The position numbers and the translations under genes were made by a program. Shown here one piece after another: positions 1-64,000 of a stretch of DNA of 64,000 nt. The notes beneath the pieces are model-generated. The model was not told the origin of the DNA. It saw nothing but the letters and a program-made list of their open reading frames with translations, and did no database searches. The stretch spans positions 62,001 through 126,000 of the forward strand of contig CAMBXO010000006.1 of the NCBI GenBank assembly GCA_945871915.1. Reading direction: 5' to 3'. Position 1 is the first letter of the stretch; each line of letters begins with the position of its first letter. This DNA comes from Singulisphaera sp. GP187 (GTDB taxonomy: Bacteria > Planctomycetota > Phycisphaerae > Phycisphaerales > SM1A02).

Positions 1-146
1 TGTTCACCTGCATGTTCGCCATGAGTCGTATTGCCGGGTGGGCCGGTCACTGCCTTGAACAACTCGAAGGCAATCGGCTCATTCGCCCTGGTGCGGCCTA
101 CATCGGGCCTCACGCGCAGCCGTACATCGATATCGCCAACCGTTGA
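1..146 (+). CDS. gltA: Citrate synthase, C-terminal end (5' part outside window)
   Basis: The frame running from base 3 to a TGA at 144-146 encodes 47 residues matching the extreme C-terminus of citrate synthase, the TCA-cycle enzyme that condenses acetyl-CoA with oxaloacetate. Visible family hallmarks are the segment RIAGWAGHCLEQ and the closing NRLIRPGAAYIGP, which correspond to the conserved 'RxxGW..H..EQ...RLIRP...Y.G' tail. Only the last part of the gene is in the window, so the catalytic His and Asp cannot be inspected. It converges on the MBL hydrolase gene, whose stop codon lies 42 bases further on. The assignment rests on recognising the tail; a 2-methylcitrate synthase would look the same here. 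Confidence 0.82.
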   Translation, partial: FTCMFAMSRIAGWAGHCLEQLEGNRLIRPGAAYIGPHAQPYIDIANR

Positions 147-188
147 TCCTGAACTCTCGCGTCCACTCGTCCGGAAGTGGATGGAGAA

Positions 189-920
189 TCAAATCGTGAT
201 CACCTCGCCTTGCATAAGGCGAGGGATGGTTGTGGTGGATGGATCAAACCCATCGGGCATGTGGATGAGTCGCATGCGAGACCGGATCGATTCAGGCAGA
301 GCATTCAAAGGCTCGATCGGCGTGTGCGTGGGCGGCGGACTGGTCTCATGCACAATCAGCGTTGCACCCACTTCAAGCCAATGAATCAGGTCCGGATCAA
401 ATGGAGTGTCGGAACTCCACGCTAAAACTTTTCCAGCATGTTGAAAGCGGAGCGCAATCGTTGGAACCGAGTGATCGGTCGGTCGACAACGAACGCTGAT
501 GCCTGCAATGTGGGCCTCCCGATCTGGATCCAACAGATGCACTTCGAAATAATCCTTCAAGACCGCCTTGCCACCTTGGTCCATGGCAGGAGCCAGTCGC
601 TCCCAGAGCCGATTGGCCACCGGCTTCCAGCAATGCAGCCGAGGCAGGGGCGTGCCGTGATTGCGATGCAGCAACCAGCGGGCGAATCCAATGCTTTCCA
701 GTCCATTGCAATGGTCACCATGAAGGTGCGTCACGATCAAATCTTGCAGTGACGGGATGCTTAACTTCCAGCCGCTTTGGTCGCTTGCGCATTGAAGCGC
801 GCGGTGGATTGAATCAGGGCAATCGACCAGCACCTGCCCCTTGGAGCCTTCAACAACACAGCAGGATCCGAAGAGCTTTGTGCTGAACGCGTCGCCTGTA
901 CCGACAACGAGCATCCGCAT
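189..920 (-). CDS. MBL-fold metallo-hydrolase, RNase Z-like
   Basis: A 243-residue cytoplasmic protein of the metallo-beta-lactamase superfamily. The metal-binding signature THLHGDH lies at residues 64-70. Further likely ligands are H150 (in TDHS), D171 (in SSDTPFD) and H191 or H220. The N-terminus GTGDAFSTKLFGSC resembles RNase Z/arylsulfatase-like members, which open with a G(T/S)G-x(n)-S motif. Its length is shorter than canonical RNase Z (about 300 residues) and no clear flexible arm is visible, so tRNA 3' processing is only one possibility; phosphodiesterase or other hydrolase activity is equally open. It converges on citrate synthase and is divergent from the barrel operon. The ATG at 920 is supported by a TACGAT box six bases upstream. 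Confidence 0.8.
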   Translation of the reverse strand: MRMLVVGTGDAFSTKLFGSCCVVEGSKGQVLVDCPDSIHRALQCASDQSGWKLSIPSLQDLIVTHLHGDHCNGLESIGFARWLLHRNHGTPLPRLHCWKPVANRLWERLAPAMDQGGKAVLKDYFEVHLLDPDREAHIAGISVRCRPTDHSVPTIALRFQHAGKVLAWSSDTPFDPDLIHWLEVGATLIVHETSPPPTHTPIEPLNALPESIRSRMRLIHMPDGFDPSTTTIPRLMQGEVITI

Positions 921-926
921 AGGGCG

Positions 927-932
927 ATCGTA
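927..932 (-). promoter_or_regulatory. -10-like TACGAT box, leaderless start of the MBL gene
   Basis: On the minus strand TACGAT is followed by six bases and then the ATG at 920. If transcription starts about 7 bases after the hexamer, the mRNA would begin at or next to the start codon. Confidence 0.4.
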
Positions 933-1026
933 ACAAAGCGAGAGACAAGCATGTGCAACACGCTCAAGACTCCGGGTTTCCTAGTCGCTGGACATTCCGT
1001 GTTGTCCAAATGCTGGATCGTCGGTC

Positions 1027-1055
1027 TTGCTCAAACGCCGGGTTGCGGCAATACT
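1027..1055 (+). promoter_or_regulatory. Candidate promoter of the barrel/FecR/cyclase operon
   Basis: TTGCTC at 1027-1032 and AATACT at 1050-1055 are separated by exactly 17 bases, a sigma70-like arrangement. The predicted transcription start (about 1062) is only a few bases before the ATG at 1066, so the mRNA would be almost leaderless. This is a motif match only. Confidence 0.35.
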
Positions 1056-1065
1056 TGATTCGTCG

Positions 1066-2544
1066 ATGCGGCCAGTGCTCCTCATCAGCGTTCTCGTTGC
1101 TTTCTCCATGTGGGAATCGGTCGCGTACGCGCAGAACGCATCGGTTGTTGCGCAGAATCTTCAACGCCAACTCAATGTCGAAGATGCGGAGTATCGCCAG
1201 GCATTTTTTGCAGCGACTCCCATTGCCGATCGCGTCCTTTTCGATGCTGGAGGAACCTATCGATTCGGTTTTAGTTTGATTGATAACGCTCGAAGTCAGG
1301 AGCAGTTGCTCTACACCAATGATCTGCGATTGTTCCTGCGAGCCGAACTGGATGGCGGCTTTCGATTCTTCGGTCGCCTTCGATTTCTGTACAACGATTG
1401 GGATTACACCGGTACGCTGGGTCTTGGTCCAGATCCTCGTGAAGACGGATGGCAGTGGCCCGTAGGGGAAATCTATTGGGGCGAGTTTGATCTGGGTGGG
1501 TACAACGAAAGCAAGCGAGGGCAGCGACCCACGGATTTCAATATTGTGGTTCGGGGCGGACGGAACTATGTGATCTGGGCTCAAGGCCTCGTTCTGAGCA
1601 ACTATGTCTATGCCGGTGAACTTGAAGTGACGATTGGCGACTTGGTGGCCACAGGTGTGGTGGCGCAGTCGGCTGGTTATGACACGGTTGACTGGGATAC
1701 TTCGCGACCGGGTTACGACACGGATACCTCGCGTCTTTTCTCCGGCGGCAAGGTGGAATGGCGAGGCATCACAGGTCATCGACCCTATGCCTACTACTTA
1801 TGGCAAAACGATCAGAACGGAGGCCAGCAGGCAACGACTCCGGTTCCAACCACCTTCCGTTACAACAGCGGATATGTGGGGCTTGGATCCGTGGGAAACA
1901 TCGGTCCAGATATCGTCTATCGATCGGAGTTTGCGTATGAGTACGGGACAACGCTGAGCGATCCACTGGATCCACTGAATCCTCCATCACTTTCGCGGCC
2001 TCAGGTCACCGACGACATCAGTGCGGCCGCAGGCGTTGTTGGATTGACTTGGATTGCGCGAGATGCCGGTGACACGCGCGCCGACTTTCAGGCACTCGTG
2101 GGAACTGGCTCATCGGAGCGCCTCGACAGCGGTACCACCTTTGGAGGTATCAACCCCGGCAAGACGGACCACAGTTTCAATTCGCTTGGATACATCAACA
2201 CGGGCTTGGCGGTGGCACCTGAACCTGCCAACCTTTTCTGCCCATCGCTTGGACTCAGTTCGAATCTGCTTCCCACCTCTGACCTGTTGAGTGAATTGAG
2301 ACTGGGCATGACGGGGTATCTCTTTATGAAAGTCCAGAATGACGCACCGCTGAGCATTCTGACCATGCCCGGCGGCAGCAACTTTGTCGGCGGCGAAATC
2401 GACTGGACGCTGGACTGGCGTGTTTCGAGCGACATCAACTTCAATTTTCGCTATGGCATCTTTCTGCCCAACTCGTCGGTGTTCTTTCCTGGCGACGGCG
2501 GCCCACGGGATTTCATTTATGCGGGGGTGACCTATGCGTTCTAA
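1066..2544 (+). CDS. Outer-membrane beta-barrel protein (porin/alginate-export-like)
   Basis: A 492-residue exported protein. Residues 1-22 form a signal peptide ending in AYA, so I choose the ATG at 1066 over an upstream TTG at 1027. The mature part is rich in alternating aromatic and polar strands (for example RLFLRAELDGGFRFFGRLRF and WTLDWRVSSDINFNFRYGIF) and ends in an aromatic residue (VTYAF), as expected for an outer-membrane barrel inserted by BAM. Overall it resembles the AlgE-like/alginate-export or porin class; I cannot name a substrate. It is the first gene of a rightward operon; its 3' end overlaps the start of the lipoprotein gene by 11 bases, and the FecR and CHASE2 genes follow. 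A role as the outer-membrane part of an envelope-sensing or secretion device is inference from context. Confidence 0.7.
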   Translation: MRPVLLISVLVAFSMWESVAYAQNASVVAQNLQRQLNVEDAEYRQAFFAATPIADRVLFDAGGTYRFGFSLIDNARSQEQLLYTNDLRLFLRAELDGGFRFFGRLRFLYNDWDYTGTLGLGPDPREDGWQWPVGEIYWGEFDLGGYNESKRGQRPTDFNIVVRGGRNYVIWAQGLVLSNYVYAGELEVTIGDLVATGVVAQSAGYDTVDWDTSRPGYDTDTSRLFSGGKVEWRGITGHRPYAYYLWQNDQNGGQQATTPVPTTFRYNSGYVGLGSVGNIGPDIVYRSEFAYEYGTTLSDPLDPLNPPSLSRPQVTDDISAAAGVVGLTWIARDAGDTRADFQALVGTGSSERLDSGTTFGGINPGKTDHSFNSLGYINTGLAVAPEPANLFCPSLGLSSNLLPTSDLLSELRLGMTGYLFMKVQNDAPLSILTMPGGSNFVGGEIDWTLDWRVSSDINFNFRYGIFLPNSSVFFPGDGGPRDFIYAGVTYAF

Positions 2545-3274
2545 GTTCGCTACGGTGATCCTGCTTGGCATACTGTTGTGCAGTTGCAAGCCCTATGTCC
2601 TTAGCAACTCGGCGGTCGAGCAGTTTCCTCAAGCGGATCAGGAAATCGATTTCCTTGGCGCAGTGGAAAAAATGCAGGCGGTGACGAACAATGATGCGAT
2701 CCACGGCTTTCTTCTTCTGGCCGATGGAACTGATCCCTTCACCGACTATCCGCAACGATTGAGTGAAGCGAAGAAGCGGCAATGGGTGCAGTCTGATTTT
2801 GGGAAACCCGCCAATGAAGCAGCGAAGGTTGGGTGGATGGCCACGGCGGGGTGTCGTGTGATGCATGTTCAGGGTGGATTGACCATGCGTCTGTTTGGTC
2901 CCATGCCTCGCTACGCGACGAAAGAACTTGTCTTTATGGAGATCTTGCCGCTGCGAACAGAAAACCAAATTCTGACTGGCGGCGAGTTTGTGGACTATCT
3001 CAATCGACTTGATCGGATTGCGGGTAAGAACAGACGAGCGCAAAGCGGAACGCCGCTTGGCATGCCCGCAGGCGAGTCGGCCGCTATGCCGGGAAACGAG
3101 GCGGCGATTCAAGAGGGAACGCTGCCGGAACAGGGACCCCGTGAGGGTGGGAGCCAGCCAGCGCCAGAATCTGGTGGGCAAGGGGCGTCGCAGCCCTCGG
3201 TCCCCGGTTCAACACCTTCTACCGTGCCCGGCACACTTACGCCGCCGCCGCGGACCGTGCCACCAGCGTCCTAG
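2534..3274 (+). CDS. Putative lipoprotein with Pro/Gly/Ser-rich tail
   Basis: A 246-residue protein of unrecognised family. The N-terminus MRSKFATVILLGILLCSC is a lipoprotein-type signal peptide, with C18 (or C16) the probable lipidated cysteine. Residues about 25-160 form a compact domain with conserved-looking Trp, Gly and Cys (C107); residues about 175-246 are low-complexity Pro/Gly/Ser/Glu, typical of a flexible periplasmic linker. The start overlaps the upstream barrel gene by 11 bases, implying translational coupling and co-function. It is followed, after 117 bases, by the first FecR-domain gene. The function is unknown; attachment to the barrel or to the FecR proteins is a guess from operon position. 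Confidence 0.65.
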   Translation: MRSKFATVILLGILLCSCKPYVLSNSAVEQFPQADQEIDFLGAVEKMQAVTNNDAIHGFLLLADGTDPFTDYPQRLSEAKKRQWVQSDFGKPANEAAKVGWMATAGCRVMHVQGGLTMRLFGPMPRYATKELVFMEILPLRTENQILTGGEFVDYLNRLDRIAGKNRRAQSGTPLGMPAGESAAMPGNEAAIQEGTLPEQGPREGGSQPAPESGGQGASQPSVPGSTPSTVPGTLTPPPRTVPPAS

Positions 3275-3391
3275 AACGGATCGACAGATGGTGAAAATTG
3301 GATTGAGATGAAGAATCCGGATGCGATTGCTCGTAATTAGATCTGAGAGTGCATGGAGCTTGCTGCCCATGCCGGGCAGAATGCGTTGTCG

Positions 3392-5443
3392 ATGAACAAG
3401 AAAGACATGAAACGAACCATCTATTGGCATCTCGTGCTTGGGGTGCTGTGCATGCCGATTCGCAATGTGCGGGCGGATGATGCGGTGGCACCGCCAATGG
3501 ATGCGGTTGCACCGAGTGCGACTGCGGATGCGACGCAGGCTTTGCAAGCCATCGTTATGGATGTGTACGGCAAAGCTCGTTGGCGGCCGTCGACCAATGC
3601 TCCGTGGCGGGATGCCAAAGTCAACGATCTTGTTGATCCGGGGACTGAGATTCGAACCGGGCTCAAGAGTCGCTTGACGCTCCGCGTTGGGCGGAATGCA
3701 ACGGTGCTGGTGGATTCGGGAACTTCATTTGAATTACCCGAAATCATGGAGGAGGGAAGCACGCTTCGTACAACGGCCACGGTGCGCTCGGGTCGCGTGG
3801 ATTTCAAAGTGGATAAGGTTGGATTTGCAAATGACTTCAAGGTTGTAACGCCGCAGACCACACTCGCCGTCCGCGGAACGGGCTTTAGCCTGACGACTGG
3901 ACCGCTTCAAGGTTTTGAAGTGACCGGCGCCCGCACCAATGCGATTCATGCGATCGAATTGAACTATGTCGGGCAGAATCTTGCCTACTTTGTAAGTCAG
4001 CAGGGCCAGAGCACTTCACGACAACAGGACCCGGTTCAGAATGCATGGGTGAGCACGATTGGTCCGCCACCGCTGGTCGGAACTCTGGTGAACAACGAGC
4101 AACTTCAACAGCAGGTGGCGCAGGGAACCGCAGGCAATGCCCCCACCAATCCGCAGCAGTTTCAGCAGATTGCCGCGGCCGAGTCCAACGGGGCGGGCGG
4201 CAATGCTCTGATTGTTGCCGCGCAGGATCCCAGTGTTTCAGATGAATTCCTGACATTCGCCGACGACGCCACCAATGGATCCGATGCGGTTCCGTCGGAC
4301 TTGCTCGGAAGCTTGCCAGCTGGATCGTTTCTCAAACGAGGACTTGCCTATGTGCGGCATGAAGTACCGCATGCGGTCAGCGATGCACTCAAGACGCAGG
4401 TCGCGGCCGCAGCATGGCTGAAGGATTCAGAGGAACTTAGCGCCATGTGGACGGACAACGATTCTGCGTTGCGGGACTTTGTGGAATCGTTCGATGTGAC
4501 ATCGAACATCGACAACAAGTGCGAGGGCATCATCGATCAGGGCTCGGTGCAGACGCCCGACAAGATCGCCGAACAGATTGCCGACTGGGAAACAGCCAGA
4601 GGAAGACACCTCTTTACGACGAGTCCGATCGGACAGAACAAATTGTCGCAATTTGGAGGCAACAAGAATTCGGATGGCGGAATCTTGCAAGCCCTGCAAC
4701 ATGCAAGGGAATGGAGCCTTGAGGACAGGACCTCCGCACTCGACCTGGCTGCGGGGATTGATGCGGCATTGGTTCCCGGCGGAGACTCTATCGACGTGCC
4801 ATTCACGGACCTTCGCAGCATTGCCGAGGATTGGGGCGTGGATGCCTCGAATGGCATGGGTCCGTCACAGGGAAGTGCCTTGTCTCTTTCCATGACGATG
4901 AATGAATCCGTTCAGACGGCCTGGGATGATGTGGTGAAATTAGTCCTGACCTCGTCTGACTTTTCGCAGGTTGGAAATCTGCACAAGGCCGTCTCGTTGT
5001 CTTTGAGCAAGATCCAGAACAATGTGATCGAACTCGTAGGTCGTGAGGTTCCGCTCGGCGCCGGGGATCTGGTTTATGAATATGCAATCGATGCTGCGGC
5101 CGCTGGAACGCCAGCCAGCACGCAAGCTCAAATCGAAGTGGCGCAACTGGGGGCGCAAGCCACAGCAGCTGCTTCGCTCGCATTGAGTAAGTCGCTTGAA
5201 GCGTTGGAGGCCTCGAGCAATGCACGAATGATGGGGCAAAAGGTGTTCTTCGAAGCTGCTGCGGTGGGGCACTTAAAACAGGCAGCACAAATCGCTGGTG
5301 ACTGCCAAGCAGAGACGGCCGCCATTCTTGGGAACGCCAATGAGATTTCTAGGATTTATCTCGACACGCACGGGCAAGCCCGAAATGCCGGGAGATTGCC
5401 TCCGCAATTCAATTCGGGTCGTTCATTGGATGATGGAAAATGA
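3392..5443 (+). CDS. FecR-domain exported protein 1
   Basis: About 683 residues counting from the ATG at 3392; ATGs at 3407 (signal peptide starting MKRTIYWHLVLGV) and 3353 are alternatives. After the signal peptide comes a FecR domain (roughly residues 40-165), recognisable from the paired motifs 'GTEIRTGLKSRLTLRVG' and 'VVTPQTTLAVRGTGF', which typify the anti-sigma/sensor FecR fold. The remaining 450 residues are helical and Ala/Gln/Ser-rich, and end in a module beginning MMGQKVFFEAAAVGH (about residues 613-655) that is repeated twice in the downstream paralogue. Classical FecR proteins have an inner-membrane helix and partner a FecI sigma factor; neither is seen here, so the protein is probably periplasmic. 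It overlaps the next gene by ATGA. Association with the CHASE2 cyclase is inferred. Confidence 0.75.
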   Translation: MNKKDMKRTIYWHLVLGVLCMPIRNVRADDAVAPPMDAVAPSATADATQALQAIVMDVYGKARWRPSTNAPWRDAKVNDLVDPGTEIRTGLKSRLTLRVGRNATVLVDSGTSFELPEIMEEGSTLRTTATVRSGRVDFKVDKVGFANDFKVVTPQTTLAVRGTGFSLTTGPLQGFEVTGARTNAIHAIELNYVGQNLAYFVSQQGQSTSRQQDPVQNAWVSTIGPPPLVGTLVNNEQLQQQVAQGTAGNAPTNPQQFQQIAAAESNGAGGNALIVAAQDPSVSDEFLTFADDATNGSDAVPSDLLGSLPAGSFLKRGLAYVRHEVPHAVSDALKTQVAAAAWLKDSEELSAMWTDNDSALRDFVESFDVTSNIDNKCEGIIDQGSVQTPDKIAEQIADWETARGRHLFTTSPIGQNKLSQFGGNKNSDGGILQALQHAREWSLEDRTSALDLAAGIDAALVPGGDSIDVPFTDLRSIAEDWGVDASNGMGPSQGSALSLSMTMNESVQTAWDDVVKLVLTSSDFSQVGNLHKAVSLSLSKIQNNVIELVGREVPLGAGDLVYEYAIDAAAAGTPASTQAQIEVAQLGAQATAAASLALSKSLEALEASSNARMMGQKVFFEAAAVGHLKQAAQIAGDCQAETAAILGNANEISRIYLDTHGQARNAGRLPPQFNSGRSLDDGK

Positions 5444-8031
5444 AAACGAGGTTTACCATGGGTTGTGTAAGAAGTATTCGTTTCGCCGGTTGGTCATTTG
5501 TCGCCGGCCTGATGGCGTTGTCGGTGGGCGTGGTTGCCCACGCGAATGGGGCCACCGAAACAGGAAGTGGTGCAACAACCCTCCAAGCCATCATCCTTGA
5601 AGTGAATGGACGTGTGCGTTGGCGAGAGAGTGAGCGGGCGGCGTGGCACGATGCCAAGATGAATGATCTTCTGAATGCGGGTGCAGAAATCCGAACGGGT
5701 CTGAAGAGTCGGGCCGGACTTCGAATCGGCAAGAACGCGACCGTGTTGGTGGACGCAGGCACAACCTTTCAATTGCCACAGATCGTGCAAGAGGGAGCCA
5801 CGTTACGAACGCTCGCTGGCGTGAAGTCGGGTCGCGTCGACTTTAAGGTGGACAAAGTGGGATTTGCCAATGACTTTAAGGTGATCACTCCGCAAACCAC
5901 GCTCAGTGTTCGAGGCACTGGCTTTGGTGTGACCAGTGGATCCCTGACCGGATCTCAGGTGGTGGGTGCGCAGACCAACGAAATCAATGCCATTGAACTG
6001 AAATACCTTGCAAGCAATCTTCAGTACTTCATGTCGGGCGGTTCAAAGAGCGATTCGAATCAAAAGGATCCGGTGCACAATGCATGGCTCAGCACGCTTG
6101 GCCCTCCGCAGTTAGCGGGAACGGTGGTCTCTTCAGAACAATTAGAGCAGGCCGCGGCGCAGGGAGTGGTCGGCAATGCGCCCACGAACCCGCAGCAACT
6201 CCAGCAGCAAGCGGCGGCTCAGTCCAACAGCCAAGTCACAGACCAATCGCCCCTGGCGGGCCTTCTTCGTCTCGAATCTGCTGATGCGGATCAAGCGAGG
6301 GATCATTCCAGTCTCACGCTCGTTCATGCAGGGGATGGAGACAGCGCGGCGGATGACGCAAACGAATCGGGCATGAGTCGAGAAAGCGATCTGAACGCTG
6401 CGTTACTTATTGGAGCATCGCTGGAGACTCAATGGGGTACCGTTTTAAATCCGGGTGATCAAGCAACGATGACGGAGTTGTCTACGTCATCGGATACAGA
6501 TAACAACACGATGTCCGATCTGCATGACGATATGAATGCCGCCATTACAGTTGACAACGATGTGGGGGTCGCCGATGCCTTGACTGCTATGGGGGACATC
6601 GATGACGCATGGCAGGAAGGGCTTGTGGCGCAAGTGAGCGACATCGTTGAATCCATTCAGGGTCTGCAAAGTGATCTGTCAGCAGCGCTCACGGTCTCCG
6701 AAGCGTCCGATGAGAGTTACAACGCGTTGCTCGATACGGCGACAACCAAAGTCAACCTTGCAGAATCCACAGCATCGTCCTTGAGTGGTCTACAAGCTTC
6801 GATTCAGAGTTATCAATCTGCCGTGCAATCGATTGTGGCATCAGGAATGGGTGGTGCGGGCGCCGCTGCACAGTTGGCGAGGTCAGTCGAAATTCTGAAC
6901 ACAGCTGTGGCAAGAATTGCGGCAGCTGTCTCGGCAACGGATGCGGCCGTGGCCAAACTGGCACTGGCTCGCTCGATGGGCGAACGCGTGTTGCTTTCCG
7001 CCGTGATTGCCGCCAATGCAAGAGGCCTGGAGATTCATGGTGAGGCGGCGACGATTCAAACCGCAATCCTTGCCAATGTGCAGGCCATTGAAGCGGCTCG
7101 ATTTGGTGCGTTCTTTGCGGCTTCTGCAGCAGCGGTCATTGCGCTTGAAGAAGAATCCACCACCGCAGCAGACTCATTTGATCCTGTTGCCGCTGACGCA
7201 CAGGCCTACCGCGATCAGGCAGATGTGCTTGGAGGGGTGGATGGAGAGTCAGGACAGATTGGCGTGGTGGTCGATCTTGAAGCCAATATGAATACATTTT
7301 GGACCACCGTTGGCCAAGGGGGATTCTCCCCAAAGGTTCGCATGGAAGCCCTCCAAGATCAAAGCGATACGGATCGTGCAGCTGCGGCCACCATGCTGAG
7401 TGATCTGAATGATTCGATTGGTTTAAATGACTCCAGCGGTGCGGGATTGTTCCTGGGAGACCTTGTCGCGCTGAATGCTGTTTGGAATGATCCAGACGAA
7501 GGGCTTATGGTTGAGGTGAATGGAATCAACGGTGAAGTGCAGGGCCACTTGGCATCCGTGAATGCAGCCTTCTCAACCGCCACCAATTCCAGAAGTGACT
7601 TCAATGGATTCTTGTCCGCAGCAACGGCTCGGCGGGATATCGCACAGGCATCCGCCTCGCGTATGAATTTTATCACCTCTCAGATGGGGGCGTTCCAGAT
7701 TCGGTATACCGAGTTGGTCGCACAGGGGCGAGGTGGGGAGACGGCGGCGGTGCAATTGCAGAACGCCATCACTGCACTTGACGGCGTAGCAGGTCAAGTG
7801 CAGGCAGGGATTGATGCAAGCATTGCGGCAGCTGATGCCGTGGCAACCGCCACCACGTACGGGCAAAAAGTATTCTTCGCCGCCGCATCCGATGCTCACG
7901 CTCGTGCGGCCACAACGGCGGCTGAGGCAGCGGGTCTTCAAGCGAGTATTGCGGCCAATGCAGCGGCGATTGCAACCGATACGGCAACCGGGCAGACAAA
8001 TTTCGACAACGCCTTTGGCACTGGCCCCTAA
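5440..8031 (+). CDS. FecR-domain exported protein 2 (paralogue of the preceding gene)
   Basis: An 863-residue tandem paralogue of the preceding FecR protein. A signal peptide occupies about residues 1-35 (ending VAHAN). The FecR domain spans about residues 45-170, with 'GAEIRTGLKSRAGLRIG' and 'VITPQTTLSVRGTGF'. Both paralogues then carry the segment 'GNAPTNPQQ', so the homology extends beyond FecR. The long C-terminal region is Ala-rich, helical and internally duplicated: two copies of a module starting near M513 (SMGERVLLSA) and Y807 (TYGQKVFFAA) match the single copy in paralogue 1. The start codon overlaps the upstream stop (ATGA). Together with the CHASE2-cyclase that follows, it probably forms a periplasmic sensing assembly. 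The ligand is unknown. Confidence 0.75.
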   Translation: MKTRFTMGCVRSIRFAGWSFVAGLMALSVGVVAHANGATETGSGATTLQAIILEVNGRVRWRESERAAWHDAKMNDLLNAGAEIRTGLKSRAGLRIGKNATVLVDAGTTFQLPQIVQEGATLRTLAGVKSGRVDFKVDKVGFANDFKVITPQTTLSVRGTGFGVTSGSLTGSQVVGAQTNEINAIELKYLASNLQYFMSGGSKSDSNQKDPVHNAWLSTLGPPQLAGTVVSSEQLEQAAAQGVVGNAPTNPQQLQQQAAAQSNSQVTDQSPLAGLLRLESADADQARDHSSLTLVHAGDGDSAADDANESGMSRESDLNAALLIGASLETQWGTVLNPGDQATMTELSTSSDTDNNTMSDLHDDMNAAITVDNDVGVADALTAMGDIDDAWQEGLVAQVSDIVESIQGLQSDLSAALTVSEASDESYNALLDTATTKVNLAESTASSLSGLQASIQSYQSAVQSIVASGMGGAGAAAQLARSVEILNTAVARIAAAVSATDAAVAKLALARSMGERVLLSAVIAANARGLEIHGEAATIQTAILANVQAIEAARFGAFFAASAAAVIALEEESTTAADSFDPVAADAQAYRDQADVLGGVDGESGQIGVVVDLEANMNTFWTTVGQGGFSPKVRMEALQDQSDTDRAAAATMLSDLNDSIGLNDSSGAGLFLGDLVALNAVWNDPDEGLMVEVNGINGEVQGHLASVNAAFSTATNSRSDFNGFLSAATARRDIAQASASRMNFITSQMGAFQIRYTELVAQGRGGETAAVQLQNAITALDGVAGQVQAGIDASIAAADAVATATTYGQKVFFAAASDAHARAATTAAEAAGLQASIAANAAAIATDTATGQTNFDNAFGTGP

Positions 8032-8114
8032 CTGAATTCGGTAACGGTCGCCCCACTGGCTTCCGTGAACTGCGCCACACTTGCCGTGGAGTTTCGGTAC
8101 AACTCACCGCGTCC

Positions 8115-10802
8115 ATGCGTCAATTTCAGAGGTCAGCCTTTGTGGTGGGTGCGGCCATCACCGCGTTGGTGTTGCTGACAGATTTCATGGGACTCTTTCG
8201 CTGGCTGGAGGATTGGACGCTCGACATCCGGCTACGCGACGGTCGATGGGAACCTGAACACCCCAGCGAGCACTTGCGACTCGTTGCGATCGATGACGCA
8301 AGTCTGGACACGATTGGTCGCTGGCCTTGGCCGCGGTCAACCATCGCCATGGCAGTTGAAGAAATTGCTCGATCGGGAGCGGCGGTGGCCGCCTTCGATA
8401 TTTTGTTCTTGGAACCCGAGGAAGGAACTGATGGCGACCGCAGACTTGCCGAGGCAATGCGTTCACTGAAATCGGTCGTGGCTCTGAGTGTGCGTGAAGA
8501 GAAGAGTCTCGACGCCGTCTGGGAGACACCGGCTGGCCGTGCCTCTCTGAATGCCTTGGCACTTGCGTGCCGAAATGGAATCGATCGGGACATTCAAGTC
8601 ATCGTCGATGAGTCGAAGGTGCCCGAGCCATTTCGGAGCCGAATTCTTGATCGACCAGCGACGTATAAGGCCCTCGGTGCCTGGCTTGTGCTGGAGCAAG
8701 AGCGAAAAGAGAATCGATTACCACGAGATTCAGAATCGTTTGTCGCCCTCATGCTTGGCGGAGGCGTGGATGCACAACGCATCGGAAATTTTGGCGAGCG
8801 GCCACTCATCCAGCGAGCATGGGAACGGGGTGAGAGTTGGAGAACCATTGGTCCATCGCTGAAGCAGAGCATGGACGCACAGGGCTCCGCACAAGACCTT
8901 CCGCCCATCCGCGAAGTGGCCTCAGCAGCCAGCATGTTTGGCGTTGTCAATGCCGAGCCAGATCGCTTTGATGGGCGGTTGCGCCGCGTGTCGCCGTTGT
9001 TTGCAACTGATCGCGGTCTTGCGCCGCAACTCGGAATCGCAGCCGCGCTCGCGTTTATGGGAAAGAGTGCACACGACATGGAATTGAAGGGTGACACGCT
9101 TCACCTTGGCGATCGAGCCTTTCAATTGCGACGAGGCAAGTTGACCTTGGATTGGTCGACGGACTTGCTTGCCGGCTACGGAAATTCGGTTGGCGGATCG
9201 CAGCATGACACAGCGGTGATCAGTATTGGGCGATTGGTGGAACAGGCTCAGAATCGAAAGCGTGTGGTGCAACAGAAACACCGGCTTGCAGAACTCGGGC
9301 TCGATATTGCAAAGGGGCTGCTGGGTCGTGACGAGGCGTGGTTTCAAGAAGCATCCAAGAGTGACCGCTTCAAGCACGAGGTCGACGACATATGGACGAA
9401 CGATTATGCCGATGCGGCAGATGATCCCGATTTGACTCCAGAGCAAAGAGTGGCGGTTGCGTCCCTGCGTGAGTGGCGGCTCTTGGAATCCGCCGCCACC
9501 GATGGTGCGATCAAAGTTGCCGAGGTGGATCAATCGATTCAGAAAATCTTGAAGGGGACCTTGGTGTTCGTTGGCTTTACGGCAACAGGCGTGATGGCGG
9601 ACATGGTGAACACGATTTTTGACCCGCGTACCCCCGGCGTGTTTGGACACATTGGTGTGGCAGACATGATCCTGAACAATCGATCTCTGCGGTTTGCACC
9701 GGCGTGGACTTCCTCCATCGCCATTCTTCTGCTTGGGCTTACGGCGGCGGTGGTGGCCGCCCGGTTTGGTGCCGGTGCGGGCTTTGCAGCGCTGCTGATT
9801 TTGTTGATTGGATACGCGGGGGTTCTCGGCATTGTCGGATTTGACCGCTTCGATGTGGTGTACCCCATGGCCGCACCGGTCTCGGCAGGTCTTGGGAGTT
9901 GGGTGATCGCCACGGCGGCCGTGGCCATGATGAATCAAAGGGAACGGAAACGCATACAGAAACAGTTCCGGGCACGAGTGAGTCCGCAATTGGTCGACAT
10001 GCTTGCAGAAAATCCAAAGGCACTCTCCATGGAGGGCGTTGAGCGAGAAACCTCCATTCTGTTTTGCGATCTCGCCGGATTCACGACCATTAGTGAAACA
10101 ATTGGTGGACCTGAAGTGGTGCGAACGCTCAATCTGTACATGGGGGCTTTGACACGCGAACTGACCGAGAAGCGTGCATATGTCAATAAGTTTCTAGGCG
10201 ATGGCCTGCTTGCGTTTTGGAGCGCGTTCGATGAGGAGCCAGACCAGTGTGCATTGGCCGTCGCGGGCGCGATGGCGTGCCAGAAAATTGTGAAGGAGAT
10301 TGGCGAGCGACCAGAGCGTGCCGGCCTTCCACCGATTTCACTCCGCATTGGTATCGCAACAGGCAAGGTGGTCATTGGTGACTGTGGCGCACCGCCGGAC
10401 CTGAACGATTACACCGTGATCGGTGATACGGCCAATCTTTCCAGCCGCCTCGAAAGTGCCAACAAGCAATTTGGTACCAGTGTGCTGGTGGATGGCCGAA
10501 CAGCAGAAGGTGCTCGATCTGCCGGGCTGCCTTTGTGCAAACTTGGCCGGGTGGTCGTGGTCGGGCAAAGTGTTCCGGTCGAGGTCCTTGAAGTCTGTCT
10601 TGAACCAAATCCCTTGGAACGCATCACCATGACAGAAGCGGCGGTGGAATGTTTTGGGAGAGCCGATTTCGACGGAGCGAAAATTGCATGGAGCCGCTTG
10701 GAGGCAAGATTTGGTCCATGCAAGACCGCCGCGGCATTTCAGGATGCCATGAAGAACCCAAACGATTTGCGAGATGGGGTTCTGCGTCTTCGCGCAAAGT
10801 GA
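8115..10802 (+). CDS. CHASE2-domain adenylate/guanylate cyclase
   Basis: An 895-residue inner-membrane receptor cyclase that would make cAMP (or cGMP) in response to a periplasmic signal. One transmembrane helix (about 8-28) precedes a CHASE2 sensor domain with its hallmark DIRLRDGRW and AIDDASLDTIGRWPW. Three helices at about 531-613 return the chain to the cytoplasm. The class III cyclase domain (about 640-860) has both metal-binding aspartates, D652 (FCDLAGFT) and D696 (GDGLLAFW), the transition-state pair N774 and R778, and K692/T767 at the base-selecting positions, a pair common in bacterial adenylate cyclases. It should therefore be active. It follows the FecR pair after 83 bases with no strong terminator. 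Its stop is one base from the stop of the convergent phosphatase gene. Confidence 0.88.
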   Translation: MRQFQRSAFVVGAAITALVLLTDFMGLFRWLEDWTLDIRLRDGRWEPEHPSEHLRLVAIDDASLDTIGRWPWPRSTIAMAVEEIARSGAAVAAFDILFLEPEEGTDGDRRLAEAMRSLKSVVALSVREEKSLDAVWETPAGRASLNALALACRNGIDRDIQVIVDESKVPEPFRSRILDRPATYKALGAWLVLEQERKENRLPRDSESFVALMLGGGVDAQRIGNFGERPLIQRAWERGESWRTIGPSLKQSMDAQGSAQDLPPIREVASAASMFGVVNAEPDRFDGRLRRVSPLFATDRGLAPQLGIAAALAFMGKSAHDMELKGDTLHLGDRAFQLRRGKLTLDWSTDLLAGYGNSVGGSQHDTAVISIGRLVEQAQNRKRVVQQKHRLAELGLDIAKGLLGRDEAWFQEASKSDRFKHEVDDIWTNDYADAADDPDLTPEQRVAVASLREWRLLESAATDGAIKVAEVDQSIQKILKGTLVFVGFTATGVMADMVNTIFDPRTPGVFGHIGVADMILNNRSLRFAPAWTSSIAILLLGLTAAVVAARFGAGAGFAALLILLIGYAGVLGIVGFDRFDVVYPMAAPVSAGLGSWVIATAAVAMMNQRERKRIQKQFRARVSPQLVDMLAENPKALSMEGVERETSILFCDLAGFTTISETIGGPEVVRTLNLYMGALTRELTEKRAYVNKFLGDGLLAFWSAFDEEPDQCALAVAGAMACQKIVKEIGERPERAGLPPISLRIGIATGKVVIGDCGAPPDLNDYTVIGDTANLSSRLESANKQFGTSVLVDGRTAEGARSAGLPLCKLGRVVVVGQSVPVEVLEVCLEPNPLERITMTEAAVECFGRADFDGAKIAWSRLEARFGPCKTAAAFQDAMKNPNDLRDGVLRLRAK

Positions 10803-10803
10803 A

Positions 10804-12141
10804 TTACGACCAGGCGACGCGCTTCAAGATGATGGCCGTGCAATCGTCCTTGGCCGCAAGACCACTACGCCACGCTTTCACCGCAGCATCGCATGCGTGC
10901 AGAATGGCTTGAGGGGATTCGGTGCGCATGGATCGAATCAAGTCCTCACATCGAGCCTGCTGCCACTGTTCCCCCTTTGAATCTTCGCTTTCAAAATAGC
11001 CGTCCGTCAGAGCAATCAATAGGTCACCTGGGCTCATATGCAAACGCGTTCGTTCATCGGGCAATTCCTCAGGAACAATTCCCATTGGCGGCGTATCCGT
11101 TGGCAAGGTGACAAAATCGTTCGTTGCCGCGCGGAAATGTAAGACAGGTCCTTGTCCTGCGGCGATGCATTCAACCCGTCCGGTGGCGAGTTCGACTCGG
11201 GCATACCACCCTGTCACAAATCGCCCCATGGGCAGGTCCTGACAGAGTTGGCGATTGGTTTCCGAAACGATTCGCTCCATGGGTTGATTCATTCGAAGGC
11301 CTACGCGAAGCATGGCGCGCGCCTGCATAGCGCTCAAAGCGCTGTCGATGCCGTGCCCGGTCGCGTCTGCAATAAGCAGCACCAATTCATCGACGGTCTC
11401 CGAGGGATCGACAATTTGTAAATTGGAGACCGGAATCACATCAAATGCATCGCCGCCGCACTGTTCGGCAGGTTCACTTGCGGCAGCAATCTGCCAAGTA
11501 TCCAACGTAGGGAACGAGGCAGGGAAACTGCTCTGCTGAATGAACTTGGCTGCTTGAAGATCTCGTTCCAATCGCTCGCGAGCGACGCGATCTTCAATCA
11601 GGCGACCACGCCGGATGGCTACGGCTGCTTGCGCTGCAAGCCCCGATGCGATCGCTTCATCGGCTGGTCCAAAGATTCCTGTTCGGTGATTCAAGACTTG
11701 TGCAACGCCGACGAGTCCGCCTTCGTGATCGAGAAGGGGAATGGCCAAGATGGTCTTGGTTTTGTAACCCGTCGCAAGATCAATATTGCGGTTGAACCTG
11801 GAGTCAGCGTACGCATCTGGGATGTTCACAATGCAACGGCCGCTTGCTGCGGCACCGGCGATGCCACGATTGGCAGGGATACGAATAACGCTGGGCGAAT
11901 CCTTTCCGCCCAGCCCATGCGCAACCTGCGTGAATAACTCATTGGATGCACCATCAAATTCAAAGACGGTTGCTCGCTCGGCATCAAGCAGATCCCGTAA
12001 CGCATCAATGACCGTGAAAAGAACTTCAGCCAAATCACCCGTCTCTGCCAGCCGGCGTGACACCGCGAGCAGCTTGCCAACCGCATCAGGTGGAAGCGAG
12101 CCCCTTTCTTTGCTCTCGTTGTGTGGTGCTGGGTGACTCAT
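10804..12141 (-). CDS. GAF-domain SpoIIE/RsbU-type PP2C serine phosphatase
   Basis: A 445-residue cytoplasmic signalling phosphatase. A GAF sensor domain occupies about residues 35-178. A helical linker (180-205) leads to a PPM/SpoIIE phosphatase domain (about 215-440) with the expected metal-binding acidic residues at D231/D234 (GGDAFD), D259 (ADATGHG) and the closing DDCTAI. RsbU-type enzymes dephosphorylate STAS-domain anti-sigma-factor antagonists in partner-switching cascades. No anti-sigma or STAS gene is in the window, so its partner is elsewhere. It is the last gene of a leftward set after the dehydrogenase and enolase genes, 10 bases behind enolase, so it is probably co-transcribed with glycolytic functions. 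The GAF ligand is unknown. Confidence 0.85.
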   Translation of the reverse strand: MSHPAPHNESKERGSLPPDAVGKLLAVSRRLAETGDLAEVLFTVIDALRDLLDAERATVFEFDGASNELFTQVAHGLGGKDSPSVIRIPANRGIAGAAASGRCIVNIPDAYADSRFNRNIDLATGYKTKTILAIPLLDHEGGLVGVAQVLNHRTGIFGPADEAIASGLAAQAAVAIRRGRLIEDRVARERLERDLQAAKFIQQSSFPASFPTLDTWQIAAASEPAEQCGGDAFDVIPVSNLQIVDPSETVDELVLLIADATGHGIDSALSAMQARAMLRVGLRMNQPMERIVSETNRQLCQDLPMGRFVTGWYARVELATGRVECIAAGQGPVLHFRAATNDFVTLPTDTPPMGIVPEELPDERTRLHMSPGDLLIALTDGYFESEDSKGEQWQQARCEDLIRSMRTESPQAILHACDAAVKAWRSGLAAKDDCTAIILKRVAWS

Positions 12142-12151
12142 GATGCACTAC

Positions 12152-13492
<1,341 letters not shown>

Positions 13493-14440
13493 TCAAATCA
13501 TGGGTGCGGGGTACGAGGGCTTACGGCCCTGAAGTACGGCAACAACATCGCGAACGACCCAACTCATGTTGTCGGTTGCAGATCGAGTTCGACTTGCGAT
13601 ATGCGGGTAGAGAAGTGCATTGGAAAGACCAAGCAGTGGGTGTTGGGCAGAAAAGGGTTCTGGGTCATGCACATCAAGCATGGCTGTTGCGGCTGGATTG
13701 CTTCGCAAGAACTGCGAGAGGGCCTCATGGTCGAGCACCATGCCGCGACTTGTATTGATCAACAGCACATCCGACTTCATGCTCCGCACAAGGGACGCAT
13801 TCACAAAGTGCCGATTGGATTCGCGACCGTCGATATGAAGCGAAATCACATCGCTGCACGCAAAGAGTTCGGTAGCCGAAACGGGCTTGGCACGATGCGT
13901 GGCCTCAGCTGGGATTGGAAGCAAGTCATGGAACACCACCTTCATGCCGATCGCATGTGCAACAGTGGCCACACGGGAGCCGATGCGCCCGAATCCAAGA
14001 ATGCCAAGAGTGCATTCATTCAATTGCCGATTTCCACATGCGGCTTCTCGCAAGGTTTCCCATTGCATGTAATCAACCGCACGCTGCAGCCTGGTTCGCG
14101 GTCGAAGTGCGTCACACAGAAGACCGATCACGCATTCAACGACGGCTTGCGTGTTGGCATTGGGTGTATGCACGACTGCAATCGAGCGGCGCGCGCACGC
14201 TTTGCAATCAATGTTGTCTAACCCCACACCTGCCCGACCAATGACCTTGAGTGAGGGGAGCCGCTGAAGCAATGCCTCGTCCACTTTGGTTGCGGTTCGA
14301 ATCACCAACCCCTGAATCTGACTGCTGGCGGCCTGAAACTCCGGTGTCGGGGGCCCAGCTTCCAGAATGGTGCAATGGCTCGCAAGCCACTCAAGGGCCT
14401 TCCCTTGGCACGGTTCCGTGACGCAAACAAGGGGAGGCAT
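13493..14440 (-). CDS. D-2-hydroxyacid dehydrogenase, phosphoglycerate dehydrogenase-like
   Basis: A 315-residue NAD-dependent dehydrogenase of the SerA/2-hydroxyacid family. The nucleotide-binding Rossmann motif is GILGFGRIGSRVA (about residues 146-158). The catalytic triad is complete: R232 (INTSRG), E261 (HDPEP) and H280 (PHIAS). The N-terminal part has the family GRAGVGLDNID motif. It lacks the C-terminal ACT or ASB domains of long PGDHs, so it matches short-form SerA, glyoxylate/hydroxypyruvate reductase or related enzymes. The adjacent enolase favours a 3-carbon phosphoglycerate or hydroxypyruvate substrate, but this is inference. I use the ATG at 14440 rather than a TTG at 14446, because a TACCTT box sits exactly six bases upstream of it. 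Confidence 0.85.
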   Translation of the reverse strand: MPPLVCVTEPCQGKALEWLASHCTILEAGPPTPEFQAASSQIQGLVIRTATKVDEALLQRLPSLKVIGRAGVGLDNIDCKACARRSIAVVHTPNANTQAVVECVIGLLCDALRPRTRLQRAVDYMQWETLREAACGNRQLNECTLGILGFGRIGSRVATVAHAIGMKVVFHDLLPIPAEATHRAKPVSATELFACSDVISLHIDGRESNRHFVNASLVRSMKSDVLLINTSRGMVLDHEALSQFLRSNPAATAMLDVHDPEPFSAQHPLLGLSNALLYPHIASRTRSATDNMSWVVRDVVAVLQGRKPSYPAPMI

Positions 14441-14442
14441 AG

Positions 14443-14462
14443 CCAAAAGGTAGCCTTTTTGG
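14443..14462. promoter_or_regulatory. Inverted repeat over the -10 box of the dehydrogenase gene
   Basis: CCAAAAGG, three bases, then CCTTTTTGG form a near-perfect inverted repeat (one extra T). It covers the minus-strand TACCTT hexamer (14447-14452) that lies six bases before the ATG at 14440. This position would let a bound repressor block transcription. Alternatively it is simply A/T-rich promoter DNA. Confidence 0.3.
14447..14452 (-). promoter_or_regulatory. -10-like TACCTT box, leaderless start of the dehydrogenase operon
   Basis: Minus-strand TACCTT, six bases, then ATG at 14440. It supports that ATG and a leaderless transcript for the dehydrogenase-eno-phosphatase set. Confidence 0.4.
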
Positions 14463-14567
14463 GCAGAAGCGTGGTTTTCGGACCATCAGGCCTTGCGTTC
14501 TGGCAGCCATATCGGATTCTGAATCACATTCTTGCCTTGTTCCCGTTTATGGAATTGGAAATCTCGC

Positions 14568-16121
14568 ATGCCACGTCGATTTGGAACCAGTCTTGCACTC
14601 TCAGCCCTTGCGGTCGCAACGCAGGCATTTGCTACCAGTGATGGTGGGCTTGCCGCGTTGCAGGCGCGACTTGGAAGCAACACTCCAACTGGTAACGGCA
14701 TTGGGGTTATGCAAGTCGAAGCGCCGATGACTTCGGGCGGATCAGACTTTGCGCCGGATGTGACCAATAGCGAGTTCATTGGAAAGAGCATCGTTGTCAT
14801 GAACACACCGTTGAGTGCCGGGTGGCATGCAACCAATGTGGCCATGCGTTTGTATGGGGCGCAGACTTCAATGGCTCATGGAATTTCCAATGCCTGGGTG
14901 TACAACACCTCCAATTGGGTAAACGACAATCTCAATGTCGGCAAAGGCTCAACGGCTCCAACCACTCTGCCACATGCCGGGATTCGTGTCATGAACCACT
15001 CGTGGCTGAGCACCTATGGAAGTGCAGCGCCTGATCGCGAGGCGGTCCGCCGAATCGATTATCAGATGACGCGAGATGGCGTGCTGGCAGTCTGCGGAGA
15101 GAACAACGGAGCAGGTTCCACGCGGTATCCCTTGATGGGTGATTGCTTCAATGGGATCAGCGTCGGGCGAACCGATCTGCAGCACTCGGCTGGTGATACC
15201 GCAGCGGCCAGCGACGCGCCGGGCCGCATGAAGCCCGAATTGATTGCACCCGGACAATTCACCAGCTTTTCCGCGCCCACCGTTGGGGCCGCAGCATCGC
15301 TTCTGTTTGAAACTTTTCAGTCGACGAGCAGTTCCGGCATAACCAACGCTCAAAAGTGTCAGGCTGTGAAAGCCTGTTTGCTCGGCGGTGCCGACCGCGA
15401 CGCATCATGGGCCAACAATGCTCCAGCGTCTGGAACCAATCGAGGTGTTGCAACCAAACCGCTGGATGCGTTGCGAGGGAGTGGTGAGTTGAATGTTGAT
15501 CAATCCCATCTCATGCTGACAAGCGAACGGGTGGATGGTGCGACGACGATTGCGGCAACGGCCGAGGCCGCATCGACTGGATGGGGAACCGCCACGCTGC
15601 TTCCGTCTGGCAAGGGATATTGGCGGTTCCGTTTGTACCAACCTGCAGCATCACTCGCCTTTACCGTGGTGTGGCCGCGAACGGTGGTCAGCTCATTCAC
15701 CAGTTACACATCGGCCAACATGAATCTTCGGATGCAGCGTGCCCTCAATGGAGCCACGCAACTTCGGCCGCTTGAGGGAGACGGCGGATTGGCAACCTTT
15801 GGAAGCGGCAATGTTTCAAGCAATTCAGCGGTGGACAATGTGGAGACCATTCAACTGCGTGATTTGCAGCCCGGTGAATACATTGTCGAACTCAGTCGCA
15901 GCGACTCGATCGGAGCCAATTTCACCGGATATGCGGCATGGTCGATCGATCCGGCCGCCATCGGAATTGCCGGCGATGTCGATGGTTCCGGATCTGTGGA
16001 CTACGGAGACGTGGCGCTGGTGGTGCTTAGCTTTGGTGACGACGAACCGATTGCCGACATCGATGCCAACGGAACGGTGGACTACGGAGACATCGCGTTG
16101 GTGCTCCTGAACTTCGGTTGA
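14568..16121 (+). CDS. Secreted subtilase-like (S8) protein with dockerin-like tail
   Basis: A 517-residue exported protein; the ATG at 14568 gives a good signal peptide (MPRRFGTSLALSALAVATQAFA). The central part looks like a peptidase S8 fold: H87 in AGWHATNVA fits the HGT position, N178-N180 the oxyanion region, and S235 in FSAPTVGAAA the nucleophile (usually GTSMAAP). The normal DTG aspartate is not visible; the aligned stretch GIGVMQVEAP offers E51 instead, so activity is doubtful. Residues about 470-517 contain two dockerin-type calcium-binding repeats, GDVDGSGSVDYGDVALVVL and ADIDANGTVDYGDIALVLL. Such dockerin-like C-termini are common on secreted planctomycete proteins and need not imply a cellulosome. 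It is divergent from the dehydrogenase operon. Confidence 0.72.
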   Translation: MPRRFGTSLALSALAVATQAFATSDGGLAALQARLGSNTPTGNGIGVMQVEAPMTSGGSDFAPDVTNSEFIGKSIVVMNTPLSAGWHATNVAMRLYGAQTSMAHGISNAWVYNTSNWVNDNLNVGKGSTAPTTLPHAGIRVMNHSWLSTYGSAAPDREAVRRIDYQMTRDGVLAVCGENNGAGSTRYPLMGDCFNGISVGRTDLQHSAGDTAAASDAPGRMKPELIAPGQFTSFSAPTVGAAASLLFETFQSTSSSGITNAQKCQAVKACLLGGADRDASWANNAPASGTNRGVATKPLDALRGSGELNVDQSHLMLTSERVDGATTIAATAEAASTGWGTATLLPSGKGYWRFRLYQPAASLAFTVVWPRTVVSSFTSYTSANMNLRMQRALNGATQLRPLEGDGGLATFGSGNVSSNSAVDNVETIQLRDLQPGEYIVELSRSDSIGANFTGYAAWSIDPAAIGIAGDVDGSGSVDYGDVALVVLSFGDDEPIADIDANGTVDYGDIALVLLNFG

Positions 16122-16134
16122 GTCGCACGCGTCA

Positions 16135-16140
16135 TACACT
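16135..16140 (+). promoter_or_regulatory. -10-like TACACT box, leaderless start of the ABC permease
   Basis: TACACT, six bases, then GTG at 16147. The spacing supports the GTG start. The box lies just after the stop codon of the subtilase gene. Confidence 0.4.
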
Positions 16141-16146
16141 CACCGT

Positions 16147-17943
16147 GTGCATGGCCGCACTCGCGATCGATTTCAACTTGTGCTGCTCGCAGCGATCTTG
16201 GGCATCTGCCTTCTCTGGCCGCTGTGGCTCATGTTGCGGGGTGCCTTTCGAACCAATGATGGAAGCCATTGGACAGCGTTTCATGTTTTAGAAGTGTTCC
16301 GCGACCCATCCACCAGAGACGGATTGCTGCATGCACTTGGAATCGCCGGTCTGGTCACGATCGGAACGGTGGCAATTGCCATGCCACTGGCCATGGTCAC
16401 CACACGATTCAAGTTTCCGGGCAAGTCGATCCTTAGTGGGCTGCTCCTGCTTCCACTGATTCTTCCGCCGTTTGTGGGTGCCATTGGACTTCGGCATGTC
16501 TTAGGGCGGGAAGGGTCGATCAATGCGTTGCTGATGCAATGGGGATGGGTTCATGAAGGCATCGACTTTGTTGGTCGCGGAGGTTTCTGGGCGATCGTGT
16601 TGCTGGAAATGCTCGCGTTGTATCCAATCGTTTACCTGAATCTCACCGCGGCGCTTGCAAATTTGGATCCATCCCTTGACGAAGCGGCAGAAAATCTTGG
16701 TGGAAGTGCATGGACTCGATTTCGCCGCATCACGCTGCCGCTGATTCTTCCCGGAATCTTTGCCGGTGCGGTGATTGTGTTCATCTGGAGCTTTACCGAA
16801 CTGGGCACGCCGCTCATGTTTGAATATCGCTCGATCACCAGCGTGCAAATCTTTGAGGGCTTGAAGGACATGCAATCGAGCCGCCGGCCGTTTGCACTGG
16901 TGGCGGTCATGCTTGCGGTTGCCATGGTGGTGTATGGACTCGGTCGCCGGGCCGTCGGAGGCATGACACACTCGATGCATGCCAAGGCAAGTTCGCCGCG
17001 CCGCGAGAGGGAAGTTGGCACCGCCGGTTTGATCGGGTGCTGGGCGCTACTCGGTGGCGTGGTATTGATCGCGGCGTTGCCACACATGGGAACCGTGCTT
17101 GCCAGTCTGTCGCCACCGGGGCAGTGGTATGGAACGGTTGTTCCGAGTGTGTGGACCGTGGATGGATGGCGCGATGCGCTGTCGCATCCGCTGGCGGTCC
17201 AAAGCATTCGCAACAGTTTGGTCTTGTCGCTCTTAGCAACGGCTGCGGCGACCGCCGTTGGATTGATGGCGGCTCGATTGGTGGTGCGAGGGAGGATCAG
17301 GGGCCGCGGGGCCATCGATGTGTTGATGATGCTTCCGCTGGCGGTTCCGGGGCTGGTGATGGCGTTTGGATTTGTGGCCATGAGCCTTGAGTGGCCGTTT
17401 GGTGGACGCATGCCCGCAGGGGTTGCAGAATTTCTGGCTGCGTGGATTCCAACAACCTGGTGGGCGTGGCTTGTCGACGCACCATTGAGGTCATGGGCCG
17501 ACATTCTTGGCGCGGATCCCAATCCATTTCCGCTGCTGGTGGTTGCATACGCCGTTCGCCGCATGCCCTATGTCGCTCGAAGTGCGGTTGCCGGACTTCA
17601 ACAGACCAGCGTTCGCCTTGAAGAAGCCGCGTATAGCGCTGGAGCAAACTGGTGGAACACCATGCGACGCATCGTCCTGCCGCTGGTTGCAGCCAATGTG
17701 GTTGCCGGCGCGTTGCTGGCATTCAGTTTCAGCATGCTGGAAGTGAGTGACAGCCTGCTGCTCGCACAACGCGAGCGACACTATCCGATGACCAAGGCGA
17801 TCTACACGCTCTACGATCGATTGGGTGATGGAGAACTGGTGGCCAGTGCGATGGGAGTCTGGGCCATGGCGTTGCTGGCCGTCACACTGCTGGGTGCGAG
17901 TGCGATCATTGGCAAGAAGATGGGAAGCCTGTTTCGCGCCTAG
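16147..17943 (+). CDS. ABC transporter permease with two fused modules (FbpB/ThiP type)
   Basis: A 598-residue inner-membrane protein containing two BPD-type permease modules in one chain, the arrangement of Fe(III), thiamine and spermidine-type importers such as FbpB and ThiP. Each module has about six transmembrane helices and an EAA loop that docks the ATPase: EAAENLGGSAWTRFRRI near residue 179 and EEAAYSAGANWWNTMRRI near residue 492. A central hydrophilic linker (about residues 275-300) joins them. No binding protein or ATPase gene is adjacent, so the substrate cannot be given; iron(III) is the commonest for this architecture. It starts with GTG, supported by a TACACT box six bases upstream. 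The next gene, nuoD, has its own promoter-like box and is unrelated in function. Confidence 0.85.
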   Translation: MHGRTRDRFQLVLLAAILGICLLWPLWLMLRGAFRTNDGSHWTAFHVLEVFRDPSTRDGLLHALGIAGLVTIGTVAIAMPLAMVTTRFKFPGKSILSGLLLLPLILPPFVGAIGLRHVLGREGSINALLMQWGWVHEGIDFVGRGGFWAIVLLEMLALYPIVYLNLTAALANLDPSLDEAAENLGGSAWTRFRRITLPLILPGIFAGAVIVFIWSFTELGTPLMFEYRSITSVQIFEGLKDMQSSRRPFALVAVMLAVAMVVYGLGRRAVGGMTHSMHAKASSPRREREVGTAGLIGCWALLGGVVLIAALPHMGTVLASLSPPGQWYGTVVPSVWTVDGWRDALSHPLAVQSIRNSLVLSLLATAAATAVGLMAARLVVRGRIRGRGAIDVLMMLPLAVPGLVMAFGFVAMSLEWPFGGRMPAGVAEFLAAWIPTTWWAWLVDAPLRSWADILGADPNPFPLLVVAYAVRRMPYVARSAVAGLQQTSVRLEEAAYSAGANWWNTMRRIVLPLVAANVVAGALLAFSFSMLEVSDSLLLAQRERHYPMTKAIYTLYDRLGDGELVASAMGVWAMALLAVTLLGASAIIGKKMGSLFRA

Positions 17944-17952
17944 CCAGTCGTG

Positions 17953-17965
17953 ACGAAACTTTCGT
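17953..17965. promoter_or_regulatory. Palindrome upstream of nuoD, candidate operator
   Basis: ACGAAACTTTCGT is a perfect 13-base inverted repeat centred on one C. It lies 12 bases upstream of the TATACT box, where a -35 contact would be expected, which suits a repressor or activator site. Confidence 0.35.
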
Positions 17966-17977
17966 GAAATCCTTGTC

Positions 17978-17983
17978 TATACT
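17978..17983 (+). promoter_or_regulatory. -10 box TATACT before nuoD, leaderless
   Basis: TATACT is followed by six bases and the nuoD ATG at 17990. The hexamer is near-consensus, so initiation at or beside the start codon is likely. Confidence 0.5.
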
Positions 17984-17989
17984 CGCTCA

Positions 17990-19279
17990 ATGCCCTTCAC
18001 CCTGAGTCCCGATGAGAGTTACGGTCTTGACATCGAGACCACCGAATACTTGAAGGATCATGTGCAAGCACCCGATCGATGGGTGCTGAACTTTGGTCCG
18101 CAACACCCGGCCACGCACACCACGCTGCGACTTGTTTTGGAATTGGATGGCGAGCGCGTGGCGCGATGTACGCCGCACATTGGCTACTTGCACTCGGGGT
18201 TTGAGAAACTGGGCGAGCACCACGACTGGAATCAGTGGGTGTGCACGGCCAGCCGCATGGACTATGTGAGTCCAATTGTCAACGACATTGCGTGGCATAC
18301 CGCCGTGGAAGCTCTCTTTGGCATCGATGTCACGCCTCGTTGCAAGGTGGTGCGAACCATTCTTGCGGAACTCGGTCGCTTGCAGAATCATTTGCTCTGT
18401 GCGGGTGCTGCAGCGCTCGACCTTGGCGCATTCACCGGCTTTCTGTACGGATTCAACGAGCGAGAATTTATCTACGACATCATCGAGTATGTCAGCGGCC
18501 AACGCTTCCATCCGGATTGGACGCGTGTGGGTGGAGCATGGCGAGATCTGCCGGATGATGAAGTGTTCGTTCGAATGGTGCGCAACTTTATTGATGTGCG
18601 TTTGCCCAAGGCCATCACCGATCTGGAAACGTTGCTGAATCGAAACCGAATTTTCCGCGATCGACTTGTAGGGGTTGGAACCATTGGTCGAGAAGAAGCC
18701 ATCGCTTGGGGTCTGAGTGGACCGGTCGCACGGGCGGCGGGTGTTCGCAGAGATCTGCGCAAGGACGATCCCTATTTGTGTTACGCCTCCAACTGGGACA
18801 GCGAAGGTGCCGAGCCGGTCAAATTCAGTGTCGCCGTGGCGCAAAGCGGCGATAGTTTTGACCGCTACCTCGTTCGAGTGGAGGAGATCAAACAGAGCGC
18901 CCGCATCATCGATCAATTGATCGATCGAATTCCAAAGGGGCCTATGAATGTCGGTTCGGATTCCAAGGCGGTGCTGCCCCCGAAGGGCGATGTGTATGGA
19001 AGCATCGAGGGCACCATTCAGCAGTTTGAATTGCTTATGCACAATCGAGGGTGGGATGTTCCGGTCGGTGAGAGTTACACCGCCATTGAAAGCCCCAATG
19101 GTGAACTTGGGTTTTTCGTTGTGGGTGGCGGTGGTCGATTGCCCTGGCGAGTGCGGTGCCGACCACCATGCTTTATGAACTACCAGGTGTTTCCTAAGTT
19201 GATCGAGGGGCACCAGTTGGCAGATGTGGTGGCCATCCTTGGAAGTCTGAATGTGATCGCAGCAGAACTGGATCGGTGA
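17990..19279 (+). CDS. nuoD: NADH-quinone oxidoreductase subunit D
   Basis: The 49-kDa-type subunit of respiratory complex I, 429 residues, which with NuoB lines the quinone-reduction site at the membrane interface. Recognisable blocks are FGPQHPATHTTLRL, the CTPHIGYLHSGFEKLGEH segment containing the quinone-site histidines, AELGRLQNHLLCAG, and the C-terminal ESPNGELGFFVVGGG. Family-typical length and complete ends indicate a functional gene. It begins the local nuoD-nuoE-ORF-nuoF set; nuoA, nuoB and nuoC are not upstream in this window, and the gene before it is an unrelated ABC permease. A TATACT box six bases before the ATG and a palindrome just upstream suggest its own regulated promoter. 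Confidence 0.96.
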   Translation: MPFTLSPDESYGLDIETTEYLKDHVQAPDRWVLNFGPQHPATHTTLRLVLELDGERVARCTPHIGYLHSGFEKLGEHHDWNQWVCTASRMDYVSPIVNDIAWHTAVEALFGIDVTPRCKVVRTILAELGRLQNHLLCAGAAALDLGAFTGFLYGFNEREFIYDIIEYVSGQRFHPDWTRVGGAWRDLPDDEVFVRMVRNFIDVRLPKAITDLETLLNRNRIFRDRLVGVGTIGREEAIAWGLSGPVARAAGVRRDLRKDDPYLCYASNWDSEGAEPVKFSVAVAQSGDSFDRYLVRVEEIKQSARIIDQLIDRIPKGPMNVGSDSKAVLPPKGDVYGSIEGTIQQFELLMHNRGWDVPVGESYTAIESPNGELGFFVVGGGGRLPWRVRCRPPCFMNYQVFPKLIEGHQLADVVAILGSLNVIAAELDR

Positions 19280-19351
19280 TGACTTGGTGATGTGGATGGC
19301 GTCAGGTTGTGAACTGTGTAAAGTGTTTCGTGAATCAGGAGTCGCAACGGC

Positions 19352-19903
19352 ATGGCATGGATTGCAAAACCATCAGGCACGCAGCGCATTGAGCGACGAG
19401 TCGAGCCCTATCTGACTTCTGCATTGAAGGCGAAGTGGTCGTCAGAGCTCTTGCCCAAGTACGCCACCAAGCACGGCGCCTTGATGCCCATTCTGCACGA
19501 GATTCAGCATGAACATCGGTGCATTCCGTACCAAGCAATGTTGGAAATTGCCGCCTTCCTTGGCTTGACGCCTGCCGATGTGCTGGACACGGTGACGTTT
19601 TACGATGAATTCACCACAAACAAAATGGGCGATTGCGTCATTGGCGTGTGCCAAAGTGTTGTGTGTGAGGCATGCGGCCACAAAAAATTGCTGGATCACA
19701 TTCGCCATCGCCTTGAGTTGGAACCTCGTGAAACCACGGATGATGGCCGATTTACGCTGCTGACCATGGAGTGCCTTGGCAGTTGCGATACGGCACCCGT
19801 GGCATTGTTCAATGATGTGCTGCATGAACAGTTGACGATTGAGAAAGTGGACCAGTTGATCGATTCCGCCAAGGCGGCGCCAGCGACCCGTCATCACACA
19901 TGA
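19352..19903 (+). CDS. nuoE: NADH-quinone oxidoreductase subunit E
   Basis: The 24-kDa-type [2Fe-2S] subunit of complex I, 183 residues, part of the NADH-oxidising module with NuoF. The four cluster ligands are visible as C100 and C105 (CQSVVC) and C141 and C145 (CLGSC). The thioredoxin-like fold motif DVLDTVTFYDEFT precedes them. GGAG about ten bases upstream of the ATG serves as a ribosome-binding site. It follows nuoD after 72 bases. Its stop overlaps the start of a small downstream ORF (ATGA), so that ORF is probably translated by coupling. Confidence 0.95.
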   Translation: MAWIAKPSGTQRIERRVEPYLTSALKAKWSSELLPKYATKHGALMPILHEIQHEHRCIPYQAMLEIAAFLGLTPADVLDTVTFYDEFTTNKMGDCVIGVCQSVVCEACGHKKLLDHIRHRLELEPRETTDDGRFTLLTMECLGSCDTAPVALFNDVLHEQLTIEKVDQLIDSAKAAPATRHHT

Positions 19904-20109
19904 GCGAATCCGCAATCAGTGCCAAGCCGACCATTGCTCGATGCGTTGGTCGAGCGATTGGAATTGTCTGGCGAGCGATTCGGACGCCGGTGGCGCGCTC
20001 GACGGTGGAAGTTCAACGAAAGACTGAAACACATGAGCACGATGGAATCACACTTCGACGAACCACCATTGACGAAGTGGTTTTTCCCAAATCGCCTCAC
20101 GCGGACTGA
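19900..20109 (+). CDS. Small hypothetical protein between nuoE and nuoF
   Basis: A 69-codon frame whose ATG overlaps the nuoE stop as ATGA and which ends 21 bases before nuoF. The product is basic, with many Arg and Thr residues, and has no signal peptide. A short hydrophobic stretch (IGIVWRAI) is too weak for a membrane helix. It matches no family I recognise. Evidence for reality is positional: it fills an otherwise unexplained 227-base gap within a tightly packed operon and starts with a coupling overlap. It could be a small accessory or assembly factor for the NADH-oxidising module, or a chance frame. Confidence 0.5.
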   Translation: MSESAISAKPTIARCVGRAIGIVWRAIRTPVARSTVEVQRKTETHEHDGITLRRTTIDEVVFPKSPHAD

Positions 20110-20130
20110 GACTTATCAGAGGAATTCACG

Positions 20131-21480
20131 ATGCAATCTGTTGAGCCCATATTGACCAAACGCATTCCTTCGGTTCCGTCCGGCGACCCACGGCAGCGCC
20201 ACACGGTTGGCCTTGACGAGTATGTCGCCACTGGCGGGTACAAAGCATTAGAGAAGGCGCTCTCCATGGAACCCGCCGCCGTGATCGGCATGGTGAAAGA
20301 CGCCGTGGTTCGCGGGCGAGGCGGAGCTGGATTTCCTGCGGGATTGAAATGGAGTTTTCTTGCACCCGTGGATGGCGGGCGGCGATATCTGGCCATCAAT
20401 TGTGACGAGGCGGAGCCTGGAACGTTTAAGGATCGGCTGTTGGTGGATTTCGATCCGCATCAGGTGCTCGAGGGCATTGCGATTGCCTGCTACGCCTGTC
20501 AACTGGACACCGCGTACTTTTTTATTCGAGGTGAATATCACCATCAGGCCAAGGTGATGCAGCACGCAATTGACGAGGCAACCACTGCAGGCATCTTTGG
20601 TCCGCAGGGACTTCTTCGGGGCAAGTCCAAGGCTGCCGTGGAATGCATCGTGCATCGAAGTGCCGGTGCATACATCTGCGGTGAAGAAACTGGATTGCTT
20701 GAAGCGATCGAAGGCAAGCGAGGCTGGCCCCGCATCAAGCCGCCATTTCCTGCGGTGAAAGGTTTATTCGGGCGACCCACCATTGTGAACAATGTGGAAA
20801 CACTCGCTGCCGTGGTCCATGTGATCGACCGAGGCGTGGACTGGTGGAAGAGCATTGGAACAACGAGTCGTCACCCCGGAAGCATGCCCAGCTTCGGTCC
20901 AAAGTTGATGGGGGTGAGCGGGCATGTGCAGCGACCCGGCTGCTTTGAGGCGCCGCTGGGTATCCCCCTCAGCGATCTGGTGAATCAGTTTTGCGGCGGC
21001 ATGCGGAACGGGAAGAAGTTCAAAGGTGCAATCGCTGGTGGCGTGAGCATGGGCGTTCTGGGAACCGATCAGTTTGATGCACCGATGGATTTCGATATTG
21101 GTGTTGACTATCAAGTGCTTGGACTCGGCACGGCCTGCCCAACCGTGTTTGATGAGGACACGGATATGGTGGCCGTTGCACGCAACATTGCACGGTTTTT
21201 CAAGAACGAAAGTTGCGGTCAATGCACACCCTGTCGCGAAGGCAGTGGATGGATGCTCAAGAGCCTGATGCGCATTGAACGCGGGGATGGAACCAGTGCA
21301 GATTTGGATTTGCTTATCGAGGTCGCCGGCAGCATGGGGCTTTCGCCGGGCTCCACGATTTGCGGGTTGGCCGATGGCAACAATTGGGCGGTGCGCACCA
21401 TTGTGAATAAGTTTCGCAGCGAATTTGAGGCTCGTGTCAAGCCAGTATTCGTGCCGGTCTCTGTTTCCGCTGGCCGCTGA
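20131..21480 (+). CDS. nuoF: NADH-quinone oxidoreductase subunit F
   Basis: The 51-kDa-type subunit of complex I, 449 residues, which binds NADH and FMN and carries one [4Fe-4S] cluster. The glycine-rich FMN loop is R61-GRGGAGFPAGLKW. The second nucleotide-binding segment is GAYICGEETGLLEAIEG. The cluster ligands are C362, C365 and C368 (ESCGQCTPCREG) plus C411 (STICGLADG). The length is standard. An AGAGGA element 7 bases before the ATG is a good ribosome-binding site, which decides the start. NuoG, which usually follows, is not downstream here. Confidence 0.96.
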   Translation: MQSVEPILTKRIPSVPSGDPRQRHTVGLDEYVATGGYKALEKALSMEPAAVIGMVKDAVVRGRGGAGFPAGLKWSFLAPVDGGRRYLAINCDEAEPGTFKDRLLVDFDPHQVLEGIAIACYACQLDTAYFFIRGEYHHQAKVMQHAIDEATTAGIFGPQGLLRGKSKAAVECIVHRSAGAYICGEETGLLEAIEGKRGWPRIKPPFPAVKGLFGRPTIVNNVETLAAVVHVIDRGVDWWKSIGTTSRHPGSMPSFGPKLMGVSGHVQRPGCFEAPLGIPLSDLVNQFCGGMRNGKKFKGAIAGGVSMGVLGTDQFDAPMDFDIGVDYQVLGLGTACPTVFDEDTDMVAVARNIARFFKNESCGQCTPCREGSGWMLKSLMRIERGDGTSADLDLLIEVAGSMGLSPGSTICGLADGNNWAVRTIVNKFRSEFEARVKPVFVPVSVSAGR

Positions 21481-21514
21481 TCGAAACGGGCGTGGGCTCT
21501 ATGCTGGAGTCGAG

Positions 21515-22075
21515 ATGCCACGCACATCACGCACGAAACGCACATCACTTGCAACACGCACACAACGCACATCAAGCGCAACCCGCAGATCAAGCGCTAC
21601 TCAATCGGCTGCGGCCTCACGGGCCATGACACCCGATCGATATCTGGCAGCGTTACCTGCGGATCGCCAACCCATCATGAGGCAATTGCGGGCTGTGCTT
21701 TTGAAAAACCTTCCCAAGGGATTTCACGAGTGCATCAATTACGGAGCGCTGGGGTATGTGGTGCCGCATTCCCTTTATCCGCCGGGGTATCACTGCGATC
21801 CCTCTCTGCCTCTGCCATTTCTTGGGATCGCCTCGCAGAAGAGTCATATTGGTCTGTATCACATGGGGATCTATGCAGATCCAGCATTGTTTGCATGGTG
21901 GGTCGCACAATGGCCGTTGCACTCCACGAAGAAACTGGACATGGGCAAGTGTTGTGTGCGCTTTAAAAAAGCAGAGGATGTTCCACTCAAACTCGTTGGC
22001 GCGTTGGCTCGCAAGATGACACCCAAACAGTGGATTGATATGTATACGGCTCAGTTGCGGCCGAGGCGGGCCTGA
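21515..22075 (+). CDS. DUF1801-domain protein
   Basis: 186 residues from the ATG at 21515, which has GGAG five bases upstream. Residues about 38-185 form a DUF1801 domain, recognised from the opening YLAALPADRQPIMRQLRAVL and the central INYGALGYVV and FLGIASQKSHIGLYHMGIY. This is a small fold of unknown biochemical role, related to YdhG/iron-chaperone-like proteins. The first 37 residues are a low-complexity Arg/Ser/Thr stretch encoded by imperfect repeats of ACGCACATCA-like units; an internal ATG at 21626 would remove it and give a more typical length. The stop overlaps the methyltransferase start (TGATG). Confidence 0.75.
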   Translation: MPRTSRTKRTSLATRTQRTSSATRRSSATQSAAASRAMTPDRYLAALPADRQPIMRQLRAVLLKNLPKGFHECINYGALGYVVPHSLYPPGYHCDPSLPLPFLGIASQKSHIGLYHMGIYADPALFAWWVAQWPLHSTKKLDMGKCCVRFKKAEDVPLKLVGALARKMTPKQWIDMYTAQLRPRRA

Positions 22076-22749
22076 TGGCCTTGCCGGCGTGCCGGGTGTG
22101 TGGCCACGAGTCGCTGAGTGTCTTTGCAGTTATTCACCAATTGGAATACTGGCGGTGCGATCAATGTGTGGCCACGCTGCTGGCGGATAAGCACCTTCCG
22201 TCACTCGCCACGGAGCGTGAGCGATATCTGCAACATCGCAATGATCCGTTTGATCCTGCCTATCGGGCGTTTCTTGCTGCAGTGGCAAATCCGTTAATGG
22301 CCCACCTTCCAAACGCACAGTGCGGACTGGACTATGGATGCGGGCCCGGGCCAGCCCTTGCATGCATGATGAGAGAGGCCGGGCATGAGGTGAGGCTGTA
22401 CGACCCGATTTTTCATCCGGATGCACAGGCGTTGCAGGGGACCTACGACTTTGTGACGTGCACCGAAGTCGCCGAGCATTTTCACCGTCCATTGAATGAA
22501 TTCAAGCGGCTTGACGAATTGCTGCGACCCGGAGGGGTGCTGGCCATCATGACGAACTTTCAGAGAGACGATGCCGCGTTTTCAGAGTGGCACTATCGCC
22601 GCGATCCAACGCATGTGACCTTTTATCGCGAATGCACATTTGCAAAAATTGCAGCGGCTCGCGGATGGTCGATGGTGATGCACCCGAGCAATGTTGTGTT
22701 CATGCACAAGGAAAACGGTTCTGCTTCGACTACGATGGGCGGATCATGA
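22075..22749 (+). CDS. Class I SAM-dependent methyltransferase with N-terminal zinc-ribbon-like motif
   Basis: A 224-residue predicted methyltransferase. The N-terminus has two CxxC-type pairs (C6-RVC and CDQC), resembling a zinc ribbon. The SAM-binding glycine loop is LDYGCGPGPAL (about residues 84-94), followed by an acidic strand end (RLYDP) and TEVAEHFHRP. This matches the methyltransferase-11/12 and UbiE/BioC-like families; the acceptor substrate is not predictable. The start overlaps the upstream stop (TGATG) and its stop overlaps ybeY (ATGA), so the three genes are translationally coupled. Confidence 0.8.
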   Translation: MALPACRVCGHESLSVFAVIHQLEYWRCDQCVATLLADKHLPSLATERERYLQHRNDPFDPAYRAFLAAVANPLMAHLPNAQCGLDYGCGPGPALACMMREAGHEVRLYDPIFHPDAQALQGTYDFVTCTEVAEHFHRPLNEFKRLDELLRPGGVLAIMTNFQRDDAAFSEWHYRRDPTHVTFYRECTFAKIAAARGWSMVMHPSNVVFMHKENGSASTTMGGS

Positions 22750-23225
22750 CCCAGTCCAGCAAGTCCGCAGGCCGCACGCCGGGTCACACCACGGTGCACG
22801 TTCTCAATGCGGGACTTGTTCCTGCGGCTGTGGCGACATGGGTAGAGATTCAACTGATCGCGCTTCACCAGGTGGCAGGGTCCCGATTGCGCCGAGTGAC
22901 CGTACAGCTGGTGAATGACTCCACCATGCAGTCGATGCATGCTCAACACTTAAACAATCCCGCGACCACGGATGTGCTTTCCTTTGTCGATGGAGATGAA
23001 GTGGATATTGCGGTGTGCGTGGACGAAGCCATGCGTCGGTGTGGTGAATTAGGCCATGATCTTGGCCGTGAAGTGCTGCTGTACAGTCTTCACGGCATGC
23101 TGCACGCCATGGGATTTGACGACCGAACGCCAATGGCACACGCTCGCATGCATGCGGAGGAAGATCGATTGCTGGGGTTGGTCGGTATTGCGGCAACGTT
23201 TGCACCAAAGGCCGGTGAGGCATGA
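22746..23225 (+). CDS. ybeY: Endoribonuclease YbeY
   Basis: 159 residues from the ATG at 22746, the usual YbeY length. YbeY is a zinc-dependent endoribonuclease for 16S rRNA maturation and ribosome quality control. The core LNNPATTDVLSF and the metal site HGMLHAMGFDD are clear. In the canonical H-x3-H-x5-H site the third histidine is replaced here by D126 (H116, H120, D126). Aspartate can bind zinc, so activity is plausible but the substitution is notable. The start overlaps the methyltransferase stop and the stop overlaps the CBS-protein start, both as ATGA. Confidence 0.9.
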   Translation: MTQSSKSAGRTPGHTTVHVLNAGLVPAAVATWVEIQLIALHQVAGSRLRRVTVQLVNDSTMQSMHAQHLNNPATTDVLSFVDGDEVDIAVCVDEAMRRCGELGHDLGREVLLYSLHGMLHAMGFDDRTPMAHARMHAEEDRLLGLVGIAATFAPKAGEA

Positions 23226-24511
23226 CGCTGACGTGGTTCTCCCTCGCGGCGTTCGTGGTCTTGCTTCTAACCACCGTCTTGTCAGCGATCAATTTGGCCT
23301 TGGTTCAGGTGAGTGACTCCGCTTTAGAGCGACGGCTATCTAAGAGCGGCTCGCTTGAGAGCAAGCGGTGGATTTTTGACCGCAAGGAACATGTGGATCA
23401 TGCGGTGGCGTTCATGCGCACCATGGGGCGTATCGGATTCTTCTCGTTGATGTTGGTTGAAGTGGTCGGCATGGGTGGAACGATGGCGTGGCCACCGGTG
23501 CTCGGTGCCTTTGGTGTCGCCGCCCTTTTGCTGTGGTTTTTTACAAGCGTGGTGAGTGCAGCCGTAGCGCGATACGCCGCGGCGGGGCTGATTGCCGGAA
23601 CTCTTCCTGTGTTACGGGTGCTTGATTTCCTTCTTCGACCTCTGACCGCGCCAGCTGAAATTGTGGATGAGGCGGTGAAGCGATTGGTGGGTGCAAATCT
23701 GAATGGAGATGAGGCTGAGGAGGATTTGCTTCGAAGTATCGAGGACACTCAGCGACAGGGAGGCATCGATCAGACCAGTGCCCAGATGCTCGAGAATGTG
23801 GTCGAGTTCAGCGACACGCTGGTGGCCAGTTTGATGACGCCCCGCACCGCGATCGAGGGGTTGGAATACACCGATGATCTTGCGGTGATTCGCGGATTTA
23901 TTCGTGAAGAGGGTCATAGCCGCATTCCCGTTTTTGAAGAGAGTCTGGACCATGTGGTGGGGGTGCTGTATGTAAAGGATCTGGTGCGATGGCTTGGGAC
24001 CGATGGGAAGGACTTTGTTCTGCGTCCGTTGCTACGGCAGCCCATCCGAGTACCCGAAACCAAGCGCATCAGCGAATTGCTGCGGGAGTTTCAGCGAGGC
24101 AAGGTGCACATGGCAATCGTGGTGGATGAATATGGCGGCACGGCCGGGCTTGCCACGATTGAAGATGTGCTCGAAGAAATCGTTGGCGAGATTCGAGACG
24201 AGCATGACACCGTGGAGGGCGTCGATCCAACATGCCGCGAAGTTTCGCCGGGCGTGATTGAGGCTGATGGCCGCTGTGCGATTGCGGTGGTGAATTCGAG
24301 ATTCGATATCCATCTCCCAGAAGACGATGGGTTCGATACGGTGGCCGGCTTTGTGTTGAGCACGCTTGGTCGCGTTCCAGAAACGGGTGCAACCTTTGTG
24401 TCACATGGCGTTCGAATTCGAGTGCTTGCGGCAACACCGACTGCGGTGACGCGTGTAGGAATCGACCGCAATCAGTCGAATTCGTCGCCCCGGAACGTGC
24501 TGGCCAGATAG
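23222..24511 (+). CDS. CNNM/HlyC-CorC family membrane protein with CBS pair
   Basis: 429 residues. An N-terminal DUF21 (CNNM-type) membrane domain with three or four helices (about 1-150) is followed by a CBS-domain pair (about 205-320; VVDEYGGTAGLATIEDVLEEIVGEI is characteristic of the second CBS) and a CorC_HlyC domain (about 335-420). Bacterial relatives (CorB/CorC, YfjD) are Mg2+/Co2+ transporters or efflux proteins regulated by Mg-ATP binding to CBS. Older annotation as 'hemolysin' is misleading. It is coupled to ybeY by ATGA, and this ybeY-CNNM neighbourhood is widespread. Its 3' end overlaps lptB on the opposite strand by 40 bases. Confidence 0.9.
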   Translation: MTLTWFSLAAFVVLLLTTVLSAINLALVQVSDSALERRLSKSGSLESKRWIFDRKEHVDHAVAFMRTMGRIGFFSLMLVEVVGMGGTMAWPPVLGAFGVAALLLWFFTSVVSAAVARYAAAGLIAGTLPVLRVLDFLLRPLTAPAEIVDEAVKRLVGANLNGDEAEEDLLRSIEDTQRQGGIDQTSAQMLENVVEFSDTLVASLMTPRTAIEGLEYTDDLAVIRGFIREEGHSRIPVFEESLDHVVGVLYVKDLVRWLGTDGKDFVLRPLLRQPIRVPETKRISELLREFQRGKVHMAIVVDEYGGTAGLATIEDVLEEIVGEIRDEHDTVEGVDPTCREVSPGVIEADGRCAIAVVNSRFDIHLPEDDGFDTVAGFVLSTLGRVPETGATFVSHGVRIRVLAATPTAVTRVGIDRNQSNSSPRNVLAR

Positions 24512-25209
24512 GCGGCCCGAACCATGGGATCGTTGATGATCGCCTTGGGCGACCCTTCCCGTAAATTCTTGCCTTGATGAATGATGTACGCACGGTCACA
24601 AATACGCAGTGTTTGCTGCACATTGTGATCCGTCACCAGCACCGCAATTCCGCGGCTTGCCAGTTTGCGAACCTCGGTTTGAAGTTCCTCAACCGTGTGT
24701 GGATCGACTGCCGCGAAGGGTTCGTCAAGCAGGATCAGCGAAGGACTGGTGACCAACGCTCGCGCGATTTCCAAACGCCGACGTTCTCCTCCGGAACAGG
24801 TGCGAGCCTCTTCCTTGGCTTTGAGTGTGAGGCCAAACTGATCCAGAAGTCCATCGCAGCGACGCCTTTGCTCAGCTCGTGAAAGGTCTGGCAGAGTCTG
24901 CAGAATGGCCAGCAAATTGTCTTCGACTGAAAGTCTTTGAAATACGCTTGGCTCTTGGCTGAGGTAGCCCATGCCAGCCTTGGCGTGACGCCACATGGGT
25001 AGAGCCGTGACATCGTTCCCATCAAAGTGAACGGATCCGGACTCCGGCGAAATCATGCCGATGGCCATGCGAAAGCTGGTTGTCTTGCCTGCTCCATTGC
25101 GGCCCAGAAGCCCAACAATTTCGCCCTTCTCCATTTGGAAACTGACCTTGTCCACAACGTGTCGGCCGTTGTAGGTCTTGACCAGTTTCTTGACTTCCAG
25201 CAGTGGCAT
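24472..25209 (-). CDS. lptB: LPS export ABC transporter ATP-binding protein LptB
   Basis: A 245-residue ABC ATPase of the LptB type, which powers extraction of lipopolysaccharide from the inner membrane together with LptFG. Walker A is GRNGAGKTT (36-44). The signature is CSGGERRRLEIARAL and Walker B is LILLDEPFAAVDP. The switch is TDHNV, with the LptB-typical C-terminal 'R..YLG..F'-like AAYLASTFRGDEF. MGYLSQEPSVFQRLSVEDN is highly characteristic of LptB. Members of the related LivF/G group differ at these places. kdsC and an LptC/A-like gene lie about 7.5 kb away. A TACCAT box lies eight bases before the ATG. Confidence 0.92.
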   Translation of the reverse strand: MPLLEVKKLVKTYNGRHVVDKVSFQMEKGEIVGLLGRNGAGKTTSFRMAIGMISPESGSVHFDGNDVTALPMWRHAKAGMGYLSQEPSVFQRLSVEDNLLAILQTLPDLSRAEQRRRCDGLLDQFGLTLKAKEEARTCSGGERRRLEIARALVTSPSLILLDEPFAAVDPHTVEELQTEVRKLASRGIAVLVTDHNVQQTLRICDRAYIIHQGKNLREGSPKAIINDPMVRAAYLASTFRGDEFD

Positions 25210-25235
25210 GCGCAGCGATGGTATCGAGGCGGGGG

Positions 25236-25241
25236 TACTCT
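25236..25241 (+). promoter_or_regulatory. -10-like TACTCT box, leaderless start of the PEGA lipoprotein
   Basis: TACTCT, six bases, then ATG at 25248. Confidence 0.4.
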
Positions 25242-25247
25242 GTCCGC

Positions 25248-25745
25248 ATGTCTGGACGCGACTTCGGATGGATCGGCTGCATGGCCATGTTGATAGCGAC
25301 CACAGGCTGCGTTCGTCGCGTCATTGATATCACCAGTGATCCCGCCGGCGCGCGCGTGTGGGTGAACGATCGCGATGCTGGTCGCACACCCTGCTCGATC
25401 GAGTTCACACACTATGGGCGCTACGATGTGCGATTGCGACGGGAGGGTTTCGAACCGGTCGCGGGTTGGGGCGATGCCAATGAACCGTTTTGGGATTTTG
25501 TGGGGTGCGATCTGATCAGCGAGGTGGTTCCTGCGCAATTGACCAGTCGCGTAAAATGGCATTTCACAATGATTCCGACCGACATGGATGATGCAGCCTT
25601 GGTGCAACGGGCCCGTTCCATGAGAACCGATTTGGACCAACGAACCGCCGAAATGAGCGAACCGACTCAAGGCGAAGTTCGGGAGTTGGATGAAGCCCCA
25701 AGGGATGCCATTCCGGTAGCCCCGACGGTGATTCCGAAAGCCTGA
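25248..25745 (+). CDS. PEGA-domain lipoprotein
   Basis: 165 residues from the ATG at 25248. The N-terminus is a lipoprotein signal with C21 in IATTGC. A PEGA domain follows directly: ITSDPAGARVWVNDRDAGRTP is the classic S/D-P-x-G-A-x-V-x(3-6)-G-x-T-P pattern, ending in YDVRLRREGFEP. PEGA domains are surface-associated beta-sandwich modules. The C-terminal 50 residues are charged and probably flexible. The sequence does not show a specific function. It is divergent from lptB with overlapping promoter regions, which suggests envelope-related co-regulation. Confidence 0.78.
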   Translation: MSGRDFGWIGCMAMLIATTGCVRRVIDITSDPAGARVWVNDRDAGRTPCSIEFTHYGRYDVRLRREGFEPVAGWGDANEPFWDFVGCDLISEVVPAQLTSRVKWHFTMIPTDMDDAALVQRARSMRTDLDQRTAEMSEPTQGEVRELDEAPRDAIPVAPTVIPKA

Positions 25746-25892
25746 ACCCACACCTCACCCGCGGACAGGGCTGGGGAGGGGTTCCCCGGCGGGGCTGGCC
25801 GGAAACGGCGTCCGAATTCGGCCTGGAATCCAAGGTGGAAATCAAGCCCACAAAGGTATTTGTGAATCTTGAAAGAAGTTGTGGCCAAATCG

Positions 25893-25920
25893 TTGAATTC
25901 GGGGCCTGCGGGCGGATACT
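25893..25920 (+). promoter_or_regulatory. Candidate promoter for the small RNA at 25927-26016
   Basis: TTGAAT (25893-25898), a 16-base spacer and GATACT (25915-25920) form a sigma70-like pair. It would start transcription near 25927, at the base of the structured segment. Confidence 0.4.
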
Positions 25921-25926
25921 TTCCCA

Positions 25927-26016
25927 CGCCTCAAAGACTTCTTCGCGAGCCCGAAAGGGCTTGCCAAGTGCCGCCGTCTGTGCGCGTCGGAGCGACCAGA
26001 CGGCGGTGTTTTTTTT
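25927..26016 (+). ncRNA. Putative small RNA (about 90 nt) or structured leader
   Basis: The 292-base gap between the PEGA lipoprotein and the PagL-like gene contains no convincing ORF but has clear RNA structure. An eight-base-pair hairpin with a GAAA tetraloop (arms 25945-25952 and 25957-25964) can be extended by an outer ACTT/AAGT pair (25937-25940, 25966-25969). It is followed by a strong intrinsic terminator (25971-26016). A promoter-like pair precedes it. Together these give a compact free-standing transcript. I recognise no known class: it does not show 6S, SRP, tmRNA or common riboswitch signatures. The alternative is a regulated 5' leader of the downstream PagL-like gene. The part of the gap before it (25746-25892) holds a CCGAATTCGG palindrome (25812-25821) and G/C-rich runs, and I see nothing else in it. 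Confidence 0.45.
25971..26016 (+). terminator. Strong intrinsic terminator
   Basis: A perfect ten-base-pair stem (25971-25980 with 25997-26006) encloses a small inner GTCG/CGAC stem and is followed by eight T residues (26009-26016). It is the only strong rho-independent terminator in the window and faces the plus strand. Confidence 0.85.
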
Positions 26017-26037
26017 GAAACGAACGCGGACACCGAC

Positions 26038-26715
26038 ATGGTTACGATCACTGGTATGCACAGTCTCTCGTTGGTGGCGCTGATATCAAGTATGCATTGC
26101 AGCACTGCGGGAGAATGCACAGCGCCGGTTGTTGAGGCTCTTTGTGTGCAAGGCCCCACGCTTGCACTTTCAAACGAGCGATTGACCAGTTCGCTTCAAA
26201 CGCCAAACGAATCGGCGCCTGAGAAAAACAAGGTGGCACATCAGACTCGCTTCGGTGCGAAAGATTCGTGGCGATGGCAGATCACAGGATCATGGATGAA
26301 TGATTTTGATTCCGCCAATCAATTGGAAGCGGAGTGGAGCGCGAGTTGGTTCTTTATGGAAAATGTGAGCATGGATTTTGGTGTGAGTGGAGATGCGATT
26401 CTGCAACCCGGTCTTGATGCGGGCGGCGGTGGAGCGTCCCTTATGTTTCGCTGGCACTTTCTTGCGAGAGAAAGTTGGAGTGTGTATGCCGATGCCGGGT
26501 GCGGGTTGCTCTTCACCAATGAACCCGTACCGAGTGATGGTGGCAAAGTGAATTTCACCCCTCGGGTTGGTGTTGGTGGTACCTACGCCATCCATGCCTC
26601 GATGCGTTTGATGGGGGGCGTTCGCTGGTATCACATCTCCAATGCCAACACCAGTGAATCGAATCCGTCACGAGATTCGATTCAGTTGTATGGCGGCATT
26701 TCGCTGCCATTCTGA
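26038..26715 (+). CDS. PagL-like acyloxyacyl hydrolase (lipid A 3-O-deacylase family)
   Basis: A 225-residue exported outer-membrane protein. The first 25 or so residues are a signal sequence. The mature C-terminal 150 residues look like a small eight-stranded barrel ending in aromatic F (GGISLPF). The motif GVRWYHISNANTSESNPS with H199, S201 and N202 fits the catalytic His-Ser segment of PagL, which removes the 3-O acyl chain from lipid A. No ribosome-binding site or TANNNT box precedes the ATG; instead, a strong terminator ends 21 bases before it, so expression may depend on read-through. The family call is by motif and could be a non-catalytic relative. Confidence 0.65.
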   Translation: MVTITGMHSLSLVALISSMHCSTAGECTAPVVEALCVQGPTLALSNERLTSSLQTPNESAPEKNKVAHQTRFGAKDSWRWQITGSWMNDFDSANQLEAEWSASWFFMENVSMDFGVSGDAILQPGLDAGGGGASLMFRWHFLARESWSVYADAGCGLLFTNEPVPSDGGKVNFTPRVGVGGTYAIHASMRLMGGVRWYHISNANTSESNPSRDSIQLYGGISLPF

Positions 26716-26840
26716 TTTTTCCTCCTGAAGCGGAGCAGGGATTGCCGAAGGTAGACTGAGAGGCCGTATTGGCGGTCCTATAAAGTTTTTGCAGTGTTGC
26801 AAGACTTGCGATTGGGGCGGAGACCCCGGAGAATGAACCC

Positions 26841-27197
26841 ATGGATGGAACCCGAGCTCGGTTGACTGGCGATTCGCTGGTCGCAACCGAACCAAAACAA
26901 TTCGAGATTTCTGAGTGCCCGTCGTTGCGGCTTGCAGGAACGCTGGCTTACGAAGGCATCGATCCAATTGACGAACGGCTTGGCGCGTTACGAGACGCGT
27001 GCTGCTTGCTGACAAGGTTGAAGATGGAGGCCGCTGCTTTAGCGGTTCGAAGCCAGCAGGGGCGAGGCGATGCCATGACCGTGGTCAGTGGTCAAAGCGG
27101 GCTGGACAGAGCCGTCGACCAATTGGAGGGGCTGATTCGTTCGCTCGACGAGGCTGTCTTACGGGATGTTGAGCAGAACGCCGGGGTTCCTTCTTGA
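26841..27197 (+). CDS. Hypothetical helical protein
   Basis: 118 residues, with no recognised domain, signal peptide or membrane helix. The C-terminal two thirds (about 45-115) are predicted helical and include GLDRAVDQLEGLIRSLDEAV. CGGAG lies nine bases or so before the ATG. The stop overlaps the TTG start of the next gene (TTGA), which argues for a real, coupled pair. The preceding gap (26716-26840) contains a TATAAA (26779-26784) that could be a -10 box, but no good -35 is present. Confidence 0.55.
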   Translation: MDGTRARLTGDSLVATEPKQFEISECPSLRLAGTLAYEGIDPIDERLGALRDACCLLTRLKMEAAALAVRSQQGRGDAMTVVSGQSGLDRAVDQLEGLIRSLDEAVLRDVEQNAGVPS

Positions 27198-27574
27198 CCC
27201 ACGCACCTGAGTCGGCCGAGGTTGTTCACGAAGTGGTTCGAGTGCTGGCGAAGGATGCAAGTGCGTTTCAGGCGGCTCTGCATGCCGCTCGCGATTTTCG
27301 GGGGGATGTCACCCTGGAATTACATGACGGCACGCAGGTGGAGGGGTTTGTGTATGACCATTCAAGTAGCGGCATAAATTCTGAAAGACGGATCCGGATG
27401 CTTCCAAAGGATGGAAGTGCCCGCCTCACCATTTCAGAGGATCGAATTCAAGCGATTGCGTTTACGGGGAAAGATGCGGCGGCTGGCAAGTCGTTTGAGA
27501 ATTGGGTGCGCCGCTACGCCGAGAAACGCTTGGCCGGTGAGAAGGCGTGCATCGAGAGCGAACCACTCGACTGA
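27194..27574 (+). CDS. Conserved hypothetical protein
   Basis: 126 residues from a TTG that overlaps the upstream stop. The segment DVTLELHDGTQVEGFVYD looks like a small Sm-like or beta-barrel strand set. The tail SFENWVRRYAEKRLAGEKA, followed by an ESEPL end, resembles a short conserved C-terminus I have seen in uncharacterised bacterial proteins. No catalytic motif is visible. It pairs with the preceding helical protein by start-stop overlap and faces the 27590 gene with a 15-base gap. The function is unknown. Confidence 0.65.
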   Translation: MTHAPESAEVVHEVVRVLAKDASAFQAALHAARDFRGDVTLELHDGTQVEGFVYDHSSSGINSERRIRMLPKDGSARLTISEDRIQAIAFTGKDAAAGKSFENWVRRYAEKRLAGEKACIESEPLD

Positions 27575-27589
27575 CGCGGGTTGGGGAAC

Positions 27590-27904
27590 TCACGGGGAAA
27601 ATTCACGGCCCGAATTCGGATCCAAGATTTTCCAGTGAAGGTCACGCGCGATGCGCATGATCACCGTCCAACCAATGTCTTCGTCGCTGATGGTGAGCAT
27701 CATTTGCATGATGGGGTCTTGATTTGGGGCCAAATGCAGTTCAATGCCTGGGCCAAAGAGAACATCGCATCCTGCGGCTTCCGCCGTTGTATTTCGAATG
27801 GCCAGGGCCGACTCCAGTTCACCCCGGCTGCCAAGCGTGGCCAGCGCCCCATCGGATGAGGTGTTGCGAGAGAGCACAACGAATTGCCTGCTTTGGGTGG
27901 CCAT
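27590..27904 (-). CDS. Conserved small hypothetical protein
   Basis: 104 residues, cytoplasmic, of unknown function. The C-terminal half, MMLTISDEDIGWTVIMRIA followed by HWKILDPNSGREF, has a compact amphipathic pattern that looks conserved rather than random. Reality is supported by an excellent start context: a minus-strand TACTCT box exactly six bases before the ATG, the same arrangement as at other genes here. It converges on the preceding hypothetical pair and lies downstream of the LpxL-like gene on the same strand (45 bases). Confidence 0.65.
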   Translation of the reverse strand: MATQSRQFVVLSRNTSSDGALATLGSRGELESALAIRNTTAEAAGCDVLFGPGIELHLAPNQDPIMQMMLTISDEDIGWTVIMRIARDLHWKILDPNSGREFSP

Positions 27905-27910
27905 TGTTCG

Positions 27911-27916
27911 AGAGTA
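27911..27916 (-). promoter_or_regulatory. -10-like TACTCT box, leaderless start of the small hypothetical gene
   Basis: Minus-strand TACTCT, six bases, then ATG at 27904. Confidence 0.4.
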
Positions 27917-27949
27917 GCGGGGGGAGTTGGTCGTTGCCTGTTCAGTCGT

Positions 27950-28975
27950 TTAGGGAAGCTCACACGCAGCAGACTTGGCCGCGATCTCATCCACCTGCTG
28001 CTCATCCAGCCACGGCAGTTCGAGCAACTTGTGGCGGATGCGCTGCGGCATGGGCTTCCCTTCTCGTTCCCATCGGGGACGACTTTTCCAGCGGCGATGA
28101 ATCCACAAATACTGATCGGGCGCCAAGCGAACCGCAGACTCGATGGCGCGATTGAATCGAGCGGTGATATAAAAAAGCGGGTCGGGAGCGAGGTCATATT
28201 CCTCGGGCTCAATGTGGTCAACGATCTGGAGTTTGTACCGCATGGTCTGCTCCTGCCGAATGGCCGTGCCCACAATGACGGGTAATCGATATCGCAGGGC
28301 GAGCAAGCCGATGCTTTTGTAAGTGCTTGCCAATCGACCAAAGAACGGAACAAACATTCCATCATCGCCAGCATTCTGATCGGCAATAAAGGCCACTCGG
28401 CCTCCGGACTCAATGACCCGTTGAACTTCGGTGGTGGCACCCCATTTCACCAGCACCTCCAGACCTCGCCGCTGGCGAATACCCAGAAGCCAGTCATTGA
28501 GATATGGATTATCAAGTGGCCGGGCTAAAGCGCTCAGCTGAAAGCCAAGCATGCTGAGGGCTAGGCCCAAAAACTCCCAATTCCCTGAATGCCCCGTCAC
28601 CAAGATGGCCGGTCGCTCCTGAAGCAGCGTGGTCATCGTCGCGTGCATGGGGTGAAACTCCATGGAGTGGCCCCAGCTGTGCTGATTGAGCACCTGTGGA
28701 ATGGAAATGCTGTCCACCATGAACACTTGAAACATGTGCTTTAACCCAGCCAAGGCTCGTTTGCGAGCGTCGTGTTCTGAGAGTTCTGGGTACGCCCACT
28801 GCACATGGCGTGTGGCTCGATCCATTCTTCGAGGGCAGAAATACGAAAAGATTTCTGCCAATGCCGCGGCGGTCTGCAGATTTTGTTTGGCAGGAAACAG
28901 GTGCAACAACGATGCCGTTGCACGCAAAGCCGCATAGGGAATCCACTGCTGCAGGTGCTGAGAAGCGGCGGACAC
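27950..28975 (-). CDS. LpxL/HtrB-like lysophospholipid (lipid A) acyltransferase
   Basis: About 341 residues from a GTG at 28975; a TTG at 29023 would add 16 residues and overlap the upstream gene. The LpxL/LpxM family adds secondary acyl chains to lipid A (or acylates related glycolipids) at the inner membrane. The catalytic H-x4-E is HSGNWE at about residues 129-134. The rest of the family pattern is present: GLKHMFQVFMVD, FIADQNAGDDGMFVPFFG and the closing YLWIHRRWKSRP. I chose the GTG because it starts nine bases after the stop of the upstream gene. Together with lptB, kdsC and the LptC/A-like gene it indicates a true LPS-type outer leaflet. Confidence 0.85.
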   Translation of the reverse strand: MSAASQHLQQWIPYAALRATASLLHLFPAKQNLQTAAALAEIFSYFCPRRMDRATRHVQWAYPELSEHDARKRALAGLKHMFQVFMVDSISIPQVLNQHSWGHSMEFHPMHATMTTLLQERPAILVTGHSGNWEFLGLALSMLGFQLSALARPLDNPYLNDWLLGIRQRRGLEVLVKWGATTEVQRVIESGGRVAFIADQNAGDDGMFVPFFGRLASTYKSIGLLALRYRLPVIVGTAIRQEQTMRYKLQIVDHIEPEEYDLAPDPLFYITARFNRAIESAVRLAPDQYLWIHRRWKSRPRWEREGKPMPQRIRHKLLELPWLDEQQVDEIAAKSAACELP

Positions 28976-28983
28976 GCTGTGGT

Positions 28984-30351
28984 TCAGTCGGTCATGCCCG
29001 TAAGGGACTGAAAGCGATTCCAATTGAGAACAGGAATCTTTGCAGCCGTGGCTTCTGCGAGAATTTTCTCGTAGAGATCACATGCAGCATTGGTCTCTTG
29101 AAATGCAGCCACTTCCGCCTCGGGTGCGTTGGGTTGAAGCGCCATGGGGCGACGCGGAGGAGTGCCAAGCACAATGAAATCAAGATCACCGGTGATGCGA
29201 TCTTGATCGGAAAGAACTCCACCCCATTGGGCAATGCGATTGCGAAGGGCGTCCGTTTCGCCTTGCGTTGATCGGTTGTCGGTGTCTAAATCAAATTTCC
29301 CGTGCACCAGAAATCGGTATCGATGATTTGGGCTGTAGACCGCATTGGCAATGATGTTGCCTCGCAGCACCGGCTGGCCCGGTGTTGAGCGAATGATCCG
29401 TGCCGTACTGGTGTCGTCGCCCGCCTTCATGATCTGAATGCTGGCCTTCCCTCGCATGTGGTTTTGATCGGCACTGGCGATTTGTTCTGCGCTGTCAAAC
29501 ACCTCAAAGGTCATGCCGGGTCGGACGCGTTGCTTATTGCCGATGTCGAGAAAAACCAACGCATCGGAGCCGCCCGACTCAAGCACTTTGCCGTCCACCA
29601 GCAGGGCCGGGTTTTCTCCTGGCGCTTCGAATTGGGAAAGTTTTTTCTGTGCCTCACCTAAAGCCGTCTGCAGTGTGGAGGTCGAATCCTTCAAGGACTG
29701 AATCTCAGCGCCGGCTTCATTCTTCACTTTGGAAAGGTGTTCATCCAAGTTGCTCTTGGCCTCCTCCATCGTCTTGCGAACGCTGGCGGAGTCATCTCGG
29801 TAGGCGGTCGTTGCCTGTTCAAGCTGGCTGAGTTTTTCCTGTGCCTGCGCTAAGAGTTCGCCACTCTTGCCATCTTGTGCCGCACGCTCTTCGGCCGCTG
29901 CAAATGCGGCTTTTAAATCATCAATGCGCTTGGCGAGTTCATCAATCTTGGTTTGGGTGTCATTGGTGCGACGCAACTTCAGTTCGGCATTCAGGGTCGA
30001 TCCATCGGTGACTTGCAATTCTTTGAGGATCCCAAGGAGTTCCTTCTCCTCAAACATGGGTTGTTGCGTTCCAGTGATCTGCCCGTTCATGGCGGCATTA
30101 AGTTGAATCATGTATGGAACAAGCGGCTGGCCTGCTGCCGACGCGGCCTTGCGAAGTGACTTGGCTTCGTCGCTCTCAAGGTCTGCATTGGATGCAATGG
30201 ATGCAAGTCGCTCGTTCAGTGCATCGAGTTGCTTTTTAGAAGTCTGTTGTGCGGAATACTGCCACACCGCAAGGACCAGAAGTCCAACGGTTGCAATGAC
30301 AAAGGTGACGAGCGTGACGAGAATGCCGGTACCGGCAGAGCGCGTGGCCAT
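28984..30351 (-). CDS. Membrane-anchored coiled-coil protein with BRCT-like C-terminus
   Basis: 455 residues. A single N-terminal transmembrane helix (about 9-28) is followed by a long charged helical region (about 35-250) with heptad character (for example IDELAKRIDDLKAAFAAAEER), then a beta-rich segment with NALLVDGK-like and VFLDIGNKQRVRPGMTFEVF elements. The final 110 residues (YRFLVHGKFDLD ... IAQWGGVLSDQDRITGDLDFIVLG) look like a BRCT-type fold; that is a pattern judgement, not a profile hit. The protein probably sits in the inner membrane with a large periplasmic or cytoplasmic stalk. GGAG lies before the ATG, and an 18-base palindrome lies just upstream. It is followed after 8 bases by the LpxL-like gene. 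The function is unknown. Confidence 0.7.
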   Translation of the reverse strand: MATRSAGTGILVTLVTFVIATVGLLVLAVWQYSAQQTSKKQLDALNERLASIASNADLESDEAKSLRKAASAAGQPLVPYMIQLNAAMNGQITGTQQPMFEEKELLGILKELQVTDGSTLNAELKLRRTNDTQTKIDELAKRIDDLKAAFAAAEERAAQDGKSGELLAQAQEKLSQLEQATTAYRDDSASVRKTMEEAKSNLDEHLSKVKNEAGAEIQSLKDSTSTLQTALGEAQKKLSQFEAPGENPALLVDGKVLESGGSDALVFLDIGNKQRVRPGMTFEVFDSAEQIASADQNHMRGKASIQIMKAGDDTSTARIIRSTPGQPVLRGNIIANAVYSPNHRYRFLVHGKFDLDTDNRSTQGETDALRNRIAQWGGVLSDQDRITGDLDFIVLGTPPRRPMALQPNAPEAEVAAFQETNAACDLYEKILAEATAAKIPVLNWNRFQSLTGMTD

Positions 30352-30368
30352 TCGAGGGGGGTCTCCAG

Positions 30369-30386
30369 CGGGCTATCCATAGCCCG
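30369..30386. promoter_or_regulatory. 18-base palindrome, candidate operator
   Basis: CGGGCTAT-CC-ATAGCCCG is a perfect inverted repeat with eight-base arms, 17 bases upstream of the ATG at 30351. On the minus strand TATGGA inside it could act as the -10 box, so a bound protein would block initiation. Confidence 0.4.
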
Positions 30387-30447
30387 TACGGCAGTTTCGG
30401 CCCTGCGGCCGCCCCCGTCAAGGTGTGTCACCTATGAATTCATGGAC

Positions 30448-30476
30448 TTGCCACAGAAGGGAAGAACGGGCATACT
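30448..30476 (+). promoter_or_regulatory. Promoter of rpsT
   Basis: TTGCCA (30448-30453), exactly 17 bases, then CATACT (30471-30476) make the best sigma70-type promoter in the window. It would start near 30483, just before the GGAGAG ribosome-binding site of rpsT. Confidence 0.65.
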
Positions 30477-30498
30477 CCTCGACCCTTCGGAGAGAAAC

Positions 30499-30828
30499 GT
30501 GCCAAATACCAAGAGTGCAGCCAAAAGAGTTCGACAGTCCAAGCAACGCAACGCCATGAACAACTGGCGGAAGCGCCGAATGAAGGATGCCATGAAAGGT
30601 TTCCTTGCAGTCGTGGAATCCGGTGATGCCGCAGCGGCTGAAAAGGCTCTGCGTCAAGCCGTTTCTGCGGTTGATCGAACGGCGAGTAAAAGCACGATGC
30701 ATCCCAATACCGCGGCCCGACGAAAGAGTTTGATGGCGCGGCGACTCAAGGCGATGCAAGCGGGTGGCGGCGTTGCCACCGCAACAGCGACCGGCAAGAC
30801 GAAGCCCTCTCGCGCCAAGACTTCGTGA
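30499..30828 (+). CDS. rpsT: 30S ribosomal protein S20
   Basis: 109 residues from a GTG at 30499, with GGAGAG (30489-30494) at correct distance; this fixes the start although the frame is open further upstream. The N-terminus PNTKSAAKRVRQSKQRNAMN is typical of S20, which binds 16S rRNA early in 30S assembly. KSTMHPNTAARRKSLMARRL is the conserved central block. About 20 extra Ala/Thr/Lys residues extend the C-terminus beyond the usual length of about 85-90. Its stop overlaps the CPBP protease start (GTGA). Confidence 0.95.
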   Translation: MPNTKSAAKRVRQSKQRNAMNNWRKRRMKDAMKGFLAVVESGDAAAAEKALRQAVSAVDRTASKSTMHPNTAARRKSLMARRLKAMQAGGGVATATATGKTKPSRAKTS

Positions 30829-31616
30829 GCCGCCCGGTTCATCGAGAACAATCCACATTGAAATCCCGCCGCGTGGGTTACGCGGAGGCCTCGCGACAGC
30901 CGCTGGCCATTTTATGTTTTCTGGCACCCTTGCTTCTGTTGTATGAGGTGGGATTGTTGGTGTGGCTGCGACGCGGAGATGGAACGCTGACAAACAAAGC
31001 GCACGGCGGGCTTGTTGATTTCTTCCGGCTCTTTGGAGTTCGAGCCGAAGATCTTGGGCTGCCGCTGCTGGCACTTCCGGCGGCAGGCGTGGTCTTGACG
31101 CTGTTGGTGTGGCAATTGATTGGCCGCTTCTCATGGAAAGTGGAATGGAGAACCATTGGTGGGATGGGAATGGAATCCATTGCGTGGGCCGCGCCATTGC
31201 TGCCGGTTGGCGTGCTGATGGGTCGCCTGGCTCAAGGTATGTGGGCGCAGTCCGTCGATGAACCGATTCGAGCTCTGGATGCGCTCTCTCGCGCCACCAT
31301 GGCGGCAGGCGCCGGCGTGTATGAAGAACTTGTTTTTCGCATGGCCATCATGGGCGGATTGCACATGCTCCTTCACGATGTCGGTGGTTGGAAGGGTGCA
31401 GGCTCGTGGGTGACCACGGTCATCGTGAGTGCCGTTCTTTTTGCGGTGTATCACCCATTGCGAGGGATGGATGGCAGTTATGACTGGTGGAGATTTTCGT
31501 TTCTCATCGTTGGCGGTCTCTGGTTTGGAACGCTCTACCACTGGCGAGGATTTGGCATCGCCGCCGGTACGCACGCTGCCTACGACTTCACGGCACTGCT
31601 GTTGTGGCGGAGTTGA
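30825..31616 (+). CDS. CPBP-family intramembrane metalloprotease
   Basis: A 263-residue polytopic membrane protein of the CPBP (Rce1/ABI) family. The motifs are E167-E168-LVFR, H210 in VYHP, and H250/D254 in GTHAAYD, the usual glutamate and histidine zinc-binding and catalytic positions. Members cleave prenylated or membrane peptides; the substrate here is unknown. About seven hydrophobic segments are visible. It starts with GTG overlapping the rpsT stop (GTGA). Its 3' end overlaps the MgtE-like gene on the opposite strand by 29 bases. Confidence 0.82.
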   Translation: MSRPVHREQSTLKSRRVGYAEASRQPLAILCFLAPLLLLYEVGLLVWLRRGDGTLTNKAHGGLVDFFRLFGVRAEDLGLPLLALPAAGVVLTLLVWQLIGRFSWKVEWRTIGGMGMESIAWAAPLLPVGVLMGRLAQGMWAQSVDEPIRALDALSRATMAAGAGVYEELVFRMAIMGGLHMLLHDVGGWKGAGSWVTTVIVSAVLFAVYHPLRGMDGSYDWWRFSFLIVGGLWFGTLYHWRGFGIAAGTHAAYDFTALLLWRS

Positions 31617-32613
31617 CCGCCGCGGCCACTCGAGGGGCGAAGATGAGCGAGGCAATCGCGAGATACGTTGCGGTACACACAATATCTACCAGCATCAGAG
31701 TCAGGCTTCCGCTTGCGGCTCGTGGTTTTCCGCCAGCCAGTCGAATCAAGCGAGGCACCAACGCGCCGATGCATGCCGCCGCAACCATGGCTCCGGTAAT
31801 GCTGGACACCAGCGTGATCACCATGCCAAGTCGCTCTCCACCGCTTGCCAAGAACAATGCGGTCACGCCGACGATCAATCCGCAGGTCACGGCCAAGAGC
31901 AAACTCGTTACAAACTCTTTCCCAAAGCGCCTTCGGAATGTTGTTGGACTTGGATCTGATTGAAGCAAGTGCAGTGAAAAGTCCATGGCTTGTACGCCAA
32001 TGGATTCACTGACCGTCAGGACTAAGGGAATGAATCCAGCGACCGTCACGACGGTGAGCAGCAACAGGTCGTGTCGCTCGACAATGACTGCACAAAGCAG
32101 CCCAGACACAATGTTGCAGAGAAGGAGCGGCATTCGTCTGCGAAATCGAGTGAGCGTTCCTCCCGCGCGGTGTTCGTCGACGGCGGCACCGAGTCGTCCG
32201 AAGAACTCATTTGGGGCGTGGGTGAGTCGATCCGAAGCGTCGGCGACCCACGCGGTGACATCAACCACGCCGAGCAAATGGTGCTGGTCATCGACCACGG
32301 GGACGGCCAATTGGCGATAGTCCGCAAGAATTGCAAACGCTGTTTCGACTCGTTCATGGAAGTACACCACGGCAGCCGGGTGCGTCATGAGCCGTTCAAT
32401 AGGCGTGGCATCGTCGGAGACAAGGAGCTGTCTGGCAGAAACCTGCCCCACCAAACGGTCATCGTCATCCAGCACATACACATAGAACATGTGGTGGTCG
32501 AGCGATCGCCCGCGAATCATCGCTCGCACTTCGTGCGCAGTTGCCTTGTGATTGACTGCGGTTCGCACCGCGTGCATGACATGGCTCACGTGGATCGTCA
32601 GGTCAACCGTCAT
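31588..32613 (-). CDS. MgtE-like magnesium transporter lacking the N-domain
   Basis: 341 residues from the ATG at 32613. A CBS-domain pair (about 10-130; for example QLAVPVVDDQHHLLGVVDV) is followed by the five-helix MgtE membrane domain (about 165-335). Classical MgtE is about 450 residues and has an N-terminal superhelical domain before CBS, which is absent here. The pore-region motif that usually reads GNxGxQ appears as ESIGVQ. Mg2+-regulated divalent-cation transport is therefore likely but may be gated differently. It is divergent from kdsC, with 44 bases between the ATGs. A TACCAT box lies ten bases upstream. Confidence 0.8.
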   Translation of the reverse strand: MTVDLTIHVSHVMHAVRTAVNHKATAHEVRAMIRGRSLDHHMFYVYVLDDDDRLVGQVSARQLLVSDDATPIERLMTHPAAVVYFHERVETAFAILADYRQLAVPVVDDQHHLLGVVDVTAWVADASDRLTHAPNEFFGRLGAAVDEHRAGGTLTRFRRRMPLLLCNIVSGLLCAVIVERHDLLLLTVVTVAGFIPLVLTVSESIGVQAMDFSLHLLQSDPSPTTFRRRFGKEFVTSLLLAVTCGLIVGVTALFLASGGERLGMVITLVSSITGAMVAAACIGALVPRLIRLAGGKPRAASGSLTLMLVDIVCTATYLAIASLIFAPRVAAAVNSATTAVP

Positions 32614-32645
32614 GGTGCAGGGGATGGTAGTGGTCAATGCAGCGA

Positions 32646-32651
32646 TACACT
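32646..32651 (+). promoter_or_regulatory. -10-like TACACT box, leaderless start of kdsC
   Basis: TACACT, six bases, then ATG at 32658. Confidence 0.42.
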
Positions 32652-32657
32652 CGAGCC

Positions 32658-33176
32658 ATGATCCCGAAAGGCGATGCGTCAAAGATAAAGTTGCTTGTCT
32701 TGGATGCCGACGGCACGCTGTCCGACGGCGGTATTTTCGTGGGGCACGATGGCGCGGAGAGCATTCGCTTTCATGTGCGAGATGGCTTTGGAATCCGGGC
32801 GTGGTTGAAAAGCGGTCGCGAACTTGCCGTGATCACAGGTCGCGGCGGAGCATCATTGCGGCATCGACTGAACGATTTGGGCGTTCGGAATCTGGTGAGC
32901 GCAAGCGGCCCCAAAGGTCCAGTGATCGAGCGGATATTGACTGAGTATGGAATCCAACCGGAAGCCGCAGCGGCCATGGGTGACGATCTTCCAGATCTTC
33001 CATTACTGCAGCGCGTCGGGTATCCGATGGCTGTTTCAGATGCAGTCAAGGAAATCAAGGACGCGGCCGTTTGGGTTTCTTCCACACCAGGAGGCCACGG
33101 TGCGGTGCGGGAAGCGGTCGAACACCTGTTGCGTGCAGCCGGTGCGTGGCAAAAGGTTGTGGAGTCCATCGAGTGA
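32658..33176 (+). CDS. kdsC: 3-deoxy-D-manno-octulosonate 8-phosphate phosphatase (KdsC-type HAD)
   Basis: 172 residues, the KdsC size. HAD motif I is LDADGTLSDG with nucleophile D16 and D18; motif II is T60 in VITGR; motif IV is MGDDLPDLPLL (D109, D113). The C-terminal TPGGHGAVREAVEHLL is the KdsC-specific tail that completes the neighbouring active site in the tetramer. KdsC makes Kdo for the LPS inner core. The gene overlaps the LptC/LptA-like gene by GTGA, the same order as kdsC-lptC-lptA in enterobacteria, which strengthens both calls. A sialic-acid-9-phosphate phosphatase-like role is the alternative. Confidence 0.85.
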   Translation: MIPKGDASKIKLLVLDADGTLSDGGIFVGHDGAESIRFHVRDGFGIRAWLKSGRELAVITGRGGASLRHRLNDLGVRNLVSASGPKGPVIERILTEYGIQPEAAAAMGDDLPDLPLLQRVGYPMAVSDAVKEIKDAAVWVSSTPGGHGAVREAVEHLLRAAGAWQKVVESIE

Positions 33177-36100
33177 TCATGATGCGTCGCAACGGGCCGA
33201 TGTTGGCAACGGCTGCGGCTGGCGTGGTGGGTGGAGCGTTGCTGGCGTTGTCGATCTGGGTCGACCCCGGCACCGGTCCCGTCGTTGAGCAGCCTCGCAT
33301 CGCGGAGGCAGTCGATCTTCCACCTCCGACACCGCTTCGCGTGGATGAGGGGCAAGGCACCAGCGACCGATCCTTGGAATCGCAGGGTGTGTCGTTGGAG
33401 CAGGGTGCGTGGGTGCAGGTTGCGGATGAGACTGGAAAACTTGCTCAGCAATACAGCGCGTCGCGCATCGATCCCGAACGCGACAAATGGATGCGCATGG
33501 AGCAACCGCGTGCGGTGCTTTACCAAAGCGGCGGACGCATTGTGACGTTGCGTGCGCAGCGAGGTCGTATGCGCATTCCTCAACAAGCCATTGAGAGTGG
33601 ACGGCTTGAAACCGCCGTGGTGATTCGCATGTTTAAGCCGGTGAATGGGAAGGCGGTTGATCTCGAGCGAGATGTGCCGTCGCTGGTGGTGGAAGCGGAC
33701 GAAGCCCTCTTTGATAATCGCCTTGGGGAGATTCGATGCGATCGCAAAGTTCATGTGACCACGGAGCAACTCACCTTTGCGGGCGAGGGACTCACCGTGT
33801 TGTTGCTGGAGGATGGCAAGACCATTGAACGATTGACGGTGGACCGGCCGCTGTCTCCCATCACCATTGTGCGAAAGGTGCAGCCGGAACTGGCAACAGA
33901 GGTGGTGCCGTCAGGTGCGGGTCCGTTTTGGAATGGTGACGAATCGCTTACGCCTGCAACGGAGCAACTCTCCGCTGGCAACGGTGCCACTCTGAAACCT
34001 GCTGCGGCCAAACCAGCGCCACTGGCGAGCAATGCCCAGCCACCGACCACACCGTTCTATCGACTTGTTCTTGAACGCAATGTGCGTATTGTTCGGGATG
34101 GAATCAAGGGCCGCACACGCTTGGAGGGGGATCGTCTGATTTCTGTCTTCTCTCTTGAAGGGGCATCACTTGGTGACAGTCTTGCCGGTGCTTTCGATCA
34201 CGCGACCGAGGGGTTGTGTGAGCAAGCGAGCGACGGTGGCGTGCCGCTTCCATTGCCGCTGCAGTTGTTCGCCCATGCGCTCGCTGCGCAGACCGAACAA
34301 GTTGAACGCACCGAGATTCGTTACGAAGGTCGACTGTCCATGGCGATCACCACGGATCCGGCCGATCTGCTCTCGAGCAAAGATGATGTTCGCGTGGACA
34401 TTGAGGGATCACCCGCCAAGATGGACGACGAAGCAAGCGGAGCCCGTGTCGATTGCGGTGTGCTTCGCTATGTCACCGGCGCCGAAGCGGTGACCATTAT
34501 TGCACAACCGGATCGTCGATTTGTGCTTGCAAGTCCGCGACTGGATTTGGAGGCCACACGATTGGATCTTGATCGCCGCACGGGGAAAGGTCTGATTCAG
34601 GGCGAAGGCCGAATGCGTCTTGGGGGCGCGGACGGTGCGGCCGTGCAAGCACTTTCGACCGTTCCAGAAGCGGGCATGCAGGCGGCGGCGGCATCCGTTG
34701 AACTGATGACGGTGGTGGCCGAGCCAGTGCCGGCCTCTCAGCGCACGGTTCGCATGCAGTGGACGGAGCAGGTGGCTCTCACTTTTGAACCTGGTGGACA
34801 AGCGGCTCGGTTGCAGCAGGCAGATTTTCGAGGAGGCGTTCGCGCGGATGCGGATGAAGTGCGACTGGATGCAGACACGTTGGTGGTTGACTGTGTGCCG
34901 CAGGGGTCACGCGATGCCGTCAGCCACTTGTTGGCCAAGGGCGCCGCCAAGGCCACGCAGCAACCGAGTGGGTCAAGCCTTGCGGGTGAACGCATCGAAT
35001 TGTTTTTAAAACCACTTCCTGATGGGGGGTCACAGCCGACTCGACTGATCGCCGATGGGTGGGTTGAGGCCAGCGACAAAGGGCAGCGCCTGTGGACGGA
35101 TGCCATGGAGTGCCACTTTCAACCTTCACAAAAAGGTGATGGCTCGCCAGACCGCATGGAATTGGTGGATGTCCAAAGTCGCGGGAAAGTGCAGGCTCTT
35201 GTGAGCAATGATGCGCGGTTGTGGGCGTCGTCCATGGATGTGGATCCCGCTCGAAAGCACATTGTTCTGAAGGGGCCTGAATTGCTGTTGGTTCGAGGCA
35301 ACGCCGTGGCAGATGGCATGTCAGAACTGGAAATGAATGAGCAGAGCGGTGAGGGAAGTGCTCCGGGTGCAGGGCGGTGCAGATATTTTCTTCAACCCAT
35401 TGCTGACTCTTCGCCACGACCGATCGCACGACCGACGATTTCTATAGAGCCTCAAATGGAAGCCACATGGAAGGATGGATTGCTCTATCGGAAATTGGAT
35501 TCAGAGGCCTCGGTGCTGCAACTTGGTGGCGGCGTCCACGCCAAGGCAAGTCGTACCGTGCGCGAACTGGACCAGATCACATCCAATGAAGCCCTGCTGA
35601 CCTTTACGCGAGGCCAAGGGCGGCTGGCCCAAGCGAATCGCGAAGTCGGAGGCGATGCTCTGGGTGGTGATGTGAACAACCTCACACGCATGGTGGCCAC
35701 AGGCGATGTCACGCTGGAAAGTCGTGGCTGGAGTTGCGACGACCGAAGTGATGAACCACGACTGTTGCGGCTGATGGGGCAGGAACTGATTCACAATACG
35801 GTAACCGGTGAGAGCGAAGTTCCCTCGGCAGGATCGCTGTTGATTTTTGATCGGGACGACGAGGGAACCAACGCACAGCCCGCCTCACTCTTTGACGGCC
35901 GTGGCACGACACGCTTTCGCTGGTCCAAGCGATTGGAGATGAAGCGCAATGGACCCGAGGGTCGATTTCGGATTGACTTCGATGGGCAAGTGGAAATGCT
36001 GCACGCAGGTCTGCGGCCACAAGACACTCTCACGATGACATGCGATCGTCTTGAAGCCACAGTCAATCGAATGGATGGGGCAAATCCAGAGCAGAGTGGA

Positions 36101-36385
36101 ACGGCCGCACCAGTGGACATGGGTGCCACTGTTCGATTGCTTCGGGTGCAGGGGCTTGGGCGAGTCTTCGTGCGTTCGCCCGAAGCCGATGTGGAGTGCG
36201 ACACTTTTGATTACGACCTTCGGACCAAGATCGCAACGCTGAGTGCGCGACCCGGTCGCATGGTGAGCGTGTTGCAAAAGGGAGTCAAAGCGAATCCTTC
36301 ACCCATTCGAGCCGAAAGCGCGCAGTGGGACATGGAGAGCGGACGCATTCGAATTGTGAATGGCGTTGGTTCGGGTGTGAGATGA
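33173..36385 (+). CDS. Very large LptC/LptA (OstA)-like LPS transport protein
   Basis: About 1070 residues from the GTG at 33173, overlapping the kdsC stop as GTGA (ATGs at 33179 and 33182 are alternatives). An N-terminal membrane helix (LATAAAGVVGGALLALSIWV) anchors it. An LptC-like start (YSASRIDPERDKWMRMEQPRAV cut to its first 20: YSASRIDPERDKWMRMEQPR) leads into repeated short beta-rich segments resembling the OstA/LptA fold, for example FDNRLGEIRCDRKVHVT near residue 175, ADEVRLDADTLVVDC near 560, and AEVECD-like EADVECDTFDYDLRTKIATL near the C-terminus. LptC and LptA form a periplasmic bridge that carries LPS to LptD; this protein is five times longer than either. Position after kdsC supports the role. 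Exact domain limits are uncertain. Confidence 0.7.
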   Translation: MIMMRRNGPMLATAAAGVVGGALLALSIWVDPGTGPVVEQPRIAEAVDLPPPTPLRVDEGQGTSDRSLESQGVSLEQGAWVQVADETGKLAQQYSASRIDPERDKWMRMEQPRAVLYQSGGRIVTLRAQRGRMRIPQQAIESGRLETAVVIRMFKPVNGKAVDLERDVPSLVVEADEALFDNRLGEIRCDRKVHVTTEQLTFAGEGLTVLLLEDGKTIERLTVDRPLSPITIVRKVQPELATEVVPSGAGPFWNGDESLTPATEQLSAGNGATLKPAAAKPAPLASNAQPPTTPFYRLVLERNVRIVRDGIKGRTRLEGDRLISVFSLEGASLGDSLAGAFDHATEGLCEQASDGGVPLPLPLQLFAHALAAQTEQVERTEIRYEGRLSMAITTDPADLLSSKDDVRVDIEGSPAKMDDEASGARVDCGVLRYVTGAEAVTIIAQPDRRFVLASPRLDLEATRLDLDRRTGKGLIQGEGRMRLGGADGAAVQALSTVPEAGMQAAAASVELMTVVAEPVPASQRTVRMQWTEQVALTFEPGGQAARLQQADFRGGVRADADEVRLDADTLVVDCVPQGSRDAVSHLLAKGAAKATQQPSGSSLAGERIELFLKPLPDGGSQPTRLIADGWVEASDKGQRLWTDAMECHFQPSQKGDGSPDRMELVDVQSRGKVQALVSNDARLWASSMDVDPARKHIVLKGPELLLVRGNAVADGMSELEMNEQSGEGSAPGAGRCRYFLQPIADSSPRPIARPTISIEPQMEATWKDGLLYRKLDSEASVLQLGGGVHAKASRTVRELDQITSNEALLTFTRGQGRLAQANREVGGDALGGDVNNLTRMVATGDVTLESRGWSCDDRSDEPRLLRLMGQELIHNTVTGESEVPSAGSLLIFDRDDEGTNAQPASLFDGRGTTRFRWSKRLEMKRNGPEGRFRIDFDGQVEMLHAGLRPQDTLTMTCDRLEATVNRMDGANPEQSGTAAPVDMGATVRLLRVQGLGRVFVRSPEADVECDTFDYDLRTKIATLSARPGRMVSVLQKGVKANPSPIRAESAQWDMESGRIRIVNGVGSGVR

Positions 36386-36404
36386 ACCGCTGCACGCGGT
36401 GCGT

Positions 36405-37187
36405 TTAGAGCGAAGACCGCAGTTCCCACAGATCTGGAAAGAGTGGCTGAAACAGCGTGCTCTTCAAGTACGCAACCCCTGGCGAACCACCGGTGCCTTG
36501 CTTGGCTCCAATGGTGCGCTCCACCATTTTTACATGGCGATATCGCCACTCCTGAACGCCCTCATCAAGGTCAACCAACGATTCGCAGAAGTGGTGAATG
36601 GCGCCGCCGCTGCGATACAGCGAGAGGAGCAAGTCCTGCATCGCGGGATCGCTTGCAGTGGTGAGCGTGGCATCTCGATCAAGGGTCGAGCGGGGAACCG
36701 CATGACCGTGCGCAACAAGTCCGCGAGCAAAGCAAAGCCAAATGGATTCGGCCTTGAGGCGTCGCTCCAGTTCATTTCGGTGCGGAGACCCTTCCGGATA
36801 TCTCGTAAGTGCGCGGGTGTCCTTGACGCCGAGCAACATTTCAAAGGCCCGAAACTGCCAACTTTGGAAACCGCTTGCGCTTTGAAGAAAGGCTCGAAAG
36901 TTCAGGAATGAGACAGGGGTCATGGTCTCAAGCACATCGATCTGTGCGACCATCGTCTTGAGGATTTTCAGCATGCGGGCCAGCGTGGCATCGGCGGAAC
37001 CAAAGTTGCCCGATGCAAGCAACTGACACAAATGATCACCTTCATGGAGTTGCTGACGGAACCACAGTTCATACACCTGATGGATCACAATGAAAAGCAT
37101 TTCGTCATGCTCTCGCGGATCCCCGACGGGTTGTTGTAACGAGAGAAGTTCCGGAATCTTCAGATAGGTGTTGTAGGTGATATCCAC
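36405..37187 (-). CDS. kynA: Tryptophan 2,3-dioxygenase
   Basis: A 260-residue haem enzyme opening the indole ring of tryptophan to N-formylkynurenine, the first step of the kynurenine pathway. The start is a GTG. Active-site H36 lies in IVIHQVYELWFRQ, R98 in FRAFLQSASGFQS, the haem-ligand H218 in YRHVKMVERTIG, and the substrate-binding loop is GTGGSPGVAYLK. The length is typical of bacterial TDO. It starts nine bases after the stop of the MsbA-like exporter on the same strand, so the two are probably co-transcribed even though no metabolic link is obvious. No other kynurenine gene is in the window. Confidence 0.95.
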   Translation of the reverse strand: MDITYNTYLKIPELLSLQQPVGDPREHDEMLFIVIHQVYELWFRQQLHEGDHLCQLLASGNFGSADATLARMLKILKTMVAQIDVLETMTPVSFLNFRAFLQSASGFQSWQFRAFEMLLGVKDTRALTRYPEGSPHRNELERRLKAESIWLCFARGLVAHGHAVPRSTLDRDATLTTASDPAMQDLLLSLYRSGGAIHHFCESLVDLDEGVQEWRYRHVKMVERTIGAKQGTGGSPGVAYLKSTLFQPLFPDLWELRSSL

Positions 37188-37196
37188 GCGGCAAGG

Positions 37197-39149
37197 CTAG
37201 CGAGGTGGCGCGGCGGCTACGGGCCGCTCCTCGTGCTTGGCAGTCTGAATCAACACCATGTCGCGGTAGGGCCCGCTGCCGGCCATCAGTTCATCGTGCG
37301 TTCCCTGTTCTTGTACGCGACCGCCCTTCAGGACAATGATGCGATTGGCGTGGCGAATCGTTGAAAGGCGGTGCGCAATGACGAAGGAAGTGCGATGCCG
37401 CATTAAATTGGCGAGCCCTCGCTGAATCGCCACTTCACTTTCCACATCCAGATTGCTGGTGGCTTCGTCCAAGATCAACACTCGTGGGTCGGCAAGCACG
37501 GCCCGAGCAATGGCAATCCGTTGTCGCTGACCGCCGCTGAGTCGCACACCTCGTTCGCCGATCGGAGTCTGGTAGCCATGGGGAAGCGCCTGAATGAATT
37601 CGTGAGCAAACGCGGTCGTCGCCGCCGCTTCAATGCGATCGATCGAGGCGTCTCGGTTGGCGTACGCAATGTTCTCAGCAACCGTGCCGTCAAAGAGAAA
37701 GACATCTTGCTCCACCACGCCAAGAAGTCGTCGCCAATTGGAAAGGCGAATGTCTCGCACATCAATACCGTCGACTTCAATGGAGCCCTGTTGCGGATCG
37801 AAGAATCGAGCGATCAAGTTGGAAAGCGTGGTCTTTCCTGCACCACTGGCACCCACAAAGGCCACCACCTCACCCGCGGCGGCATGGAACGACACATCGT
37901 GCAAGACTGGTTCCGTGCATCCCGGATAGGCAAAAGTGAGATGCCGAACTTGCACCTCACCGCGGACCGAGGATCCAGTCAGCATTCGAGCATTGGGTCG
38001 ATCGGGCAATTCACGGGGTTCGGACAAAAGGTCAAGCGTTCTGTCGTAACCGGCAAGGTTGGTTTGGAAATTGGTGGCGCTTGAGGCCAGCGCCTCCATG
38101 GGTGCAAAGAGCATGACCAGATAGGTCATAAAAAGCACAAGGTCGCCCGGGGTAAGCGATCCAGCAAGGACTTGATTGCCCCCGTACCACAGCAGAAACG
38201 CGCTCGCTGTCGGAAGGAACAACGCCCACGCCAATTCGATGCATCGACTCCACCACCACGTCAGAATTTCTTGCCGTGCCATCAGGTGATTTCCACCCGT
38301 AAATCGATGAGCTTCGCTGTTCTCGCGCGCGAACGCTCGCACAACACGCATGCCGCCAAATGTTTCCGTCGCCTGTGCATCAATCGTGCTTCGCTGATGT
38401 CGAATATCACGAAAGAGCGGTCGAATGCGACCAATCCATGTGCGATGACTCATCCACACCAAGGGCAGTAAGAGCAGCCCACCGATCAAAAGTCGCCAAT
38501 CGGTCAGCGTGAGCACGGCAAGGATTCCGATCAATTGCACGATCGCACGAAATGGGTTGTAGATCATGCTGAACACAAGCTCCGCAACGCCACCCGCGTC
38601 TTCTCGCAGCATGCTGGTGAGTCCGCCCGATTTCAATTGCCAGACGCGCCCCAATGGGAGTCGCACCGCGTGTTCAAAAGTTTGTCGACGCAGCCGCACT
38701 TGCAGCAATTTGGTGACCCGCGTGGCCTGCCAGCGTCCGATCAAATGCATCACAGTTCCAAGAATGCTGATGGCCACAACGGCCACCGCGACCCATGCAA
38801 GCAGTGTGGTTCGTGAAAGTCCGACGAGTGTTGGAAACAGGTCCGCCAAGCGAGGCGGCAGCGGCTGGCCCAGAAAAACATTGTCAATCGCAATCTTGGT
38901 CGCCGCAGGAGGGGCGAGCGAGAGCATGGTGCCGATGGCAAGCGTGCCCAACGACACGACCATGGCAGTGGAGAATGGACGCAATTCGCCAAGAAACGCC
39001 CTGAGTAATTGCCCAAAGGGTCGATTCCTTCGCAGGCTGCGTTCGGTGCCATGAAAACTGACCACCGTGCGATCGGATCGGTCACGCCGCTTTGTGCGTT
39101 CGCTCTGTCGGTACGCCAGAAAGCGGGCGCGGCTGCTTTCTGCAGTCAT
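37197..39149 (-). CDS. ABC exporter, MsbA/multidrug-type fused permease-ATPase
   Basis: A 650-residue half-transporter. A basic cytoplasmic N-terminal extension (1-50) precedes a six-helix ABC_membrane domain (about 60-360) and a complete ATPase domain: Walker A GASGAGKTT (433-441), LSGGQ (537-541), Walker B LILDEATSNLD (from 558) and switch H593. It would work as a homodimer. MsbA flips lipid A-core across the inner membrane, and the surrounding LPS genes favour that role, but a drug or lipid exporter cannot be excluded. Its promoter is a TAGCAT box six bases before the ATG, facing the divergent EEP gene. Tryptophan dioxygenase follows. Confidence 0.85.
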   Translation of the reverse strand: MTAESSRARFLAYRQSERTKRRDRSDRTVVSFHGTERSLRRNRPFGQLLRAFLGELRPFSTAMVVSLGTLAIGTMLSLAPPAATKIAIDNVFLGQPLPPRLADLFPTLVGLSRTTLLAWVAVAVVAISILGTVMHLIGRWQATRVTKLLQVRLRRQTFEHAVRLPLGRVWQLKSGGLTSMLREDAGGVAELVFSMIYNPFRAIVQLIGILAVLTLTDWRLLIGGLLLLPLVWMSHRTWIGRIRPLFRDIRHQRSTIDAQATETFGGMRVVRAFARENSEAHRFTGGNHLMARQEILTWWWSRCIELAWALFLPTASAFLLWYGGNQVLAGSLTPGDLVLFMTYLVMLFAPMEALASSATNFQTNLAGYDRTLDLLSEPRELPDRPNARMLTGSSVRGEVQVRHLTFAYPGCTEPVLHDVSFHAAAGEVVAFVGASGAGKTTLSNLIARFFDPQQGSIEVDGIDVRDIRLSNWRRLLGVVEQDVFLFDGTVAENIAYANRDASIDRIEAAATTAFAHEFIQALPHGYQTPIGERGVRLSGGQRQRIAIARAVLADPRVLILDEATSNLDVESEVAIQRGLANLMRHRTSFVIAHRLSTIRHANRIIVLKGGRVQEQGTHDELMAGSGPYRDMVLIQTAKHEERPVAAAPPR

Positions 39150-39155
39150 GCATGG

Positions 39156-39161
39156 ATGCTA
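39156..39161 (-). promoter_or_regulatory. -10-like TAGCAT box, leaderless start of the ABC exporter
   Basis: Minus-strand TAGCAT, six bases, then ATG at 39149. Confidence 0.4.
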
Positions 39162-39184
39162 GCGATGGCGACGCGCTCTGCACA

Positions 39185-39190
39185 TACACT
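39185..39190 (+). promoter_or_regulatory. -10-like TACACT box, leaderless start of the EEP gene
   Basis: TACACT, six bases, then ATG at 39197; it supports this ATG over the open frame upstream. Confidence 0.42.
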
Positions 39191-39196
39191 TGCCGC

Positions 39197-40426
39197 ATGT
39201 TGATTCGAAACTTCACCGTTGCGATGATTCTGATGGTGTCCGTGTGCCCGTCGTTGTGGGGGCAGAGCACCAAGCCTTCGTCGGCACCCACTCAACCAAA
39301 GAAGGTCGAGAAAACGCCCACCTACAAAGGCGAGGCGGCGCCACCAATTGGCACACTGAAGGCCCCGAAAAAAGACAAGGGTGCGATTCGCATTGCAGCA
39401 TTCAATGTGGAAAATCTCTTTGATGGTGTAGACGATCCGACGCTGAGCGGTGAGTACGACGACATTGGAATGGTGACGGACAACATCAGACTGACCAACA
39501 TTGCCAAAGCGATCAAGGAACTCGACGCCGATGTTCTTGGCCTTGAAGAAGTAGAAAGCGAAGCGTGTCTGCGGTGGTTTCGCGATACCTACTTGAAGGA
39601 CATGGGGTACGAGTATCTCGCCAGCCATGAAGTGGGCTATTACCGCGGGATTGAACAGGCCGTGCTGAGCCGGTTTCCGATTGAAACCAGTGAGGTGTAT
39701 CTGGATGCAAAAATTGCTGACGCGGCAAGTCGCATGCCTTCGGACCCGGCGGTGCGTCAAGAGCAGAAGTGGGCCAAGGTCAGTAAGACCGAAGGCGTGG
39801 GATACCAACGCAGCCCGCTGCATGCGGTGATCCGTTTGCCGGACGAGAGTGCACTTGATCTTTTTGTGGTGCACTTCAAGGCGGGTGGAAAAGCCTTTGC
39901 CTACCAGCGTGAGCTTGAGTCGCTCTCCGTAGTCAATCTGCTCGATGCGCTTCGAGCCACGAATCCTGATGCACAGATTGTGGTCGCTGGTGATTTCAAT
40001 GCGTTGCCCAATGACATGGCGGCCAAAGCGTTGCGAGACAAGGCGATGGGCGGTTTGATCAGTGGCTATGAGGCTCGTCCGGAGAAAGATCGAGCCAAGC
40101 GAGGCGGCGCCGATGCAACGGATGATGCCGACGATTCGAAAGAGGCAAGCAAGGCGTTGCGTCTGAAATACCTCACGCACTCCTTTGTGGCCGACGACCA
40201 ACCCGGCAAGCCGATTCAGCGATCCATTGATTACATGCTGGTTTCGGACAGCCTCTTTTTCAAGGCGGTCAAGGGATCATTCTTTGTATTGAGCACACCC
40301 AAGGTGTTGACCAGCAGTGACCAACGACCTCCGGGCTATGCAAGCGATCACTGCCCGATCGCGATGGACTTTTCAATGAACACTGCGAAGGAAGCCAAAG
40401 AATCGCGTCCGGCGAACACTCCGTAG
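39197..40426 (+). CDS. Secreted endonuclease/exonuclease/phosphatase-family enzyme
   Basis: 409 residues. Residues 1-22 are a signal peptide (MLIRNFTVAMILMVSVCPSLWGQ). The catalytic EEP domain (about 60-390) carries the family motifs AAFNVENLFD, VLGLEEVES (metal-binding Glu), DLFVVHFKAGGK, VVAGDFNALPND (catalytic Asp-x-Asn) and the terminal YASDHCPIAMDF with the active-site Asp-His pair. The fold covers DNase I-like nucleases and phospholipid or phosphodiester phosphatases; an exported version may scavenge nucleic-acid phosphate. A charged KDRAKRGGADATDDADDSKE insert near residue 300 is probably a surface loop. It is divergent from the ABC exporter. Confidence 0.85.
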   Translation: MLIRNFTVAMILMVSVCPSLWGQSTKPSSAPTQPKKVEKTPTYKGEAAPPIGTLKAPKKDKGAIRIAAFNVENLFDGVDDPTLSGEYDDIGMVTDNIRLTNIAKAIKELDADVLGLEEVESEACLRWFRDTYLKDMGYEYLASHEVGYYRGIEQAVLSRFPIETSEVYLDAKIADAASRMPSDPAVRQEQKWAKVSKTEGVGYQRSPLHAVIRLPDESALDLFVVHFKAGGKAFAYQRELESLSVVNLLDALRATNPDAQIVVAGDFNALPNDMAAKALRDKAMGGLISGYEARPEKDRAKRGGADATDDADDSKEASKALRLKYLTHSFVADDQPGKPIQRSIDYMLVSDSLFFKAVKGSFFVLSTPKVLTSSDQRPPGYASDHCPIAMDFSMNTAKEAKESRPANTP

Positions 40427-40457
40427 CAGGTTGCGGTTCGCTTGAGGCACACTCAGT

Positions 40458-41669
40458 TCAAATGGTGTCGCCGCGGGCTTCAAGAAGGCGCATGGCTTCA
40501 TTCACATCTTTGTCACCTCGCCCGGAGATGTTGACAACCACAATGGCTTCTTTGGGCAGCGTTCGAGCCAATTGCACCGCACCATGCACGGCGTGCGCGG
40601 ACTCCAAGGCTGGAATGATGCCTTCCGTTTCTGAAAGCAGACGAAACGCATCAAGGGCTTCGTTGTCGTTGGCCATCACATAGCGCACGCGACCCGAATC
40701 CTTCCACCAACTGTGCTCTGGCCCAACACCCGGATAGTCCAAGCCTGCGCTGCAACTGTGAACATCGGCGGTCTGTCCAAAGGCATCCTGAAGGACATAA
40801 CTCAGCGATCCGTGAAGAACCCCGGGCGAGCCAAGCGAAAGTGGCGCGGCATGCTCGCCGGCGGTGGTGCTTCGGCCACCGGCCTCGACACCAACGAGCG
40901 CAACTTTGGCATCGGGAACGAAAGCATGAAAGATGCCTGCGGCATTGCTTCCACCACCAACGCACGCAACGACCGCATCGGGCAGTCGTCCGATTTTTTC
41001 TAGACATTGTGCGCGGCACTCTCGACCAATCACGCTCTGAAAATCTCGCACCATCATCGGAAACGGATGGGGCCCCACCACGCTGCCAATGATGTAGTGG
41101 GTGGTGTGCACGCTTCCCATCCAATCTCGCATCGCTTCATTGGTGGCATCTTTCAGCGTGCGACTTCCGGTCTCAACGGTGTTCACTTTTGCCCCCAGCA
41201 GTCGCATCCTGACCACATTGAGAGCCTGACGGCGCACATCTTCGGCCCCCATATACACCTCGCATGAAAGGCCAAGCCGAGCGCACGCGGTCGCGGTGGC
41301 CACGCCGTGTTGACCCGCACCGGTTTCGGCGATGATGCGCGTTTTGCCAAGGTTGCGAGCAAGCAGGGCCTGCCCGATGGTGTTGTTGATCTTGTGTGCA
41401 CCGGTGTGAGCCAAGTCTTCGCGCTTCAGCCAGATGTTGGCTCCACCCGCTCGCTTTGAAAGTCGTTCTGCGGGCGCAAAGGGAGTCTCTCGCCCCACAA
41501 AGTCATGCAGCAACCCGTTCAATTCAGTTTGAAACGATTGAGATTCGCGAGCCTCTAAGAACGCGGCCTCGAGTTGTTCGAGCGCGGCATGCAGGGTCTC
41601 GGGAACATATCGCCCGCCAAAGGGACCGAAGCGACCCGTTGCATCTGGGTAAGACCGGGCGATCGTCAT
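40458..41669 (-). CDS. trpB: Tryptophan synthase beta chain
   Basis: 403 residues from the ATG at 41669. TrpB condenses indole with serine using PLP. The PLP lysine is K93 in HTGAHKINN, the phosphate-binding loop is [10 protein letters not shown], and the N-terminus [13 protein letters not shown] is the TrpB1-type signature that pairs with TrpA. trpA is not adjacent. It is the last gene of the leftward envelope set, 45 bases after pssA, but has its own TACCAT box seven bases before the ATG. Conserved residues and length are normal. Confidence 0.95.
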
Positions 41670-41676
41670 GGTCGCG

Positions 41677-41682
41677 ATGGTA
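41677..41682 (-). promoter_or_regulatory. -10-like TACCAT box, leaderless start of trpB
   Basis: Minus-strand TACCAT, seven bases, then ATG at 41669. Confidence 0.38.
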
Positions 41683-41714
41683 ACCGCGCCGTGCATTGCG
41701 ACACGGGCATGAAG

Positions 41715-42638
41715 TCATGCAACGGGTTCGTGTGGCTCAGCCACACGAGACTGTCGGCGGATCGATCGAATCATGGCTCCACATGGACCGCTGATGGCAT
41801 AGGCAACAAAGCACACGGCGAGTGCAACCTGCAGCCACCACAGAGCGATCACCACAGGAATCACAATGCGAACCAACCCACGAAAATCTTTGCGTCCAGC
41901 CACCCAGCGATTGATCAAGTGGGGATATCGCATGGTGCTCACCATGCCCATTGCGGCGACAAGCGTGACCAGTGGAATGCACAGGCTGCTTCCTTTTTCA
42001 ATGCCTTGCGGAAATTCTCCGCCGTATTGCTTGGCCAAGAGATGCTGATGCAGAAGAATCAAACTGGTCACGCATCCAGCGGCGCCGGGCGAAGGCAGAC
42101 CGCGAAACCATTTGTGATCGTGAAGATCGACCGATGGGGTCTCCACATTGAAGCGGGCCAAACGAAGGGCTGTGCAGCAGATGTACACGGCGGCAATGGT
42201 CCAGGTGATGCGTCCATACAAATTGTCAGCATCCGGTCCGAGTACGCCGGTGTAATGCTCGGGTCCGTAGTAATGGCTGACCAATCGAAGCATCATGTAC
42301 GCCGGCGCCACGCCGAAGGCCACCATGTCGGCGAGCGAGTCAAGTTGGGCTCCAAGATCGCTCGAACTATGGGTCATGCGTGCAACGCTGCCGTCTAGGG
42401 CATCCAAAAACATTCCGAGAAAGATCAGACACCCCGCCACGGTCAGCGTGCTCCATCCGAAAATGTCGCTCGTGGCCACAGGCATGGCGGCGTAATGGAT
42501 GGCTGCAAATCCGCAGATGAGATTTCCAAGCGTCATCAACGCCGGAACAACGGCCAGCGCCGCCAAGGGTCTTCCGCCGCGGAATCTGCGGGGAATTTGA
42601 AGGCGACGGCGAGGCGTGTTTCGAATCGGAGTGTTCAT
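41715..42638 (-). CDS. pssA: CDP-diacylglycerol-serine O-phosphatidyltransferase
   Basis: A 307-residue integral membrane enzyme that makes phosphatidylserine, precursor of phosphatidylethanolamine. The CDP-alcohol phosphatidyltransferase motif is exact: D79, D82-G83, A86-R87, G96, D100 and D104 in the D-x2-D-G-x2-A-R-x8-G-x3-D-x3-D pattern. The flanking helices and the GVAPAYMML segment after the motif are typical of PssA rather than PgsA. The first 25 residues are basic and cytoplasmic. The start overlaps the upstream lipoprotein stop by four bases. Confidence 0.92.
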   Translation of the reverse strand: MNTPIRNTPRRRLQIPRRFRGGRPLAALAVVPALMTLGNLICGFAAIHYAAMPVATSDIFGWSTLTVAGCLIFLGMFLDALDGSVARMTHSSSDLGAQLDSLADMVAFGVAPAYMMLRLVSHYYGPEHYTGVLGPDADNLYGRITWTIAAVYICCTALRLARFNVETPSVDLHDHKWFRGLPSPGAAGCVTSLILLHQHLLAKQYGGEFPQGIEKGSSLCIPLVTLVAAMGMVSTMRYPHLINRWVAGRKDFRGLVRIVIPVVIALWWLQVALAVCFVAYAISGPCGAMIRSIRRQSRVAEPHEPVA

Positions 42639-43507
42639 GGCGATGGCACGGCTGACGGTGCAGTGTCGACGATCGATGGGGTCGTGTCTACTGTTTCGGC
42701 AGATTGTGGCGTCATGGCTTCAGGAACGGTGGCGGCCAGTGCCACCACCATCGAATAACCCGGTGTGACGCGCGTCGTTTGATCGGAGAGCGGTTCACCA
42801 AGAAGAAAATTTCCCGGTGAGGGCGGCATGTCCGCTCCAACTGCAGGCCCCTTGCCTGCACCCGCGGGTGGCGAGGGTAAAAGCAAAAGCGTTTCTCCAG
42901 AACGCAAGCAACACTCGATGGCCGTGAGAAGCAACGGCGTGCCGACGGGGGGGTCGCCTGCAATCGGTGAGGATTTTTCATTCTCTGCAACCCAATGCAC
43001 CAGCACTTCAGTCTGCACGCAGCCGCCCTCTTGATCAGGTACCAGCCAGTCTCGGACACTCAATCTGAACGAGGCCTTGCGAAAGTGTTGCGTTCGACCG
43101 CCCATCGAAAGAATCTGATCCCCCGGCATGTCGCGACGGGCCAATTCAATCCAATGCGCACTCTGTCCAATTTGAGTTTGCGTAAGTTCCGTCACGGAGC
43201 CAAGGCGTGATCGAATGGTTGGCAAGTCGCTTGTTGGAACGATGACGGCTTGAAGGCCACTGTGCGCCAGTCGATCACGCCCAGCAGGCGATGGAAATTC
43301 GCGATGTGCAAAGGCAACCGCAACGGCTTCAATGTTCGGCGCATCCGCGGCGATCGAATATCGCATGACCACCAAACCATCCGATGGACTGGAGAGGTCA
43401 TCGAGAACATTTCGTGGCACCGCTCCGTCATCGAATGTGCACGCGGTGAGTCCGGCAGCAACCAGAAGGCAGAACAACCCAACGCATCCGGGCCTCGGGC
43501 GTGCCAT
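42635..43507 (-). CDS. Hypothetical lipoprotein
   Basis: 290 residues. The N-terminal signal with lipobox GLTAC (C23) marks a lipoprotein. The body has no family I recognise; it includes a segment VMRYSIAADAPNIEAVAVAF and later a possible beta-rich domain (HFRKASFRLSVRDWLVP). The last 60 residues are Pro/Thr/Ser-rich. The ATG directly follows the LOG-protein stop (TAAATG), and the stop overlaps pssA by four bases, so expression is coupled on both sides. A role in envelope biogenesis is suggested only by neighbours. Confidence 0.65.
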   Translation of the reverse strand: MARPRPGCVGLFCLLVAAGLTACTFDDGAVPRNVLDDLSSPSDGLVVMRYSIAADAPNIEAVAVAFAHREFPSPAGRDRLAHSGLQAVIVPTSDLPTIRSRLGSVTELTQTQIGQSAHWIELARRDMPGDQILSMGGRTQHFRKASFRLSVRDWLVPDQEGGCVQTEVLVHWVAENEKSSPIAGDPPVGTPLLLTAIECCLRSGETLLLLPSPPAGAGKGPAVGADMPPSPGNFLLGEPLSDQTTRVTPGYSMVVALAATVPEAMTPQSAETVDTTPSIVDTAPSAVPSP

Positions 43508-44584
43508 TTAGGGTGCCGGGTCGTCCGGAAATCCATTGATCCGATCGATCATGCGGCGCAGCATTCCAAACGCTCGTTTGGCAAAGTGAAATCGAAGGCG
43601 TGGCAGGTCGGCGTGGTCTTCTTCGCCCACGGCTTCATGAGTCTGTTCAATGTGTCCGGTCTTGATCAGCGATCGAAATTCCTGATCAAGCACTTGCACT
43701 TGCCCTGCGCTCAGTGGCCTCTTCAATCGCATGACAAAGTGATCGTCCACATACCGAGAACTGTGGTAGCGATGGTAAAACCGAAGCACTCGGCGAGCCG
43801 CATCCGCCGGATTGGCTGCGAATTCATAGAAACCCGGATCTTCCGGGCTAATCCATCCTTGTGAGAGCAGATTCTCCACAACTCCAAATTCCCATCGCTT
43901 CCAGTAGCCAAGCGGCTTGCCCTCCGCATCCAATCCTTCCACGAGAACAATGGGAACAATCGGGCTCTTACCAGTTTGGATGAGCGTGAGCACTTCAAAG
44001 ATTTCATCCATGGTCCCAAAGCCGCCCGGCAACACCGCCACGGCATCGGAGTGACTGACAAACATTAATTTGCGAGTGAAGAAGTAGCGAAAGCTCAGCA
44101 GTTTGTCATCGCCGGCAATCACATCATTGGCATTGGTCTCAAACGGAAGGCGAATGGAAAGTCCAAAGCTTGCTTCGCGCGTCGGTCCTTCGTGTCCGGC
44201 TTTCATAATTCCATCGCCAGCGCCGGTAATGGCCATCCATCCTTCGGCCGCAATCAGTCGGCCAAAGTCTCTCGCGGCGTGGTAATCCGGATGCGTTACA
44301 GGCGTGCGTGCACTGCCGAAAATGCTCACTTTCCGCACACCTCGGTAGCGATTAAAGATGCGGTAGGCACGACGCATTTCCTTGACCGCCAGATCAAGCA
44401 GTTTCAATTGCCCGATATCCAAGCCATCATCGAGCAGTTTGAGGCTGGTTGCCGCGAGCTCCTCGACATGCCGTTTCCGGCGACTCAGCGAGCCGGCCGA
44501 AGCGTGCGGATGGGCCGAATCGCCCGCATCCTGAACCAAGGCTGCAAGGCGTTCGCGGAGAGATTGTTCGCTAGGTGGTTGCAT
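43508..44584 (-). CDS. LOG-family protein (TIGR00730-like, lysine-decarboxylase-like Rossmann fold)
   Basis: 358 residues from the ATG at 44584. The central Rossmann domain has the nucleotide-binding VSIFGSARTP start and the family signature PGGFGTMDE (186-194), with R172 just before it. LOG enzymes hydrolyse nucleoside 5'-monophosphates (cytokinin ribotide or purine/pyrimidine nucleotides) to base plus ribose 5-phosphate. Extensions of about 80 residues at the N-terminus and 120 at the C-terminus make it longer than the basic LOG form of about 190-200 residues. The gene starts eight bases after the AsmA-like gene and abuts the lipoprotein gene. Confidence 0.85.
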   Translation of the reverse strand: MQPPSEQSLRERLAALVQDAGDSAHPHASAGSLSRRKRHVEELAATSLKLLDDGLDIGQLKLLDLAVKEMRRAYRIFNRYRGVRKVSIFGSARTPVTHPDYHAARDFGRLIAAEGWMAITGAGDGIMKAGHEGPTREASFGLSIRLPFETNANDVIAGDDKLLSFRYFFTRKLMFVSHSDAVAVLPGGFGTMDEIFEVLTLIQTGKSPIVPIVLVEGLDAEGKPLGYWKRWEFGVVENLLSQGWISPEDPGFYEFAANPADAARRVLRFYHRYHSSRYVDDHFVMRLKRPLSAGQVQVLDQEFRSLIKTGHIEQTHEAVGEEDHADLPRLRFHFAKRAFGMLRRMIDRINGFPDDPAP

Positions 44585-44592
44585 GGATGAAC

Positions 44593-47500
44593 TCAATACG
44601 AGTGGGCTTCGGCGGGCACATCCGACGGGATCTGCCGCGACGGATCGTTGCCCAGTGGCGGAAGCGGCGTGAGATGGACTTCTGGATCGCCGGCAGGACC
44701 CGTGACATCAATGACGAAAAGGTTGTCGCTGGCGGCGCCGAGCAAATCGCTCACAAGCGGCAGGGTTCCTCGATTCCGAAAGCGCATGGCAACATTCCAG
44801 GTTGAAAGATCCATTGAGCCAGAGCCAAGAAGTTTCAGGGTGGGGCAGGTCAAGTCGAACCGATCGAAGCGAAGATGATTGCCTCGCACATGAAAGTCTA
44901 CGGTGGCGCTGTCAAGCGTGTCGGAGAGGGGAATCATCAATTGGGTCGCCTGCAGAAGACGCAGCGTGAATGGCAGTTCGCCCATGCGGGCCGCGGTCGC
45001 TTGAATACGGCCGATTCCCCGTGGTTCTTCCGTTGAATGCATGGTTCCGCCGAGCGACAATGAACCGTTCACGGTGCCTTCATTGGCCATGGTCTGCGAC
45101 GCTTGGCCGCCTTGAATCAGGCTTGGCAAGTCGGCGCCTGCCATGCCCACGCGCAGACTCCATGTGTTGTTGGAGCCGCCAATTTTTGCAGAGGCCCAAG
45201 CTCGGCCGCCATACAGCATTCCTTGCAAATCCACTAACTCGACCGAGTCGGCGGCTTCATGCACACGCAATGTTCCCGAGACATCGCTGAGGTACCGGTC
45301 ACGCACCATAAACGATCCACTTCCGCCTCCGAGTTCAATTTCAACAGGGACAGGGCGACCGCCTCGTGCATGGATTCCAAAGAGAGCGTGAATGCGTTCC
45401 AATTGTGTGCCTGCATTCAGACTGCCATCTTCCATCCGAATATTTCCTTGAAGGCCAATGTGTGGCTGCACGGCTGAACAACCCAACAAGTGGAGTCCTT
45501 CCGAATGCACAACCGACGCCCGCAGATCGATGGCTTGAATGCCTTCGGCCAAGGCGATTGGAAGCACGCGGGCTACGCTGGGCTCAAGCGGTGCAAGTGA
45601 AAAGTCCATTGTGAGTGATCCTGGTTCACCGGACGAGCCAGCACCGGTGGCCATGGAGCCATGCAGCAAGCACGACCCACCTGGAACAAAGGCCTGCAAT
45701 GCTGGAGCGCCAGGTTCCGCGGCGTTGATGAGTTCGATGCGATGATTCCGCAACACGGCGGAGGACGCTTCAGGAATGTCCATTCGAATCGGCACACCAT
45801 GAGGGTCAGCGATCAGATGTGAACCCGCATCGAATGTGATCGACCAATCCAATTCGCCGGTAGCCGTGTGGGCCACTTGATGCAGGCCATGTGCATGCCC
45901 GACGGGATTCCAAAGTCGCTGAAGGTCAGCAATGGTGTGCAGATTGGCGGCTTCCATCACCTTCCCGACCAACGGCGATGCAAGGTGATGGACCGACCAC
46001 GCTCCTTGCAACGCTTCAACGCCATCGGTGTCAAGAGCAATGGAGCCATCGGCGGTCAGTTCACCAACCGAAACATTGTTCTGAAATCCTTGCACATGAA
46101 TATCGTGCAGCGTGAGCGTTGGACCAAGGAACTCAAAGAATCCGCACACAACTCGGAGTTCACACGCATCGTTTCCAACGGAAAAATGAAGCCCATCAGA
46201 ATCGAATCGCGCGAGTCGGCGGTCTGGGACTCCTGCATTCTGTTCCATGTGAATGTCGCCATTGAAGAACCCATGCACGTTGCAGTCACGCCACGCATGT
46301 CTGGTGGAGTCTTGGACGGCGTCCGGAAGCAGGGGAACAATCCACGGACCGATGGGGGCGTGTTTGAGTTGTGCAAACAATTCCCGGTCGCGCATCAGCA
46401 AACTGGCATGACCCCGCGCGGTGACCGAGCCTTCGCCAGCGAGCCCTTGGAACTTCTCAAGCGTTGCCATGGTTTCGGTCACGCGGGCTTCCGCCTCAAC
46501 ATGGTGAATGTCAAATCCTTCCGGCCATGAGAGCCCGGATTGTTCCAAAAGGCGTTCGGTTCCGTTGCGGGGCTCGATTCGGCCATCGTTGAGTGTGAAC
46601 GAGAGATCCAGAATCGTGTCGCCATCCGCATCAGACCCGATGTTTCCAAACATGGACACTGTGCCCGCGGCTCCAAGGGCGCGCAGCGATGTGGCGGCAA
46701 CGCTCCACTTGCCTCCAGGCCAGAGGGTCTCGCCGCCGTCCTGACGTTCCCAATCTTCAAGTGGAATCGCCGCGAGCAGGAGATCGTTGATGCGATCGCC
46801 GGTCACGCGAATATTGATGTCGGGGCGAGCGTCTCGTTCAGTGCCGACACGTGGAATGTTGACCACGCCATCAATCATGCCTTCACCACCACTTCGTGTG
46901 GAGAAAAGCCACCGTCCTCGCGGCAGAACAATTCGCTCGTCTTCCAGATCGATGTGCCCTTGCTCGACGGTGATCGGATAGGGAAAGCGTTCGCACAACA
47001 CGCGAGCATTGGTCACTTCGATCGAACCTGTCGTGATCACGCGGCTTCCACCATGGCGTGGGCGCTGCACCCGAATGTCGAATTGGCATTGCCCTCCAAG
47101 TTGCGTGTCGAGTTCATGGAGAAGCCCCGAGGCAACGAGCCGATCCCTGAGTGTTCGAGCGAAGAGCAATTGAAAAATTCGGCGAGGCCCAGGGTCAAAC
47201 GCGTTTTCGAGTAACGGCTCAATCGGTGCGTCCGAAGTGGTGTGAATGCGAAGATCCACGCCAGCATCATCATCAGCGCCCACGACATGACCGCTGATCG
47301 AAATTCCGCAGTCGTTGGTGCCTTTTGCCGTCAGCGATTTGACCGAAATGGAATCGCCATGAAAGCGAATGTCCGCTTCAACATCATGGATGGGGTAGTT
47401 AAAGTTCACATACGCTCCACGGCCCTCGTGAATGGCGAGTGAACCTTCGATCTTCAATGGTTCGGCCGGCGCGGAGATCGCGGAGGCGTTTCGCGAAGCC

Positions 47501-48840
47501 TTGGCGTCGATGGAGATGCGACCGCTTTTGACTTGGAAGTTGTCCAAAATCTTCACGATCGTTTCGGGAAGCTCCGCAACCCACGGTTGATCCGGCACGG
47601 ATCGAAGCAGCGCATACTCCGGGACCTTGGCTTGGATCTCGACCCCGCAATGCATCAGAGCCTGGGTAAACCATGCTTCCACCCCAGAAAGATCAGCGGG
47701 CGGAGGGGACTTGCGGAAATCCAAGACCAGTGAAAAACTTGCCGGAAGCGGAACAGAAAGACTTTGAACCGCATCGGGATCGTTGGGAGGTGGCGTGGCC
47801 GGTTTGGATGCATCCACCGAGAGCAATTGCCCATGGAAATCCGTCATGAACAATTGGTTGTCTTTCAAGGTGATCGTGCCGTGCTCCACGGCCATGGACG
47901 GGCGGCCGGTTGCAGGTGCAATGGTTCCCTCGCTCAAACGAAGCCATTCATGCCGGTCACCAAGGTCAGGCAAATGGATGGCCACATCCCGCAAATCCAA
48001 TTTCGCTTCGCTTAGTGGCTTCTGCATGGAACCAGCCACCTTGACATTGGTGACCGTTCCTTTTAGCCCAAGGGTGTCGCACGATTGCTGCAGGGCAAGC
48101 GGAAGAAGTGGTCGAACCGTTTCGGTGAAATCCAATCGATTGGCATCGAGTTCGTAGCTGAAGGCGATTTCATTCCACTTGCCATCCATTCGTACGCCGC
48201 TTGGAACATCGTTGGCCATCTCGCGTGTTTGCAAATCGGGCGCTTCAATTTCAACAAGTTCAAAGTCAAGTTCGCCTATCGGGGCGTTTGGTTTCTTCGT
48301 GAGCAAACCTCGAAACGCGCGATCACCGCGTAATTCAGGCTTGCCGTCTCGCACGGAATAATTTTCGATCAGGCACTGCTCGATGCTGACGTGATCCATC
48401 TGGATAGAGAGGGACGGCATCCATCCACCTTCCGCAGGATGAATGGCATTGAGATTGAAGGACTCGATGCCAAGGGCGTCTCTTGTTTCTGCAACGCGCA
48501 CGGTGGCTCGAACAATGTTGAGTTCACGAACTTCCACGCGACCCACGAGCAGGTGCCACGGTTTGATTTCGACTCGGAACTTTTCGATCTGCAAGATTTG
48601 GCTGGTGGATCCGGGCCACTCTGGTGCAAGCACGACGACAGAGTCCACTTCGAGTCGACCCCATCCGTCCCATCTGGCACCTTTCACTTCCACGATTGTT
48701 CCGACCGTTGATTCAATGCCCCATGTCAATATGCGTGTAAGCGTTGCAGAGGAAAGCAACACAAGCCACGCGATCCCCAGTAACAGCGTTACGGAGAACA
48801 GCGGCCAAATAATTCGACGAGGCTTGAGACGGAATCGCAT
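44593..48840 (-). CDS. Giant AsmA/TamB-like envelope protein
   Basis: 1415 residues. An N-terminal membrane anchor (about 10-32) is followed by a very long periplasmic stretch of repeating beta-strands typical of AsmA/TamB/YhdP bridge proteins, now understood as lipid-transfer conduits between the inner and outer membranes. The C-terminal 180 residues match the AsmA-like C-terminal pattern: LPFTLRLLQATQLMIPLSD, DSATVDFHVRGNHLRFDRFD, LLGSGSMDLSTWNVAMRF and NLFVIDVTGPAGDPEV. Its association with pssA and an LPS toolkit agrees with phospholipid transport to the outer membrane. No TANNNT box at standard spacing is visible; a TAGAAT lies 23 bases upstream of the ATG. Confidence 0.8.
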   Translation of the reverse strand: MRFRLKPRRIIWPLFSVTLLLGIAWLVLLSSATLTRILTWGIESTVGTIVEVKGARWDGWGRLEVDSVVVLAPEWPGSTSQILQIEKFRVEIKPWHLLVGRVEVRELNIVRATVRVAETRDALGIESFNLNAIHPAEGGWMPSLSIQMDHVSIEQCLIENYSVRDGKPELRGDRAFRGLLTKKPNAPIGELDFELVEIEAPDLQTREMANDVPSGVRMDGKWNEIAFSYELDANRLDFTETVRPLLPLALQQSCDTLGLKGTVTNVKVAGSMQKPLSEAKLDLRDVAIHLPDLGDRHEWLRLSEGTIAPATGRPSMAVEHGTITLKDNQLFMTDFHGQLLSVDASKPATPPPNDPDAVQSLSVPLPASFSLVLDFRKSPPPADLSGVEAWFTQALMHCGVEIQAKVPEYALLRSVPDQPWVAELPETIVKILDNFQVKSGRISIDAKASRNASAISAPAEPLKIEGSLAIHEGRGAYVNFNYPIHDVEADIRFHGDSISVKSLTAKGTNDCGISISGHVVGADDDAGVDLRIHTTSDAPIEPLLENAFDPGPRRIFQLLFARTLRDRLVASGLLHELDTQLGGQCQFDIRVQRPRHGGSRVITTGSIEVTNARVLCERFPYPITVEQGHIDLEDERIVLPRGRWLFSTRSGGEGMIDGVVNIPRVGTERDARPDINIRVTGDRINDLLLAAIPLEDWERQDGGETLWPGGKWSVAATSLRALGAAGTVSMFGNIGSDADGDTILDLSFTLNDGRIEPRNGTERLLEQSGLSWPEGFDIHHVEAEARVTETMATLEKFQGLAGEGSVTARGHASLLMRDRELFAQLKHAPIGPWIVPLLPDAVQDSTRHAWRDCNVHGFFNGDIHMEQNAGVPDRRLARFDSDGLHFSVGNDACELRVVCGFFEFLGPTLTLHDIHVQGFQNNVSVGELTADGSIALDTDGVEALQGAWSVHHLASPLVGKVMEAANLHTIADLQRLWNPVGHAHGLHQVAHTATGELDWSITFDAGSHLIADPHGVPIRMDIPEASSAVLRNHRIELINAAEPGAPALQAFVPGGSCLLHGSMATGAGSSGEPGSLTMDFSLAPLEPSVARVLPIALAEGIQAIDLRASVVHSEGLHLLGCSAVQPHIGLQGNIRMEDGSLNAGTQLERIHALFGIHARGGRPVPVEIELGGGSGSFMVRDRYLSDVSGTLRVHEAADSVELVDLQGMLYGGRAWASAKIGGSNNTWSLRVGMAGADLPSLIQGGQASQTMANEGTVNGSLSLGGTMHSTEEPRGIGRIQATAARMGELPFTLRLLQATQLMIPLSDTLDSATVDFHVRGNHLRFDRFDLTCPTLKLLGSGSMDLSTWNVAMRFRNRGTLPLVSDLLGAASDNLFVIDVTGPAGDPEVHLTPLPPLGNDPSRQIPSDVPAEAHSY

Positions 48841-48886
48841 AAGCAGGTACGGTGTCGCAGCGGATTCTATGAGGAAGTGCCCTGCG

Positions 48887-48892
48887 TATCCT
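48887..48892 (+). promoter_or_regulatory. -10-like TATCCT box, leaderless start of the small membrane gene
   Basis: TATCCT, seven bases, then GTG at 48900; it supports the GTG start. Confidence 0.38.
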
Positions 48893-48899
48893 GTCGATC

Positions 48900-49109
48900 G
48901 TGCAAGACTTTGCCCCGTCGGATTTCATTCGAATGGTTGGTGGCGCTGGGTTGTCGCTGGTCATTGCTGTGTTGCTCATGATTCCACTAGCCATCGTGTG
49001 GCACACCGCTCGCCGCCGGCGAGGGAGTCCACAAAGGCGTGAGGCGAAGGGGCCGCCGCCGATCGATGGATGGACTGAATCCGCTCGACGCATGGGTGAC
49101 CAATCATGA
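48900..49109 (+). CDS. Small single-pass membrane protein
   Basis: 69 residues from a GTG. One transmembrane helix (about 12-34, GGAGLSLVIAVLLMIPLAIVW) is followed by a basic cytoplasmic stretch and a C-terminal DGWTESARRMG. The stop overlaps the ATG of the SDR gene (ATGA), so they are coupled. A TATCCT box seven bases upstream supports transcription. The protein has no recognised family; it is a candidate membrane tether or small regulator for its neighbour. Confidence 0.65.
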   Translation: MQDFAPSDFIRMVGGAGLSLVIAVLLMIPLAIVWHTARRRRGSPQRREAKGPPPIDGWTESARRMGDQS

Positions 49110-49837
49110 ATCCTGTCGCCTTGGTGACCGGGGGTTCGCGTCGCGTGGGTCGGGCCATTGCGATCGAGTTAGCTCGAGCGGGCTGCGATGTGGTGGTGAC
49201 GTGGCGAAGTGATCGGGAGGGCGCCCTGCAAACGCAGAAGGACATTCAGGCAATCGGGCGACGATGTGACCTGCGAGATGTCGACCTCGAAGACATGGTG
49301 GACGCCACGATTGCGGCGGCCACGCTTGACCTGACTCGGCTCGACGCACTCATTCTGAATGCGTCGACCTATGAACCGACACCATGGGGAACGCTCAACG
49401 GAACGATATGCCTTCGCGACTTGCAAGTGAACGCCGTTGCACCGGTGCTGCTAACGCAAGCGTTGCATCCGTTGCTGAAGGAATCCAAACTCGCTGGCGG
49501 TGGAAGTGTTGTGGCCATTGGCGACATCTATGCATCGCATACTCCCGTGAAGGGGTTTGCCTCCTATCTCATGTCCAAGGCAGCACTCGCCCAAGCCGTG
49601 CAGCAAATGGCGATTGAAATGGCGCCGCTGGTGCGAGTGAATGCGGTGTTGCCGGGTGTGGTGGCGTGGCCAGAGGAAATTGATTCCACAACGCAAGCCA
49701 GCATTCTGAAGCGATTGCCATTGGCGCGGGCAGGTGAGCCAGAAGATGTTGCCAGGCTCGTTCGATTTTTGTGTTTGGAAGCGCCCTTTATGACGGGTGC
49801 TGCGGTCGCACTGGATGGCGGGCGATCACTGCGTTGA
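49106..49837 (+). CDS. Short-chain dehydrogenase, pteridine-reductase-like
   Basis: A 243-residue SDR. The cofactor loop TGGSRRVGRAIA (8-19) has the arginine typical of NADPH-dependent pteridine reductases (PTR1/FolM). NASTYEPTPW resembles the PTR1 NAS-x(2)-PTP segment, and the catalytic set is D140, Y154 and K158: aspartate replaces the classical SDR serine, as in PTR1. It would reduce dihydropteridines such as dihydrofolate or dihydromonapterin. The assignment to this subfamily is by motif. The gene is coupled to the small membrane protein and its 3' end overlaps the TPR gene by 12 bases. Confidence 0.78.
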   Translation: MNPVALVTGGSRRVGRAIAIELARAGCDVVVTWRSDREGALQTQKDIQAIGRRCDLRDVDLEDMVDATIAAATLDLTRLDALILNASTYEPTPWGTLNGTICLRDLQVNAVAPVLLTQALHPLLKESKLAGGGSVVAIGDIYASHTPVKGFASYLMSKAALAQAVQQMAIEMAPLVRVNAVLPGVVAWPEEIDSTTQASILKRLPLARAGEPEDVARLVRFLCLEAPFMTGAAVALDGGRSLR

Positions 49838-50788
49838 TGGAACGGAGTGCATGGACTGTTCGATCGATTGCGTTTGCGATGTCGGCGCCCCTCGTTCCTT
49901 GGCTCGATTCAACCACGCTTTCGATTCGGTTAAGTCACCAGCCTTGAGAGCGTTTTCCGCGGCTCGCAGACACGGTTGCCACCCCGCCAAAGGTGCAACC
50001 GCCACACGCTTCCACGTTTCGGCTGCATCGGCAGGTTTGCCGGCGCTCGATTGCGCACGTGCAAGGCTTTCAAGCACAGCTGCGGGCGCGTCCGGCTGAG
50101 ACGCATCCACCATGATCACACGAATGGCTCGATCGGGATCACCAGCCTCAATAAGAAAATCCGTGACCGCCAATCGAAGCGCCGCGTCATTGGATTTCAG
50201 CGAGAGAGTTGCCATGGCTCCGTCACACGCTTGCGGCTTGGAACCCATGGCCAACAACGCTTGAGCTCGATTTAACTGCACGGTTGCGTCGAGTGGCGCC
50301 AGTGCACACGCTCGGTCTGCGGCAGCAAGCGATTCCGGCAACGCACCCAACGCTCGGAGTGAAATCGATCGATGAAGGGCATGCTGCGGATGTCCGGGCT
50401 GAAGCAACTCGGCAGTATGGTGTCGCTCCTCGGATTGCCGCCACTGCCGTGCGGCGGCTGCAGTGATTCCAGCAACGCTTTGTAACCCAGGACTTTGCGG
50501 CGAGAGATCAGCCGCAAGTGCATAGGCCTGTGCAATCAGAAGGGGGTCCGCCTTCGCCGCCATCCGGGCTCGGCCGAGCATTTCCGCAGCCATGGAACTT
50601 TCCGGTAATGACCGCTGCAGACTCTCCGCGGCAAGTAATGCTTCTGAAGTTTTGCCCGCATCAATGAGTCGCTCGATGGATTCAAGCGCTCGCACCGTCT
50701 CCGTGGCGGTGGGTGGTCGCGAGCCGGGAGTCCGATCGTCGCAATGCTGCAACAGAATCACGGCTGTGACCGTCATCAATCGTGCCAT
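49826..50788 (-). CDS. TPR-repeat protein
   Basis: 320 residues from the ATG at 50788 (an ATG at 50812 overlaps the valS start codon). The N-terminus MARLMTVTAVILLQHC is signal-like; the cysteine may be lipidated although histidine at -1 is unusual. The rest consists of helical repeats with TPR spacing (for example AYALAADLSPQSPGLQSVAG and ALPESLAAADRACALAPLDA), roughly six to seven units. TPR proteins are protein-protein scaffolds. The function is unknown. It is divergent from valS with only 22 bases between. Confidence 0.72.
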   Translation of the reverse strand: MARLMTVTAVILLQHCDDRTPGSRPPTATETVRALESIERLIDAGKTSEALLAAESLQRSLPESSMAAEMLGRARMAAKADPLLIAQAYALAADLSPQSPGLQSVAGITAAAARQWRQSEERHHTAELLQPGHPQHALHRSISLRALGALPESLAAADRACALAPLDATVQLNRAQALLAMGSKPQACDGAMATLSLKSNDAALRLAVTDFLIEAGDPDRAIRVIMVDASQPDAPAAVLESLARAQSSAGKPADAAETWKRVAVAPLAGWQPCLRAAENALKAGDLTESKAWLNRAKERGAPTSQTQSIEQSMHSVPSTQ

Positions 50789-50810
50789 GGCTGGATAGGA
50801 TCGGCGTCTC

Positions 50811-53800
50811 ATGGCTCAGGCTCCCGCACATTCCGCCGCAACGACCGACGGAGCACCCGATTCCGGGGGGCTTGCGAAATCCTACCTCCCATCTGACAAC
50901 GAGCCTCGCGTGTGGGCGTTGTGGCGAAAGGCAAATTGCTTTGCGTCGCAACCAGATTCCGGTCGGCCGCCCTATTGCGTGTTCATTCCACCGCCCAATG
51001 TCACCGCTGCATTGCACCTTGGCCATGCCCTGAACAATTCGTTGCAGGACGCACTGTGCCGCCACGCACGCATGAAGGGCATGGATGTTCTGTGGATGCC
51101 AGGCACCGATCACGCGGGCATTGCTACGCAGACCATTGTGGAGCGTCGGCTGGCGCTCACCGGAAAGCGGCGCACCGATTTCACTCGAGACGCATTCGTC
51201 TTGCAGGTGCAGGCATGGAAGGACGAATATGAGGCAACCATCCTGAGTCAGTTGCAGGAAATGGGAGCCAGTTGCGACTACGCACGCACTCGATTCACCA
51301 TGGATGCAGTCTGTGCGGCCGCCGTGCATGAAGCCTTTTTCCAGTTGTTCAATGAAGGACTGATTGAGCGAGGCCTGCGATTGGTGAACTGGGATCCGGC
51401 GACACGCACTGCGTTGGCCGATGACGAAGTGGAAATGAAAGAGGTGGAGGGGCGCATGTGGCTCTTGCGATATCCACTCGAAGATGGACAAGGACATGTC
51501 ACGGTGGCCACAACAAGGCCGGAGACCATGCTTGGTGACACGGCCGTTGCCATCCATCCGCGTGATCCTCTCGCGGCGTCTCTACGTGGCAAGCGTGTTC
51601 GACTTCCGATTGTGGGGCGAATCATTCCGATTGTGGAAGATGACTTTGTGGTCAGACCGGTTTCTCGCGGAGGCGATCCAGCCGATGCCAAGGCCGCCGT
51701 GGCCACTGGGTTTTTGAAAGTTACTCCTGCGCACGACCCCAATGACTGGGAGATCGGCCGTCGACATGGGTTGGCGGTGATCAATGTGCTTGGTCCAGAT
51801 GCCACCATCAGTGATCGCCACGGATGGAGTGATGTTTCAAGTGAAGCACGCGTGATGATTGGTTTGAGCCGCGAGCAAGCTTGCAAGGCGGTGGTGAAGT
51901 GGTTTGCCGACCATGGGTTGCTCGAAGGTGAAAAACCGTGGAGTCATGCGGTTGGTCACAGTGAACGAAGTGGGGTGGCGATCGAGCCGTGGCTCAGCGA
52001 ACAATGGTTTGTCAAGGTGACGGATGACCGTATGCGTGGCGCGGCCCTTCGCGCGATGGATCCATCTCAGTTTGAAGGAACGTCTCCAGCAGGGACCGCC
52101 GTTGGTGATGGTCAAATCAAATTCTTCCCTGCTCGGTATGCCAAGACCTTTCAGCACTGGCATGAGCATTTGCGAGACTGGTGTATCAGTCGGCAATTGT
52201 GGTGGGGACATCGCATTCCAGTGTGGAGTCGCGCCGCCGCAGGAGAAGCCGCCGCCATCGGCGCCGCTGCCAAGGTGGGTGACATGGTTGCCGTGCCGTC
52301 GCCGTTTGCAAGAGGTGGTGCAAGTCACCGCGTCCGAAGGCGTGACGATGGATCCATGGAGGAACTGGTCTGTCTGTCTGAGCGAAGTGCGGCTCTCTCG
52401 GCGGAATTGGAGCGAGCAGGATTTGTACAGGATGCCGATGTGCTGGACACGTGGTTTTCTAGTGCGCTGTGGCCCTTGAGCACGCTTGGATGGCCCAACC
52501 CAAAGGCCGTTGGCATGGAAGGACTGTTGCAGCGATACAACCCAAGTGCGGTGCTGAGTACCGCTCGGGAAATCATCACGCTGTGGGTGAGTCGAATGAC
52601 CATGTTCAATCGATACTTTCTTGCGGGCAAGGTGCCGTTTCGCCATGTGTTGATTCACCCTGTGATTCAAGATGGATTCGGTCAACGCATGAGCAAGAGC
52701 TTGGGCAACGGATTGGATCCGCGTGATGTCATTCACTCGCATGGCGCCGATGCATTGCGTTACACGCTGCTGGACATGACCACCGACACGCAGGATCTTC
52801 GTGTGGCGGTGGACATGATCGATCCGCACACGGGCGAGGCGTTCACTCCGAAGTTCATTCGCTCGCCAAGCGGGCATCAAGTGGCCGCGCCCATTCAGAC
52901 AAGCCCGAAGGATTCCTCTCTCACGATGGTGAGTTCGTATGGTGCCGCAAGCGGATTGGCGACACCGACGGAGTGCCAGCCGGTCGCTCGCAACACCAGC
53001 TCGCGGTTTGATCTTGGACGCAACTTTGCAACCAAATTGTGGAACGCCACGAGGTTTGTTCTGGCCAATACTCCCGCACCCGCTTCGCATGTGAAGGTTT
53101 CCACCCGTCCATCGCTTGATCGGTGGATGCTTTCTCGTGTGGCGCGAGCCGTGCATCGAGCCGATGCAGCACTGACCGAGTATCGCTTGAGTGAATACGC
53201 CGCAACGTGCTACGACGCACTGTGGAGAGATTTTTGCGATTGGTATTTGGAGGCGGCCAAGCCCTCAGCCAAAGGCGACCCAGAGCGTCAAGCCGTCATG
53301 CTGATCACGCTCGACGCCATCGTTCGGTTGTTGCATCCCGCGATGCCCTTTGTCACGGAAGGCTTGTGGAGTGCGTTGCAAGCCAAGCGAAATTCGCAGA
53401 TTGCAGGCATCTCGCTTCCGCCCTCAGAGATTCTTGCGGTTGCCGCGTGGCCTCACGCGGATGTGTGCCTGATTGATCCAGCGGTCGAGAGAGAATTTGA
53501 ACGCATGCAATCGCTGGTCGAAGTGATTCGCACGGTGCGAGGTGAGCGAAATGTTGCGCCTCGCAAAAAGATTCGATTGTGCGCGAGTTCCCATGTCAAG
53601 ACCATCTGCGATGCGAGCGATGGTGTGGTGGAAGCCATGTGTGGACTTGAGTCCATCGTTCCGCCCACCGCGACTCGCAGTGCGGGGTCCGCTGCATTTC
53701 CGTTTGAGGGAGAGGAGTGCTGGTTGGATGGTCTTGTGGAACAGGTGGATGTTTCGGCTGAGCGTTCGAGGCTGTCCAAAGTGATTTCGGAAAGGCGCCG

Positions 53801-53951
53801 CGCGGCCGAGGGGTATCGAGGCAAACTTTCAAACAGTGGTTACCTTGCCAAAGCGCCGCCGCAAGTTGTTGAGGAGACTCGAGCCATGTTGCAGGCGGCG
53901 GAAGCGGATTGTGCCGCTGCAGAGCGAGCCTTGAAGGCATTGGATTCTTGA
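50811..53951 (+). CDS. valS: Valine-tRNA ligase
   Basis: A 1046-residue class I synthetase that charges tRNA-Val and edits threonine. The HIGH motif is H69-LGH in PPNVTAALHLGHA. The KMSKS motif reads R626-MSKS. The CP1 editing domain includes TTRPETMLGDTAVAIHP, and WDP and SRQLWWGHRIPVW are also present. The C-terminal part has the coiled-coil arm (about 980-1046). It is longer than the E. coli enzyme (951): about 50 residues are inserted between RVAVDMIDPHTGEAF and the FDLGRNFATKLWN block, and a low-complexity Ala/Gly loop follows SRQLWWGHRIPVW. The stop overlaps the next gene (TGATG). A TAGGAT lies nine bases before the ATG. Confidence 0.96.
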   Translation: MAQAPAHSAATTDGAPDSGGLAKSYLPSDNEPRVWALWRKANCFASQPDSGRPPYCVFIPPPNVTAALHLGHALNNSLQDALCRHARMKGMDVLWMPGTDHAGIATQTIVERRLALTGKRRTDFTRDAFVLQVQAWKDEYEATILSQLQEMGASCDYARTRFTMDAVCAAAVHEAFFQLFNEGLIERGLRLVNWDPATRTALADDEVEMKEVEGRMWLLRYPLEDGQGHVTVATTRPETMLGDTAVAIHPRDPLAASLRGKRVRLPIVGRIIPIVEDDFVVRPVSRGGDPADAKAAVATGFLKVTPAHDPNDWEIGRRHGLAVINVLGPDATISDRHGWSDVSSEARVMIGLSREQACKAVVKWFADHGLLEGEKPWSHAVGHSERSGVAIEPWLSEQWFVKVTDDRMRGAALRAMDPSQFEGTSPAGTAVGDGQIKFFPARYAKTFQHWHEHLRDWCISRQLWWGHRIPVWSRAAAGEAAAIGAAAKVGDMVAVPSPFARGGASHRVRRRDDGSMEELVCLSERSAALSAELERAGFVQDADVLDTWFSSALWPLSTLGWPNPKAVGMEGLLQRYNPSAVLSTAREIITLWVSRMTMFNRYFLAGKVPFRHVLIHPVIQDGFGQRMSKSLGNGLDPRDVIHSHGADALRYTLLDMTTDTQDLRVAVDMIDPHTGEAFTPKFIRSPSGHQVAAPIQTSPKDSSLTMVSSYGAASGLATPTECQPVARNTSSRFDLGRNFATKLWNATRFVLANTPAPASHVKVSTRPSLDRWMLSRVARAVHRADAALTEYRLSEYAATCYDALWRDFCDWYLEAAKPSAKGDPERQAVMLITLDAIVRLLHPAMPFVTEGLWSALQAKRNSQIAGISLPPSEILAVAAWPHADVCLIDPAVEREFERMQSLVEVIRTVRGERNVAPRKKIRLCASSHVKTICDASDGVVEAMCGLESIVPPTATRSAGSAAFPFEGEECWLDGLVEQVDVSAERSRLSKVISERRRAAEGYRGKLSNSGYLAKAPPQVVEETRAMLQAAEADCAAAERALKALDS

Positions 53952-55129
53952 TGAAACACGTGATCGCCGTCAATCTTGTGCTGGTGCCTGCGTGGTGGTT
54001 CATCGGTTGCACCTCTGAGGCGGCAACTCCGCTCTCGCGAACCCTGCCAAGTCCGGCAGCCGTGGCCGATCCGCCGCGGGTTCCTGCCACAGCGCCGCCA
54101 AGTCCCGGGGTCGTTCGTTCAAGCACCGTGTGGAGTGATGGTGGAATTGCGGGCGTTCGTGTTCGAACCGAACACTACAACTTGCACCTTGCGTTGAAGG
54201 ACCCAACCTTCCGCGACATGCTGCCTGCCTATATGGAAGCCTGCCACTTTGCGTACGCCACGGTTCTTGGCGAACTTCCAATTCCCAATGACCAACTCGA
54301 GTTGTACATCTTTTCCTCTCGTTCTCCGTGGGAGGAGTGGACCAAGAACACGCTTGGAAAAGATGCAGACATTTATCTTGGGCTTGGGCGTGGCGGTTTT
54401 ACGGCCGATGGCGTGAGCGTGTTGTATGACCTCGGTCGCGTGGACACGCTGACCATCGCCGCACATGAGGGGTGGCATCAATTCAGCCAGAAGTCGCTCA
54501 AACATCCGTTGCCCACCTACTTGGAAGAAGGTCTTGCATGCTGGATGGAGGGAACGCGGCTGTCTCGAGATGGCGTGCCGATGGCGTTCAAGCCGTGGAA
54601 GAATTTTGAGCGGTGGACGGAATTGCGAAACGCATTTCGAGATGAGAATCTTATTTCCCTTGGCGAGTTGCTCGAAACATCTCCCCAATTGTGTTTGCAA
54701 AAGGGAAAGAATTCCTTACTCACCTATTACGCGCAGTGTTGGGCGCTGATTCACTTTCTGCATGATGGTGAGCAAGGCAAGTATCGCCCATCGTTGCTGC
54801 GCCTCATGAAGGACGCGGCCGAGGGAAAACTTGCGGCAAAGTTGGCTGGGAGCCGAGCCATTGCCAATCCGATTCTTCGAAAGAAAGCGGTTCAAAGTCG
54901 CACCGGCAACGGCGTAATGCTGGAGTATTTCAATCCTGATTTCTCGGCTCTCAAAGGGGAATATGATCGATTCGTTGTGGAGGTTTGTAAGCGGGGTGCA
55001 GGGGACAGAATCTTTCGAGGCGAAAGCCCACTCACCGCGGCTGCGGCGGATTCGAAACCACTCGTGACGCAACCACCCGCAGCGCAACCACCAGCGATGC
55101 AACCTCCAGCGACGCAGCCTCCGAAGTAA
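53951..55129 (+). CDS. Lipoprotein with gluzincin-type HExxH metalloprotease motif
   Basis: 392 residues from the ATG at 53951. C20 follows a signal sequence (WWFIGC), so it is probably a lipoprotein. The zinc site is H172-EGWH and the downstream glutamate pair E192/E193 in YLEEGLACWMEG, a layout shared with DUF1570-type and related putative gluzincins. A proline-rich linker follows the signal. The tail is four imperfect copies of a QPPA unit and may be an attachment or flexible end. The substrate is unknown. It is coupled to valS by overlapping stop and start codons. Confidence 0.7.
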   Translation: MKHVIAVNLVLVPAWWFIGCTSEAATPLSRTLPSPAAVADPPRVPATAPPSPGVVRSSTVWSDGGIAGVRVRTEHYNLHLALKDPTFRDMLPAYMEACHFAYATVLGELPIPNDQLELYIFSSRSPWEEWTKNTLGKDADIYLGLGRGGFTADGVSVLYDLGRVDTLTIAAHEGWHQFSQKSLKHPLPTYLEEGLACWMEGTRLSRDGVPMAFKPWKNFERWTELRNAFRDENLISLGELLETSPQLCLQKGKNSLLTYYAQCWALIHFLHDGEQGKYRPSLLRLMKDAAEGKLAAKLAGSRAIANPILRKKAVQSRTGNGVMLEYFNPDFSALKGEYDRFVVEVCKRGAGDRIFRGESPLTAAAADSKPLVTQPPAAQPPAMQPPATQPPK

Positions 55130-55164
55130 ACGGCCCGTCACCCGAAGGTGCTGCCAAATCAAAA

Positions 55165-55251
55165 AGGTGGGGAGGGGATTCGAACCCCTGAGGCCCTTTC
55201 AGGCCTAGCCGATTTCAAGTCGGCTGCGTTCAACCGCTCTGCCACCCCACC
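55165..55251 (-). tRNA. tRNA-Ser (anticodon UGA)
   Basis: A class II tRNA on the minus strand. The acceptor pairs GGTGGGG with CCCCACC. The anticodon arm is GCCGA-CTTGAAA-TCGGC (anticodon TGA). A long variable arm (AGGCC/GGCCT) and T-arm GGGG-TTCGAAT-CCCC are present. The long variable arm and UGA anticodon identify serine. CCA is not encoded. The base after the acceptor (position 55165) is T on this strand, not the usual G discriminator, and it is followed by more T residues that could end transcription. Confidence 0.93.
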
Positions 55252-55316
55252 GATGCGCCTGCATGCTAACGGTGTTGCCGAAGTTCAAGAATGGAAAGAA
55301 CTCCGTTGGCCGCGGG

Positions 55317-55937
55317 TTAGACACTCGGCTGGACCAACGCCCACGCAAGAAGCAAACATGCGATCAATGATCCGGCGGCAATCGTGGTGGCAAAGACAAG
55401 CCACAGGTGCAAGCGTCCTTGCACTCGCTCCATAGCCTCGTCGTGACTTCGCGTCTGCTCCAAAATTCCCTGCAACGCATCAGCATTGCGACGCTGCCCC
55501 GTGGAAAGGTCTCCAATTCCCTGACTCAAACTGGTCACACCGTCAGCCACACGTTGCGAGGCCTGATGATTTAAGTCCAGCTGTTGCTGCACAAGACCAA
55601 AGGTGTCCGTTTGTCGCCCAACACCATCGGCAATGCGACGAAGCGTGTCTTCAATACTCTGATCTCGCAGCCGCTGTTGCACCAAAGCCGAACCGATGGC
55701 CTCGCCAAGGCGAGCCTGCTGACGAGCGATTTCTGGAAGACTTTGCAAACTGTCAGGCAATTTCTCAAGGAGCGGAAGCACGCTCAGGCGTTCCGTGGCG
55801 TCATGACGCAGATGATCCGCGATGGCAATCAGCGCTGTTGCAACGGCGCTGGAATCCGGGGTGTGCCGAACGGGCGCGGCTTCCTGAACCTCGGGCGATC
55901 CCACAAAAAGTCGACGCATAGATGCAAGCAGGCTCAT
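55317..55937 (-). CDS. Coiled-coil protein with C-terminal membrane anchor
   Basis: 206 residues. A long helical region (about 30-175) with heptad-like spacing and repeated Gln/Arg/Asp content is followed by one transmembrane helix at the C-terminus (LWLVFATTIAAGSLIACLLLAW), so it is probably a tail-anchored inner-membrane protein. There is no catalytic motif and no recognised family. A minus-strand TACACT lies nine bases before the ATG. It is divergent from the BtuF-like gene. The 65 bases between this gene and the tRNA (55252-55316) show nothing notable. Confidence 0.65.
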   Translation of the reverse strand: MSLLASMRRLFVGSPEVQEAAPVRHTPDSSAVATALIAIADHLRHDATERLSVLPLLEKLPDSLQSLPEIARQQARLGEAIGSALVQQRLRDQSIEDTLRRIADGVGRQTDTFGLVQQQLDLNHQASQRVADGVTSLSQGIGDLSTGQRRNADALQGILEQTRSHDEAMERVQGRLHLWLVFATTIAAGSLIACLLLAWALVQPSV

Positions 55938-55978
55938 CGCCGAAGCAGTGTAGCGGCTAGGAATGCACGGTTCAGTGC

Positions 55979-55984
55979 TAGCAT
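55979..55984 (+). promoter_or_regulatory. -10-like TAGCAT box, leaderless start of the importer operon
   Basis: TAGCAT, six bases, then ATG at 55991. Confidence 0.4.
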
Positions 55985-55990
55985 CGGCGC

Positions 55991-56806
55991 ATGCGCTGCG
56001 TGTCTCTGCTGCTTGCCCTTGTCATGATCGCAGGGTGCGGGAAATCAGAAAAAGAGGCTGCGAAAGGTGCCGCCTCCGAGCGAGGTGAGATCACACGTAT
56101 CGCATCCTTCTCCCCGGCCATCACCAGTTCCCTTATTGCGTGCGGCTGGCGAGAGCGATTGGTTGGCCGCTCGCCGTGGTGTCGCGGTGCGGACGATGTG
56201 CCGGTGGTGGGGTCACTGTATGAAGTCGATCTTGAGCGACTGGCCGCAGCGAACCCGCAAGTGATTTTTGTGCAACGCAGCGCTTCGGGCGTTCCACCCT
56301 CGCTGAACCAGGCGGCCATGGAACGAAACTGGAGAGTTGTTCAGATTCCTGCGACCACGCTTGCAGAAGTTCGATCGCTTGAAGAGGCGATCGGAGTGGA
56401 AATCGGTGAAGAGCCAGCGGTGGAGACCTTGCGGCAACGGTGGAACGCAGCCTTGGCTCCCTGCGAAATGGCTCGGGAACGATCCCCGTGCGTGTTGCTC
56501 TACTCGGCGCAACCGTTGCAGGCGTTTGGAGCGACGTCGTACCTCGCAGAAATCTGGCAAGCGTGGGGTGGCCGCGTGTTGCCTGCACGAGACATGGATT
56601 CCGTCTTGCGGCTCGAAGACCTTTTTGCTTTATCGCCTCGCAGCGTGTTGCTGGTGGGTTCTCCCGATCACGCACTCGCACACGCATGTCAGCAGCAGTC
56701 CGTTGTGTATGAAGTCATTCCGTATCCGGGCCTTCTTCGACCGGGACCAGAGTTGCTCGAAGCATTGGAGTCGTGGCGTTCAAACGGAAAGAGCGTTTCG
56801 CCATGA
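55991..56806 (+). CDS. ABC transporter substrate-binding lipoprotein, BtuF/FhuD-like
   Basis: 271 residues. A lipoprotein signal ends at C16 (ALVMIAGC). The body is a class III (cobalamin/siderophore/haem) binding protein: RIASFSPAITSSLIACG and VVGSLYEVDLERLAAANPQVIFV are typical. Two lobes joined by a long helix would bind the ligand between them. The residues RSPWCRG near position 57 are reminiscent of BtuF, but ligand choice among cobalamin, haem and siderophore cannot be made from sequence. It forms an operon with a permease and an ATPase, each overlapping by ATGA. Confidence 0.82.
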   Translation: MRCVSLLLALVMIAGCGKSEKEAAKGAASERGEITRIASFSPAITSSLIACGWRERLVGRSPWCRGADDVPVVGSLYEVDLERLAAANPQVIFVQRSASGVPPSLNQAAMERNWRVVQIPATTLAEVRSLEEAIGVEIGEEPAVETLRQRWNAALAPCEMARERSPCVLLYSAQPLQAFGATSYLAEIWQAWGGRVLPARDMDSVLRLEDLFALSPRSVLLVGSPDHALAHACQQQSVVYEVIPYPGLLRPGPELLEALESWRSNGKSVSP

Positions 56807-57795
56807 GCGGAACCGTTCGCCGCGGATGGTGTGTGCTCCTAGTGGCGTTGGTGGCGTGTGTCGTGGCGCGCCTACTGGTTTCACGATCACTTGACGGAGG
56901 GTTGGATATTGGGTGGAGTGAAACCGCGCTGCCGTGGCGCGTGGGCGCCATCGTGAGCGCGAGCGCGGCTGGCGCAGCGTTGGCCCTCTCTGGAGTGTTT
57001 CTACAAACGCTGCTTCGCAATCCTCTTGCCTCGCCATTTGTCCTAGGTTTAAGCGGCGGCGCGCAAGCCGCCGTCTCCGTAGCAGCGGTGGTGGCGTGGA
57101 AAACCGCAAGCGAATTCCCCCAACAAATGCAGTGGATGGTCGGCACGGTGGGCGCCATCTCGGCGCTGCTGCTTTGTGTGATGTTTGGTCGATCACGGGA
57201 CCGAGGGCTTGACCCAATGAGTCTCATTCTTGCAGGGGTGGTGGTGGCCGCCATGACTGGAAGCATTGCCACGCTGTGTGAATGGTTGCTCCCACCCAAT
57301 GAGCGAGCAGGCGTTTTTGCCTGGTCGATGGGTCGAATTCCTGAAGCACCTGATCGAGCGGTGTTGACGGCACTGCTCTTGGTTCTGATGGTTTCATTCT
57401 GGTTCTTCCAGGTTCGATCGCGAGACCTCGACGCAATGCAATTCAGTGATGATGAGGCCAGGTCGATTGGAGTACGTTTGAATCGCCAGCGGTGGAGCCT
57501 GATCGTGGCAAGCAGTGCGCTCGCTGCGGTGGCCACGGCGCTCTGCGGCCCTCTGGCCTTTGTTGGATTGGTGGCTCCACATGCGGCTCGAAGTTTGCTG
57601 GGGGCTTCTCATCGTCGCCTCCTGATCGGTAGCGTGGTGGCGGGTGCGGCGCTCCTTGTGCTTGCGGATGCCGTGCGGTCCATCATTCCGGTGCAAGGTG
57701 GTCGCCTGCCCATCGGTGTGGTCTGTGCGTTGGCGGGCGGTCCGGCGTTTCTGTTCTTGTTGCGGCGTGGCGCCGGAAGGATCTGGCAGCAATGA
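56803..57795 (+). CDS. ABC transporter permease, FecCD/BtuC family
   Basis: A 330-residue membrane protein with about ten helices, one per BtuC-type subunit. FLQTLLRNPLASPFVLGLSGG and GPLAFVGLVAPHAARSLLG are the characteristic FecCD blocks that contact the ATPase. It works as a homodimer for cobalamin, haem or Fe-siderophore import. I use the ATG at 56803 because it overlaps the upstream stop (ATGA). It also overlaps the ATPase gene by ATGA. Confidence 0.87.
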   Translation: MSGTVRRGWCVLLVALVACVVARLLVSRSLDGGLDIGWSETALPWRVGAIVSASAAGAALALSGVFLQTLLRNPLASPFVLGLSGGAQAAVSVAAVVAWKTASEFPQQMQWMVGTVGAISALLLCVMFGRSRDRGLDPMSLILAGVVVAAMTGSIATLCEWLLPPNERAGVFAWSMGRIPEAPDRAVLTALLLVLMVSFWFFQVRSRDLDAMQFSDDEARSIGVRLNRQRWSLIVASSALAAVATALCGPLAFVGLVAPHAARSLLGASHRRLLIGSVVAGAALLVLADAVRSIIPVQGGRLPIGVVCALAGGPAFLFLLRRGAGRIWQQ

Positions 57796-58568
57796 GTGTG
57801 CAAGCAGAATCTCTTCGCGTTGAACTTGGAGAATTTGTCCTCGGTCCGCTCTCCTTAGAGTTTCCAACCGGTAGCGTGACAGCGATTGTGGGAGCCAATG
57901 GCTGTGGAAAGACCACGCTGCTGCGAGCGGTGTGTGGGGTGCAGCAACTTGCCTTGGGACATGTGCGGGTAAACGGATGCACGGTTCACTCCATGCACGA
58001 GGGCAAACGTGCGGCTCGCATGGCGATGGTTGTTCAGCGGCCGACTGTTCCGTTTGGACTTTCGGTGCGAGAAACCATTGAACTTGGTCGGCTCACATTG
58101 CCGCATGCACCATCTGCGATTGACCGGGCTCTGCATGAAACAGGGCTCACGGAATTGCAACATCAATCGGTTGCCACACTTTCTGAGGGGCAACGCCATC
58201 GAACAGCCTTTGCTCGCGCACTGGCTCAACGCAATCCGGAATTGCACATGGTGACCATTGACGAACCAACTGCATCGCTGGACCCTGTGTGGTCTGTTGC
58301 CATGTCAGCGTTATTGCCAACGTGGGCAGCCGAAGGCGTGGCGATTCTGGTGGCCACACACGACTTGGCTTTTGCTGCGGCGTGTTGTGATCGCGCCGTG
58401 TTGCTGGACCGCGGAGCCGTGGTTGAAAGTGGTGCAATCGAAACAGTCTTGACCCAAGAGAAACTGTCCATGCTCTTTGGAACCCGCTTTACGACGGTGC
58501 ATGGCCTCACGGCGATACCTGTTCCAATGCCTTGGTGGCCCGGGCGGACTACCATGGGTGCCAAGTGA
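57792..58568 (+). CDS. ABC transporter ATP-binding protein, BtuD/FecE-like
   Basis: A 258-residue ATPase. Walker A is GANGCGKTT (34-42). The signature reads LSEGQRHRTAFARAL rather than LSGGQ. Walker B is MVTIDEPTASLDP and the switch is THDLAF. This matches ATPases of iron-siderophore/cobalamin importers. With the upstream permease and binding protein it makes a complete BtuFCD-type system. The stop overlaps the GTG of the next small gene (GTGA), hinting that its product belongs to the same unit. Confidence 0.87.
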   Translation: MSVQAESLRVELGEFVLGPLSLEFPTGSVTAIVGANGCGKTTLLRAVCGVQQLALGHVRVNGCTVHSMHEGKRAARMAMVVQRPTVPFGLSVRETIELGRLTLPHAPSAIDRALHETGLTELQHQSVATLSEGQRHRTAFARALAQRNPELHMVTIDEPTASLDPVWSVAMSALLPTWAAEGVAILVATHDLAFAAACCDRAVLLDRGAVVESGAIETVLTQEKLSMLFGTRFTTVHGLTAIPVPMPWWPGRTTMGAK

Positions 58569-59095
58569 AATACGAAGTCTTGATCATGCTGGGTGTGGTG
58601 GGTGCCATTAATCTGATTGGTCGCATTGTTGCGGCGCGCGCCAAAGCTGCAAAAGAGCGAGCGGTCCTTGAGTCGCTATCCGGTCAGCGTCCAGTGATCC
58701 AATCTCAGCCCCGATCGACAAGCCGGGTTCCAAGCCAGACCGCCCGCACCGTTCATGCGAAGCAATCGCAACCAAAACTCAAGCCTCGGATCATTGGGCA
58801 AACTCACTCGGCACAGGCTCAAGTTGGCACATCACAGCCTCGCTCGGCAAAGATTTCAGTCAGCACTTCGCACTCGCAATCGGTAAAAATTCCAGTCAGC
58901 ACTTCGCAATCTCAATCGGTAAGGACTCCGGCTCCTCCTTCCTTGCCCGCAGTTCCGAGTGTTCGAATTTTGGGCCTCATGGCGGTGGCGGCACCAAAGC
59001 GTGCTCCACGAAAGTGGACGGCGCATAGGTTCCGAGAGGCTGTAATCGCGAGCGAACTTCTTGCTAAGCCGATTTCGTTGCGTTACGAAATGTAA
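58565..59095 (+). CDS. Small membrane protein with tandem Ser/Gln repeats
   Basis: 176 residues from a GTG that overlaps the ATPase stop. One N-terminal hydrophobic helix (VLIMLGVVGAINLIGRIV) is followed by a basic, Ser/Gln/Pro-rich low-complexity region that includes a 12-residue direct repeat (residues 96-119). A more ordered C-terminus has KWTAHRFREAVIASELLAKP. I know no matching family. Translational coupling suggests a link with the BtuFCD-type importer, but a role is not proven. Confidence 0.6.
   Translation: MKYEVLIMLGVVGAINLIGRIVAARAKAAKERAVLESLSGQRPVIQSQPRSTSRVPSQTARTVHAKQSQPKLKPRIIGQTHSAQAQVGTSQPRSAKISVSTSHSQSVKIPVSTSQSQSVRTPAPPSLPAVPSVRILGLMAVAAPKRAPRKWTAHRFREAVIASELLAKPISLRYEM
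58850..58921 (+). repeat. Tandem 36-base direct repeat inside the 58565 gene
   Basis: Two adjacent copies of a 36-base unit (58850-58885, 58886-58921) that differ at only a few positions and encode KISVSTSHSQSV and KIPVSTSQSQSV. The close similarity suggests a recent slippage duplication. Confidence 0.75.
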
Positions 59096-59101
59096 TCTCG
59101 T

Positions 59102-59137
59102 TCGATCATGAAGCCGTCGTGAAGCCTGCATGATCGA
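59102..59137. promoter_or_regulatory. Inverted repeat upstream of accB, candidate operator
   Basis: TCGATCATG (59102-59110) and CATGATCGA (59129-59137) form a perfect nine-base inverted repeat with an 18-base gap. The right arm lies inside a second palindrome, TGATCGATCA (59131-59140). It sits directly before the TACACT -10 box of accB and overlaps where a -35 element would be, so it could bind a regulator of fatty acid synthesis. It lacks a T tract, so a terminator for the upstream gene is less likely. Confidence 0.42.
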
Positions 59138-59148
59138 TCAGAATGTCG

Positions 59149-59154
59149 TACACT
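59149..59154 (+). promoter_or_regulatory. -10 box TACACT of accB
   Basis: TACACT is 45 bases before the accB ATG, so this transcript has a conventional leader. A GAGGAA-like ribosome-binding site lies about 10 bases before the ATG. Confidence 0.42.
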
Positions 59155-59199
59155 TTGTGCCCAGTCTTCATTCCGAATACCGCGAGGAACTAAGAAATT

Positions 59200-59682
59200 A
59201 TGATCGACATTCGCAAGCTCAAGGAGTTGATTCGGCTCATGTCCGCCAACGATTTAGTGGAAATGGATCTCCGTGACAAGGACGAGCAGGTCACCATTCG
59301 AAGGCCTCATCTTTCGGCGGCTCCGCAAGTGGTGCATCACACCCCAGTCGCTGGTTCGCAACACATTCCACCGCCGTCAGCCAACCTTACATCGGCGGCT
59401 TCAGCGGCCAATGCTTCAGCGGCCCCAGATGCCGACGAAGGCCTTGTCCGAATTGAAAGCCCGATGGTGGGCACCTTTTATGCGTCGCCAACACCTGAAA
59501 AACCGGCCTTTGTTGCTGTGGGCGGAAGTGTGGGGCCGTCCTCCGTTGTGTGCTTGATTGAAGCCATGAAGATTTTCAACGAAATCAACGCAGGCGTCAC
59601 TGGTTCGATTTCCCGGATTCTGGTGAAAAGCGGAGACCCCGTCGAATTCGGACAGGTTCTCTTTCTCGTCAAGCCTTCCTGA
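59200..59682 (+). CDS. accB: Biotin carboxyl carrier protein of acetyl-CoA carboxylase
   Basis: 160 residues. An N-terminal helical part (IRKLKELIRLMSANDLVEMD, residues 4-23) and a flexible Ala/Ser/Pro linker (40-78) lead into a biotinyl domain (80-160). The biotinylation site is K124 in EAMKIFNEI. The thumb-containing VESPMVGTFYASP-type segment (IESPMVGTFYASPTPEKP) is typical of AccB. It carries CO2 between AccC and AccAD in the first step of fatty acid synthesis. accC follows 15 bases later. Confidence 0.95.
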   Translation: MIDIRKLKELIRLMSANDLVEMDLRDKDEQVTIRRPHLSAAPQVVHHTPVAGSQHIPPPSANLTSAASAANASAAPDADEGLVRIESPMVGTFYASPTPEKPAFVAVGGSVGPSSVVCLIEAMKIFNEINAGVTGSISRILVKSGDPVEFGQVLFLVKPS

Positions 59683-59697
59683 ACGGATTCATTCCCC

Positions 59698-61047
59698 ATG
59701 TTTCAGCGCATCCTTATCGCCAACCGTGGTGAAATCGCCTTGCGCATCATTCGGGCGTGCCGATCGCTGGGTGTGAGTCCAGTGTGTGTGTACAGCGTCG
59801 CCGACAAAGATGGCCCATGGATTGAACAGGCGGATGAATCGATTTGCATTGGCGCGGCCGCATCGAAGGAGAGTTACCTGCGCATCGAACGATTGATCGC
59901 TGCCGCCGAAGTAACCGGAGCGGATGCCATTCATCCTGGCTATGGGTTCCTGAGTGAAAATGCGCACTTCGCCGAAGTCTGTCGCGACTGCAATATCACC
60001 TTCATTGGTCCAAGTCCGGAAGCCATGGGACTGCTCGGCGACAAGATCAACTGCAAACGGCTTGCGCGACAGAGCGGAACACCAGTATTTCCTGGAACCG
60101 AAGGCGGCATCGAAGATATCGACGAAGCCGCGAAGATTGCCAAGGAGATTGGCTACCCAGTCATCGTGAAAGCGGCGGCCGGTGGCGGCGGGCGAGGCAT
60201 GCGTGTTGCACGCGACGAAGTGTCCTTGCGTGAGGGTGTTGGATCGGCCAAGCAAGAAGCCCTTGCGGCCTTCGGGAACGGAACCGTGTATGTAGAAAAA
60301 TACCTTGAAAATGCTCGCCATTTCGAGGTTCAGACGATTGGCGATCGCCACGGTCATGCGGTCCATCTGTACGAACGAGATTGCAGCAGCCAACGGCGGC
60401 ATCAGAAACTGGTTGAAGAGGCGCCGAGTCCCGGAGTTGATCCTCGCAAGAGAGACCGCGTGTGTGAAAGCGCCGCCGAGTTGATCAAGCAAGCAAAATA
60501 TTGCGGGGCCGCAACGGTTGAATTTCTGATGGATCAGAAACAAGAATTCTTCATGCTTGAGGTGAATACACGCGTGCAGGTGGAGCACCCTGTGACGGAA
60601 ATGATCACCGGTATCGACATTGTGCAAACGCAGATTCGCGTGGCGGCAGGGGAGCCACTTCCATTTTCACAGAAAGACATCAAGCCCACCGGCCATGCGA
60701 TTGAGGTGCGGATCAACGCCGAGGATCCGAATCGAGGATTCATGCCGCAGGCTGGATTGATCGAGGTGTTCACCGTGCCAGGCGGTCCGGGCGTTCGGCT
60801 TGATACGCATGCTCGCGCCGGGTACCGCATTCCTTCGAACTACGACAGCATGATTGGCAAATTGATTGTGCATGGGCCAACGCGCGACGCCGCGATTGCA
60901 CGGATGCGTCAGGCCCTGAAAGAGTTTCGGATTGGCCCGATTCACACCACCATTCCATTGCATCAACGCATCATGGAACACCCGGAATTCACCGGAGCCA
61001 ACATGGACATTCATTGGGTGGAACGCTGGTTAAAGGCCACGGGCTAA
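59698..61047 (+). CDS. accC: Biotin carboxylase subunit of acetyl-CoA carboxylase
   Basis: 449 residues, the usual AccC length. AccC carboxylates biotin on AccB with ATP and bicarbonate. The N-terminal biotin-carboxylase fold starts FQRILIANRGEIALRIIRAC. The ATP-grasp glycine loop is KAAAGGGGRGMR, and the metal/ATP-binding Glu lies in EFFMLEVNTRVQVEHPVTE. R and E residues for bicarbonate chemistry are in the same block. It follows accB by 15 bases in a classic accBC operon. accA and accD are not in the window. The 45-base gap to the convergent gene shows no terminator. Confidence 0.96.
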   Translation: MFQRILIANRGEIALRIIRACRSLGVSPVCVYSVADKDGPWIEQADESICIGAAASKESYLRIERLIAAAEVTGADAIHPGYGFLSENAHFAEVCRDCNITFIGPSPEAMGLLGDKINCKRLARQSGTPVFPGTEGGIEDIDEAAKIAKEIGYPVIVKAAAGGGGRGMRVARDEVSLREGVGSAKQEALAAFGNGTVYVEKYLENARHFEVQTIGDRHGHAVHLYERDCSSQRRHQKLVEEAPSPGVDPRKRDRVCESAAELIKQAKYCGAATVEFLMDQKQEFFMLEVNTRVQVEHPVTEMITGIDIVQTQIRVAAGEPLPFSQKDIKPTGHAIEVRINAEDPNRGFMPQAGLIEVFTVPGGPGVRLDTHARAGYRIPSNYDSMIGKLIVHGPTRDAAIARMRQALKEFRIGPIHTTIPLHQRIMEHPEFTGANMDIHWVERWLKATG

Positions 61048-61092
61048 ATTCACAACCGCAATCCACCGACGCAGTTCACGGTCCGAGCAATT

Positions 61093-62748
61093 TCAGCCAA
61101 CCGGCAGTGTGGTGCTGCCCACGATGCGCCCTTGCGATAAACCCTTGGCGGGATCGCTGAGCACTACCAATTTCACCACCGTGCCATCCGGAATGCGATA
61201 AATGATGTTCAGTTCTCCGCCGGTGGCGGCTCGGCGGAATCGCTTGATGGTAAAGCCTTCTTCCGGCGGCTCGAGATAAATTTCAAATTCTCCGTTCTGC
61301 TCATTCTTCAGGATGTAGCCGCACGGGCTGTAGACATTGCTGTTGGCATCCACCAGCATCGGTACGCCAAACTCGCCAACCTTTTCCGCATCTTTGCGAG
61401 TTCGATTGACATTGAAGAGATCAACCGCGGTATCACGCGTGCACTTCAGCATCACAATCTTTGAGCCGGGCGGCGCGAAAATACTGTTGACATCACTTCG
61501 CACATTGCCATCCCGTTTGAATCGTTCGGCCGCGCCACTCATCAGTCGGCCTTCACTCTCCACCAGCGATCCGGGCAGCCCATTCTTCTCCAGCCCCGCA
61601 CCTTGAAGGCTTGAGTCCATACGGAGTTCAGTCCCAGGAATCACTGGCGTGTCAGCGTCCGCCGCCAGTTCGATCTTGGATCCGGCTGACTGAACGGCCT
61701 TGGCCATGTCTTGTGCACCTTCCGTCAACTGCGGAAGTGCGAATCGAAGTCCCTTGATCTGCAGGAACAGCTGGCCGCCTGCAGTGCGATTCAATCCCTT
61801 GGCAGGGAAAATGAGACACGCGATCGTTTCATCGGTGGTCTTAGGGGTTCCCATGTACGCGGCGTCACCCTGAAATCGGTACCGCACCAGCGACATACCG
61901 GATGTTTCCTCGGCCTGTGCAAACTCAACTGGAAACACACTGCTTCCAGTGGTCCCGTCGATCAGACGGGCTTGCGATGCGGAAAGGGTAAATCCATTGG
62001 AAGGGTCGTAACTGGGTCGCTTGGCACTCACCAAGACCGCATAGGCGCCTGTGCCCTGTGTTGTGGAACCCAAAATAAATGTCGGATCGAAGAATGCGCC
62101 GGCGATGCTGATGCCTTTGGGGCCAACGAAACTCTTGCCCTTTCCTTTTTCCACGGAATCTCGCAGCAGGCTTCCGCCATCGCCAGCGATATCGGGGCGC
62201 CATGCCGCAAGCGAAGCCTGCCCAAAAGTCGGAGCGAATGCGTGGTCGGAGAGCATTCCAAAAAACCATCCGGTGGAAGCCATGACCAGTGAAACCACGG
62301 ATCCCGGTTCTGTTTGCACTGGCAATTCCGAACTGGGTTCTCGCTTCCATCCTTCATAGTCAATCATTTCACGAGTGCTTGCCACATGACCCATGGAGAT
62401 CAAGACCATTCCAATGGTGAGCACGCCGCTGCCTAAACCCAGAACACTTCCAAAGGCCCAGTCGGACCAGCGAGGAAGGACCGGACGAAATGGACACGCC
62501 TTGTCCACAATCGTTCGCAAGATCAAAAGAGAAACGAGAAAGAGACCGCCCAGTGCAAGTCCCCATCCATAGTGGGTCAGCTCACCGTCAAGAAGAAATC
62601 CAATGGTGATCGGTTCCCAGAGAGCAATCGCCATCGAACCAGCAATCACGACGCACAGAAAGTGCAGCAGCGCGTCAAAGACACCCGCATTCGCCCACCA
62701 GTAGGCGACGAGAAGCACCAGCAGCACAACAAGGATCGCAAGCAACAT
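61093..62748 (-). CDS. CvpA-like membrane protein with large soluble C-terminal region
   Basis: 551 residues. The first 135 residues contain about four hydrophobic helices in the pattern of CvpA-family proteins (colicin V production-type membrane proteins of unclear function). The remaining 400 residues are soluble and probably periplasmic. They include beta-rich elements such as YAVLVSAKRPSYDPSNGFTL and the block GFTIKRFRRAATGGELNIIY, and match no family I can name. It overlaps nothing; the upstream GspE-like gene ends four bases before its ATG, so the two are probably co-transcribed. Confidence 0.65.
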   Translation of the reverse strand: MLLAILVVLLVLLVAYWWANAGVFDALLHFLCVVIAGSMAIALWEPITIGFLLDGELTHYGWGLALGGLFLVSLLILRTIVDKACPFRPVLPRWSDWAFGSVLGLGSGVLTIGMVLISMGHVASTREMIDYEGWKREPSSELPVQTEPGSVVSLVMASTGWFFGMLSDHAFAPTFGQASLAAWRPDIAGDGGSLLRDSVEKGKGKSFVGPKGISIAGAFFDPTFILGSTTQGTGAYAVLVSAKRPSYDPSNGFTLSASQARLIDGTTGSSVFPVEFAQAEETSGMSLVRYRFQGDAAYMGTPKTTDETIACLIFPAKGLNRTAGGQLFLQIKGLRFALPQLTEGAQDMAKAVQSAGSKIELAADADTPVIPGTELRMDSSLQGAGLEKNGLPGSLVESEGRLMSGAAERFKRDGNVRSDVNSIFAPPGSKIVMLKCTRDTAVDLFNVNRTRKDAEKVGEFGVPMLVDANSNVYSPCGYILKNEQNGEFEIYLEPPEEGFTIKRFRRAATGGELNIIYRIPDGTVVKLVVLSDPAKGLSQGRIVGSTTLPVG

Positions 62749-62751
62749 GGG

Positions 62752-64000
62752 TTAGGCCTTTGGCTTAGCAGGTGGTGGAGTGGAGGGCGAAGTGGACGCA
62801 GGCTTGGCGGTCGCAGGAGCGGGTTGTGCAGCCGTGGCTGCAGGTTTCGGTGGAGCAAAGACACGCACAACTTCTTCCAGACTCGTGACACCTTCACGCA
62901 CTCTGAGGAGCGCCGCCTCTTGCATGCCCGGCGCCTTGAATTTAATTCGCATGGCGTTGTACGCGCTCTTCAGGTCGCCCTTGGCCAAATGCTCGCGAGC
63001 CTCGTCATCCAGTGGCAGCACTTCATACACACCAAGTTGCCCCTGGAATCCAGTGCCCTTGCACATGGGGCAATCCTCGACTTTGTTCTTGATCTGCACC
63101 TTGCCGCCGCTTCGGAATAACTCCACAGCCTTGCCTTCGGGAATCCCCAGTCGCTTGGCTTGATCGGGTGTTGGTGGAAAGCCAACGCGACACGCCAGAC
63201 ACAATTTACGAATCAGTCGACACGCAATCACCGCTCGCAATGGCGCCGCGGCCAATTTCACATCGCCCACACTTCGGAACCATTCGGTGATGGCCGGACC
63301 AACGCCGTCACATGGCACGGTCACATAGAAGCGAACATCTGCTGAAGTGGGTGCAGCGATCACCTTTCCCGTGCCAGGTTCGCTGATGTCGTCCACATAA
63401 ATGACATCCGGATTTCGGCGAACAATGGATTGCAACTGTGTGTGATAGTCCACGCCACCGGCGGAATTCCAAGATTGGTGATCGATGCCTTCGACACGAT
63501 GCAAACAATTTCGCTCGAACGCTTTCACCGCATTGGTAAACGCATCATGGGTCGCCGTCGCAGCGAGCCCCAGGGTGGTCAGACCTTGCCCCGGAGCAGC
63601 TGCCAGCAGCACCACGCCGCCGCCCTCAAGCCCTGGAGTAATGGGCTCAAGCAATCTCAATTGTTGAGGCGTGAAGCCAAGATCCTTGAGTTTCTTACCA
63701 AGCCGCGTTGCTAAATCAAAATCGATTCGCAATTGCTGAGCGGTGGTACTGCCGGCCACCATGACGGTCAGGATGACCGCGGTATCGGCCGACACCGCGG
63801 TGCAGGTTCCCGTTTGTCGTTTGCGCTGTTCCTTCACATCAAGCCCGCAATAATCCTTCAGCATGCCGATCGCCGCCAGCATGGCCTCAGATGTTGGGGC
63901 GTCCAACTTGTTTCGAATGCCGTCCACGGTGGCCACCACGGTGATGCCATCTGATTTCACAATGGCATCCAGTCGTGAGGCGTTTCGATCGATGGCGGCT
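62752..64000 (-). CDS. GspE/PilB-family ATPase-like protein with degenerate nucleotide site (5' end outside window)
   Basis: The frame is open from the window edge to a stop at 62752, giving 415 visible codons (the N-terminus is missing). The overall layout is that of type II secretion/type IV pilus ATPases: an RVDG-like ATVDGIRNKLD, a P-loop position, ASP-box and Walker B regions, and a zinc-binding CxxC pair set (LCLACR and DCPMCKG) followed by GVYEVLPLDDEARE. However, the P-loop reads GQGLTT instead of GSGKTT (63574-63591) and the Walker B region reads PDVIYVDDISEP. The invariant lysine is therefore lost and hydrolysis is doubtful. An Ala/Pro-rich tail ends the protein. Confidence 0.75.
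   Translation of the reverse strand, partial: AAIDRNASRLDAIVKSDGITVVATVDGIRNKLDAPTSEAMLAAIGMLKDYCGLDVKEQRKRQTGTCTAVSADTAVILTVMVAGSTTAQQLRIDFDLATRLGKKLKDLGFTPQQLRLLEPITPGLEGGGVVLLAAAPGQGLTTLGLAATATHDAFTNAVKAFERNCLHRVEGIDHQSWNSAGGVDYHTQLQSIVRRNPDVIYVDDISEPGTGKVIAAPTSADVRFYVTVPCDGVGPAITEWFRSVGDVKLAAAPLRAVIACRLIRKLCLACRVGFPPTPDQAKRLGIPEGKAVELFRSGGKVQIKNKVEDCPMCKGTGFQGQLGVYEVLPLDDEAREHLAKGDLKSAYNAMRIKFKAPGMQEAALLRVREGVTSLEEVVRVFAPPKPAATAAQPAPATAKPASTSPSTPPPAKPKA

Follow-up and report, generated by a model that had tools for sequence, protein, structure and literature searches.

A conserved planctomycete operon of barrel and lipoprotein (predicted AlgE and SLH folds), FecR proteins and CHASE2 cyclase: a candidate split analogue of NsrA-CyaK

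In Sinorhizobium meliloti, NsrA is reported to be required, together with cognate cyclases (the CHASE2 cyclase CyaK), for signal transduction, and its barrel is placed at residues 600-1200 (PMC7529298). N-terminal to this published barrel, NsrA carries FecR (E = 2.3e-15) and TPR domains, and its stop codon and the start of cyaK share one base. NsrA-CyaK is the only experimentally studied barrel-to-CHASE2-cyclase pair found in the open-licence literature; S. meliloti is also described as having a CRP-family regulator, Clr (PMC5498481). In Campylobacterota, the gene of a CHASE2 cyclase is reported to share a cluster with those of a FecR-domain protein and a phosphodiesterase acting on cAMP; a TPR protein is named there in place of the barrel and SLH-type lipoprotein described here, and the FecR protein itself is termed an outer-membrane protein (PMC9239204). 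FecR-cyclase neighbours also recur on Ruegeria and Paracoccus plasmids. In the BiofilmReg pair of LysM-FecR and CHASE2-histidine kinase, the FecR and CHASE2 genes are adjacent as well, but the output is a kinase, and a barrel is absent from the description in its accessible part (PMC5192318). For a planctomycete operon of barrel, SLH-type lipoprotein, FecR and CHASE2 cyclase, no paper was found in the open-licence literature, judged by titles or the start of abstracts. The sequence-only reading of the present locus had treated FecR/CHASE2 co-occurrence as known, which the Campylobacterota clusters bear out (PMC9239204), and had proposed a barrel-to-cyclase relay, an idea already in print (PMC7529298); what differs from NsrA-CyaK is the build from separate parts and the lipoprotein with its predicted SLH-type fold.

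The locus lies in a 64-kb stretch of planctomycete DNA (the window), where the ORF list gives five genes, all on the + strand, with one neighbour on either side that accompanies them in part of the family and lies outside the core:

1066..2544, + strand: AlgE-type outer-membrane barrel, 18-stranded with an N-terminal helix (predicted model, family profile)
2534..2544, + strand: end of the barrel gene and beginning of the lipoprotein gene, overlapping by 11 nt and suggesting translational coupling
2534..3274, + strand: lipoprotein with a predicted cryptic triple SLH-type domain (residues ~35-168) and a Pro/Gly-rich tail (predicted model, lipobox)
3353..5443, + strand: FecR-domain protein 1 of uncertain start, presumably exported (Pfam FecR, 29.9 bits)
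5440..8031, + strand: FecR-domain exported protein 2 with an Ala-rich C-terminal region (Pfam FecR, 28.8 bits)
8115..10802, + strand: class III adenylate cyclase preceded by CHASE2 and a transmembrane part (Pfam Guanylate_cyc, 51.2 bits; CHASE2, 124.4 bits)
189..920, - strand: divergent metallo-beta-lactamase (MBL)-fold protein, Apyc1/YhfI-like (Pfam/PDB profile, motif)
10804..12141, - strand: convergent GAF-SpoIIE (PP2C-type) phosphatase (Pfam)

The single direction of the five genes, the barrel/lipoprotein overlap and the coupling of the FecR pair by ATGA (5440-5443) were all found as previously described, and no sigma factor gene was seen among the cluster genes, again as claimed. The barrel starts with ATG at 1066, with TTG at 1027 as an alternative upstream start, and FecR-1 may begin at 3353, 3392 or 3407, its end being fixed at 5443. 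A sigma-70 consensus scan of positions 900-12200 returned 0 promoter-like sites against a mean of 4.9 in shuffled sequence, for a consensus that says little about Planctomycetota, and a terminator scan stayed at chance level (11 vs 10.9 expected).

The AlphaFold2 model of the barrel (pLDDT 87.3, pTM 0.84) has AlgE as its top structural match (Foldseek E = 9.9e-21; VIA Z 27.8 over 381 residues, rmsd 3.8), with 14-17% identity in structural alignments to AlgE fold matches, and the OmpM barrel is also among its fold matches (VIA Z 19.5). This likeness came from the fold search only, the barrel profile having no match among PDB sequences at E = 1. Against Pfam Alginate_exp (PF13372), the window protein scores 20.0 bits, under the cut-off of 25.2, and 28/30 aligned family members match the model at E <= 0.1 (best 7.5e-18); assignment to the AlgE fold is by predicted model, and membership in Alginate_exp comes via the family members, not the window protein alone. 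The C-terminal Phe is kept in all 30 aligned members. While the 18-strand fold is common to both, the window barrel differs from AlgE in its linkage to a cyclase, and reading of the window ORFs revealed no alginate gene beside the operon. With the NsrA barrel, represented by a single sequence, it has no detectable similarity (hhalign probability 0.2%).

The lipoprotein belongs to no Pfam family, sequence-only searches gave nothing useful, and 0/27 family members match the Pfam SLH profile at E = 0.1. Its model (pLDDT 94-98 per block across residues 21-160) nevertheless resembles 13 SLH entries at VIA Z 10.2-12.0, the best unrelated row reaching Z 3.3, which rules out a new fold; Foldseek by itself was weak (best E = 0.018). 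The protein is predicted to contain a cryptic triple SLH domain, the cell-wall-binding type of fold known from SpaA and Sap, and wall binding would be its predicted activity. The lipobox Cys is invariant (67/67 aligned lipoproteins), and a start codon allowing the same 11-nt overlap with the barrel occurs in 57/75 loci, counted from whichever start codon sat nearest the expected position. At the position of the ITRAE-type Arg, which we take to be functional in SLH repeats, and with the register set by eye, repeat 1 has Asn in 66/67 proteins, repeat 3 has Gly in 67/67 and repeat 2 has Arg in 19/67, so that the family departs from SLH domains both in lacking a Pfam sequence match and, mostly, in lacking this Arg. 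SLH and barrel are paired in OmpM-type SLH porins too, where outer-membrane tethering is reported to be coupled with a channel (PMC10628300); the operon differs from these in having its SLH part lipid-anchored and on a separate chain.

Both FecR proteins exceed the Pfam cut-off of 24 bits. They share 58% identity across 259 N-terminal amino acids and no notable similarity beyond, and FecR-2 has a signal-like hydrophobic stretch at 15-33, with none further above threshold, and no match among PDB sequences at E = 0.1. They are the only two FecR proteins found in the window genome. Since a Pfam scan gave no domain other than FecR above cut-off, neither protein has a recognised anti-sigma part, and in this, as in the absence of a sigma gene from the cluster, the operon departs from FecI/FecR/FecA surface signalling. 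A pair of FecR genes is not the conserved arrangement: relatives carry one to four per locus, encoding 143 to 2082 aa with tails of very variable length, and six loci (L075, L077, L153, L157, L165, L171) have a FecR gene after the cyclase.

The cyclase is the only CHASE2 protein found in the window genome. Its catalytic residues D652, D696, N774 and R778 are intact, as had been noted, and it also has K692 and D765, the pair that specifies a purine in adenylate cyclases. Among 95 distinct cyclase ORFs of at least 650 aa, the window's own included, D652 is retained in 95, D696 in 94, N774 in 93, R778 in 93, K692 in 94 and D765 in 79.

Conservation rules out a single-copy oddity. Across 121 relatives, the cyclase was found in 54 and the barrel in 53, both in 50 and neither in 64. 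Of the four cyclase-only genomes, one has a contig ending ~340 nt before the cyclase start (G099) and three have weaker cyclase matches (G085, G096, G103); in the three barrel-only genomes (G012, G102, G105), the barrel locus reaches the contig end. Independent retrieval by the barrel alone covered 124 relatives, with 80 loci kept. The lipoprotein directly follows the barrel in 75/75 loci with room for it, and FecR comes next in 67/73. Where 8 kb or more of downstream sequence is available, 47/51 barrel loci encode the cyclase on the same strand and 2 others encode it on the opposite one; the gap between FecR and cyclase is 294 nt or less in 48/52. Gene order kept in several lineages, the check proposed along with the original reading, is thus borne out inside the taxonomic order. 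Exceptions there are G023, with cyclase and barrel on separate contigs and 12 kb upstream of the cyclase barrel-free (L054; L232 is the contig of L137), L226, the third barrel locus of G080, with 11 kb after FecR devoid of cyclase, and L084, L085 and L086, with a cyclase relative and no barrel. CHASE2 proteins occur without a barrel in 16/66 CHASE2-bearing relatives, 13 of the 16 being weaker matches. Outside the order, the cyclase accompanies 15/32 barrel loci (in L218 it is on the other strand), some of the 32 being on short contigs; because L197, L211, L213, L222 and L223 extend >10 kb past the operon genes and show no cyclase, barrel, lipoprotein and FecR can exist without cyclase output. 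The operon genes are inherited together, and these counts are therefore not independent events. Likewise, distance correlations over 29 loci (Spearman: barrel-cyclase 0.86, barrel-lipoprotein 0.75, lipoprotein-cyclase 0.73, barrel-MBL 0.71) carry no weight for co-inheritance, since shared phylogeny explains such values.

The MBL gene lies on the opposite strand in 41/80 barrel-retrieved loci. The window protein matches Pfam Apyc1 below cut-off (E = 1.5e-10) and is also under the NCBIfam cut-off; the Apyc1 model is matched by 15/15 aligned members (best 1.8e-16), among solved structures the family profile finds its closest relatives in Apyc1 (E = 1.3e-31), and all 15 have the HxHxDH motif. By its sequence, this neighbour is probably a cyclic-nucleotide phosphodiesterase of the Apyc1/YhfI class II type. 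The idea that it serves as RNase Z was rejected, since the genome has a stronger match of that type elsewhere (C10, 49.6 vs 31.6 bits; neither at the curated cut-off). The GAF-SpoIIE neighbour (Pfam SpoIIE 132.6 bits, GAF 65.5 bits) recurs in 28/80 loci: in 21 it lies downstream and faces the other way, in 5 it is downstream and co-directional, and in 2 it is upstream (L156, L158). With these two genes flanking the operon in many relatives, the relay may not be self-contained as described. The sole protein with a cNMP-binding domain found in the window genome is an MscS-type channel, hence no CRP-type regulator was found there; nor is CRP a universal effector, as 17/50 genomes with barrel and cyclase lack PF00027 at E = 1e-3 (some genomes being incomplete). 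Genomes with a cNMP domain are commoner where both genes are present (33/50) than where neither is (17/64), kinship not being corrected for.

We favour, at a probability of roughly two in three, a reading of the operon as one envelope-spanning sensor of a split NsrA-CyaK type. In the outer membrane, the AlgE-fold barrel and its partner, the lipoprotein with its SLH-type domain, would set the state of the exported periplasmic FecR-domain protein(s); FecR would act on the periplasmic CHASE2 domain, which would switch the cytoplasmic class III cyclase to make cAMP, and in lineages having it the MBL enzyme would probably remove the cAMP. We infer physical contact between barrel/lipoprotein, FecR and CHASE2, signalling in this direction, cAMP as the product, phosphodiesterase activity, and a stimulus and an effector; what is observed are the genes with their domains and predicted folds, their co-occurrence and conserved linkage, and the intact catalytic residues. 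Both systems place a FecR domain and an outer-membrane barrel upstream of, and on the same strand as, a CHASE2 class III cyclase, but NsrA is one 1219-aa chain of FecR, TPR and barrel, whereas the operon has barrel, lipoprotein and FecR as separate proteins, the SLH-fold lipoprotein being its extra part. The relay first proposed from the gene order is well supported by the conserved order and by the NsrA-CyaK analogue, if unproven; weighing against it are the many barrel-lipoprotein-FecR loci outside the order that have no cyclase and the split genes of G023. The earlier argument that the order is what a signal path would need falls away, as order alone is no evidence of one.

The most serious rival, which we consider rather unlikely, is that barrel and lipoprotein form a pore or wall-attachment unit, an OmpM-like tether or a polysaccharide exporter, which FecR-CHASE2-cyclase regulates or merely shares a transcript with, no signal passing from barrel to cyclase. 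The AlgE and SLH folds of the two models suit such a unit, as do the reported joining of tethering and channel in OmpM (PMC10628300) and the cyclase-free barrel-lipoprotein loci outside the order, with L226 and G023 inside it. The tight coupling of barrel and cyclase presence and absence inside the order argues the other way, as does NsrA, a single signalling chain that joins FecR and TPR domains to a barrel (barrel from PMC7529298), and among the window ORFs nothing for polysaccharide synthesis was noticed next to the operon. Very improbable is a reversed output, in which a cue in the periplasm is read by the CHASE2 cyclase and cAMP then tunes how much barrel is made or whether it opens: a shared operon and an AlgE-like pore would fit, but no CRP-type regulator was found, the MscS-type channel being the only cNMP-binding-domain protein, and in the reported precedent NsrA acts before the cyclase (PMC7529298). 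A Pycsar-type anti-phage system with an Apyc1-like regulator is scarcely credible: the PADLOC PycC model matches the cyclase (E = 6.2e-25) and the MBL neighbour resembles Apyc1, but the match is limited to the catalytic domain, where solved adenylate cyclases match too, K692/D765 are of purine type, the operon is conserved across the order, and the other six of seven proteins scanned with PADLOC had no match at E = 0.01 and thus include no Pycsar effector. In a last rival, FecR would signal in the classical way to an ECF sigma factor whose gene lies elsewhere, the cyclase being a bystander. The FecR domain speaks for it, but it is equally hard to credit, given the lack of a recognised anti-sigma part and the tight placement of FecR between lipoprotein and cyclase.

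A wall-attachment gauge can also be imagined, although we think it quite unlikely: the SLH lipoprotein would hold the barrel to the wall, the FecR tails would serve as rulers spanning the periplasm, and lost attachment or spacing would switch the cyclase, with cAMP acting on the MscS-type cNMP channel. If this were true, the state of the outer membrane would affect membrane conductance through a second messenger, with no CRP regulator needed. More broadly, the locus bears on how CHASE2 receptors are switched. The conserved planctomycete core of barrel, lipoprotein, FecR and cyclase may represent a second, modular version of NsrA-CyaK in which each step is separately deletable, and the single NsrA chain and the split operon, taken as a pair, suggest that FecR is the connecting element. 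A role is thereby suggested for a lipoprotein family that has no Pfam entry and whose predicted SLH-type fold is concealed from sequence profiles.

The gene cluster that runs from an outer-membrane barrel to a CHASE2 cyclase is a real, conserved module. An ORF check of the window found its five genes present as the sequence-only reading had described them, and they lie between two flanking genes as follows:

189-920, minus strand: MBL gene
1066-2544, plus strand: barrel
2534-3274, plus strand: lipoprotein
start uncertain, end 5443, plus strand: FecR-1
5440-8031, plus strand: FecR-2
8115-10802, plus strand: CHASE2 cyclase
10804-12141, minus strand: GAF-SpoIIE gene

Both FecR proteins, as well as the CHASE2 and class III cyclase assignments, are backed by Pfam matches. 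The sole Pfam match of the barrel is a sub-threshold one to Alginate_exp, the lipoprotein has no Pfam match, and NCBIfam at E 0.1 gave none for barrel, lipoprotein or cyclase. Both FecR proteins (3353-8031) also match, weakly, the NCBIfam models of two leptospiral surface proteins, Lsa33 and LipL45; the best E value, 1.2e-7, is well short of the cut-off, and the FecR domain is perhaps the cause. Genome-wide domain counts (2.24 Mb) found one CHASE2 protein, two FecR-domain proteins and three class III cyclases. Elsewhere in the window, 14532-16121 seems, by eye, to encode a secreted subtilase-type protein whose C-terminal repeats are dockerin-like.

An alignment search with the barrel returned 124 relatives from named genomes; 80 of them were retained. 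The lipoprotein follows directly in all 75 loci whose sequence extends 700 nt or more past the barrel, and an 11-nt overlap between the two genes is available in 57 of these. The next operon gene, in the 73 loci with room for one, is FecR (67), the cyclase (5, one on the opposite strand) or none (1). In 51 loci 8 kb or more is available: 47 of them carry a same-strand cyclase and two (L159, L163) a cyclase on the opposite strand; no cyclase was found in L110, whose contig is taken up by two FecR genes, or in L137, a contig of genome G023. FecR and cyclase are separated by no more than 294 nt in 48 of 52 cases. At L154 (11052-12986), the lipoprotein ORF spans 644 aa, against about 200 usually, and has no Pfam match; the cyclase there is on the opposite strand. 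Four operon-bearing contigs (L101, L102, L112, L145) have doubtful-looking public MAG titles (Singulisphaera, Chitinophaga, Vicinamibacteraceae).

A cyclase search of 121 genomes (threshold 1e-20) gave 54 positives, and ORFs were scanned with iterated profiles in 58 cyclase neighbourhoods (57 new stretches plus L015). All 58 contain the cyclase, 43 the barrel, 44 the lipoprotein and 44 or 45 FecR, depending on which of two FecR profiles is used. On contigs of sufficient length the genes usually run barrel, lipoprotein, one to three FecR genes, cyclase, as found in families f1, f2, f4, f5 and f6; the exceptions are L075 and L077, with FecR downstream of the cyclase, and L083, with a convergent cyclase. 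Four neighbourhoods (L054, L084, L085, L086) have a long upstream flank without a barrel. The first belongs to G023, in which barrel, lipoprotein and FecR lie on a separate contig without a cyclase (L232).

At 1e-10 the barrel was detected in 53 of the same 121 genomes: 50 have barrel and cyclase, four the cyclase only, three the barrel only and 64 neither (Fisher test, p 2e-25, uncorrected for shared ancestry). A CHASE2 search was positive in 66 genomes; 50 also have the barrel and 16 do not (13 by weaker matches), and three have the barrel without CHASE2. In a phylum sample the barrel occurred in 44 of 392 genomes, in two of them only at E near 1e-5. The 32 barrel loci taken from outside the order (L194-L225; several contigs are short) comprise 14 with all four parts, 11 with barrel, lipoprotein and FecR, five with barrel and lipoprotein, one with barrel, FecR and an other-strand cyclase, and one with the barrel alone. 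Five of them (L197, L211, L213, L222, L223) have no cyclase in more than 10 kb beyond the operon genes, and none was found at L226, the third barrel locus of G080, within the order. Barrel and lipoprotein thus keep together most constantly, with the cyclase as their usual though not universal partner. The separation of barrel genes and cyclase in G023, together with the cyclase-free L226, makes a relay from the outer membrane to the cyclase slightly less likely and slightly raises the odds of the alternative that barrel and lipoprotein have a job of their own and send the cyclase no signal, an explanation we still consider unlikely. At L211:6690-8957, a NIDO/BACON-domain protein follows a cyclase-free barrel-lipoprotein locus and is perhaps a different partner; L225 has four consecutive FecR genes.

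The predicted barrel (pLDDT 87.3, pTM 0.84) has 18 counted strands and an N-terminal helix (25-49), and resembles AlgE (Foldseek E 9.9e-21; Z 27.8 over 381 residues, rmsd 3.8). For the lipoprotein model (pLDDT 84.2), the best structural matches are 13 SLH-domain entries from SpaA and Sap, with Z between 10.2 and 12.0 and an rmsd of 2.9 to 3.6 over as many as 131 residues, in a comparison where helical folds may score highly by chance, according to the tool's own caution. These entries occupy the top of the ranking, far clear of all others (S-layer cytochrome, Z 7.7; best unrelated structure, Z 3.3); Foldseek matches them weakly (best E 0.018, probability 1.00). With the register set by eye, the SLH motif has Asn in 66/67 sequences in repeat 1, Arg in 19/67 in repeat 2 and Gly in 67/67 in repeat 3; given the altered positions, the lipoprotein may have a ligand other than SpaA's pyruvylated sugar.

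FecR-1 and FecR-2, paralogues as judged from their sequences, share 58% identity across 259 N-terminal residues and nothing notable past that. A signal-like hydrophobic stretch is present in FecR-2; that of FecR-1 falls under the threshold used. FecR ORFs range from 143 to 2082 aa (n = 111, 25 of at least 800) in two pooled locus sets, with unrefined starts, some ORFs cut by contig ends and a few genomes represented in both sets.

Two neighbouring genes and the genome's cNMP-binding protein are candidate pathway members at most. The MBL gene lies on the opposite strand in 41 of the 80 barrel loci, and the nearest solved structure to its product is Apyc1; according to source excerpts, related Bacillus MBL phosphodiesterases favour cAMP/cGMP (PMC9117128) and a Campylobacterota CHASE2 cluster likewise includes a phosphodiesterase (PMC9239204). 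The GAF-SpoIIE gene occurs in 28 of the 80, downstream in 26. Only one cNMP-binding-domain protein was found in the window genome, an MscS-type channel that carries the domain as a fusion (L238:316-1899, contig C11); no CRP-type regulator was found there. A second class III cyclase, with a HAMP domain (L240:104-3207, minus strand), has an ATGA overlap with a 458-aa protein that ends in Phe and looks like an outer-membrane barrel (weak KdgM match, E 0.0074); the two may form a further cyclase-barrel pair in this genome. Another class III cyclase, fused to PilZ (L239:1339-2433), could be a point at which cAMP and c-di-GMP meet.

In Sinorhizobium meliloti 1021, pSymB has one CHASE2 cyclase gene, directly preceded by a 1219-aa ORF with FecR at 85-179 and TPR repeats, its stop overlapping the cyclase start. 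We identified the pair as NsrA and CyaK, since excerpts of the literature place CyaK on pSymB as SMb20776 (PMC5498481) and describe an NsrA barrel at residues 600-1200, with signal transduction dependent on NsrA and its cognate cyclases (PMC7529298). This pair is the strongest reason for reading the planctomycete operon as a single pathway. Because of the conservation and this precedent, a relay from the outer membrane to the cyclase is its likeliest function (confidence 0.66). The planctomycete barrel has no detectable similarity to that of NsrA. Compared with NsrA-CyaK, a system of a general kind already known, what is new in the planctomycete operon is its separate parts, its AlgE-type barrel and its cryptic SLH lipoprotein.
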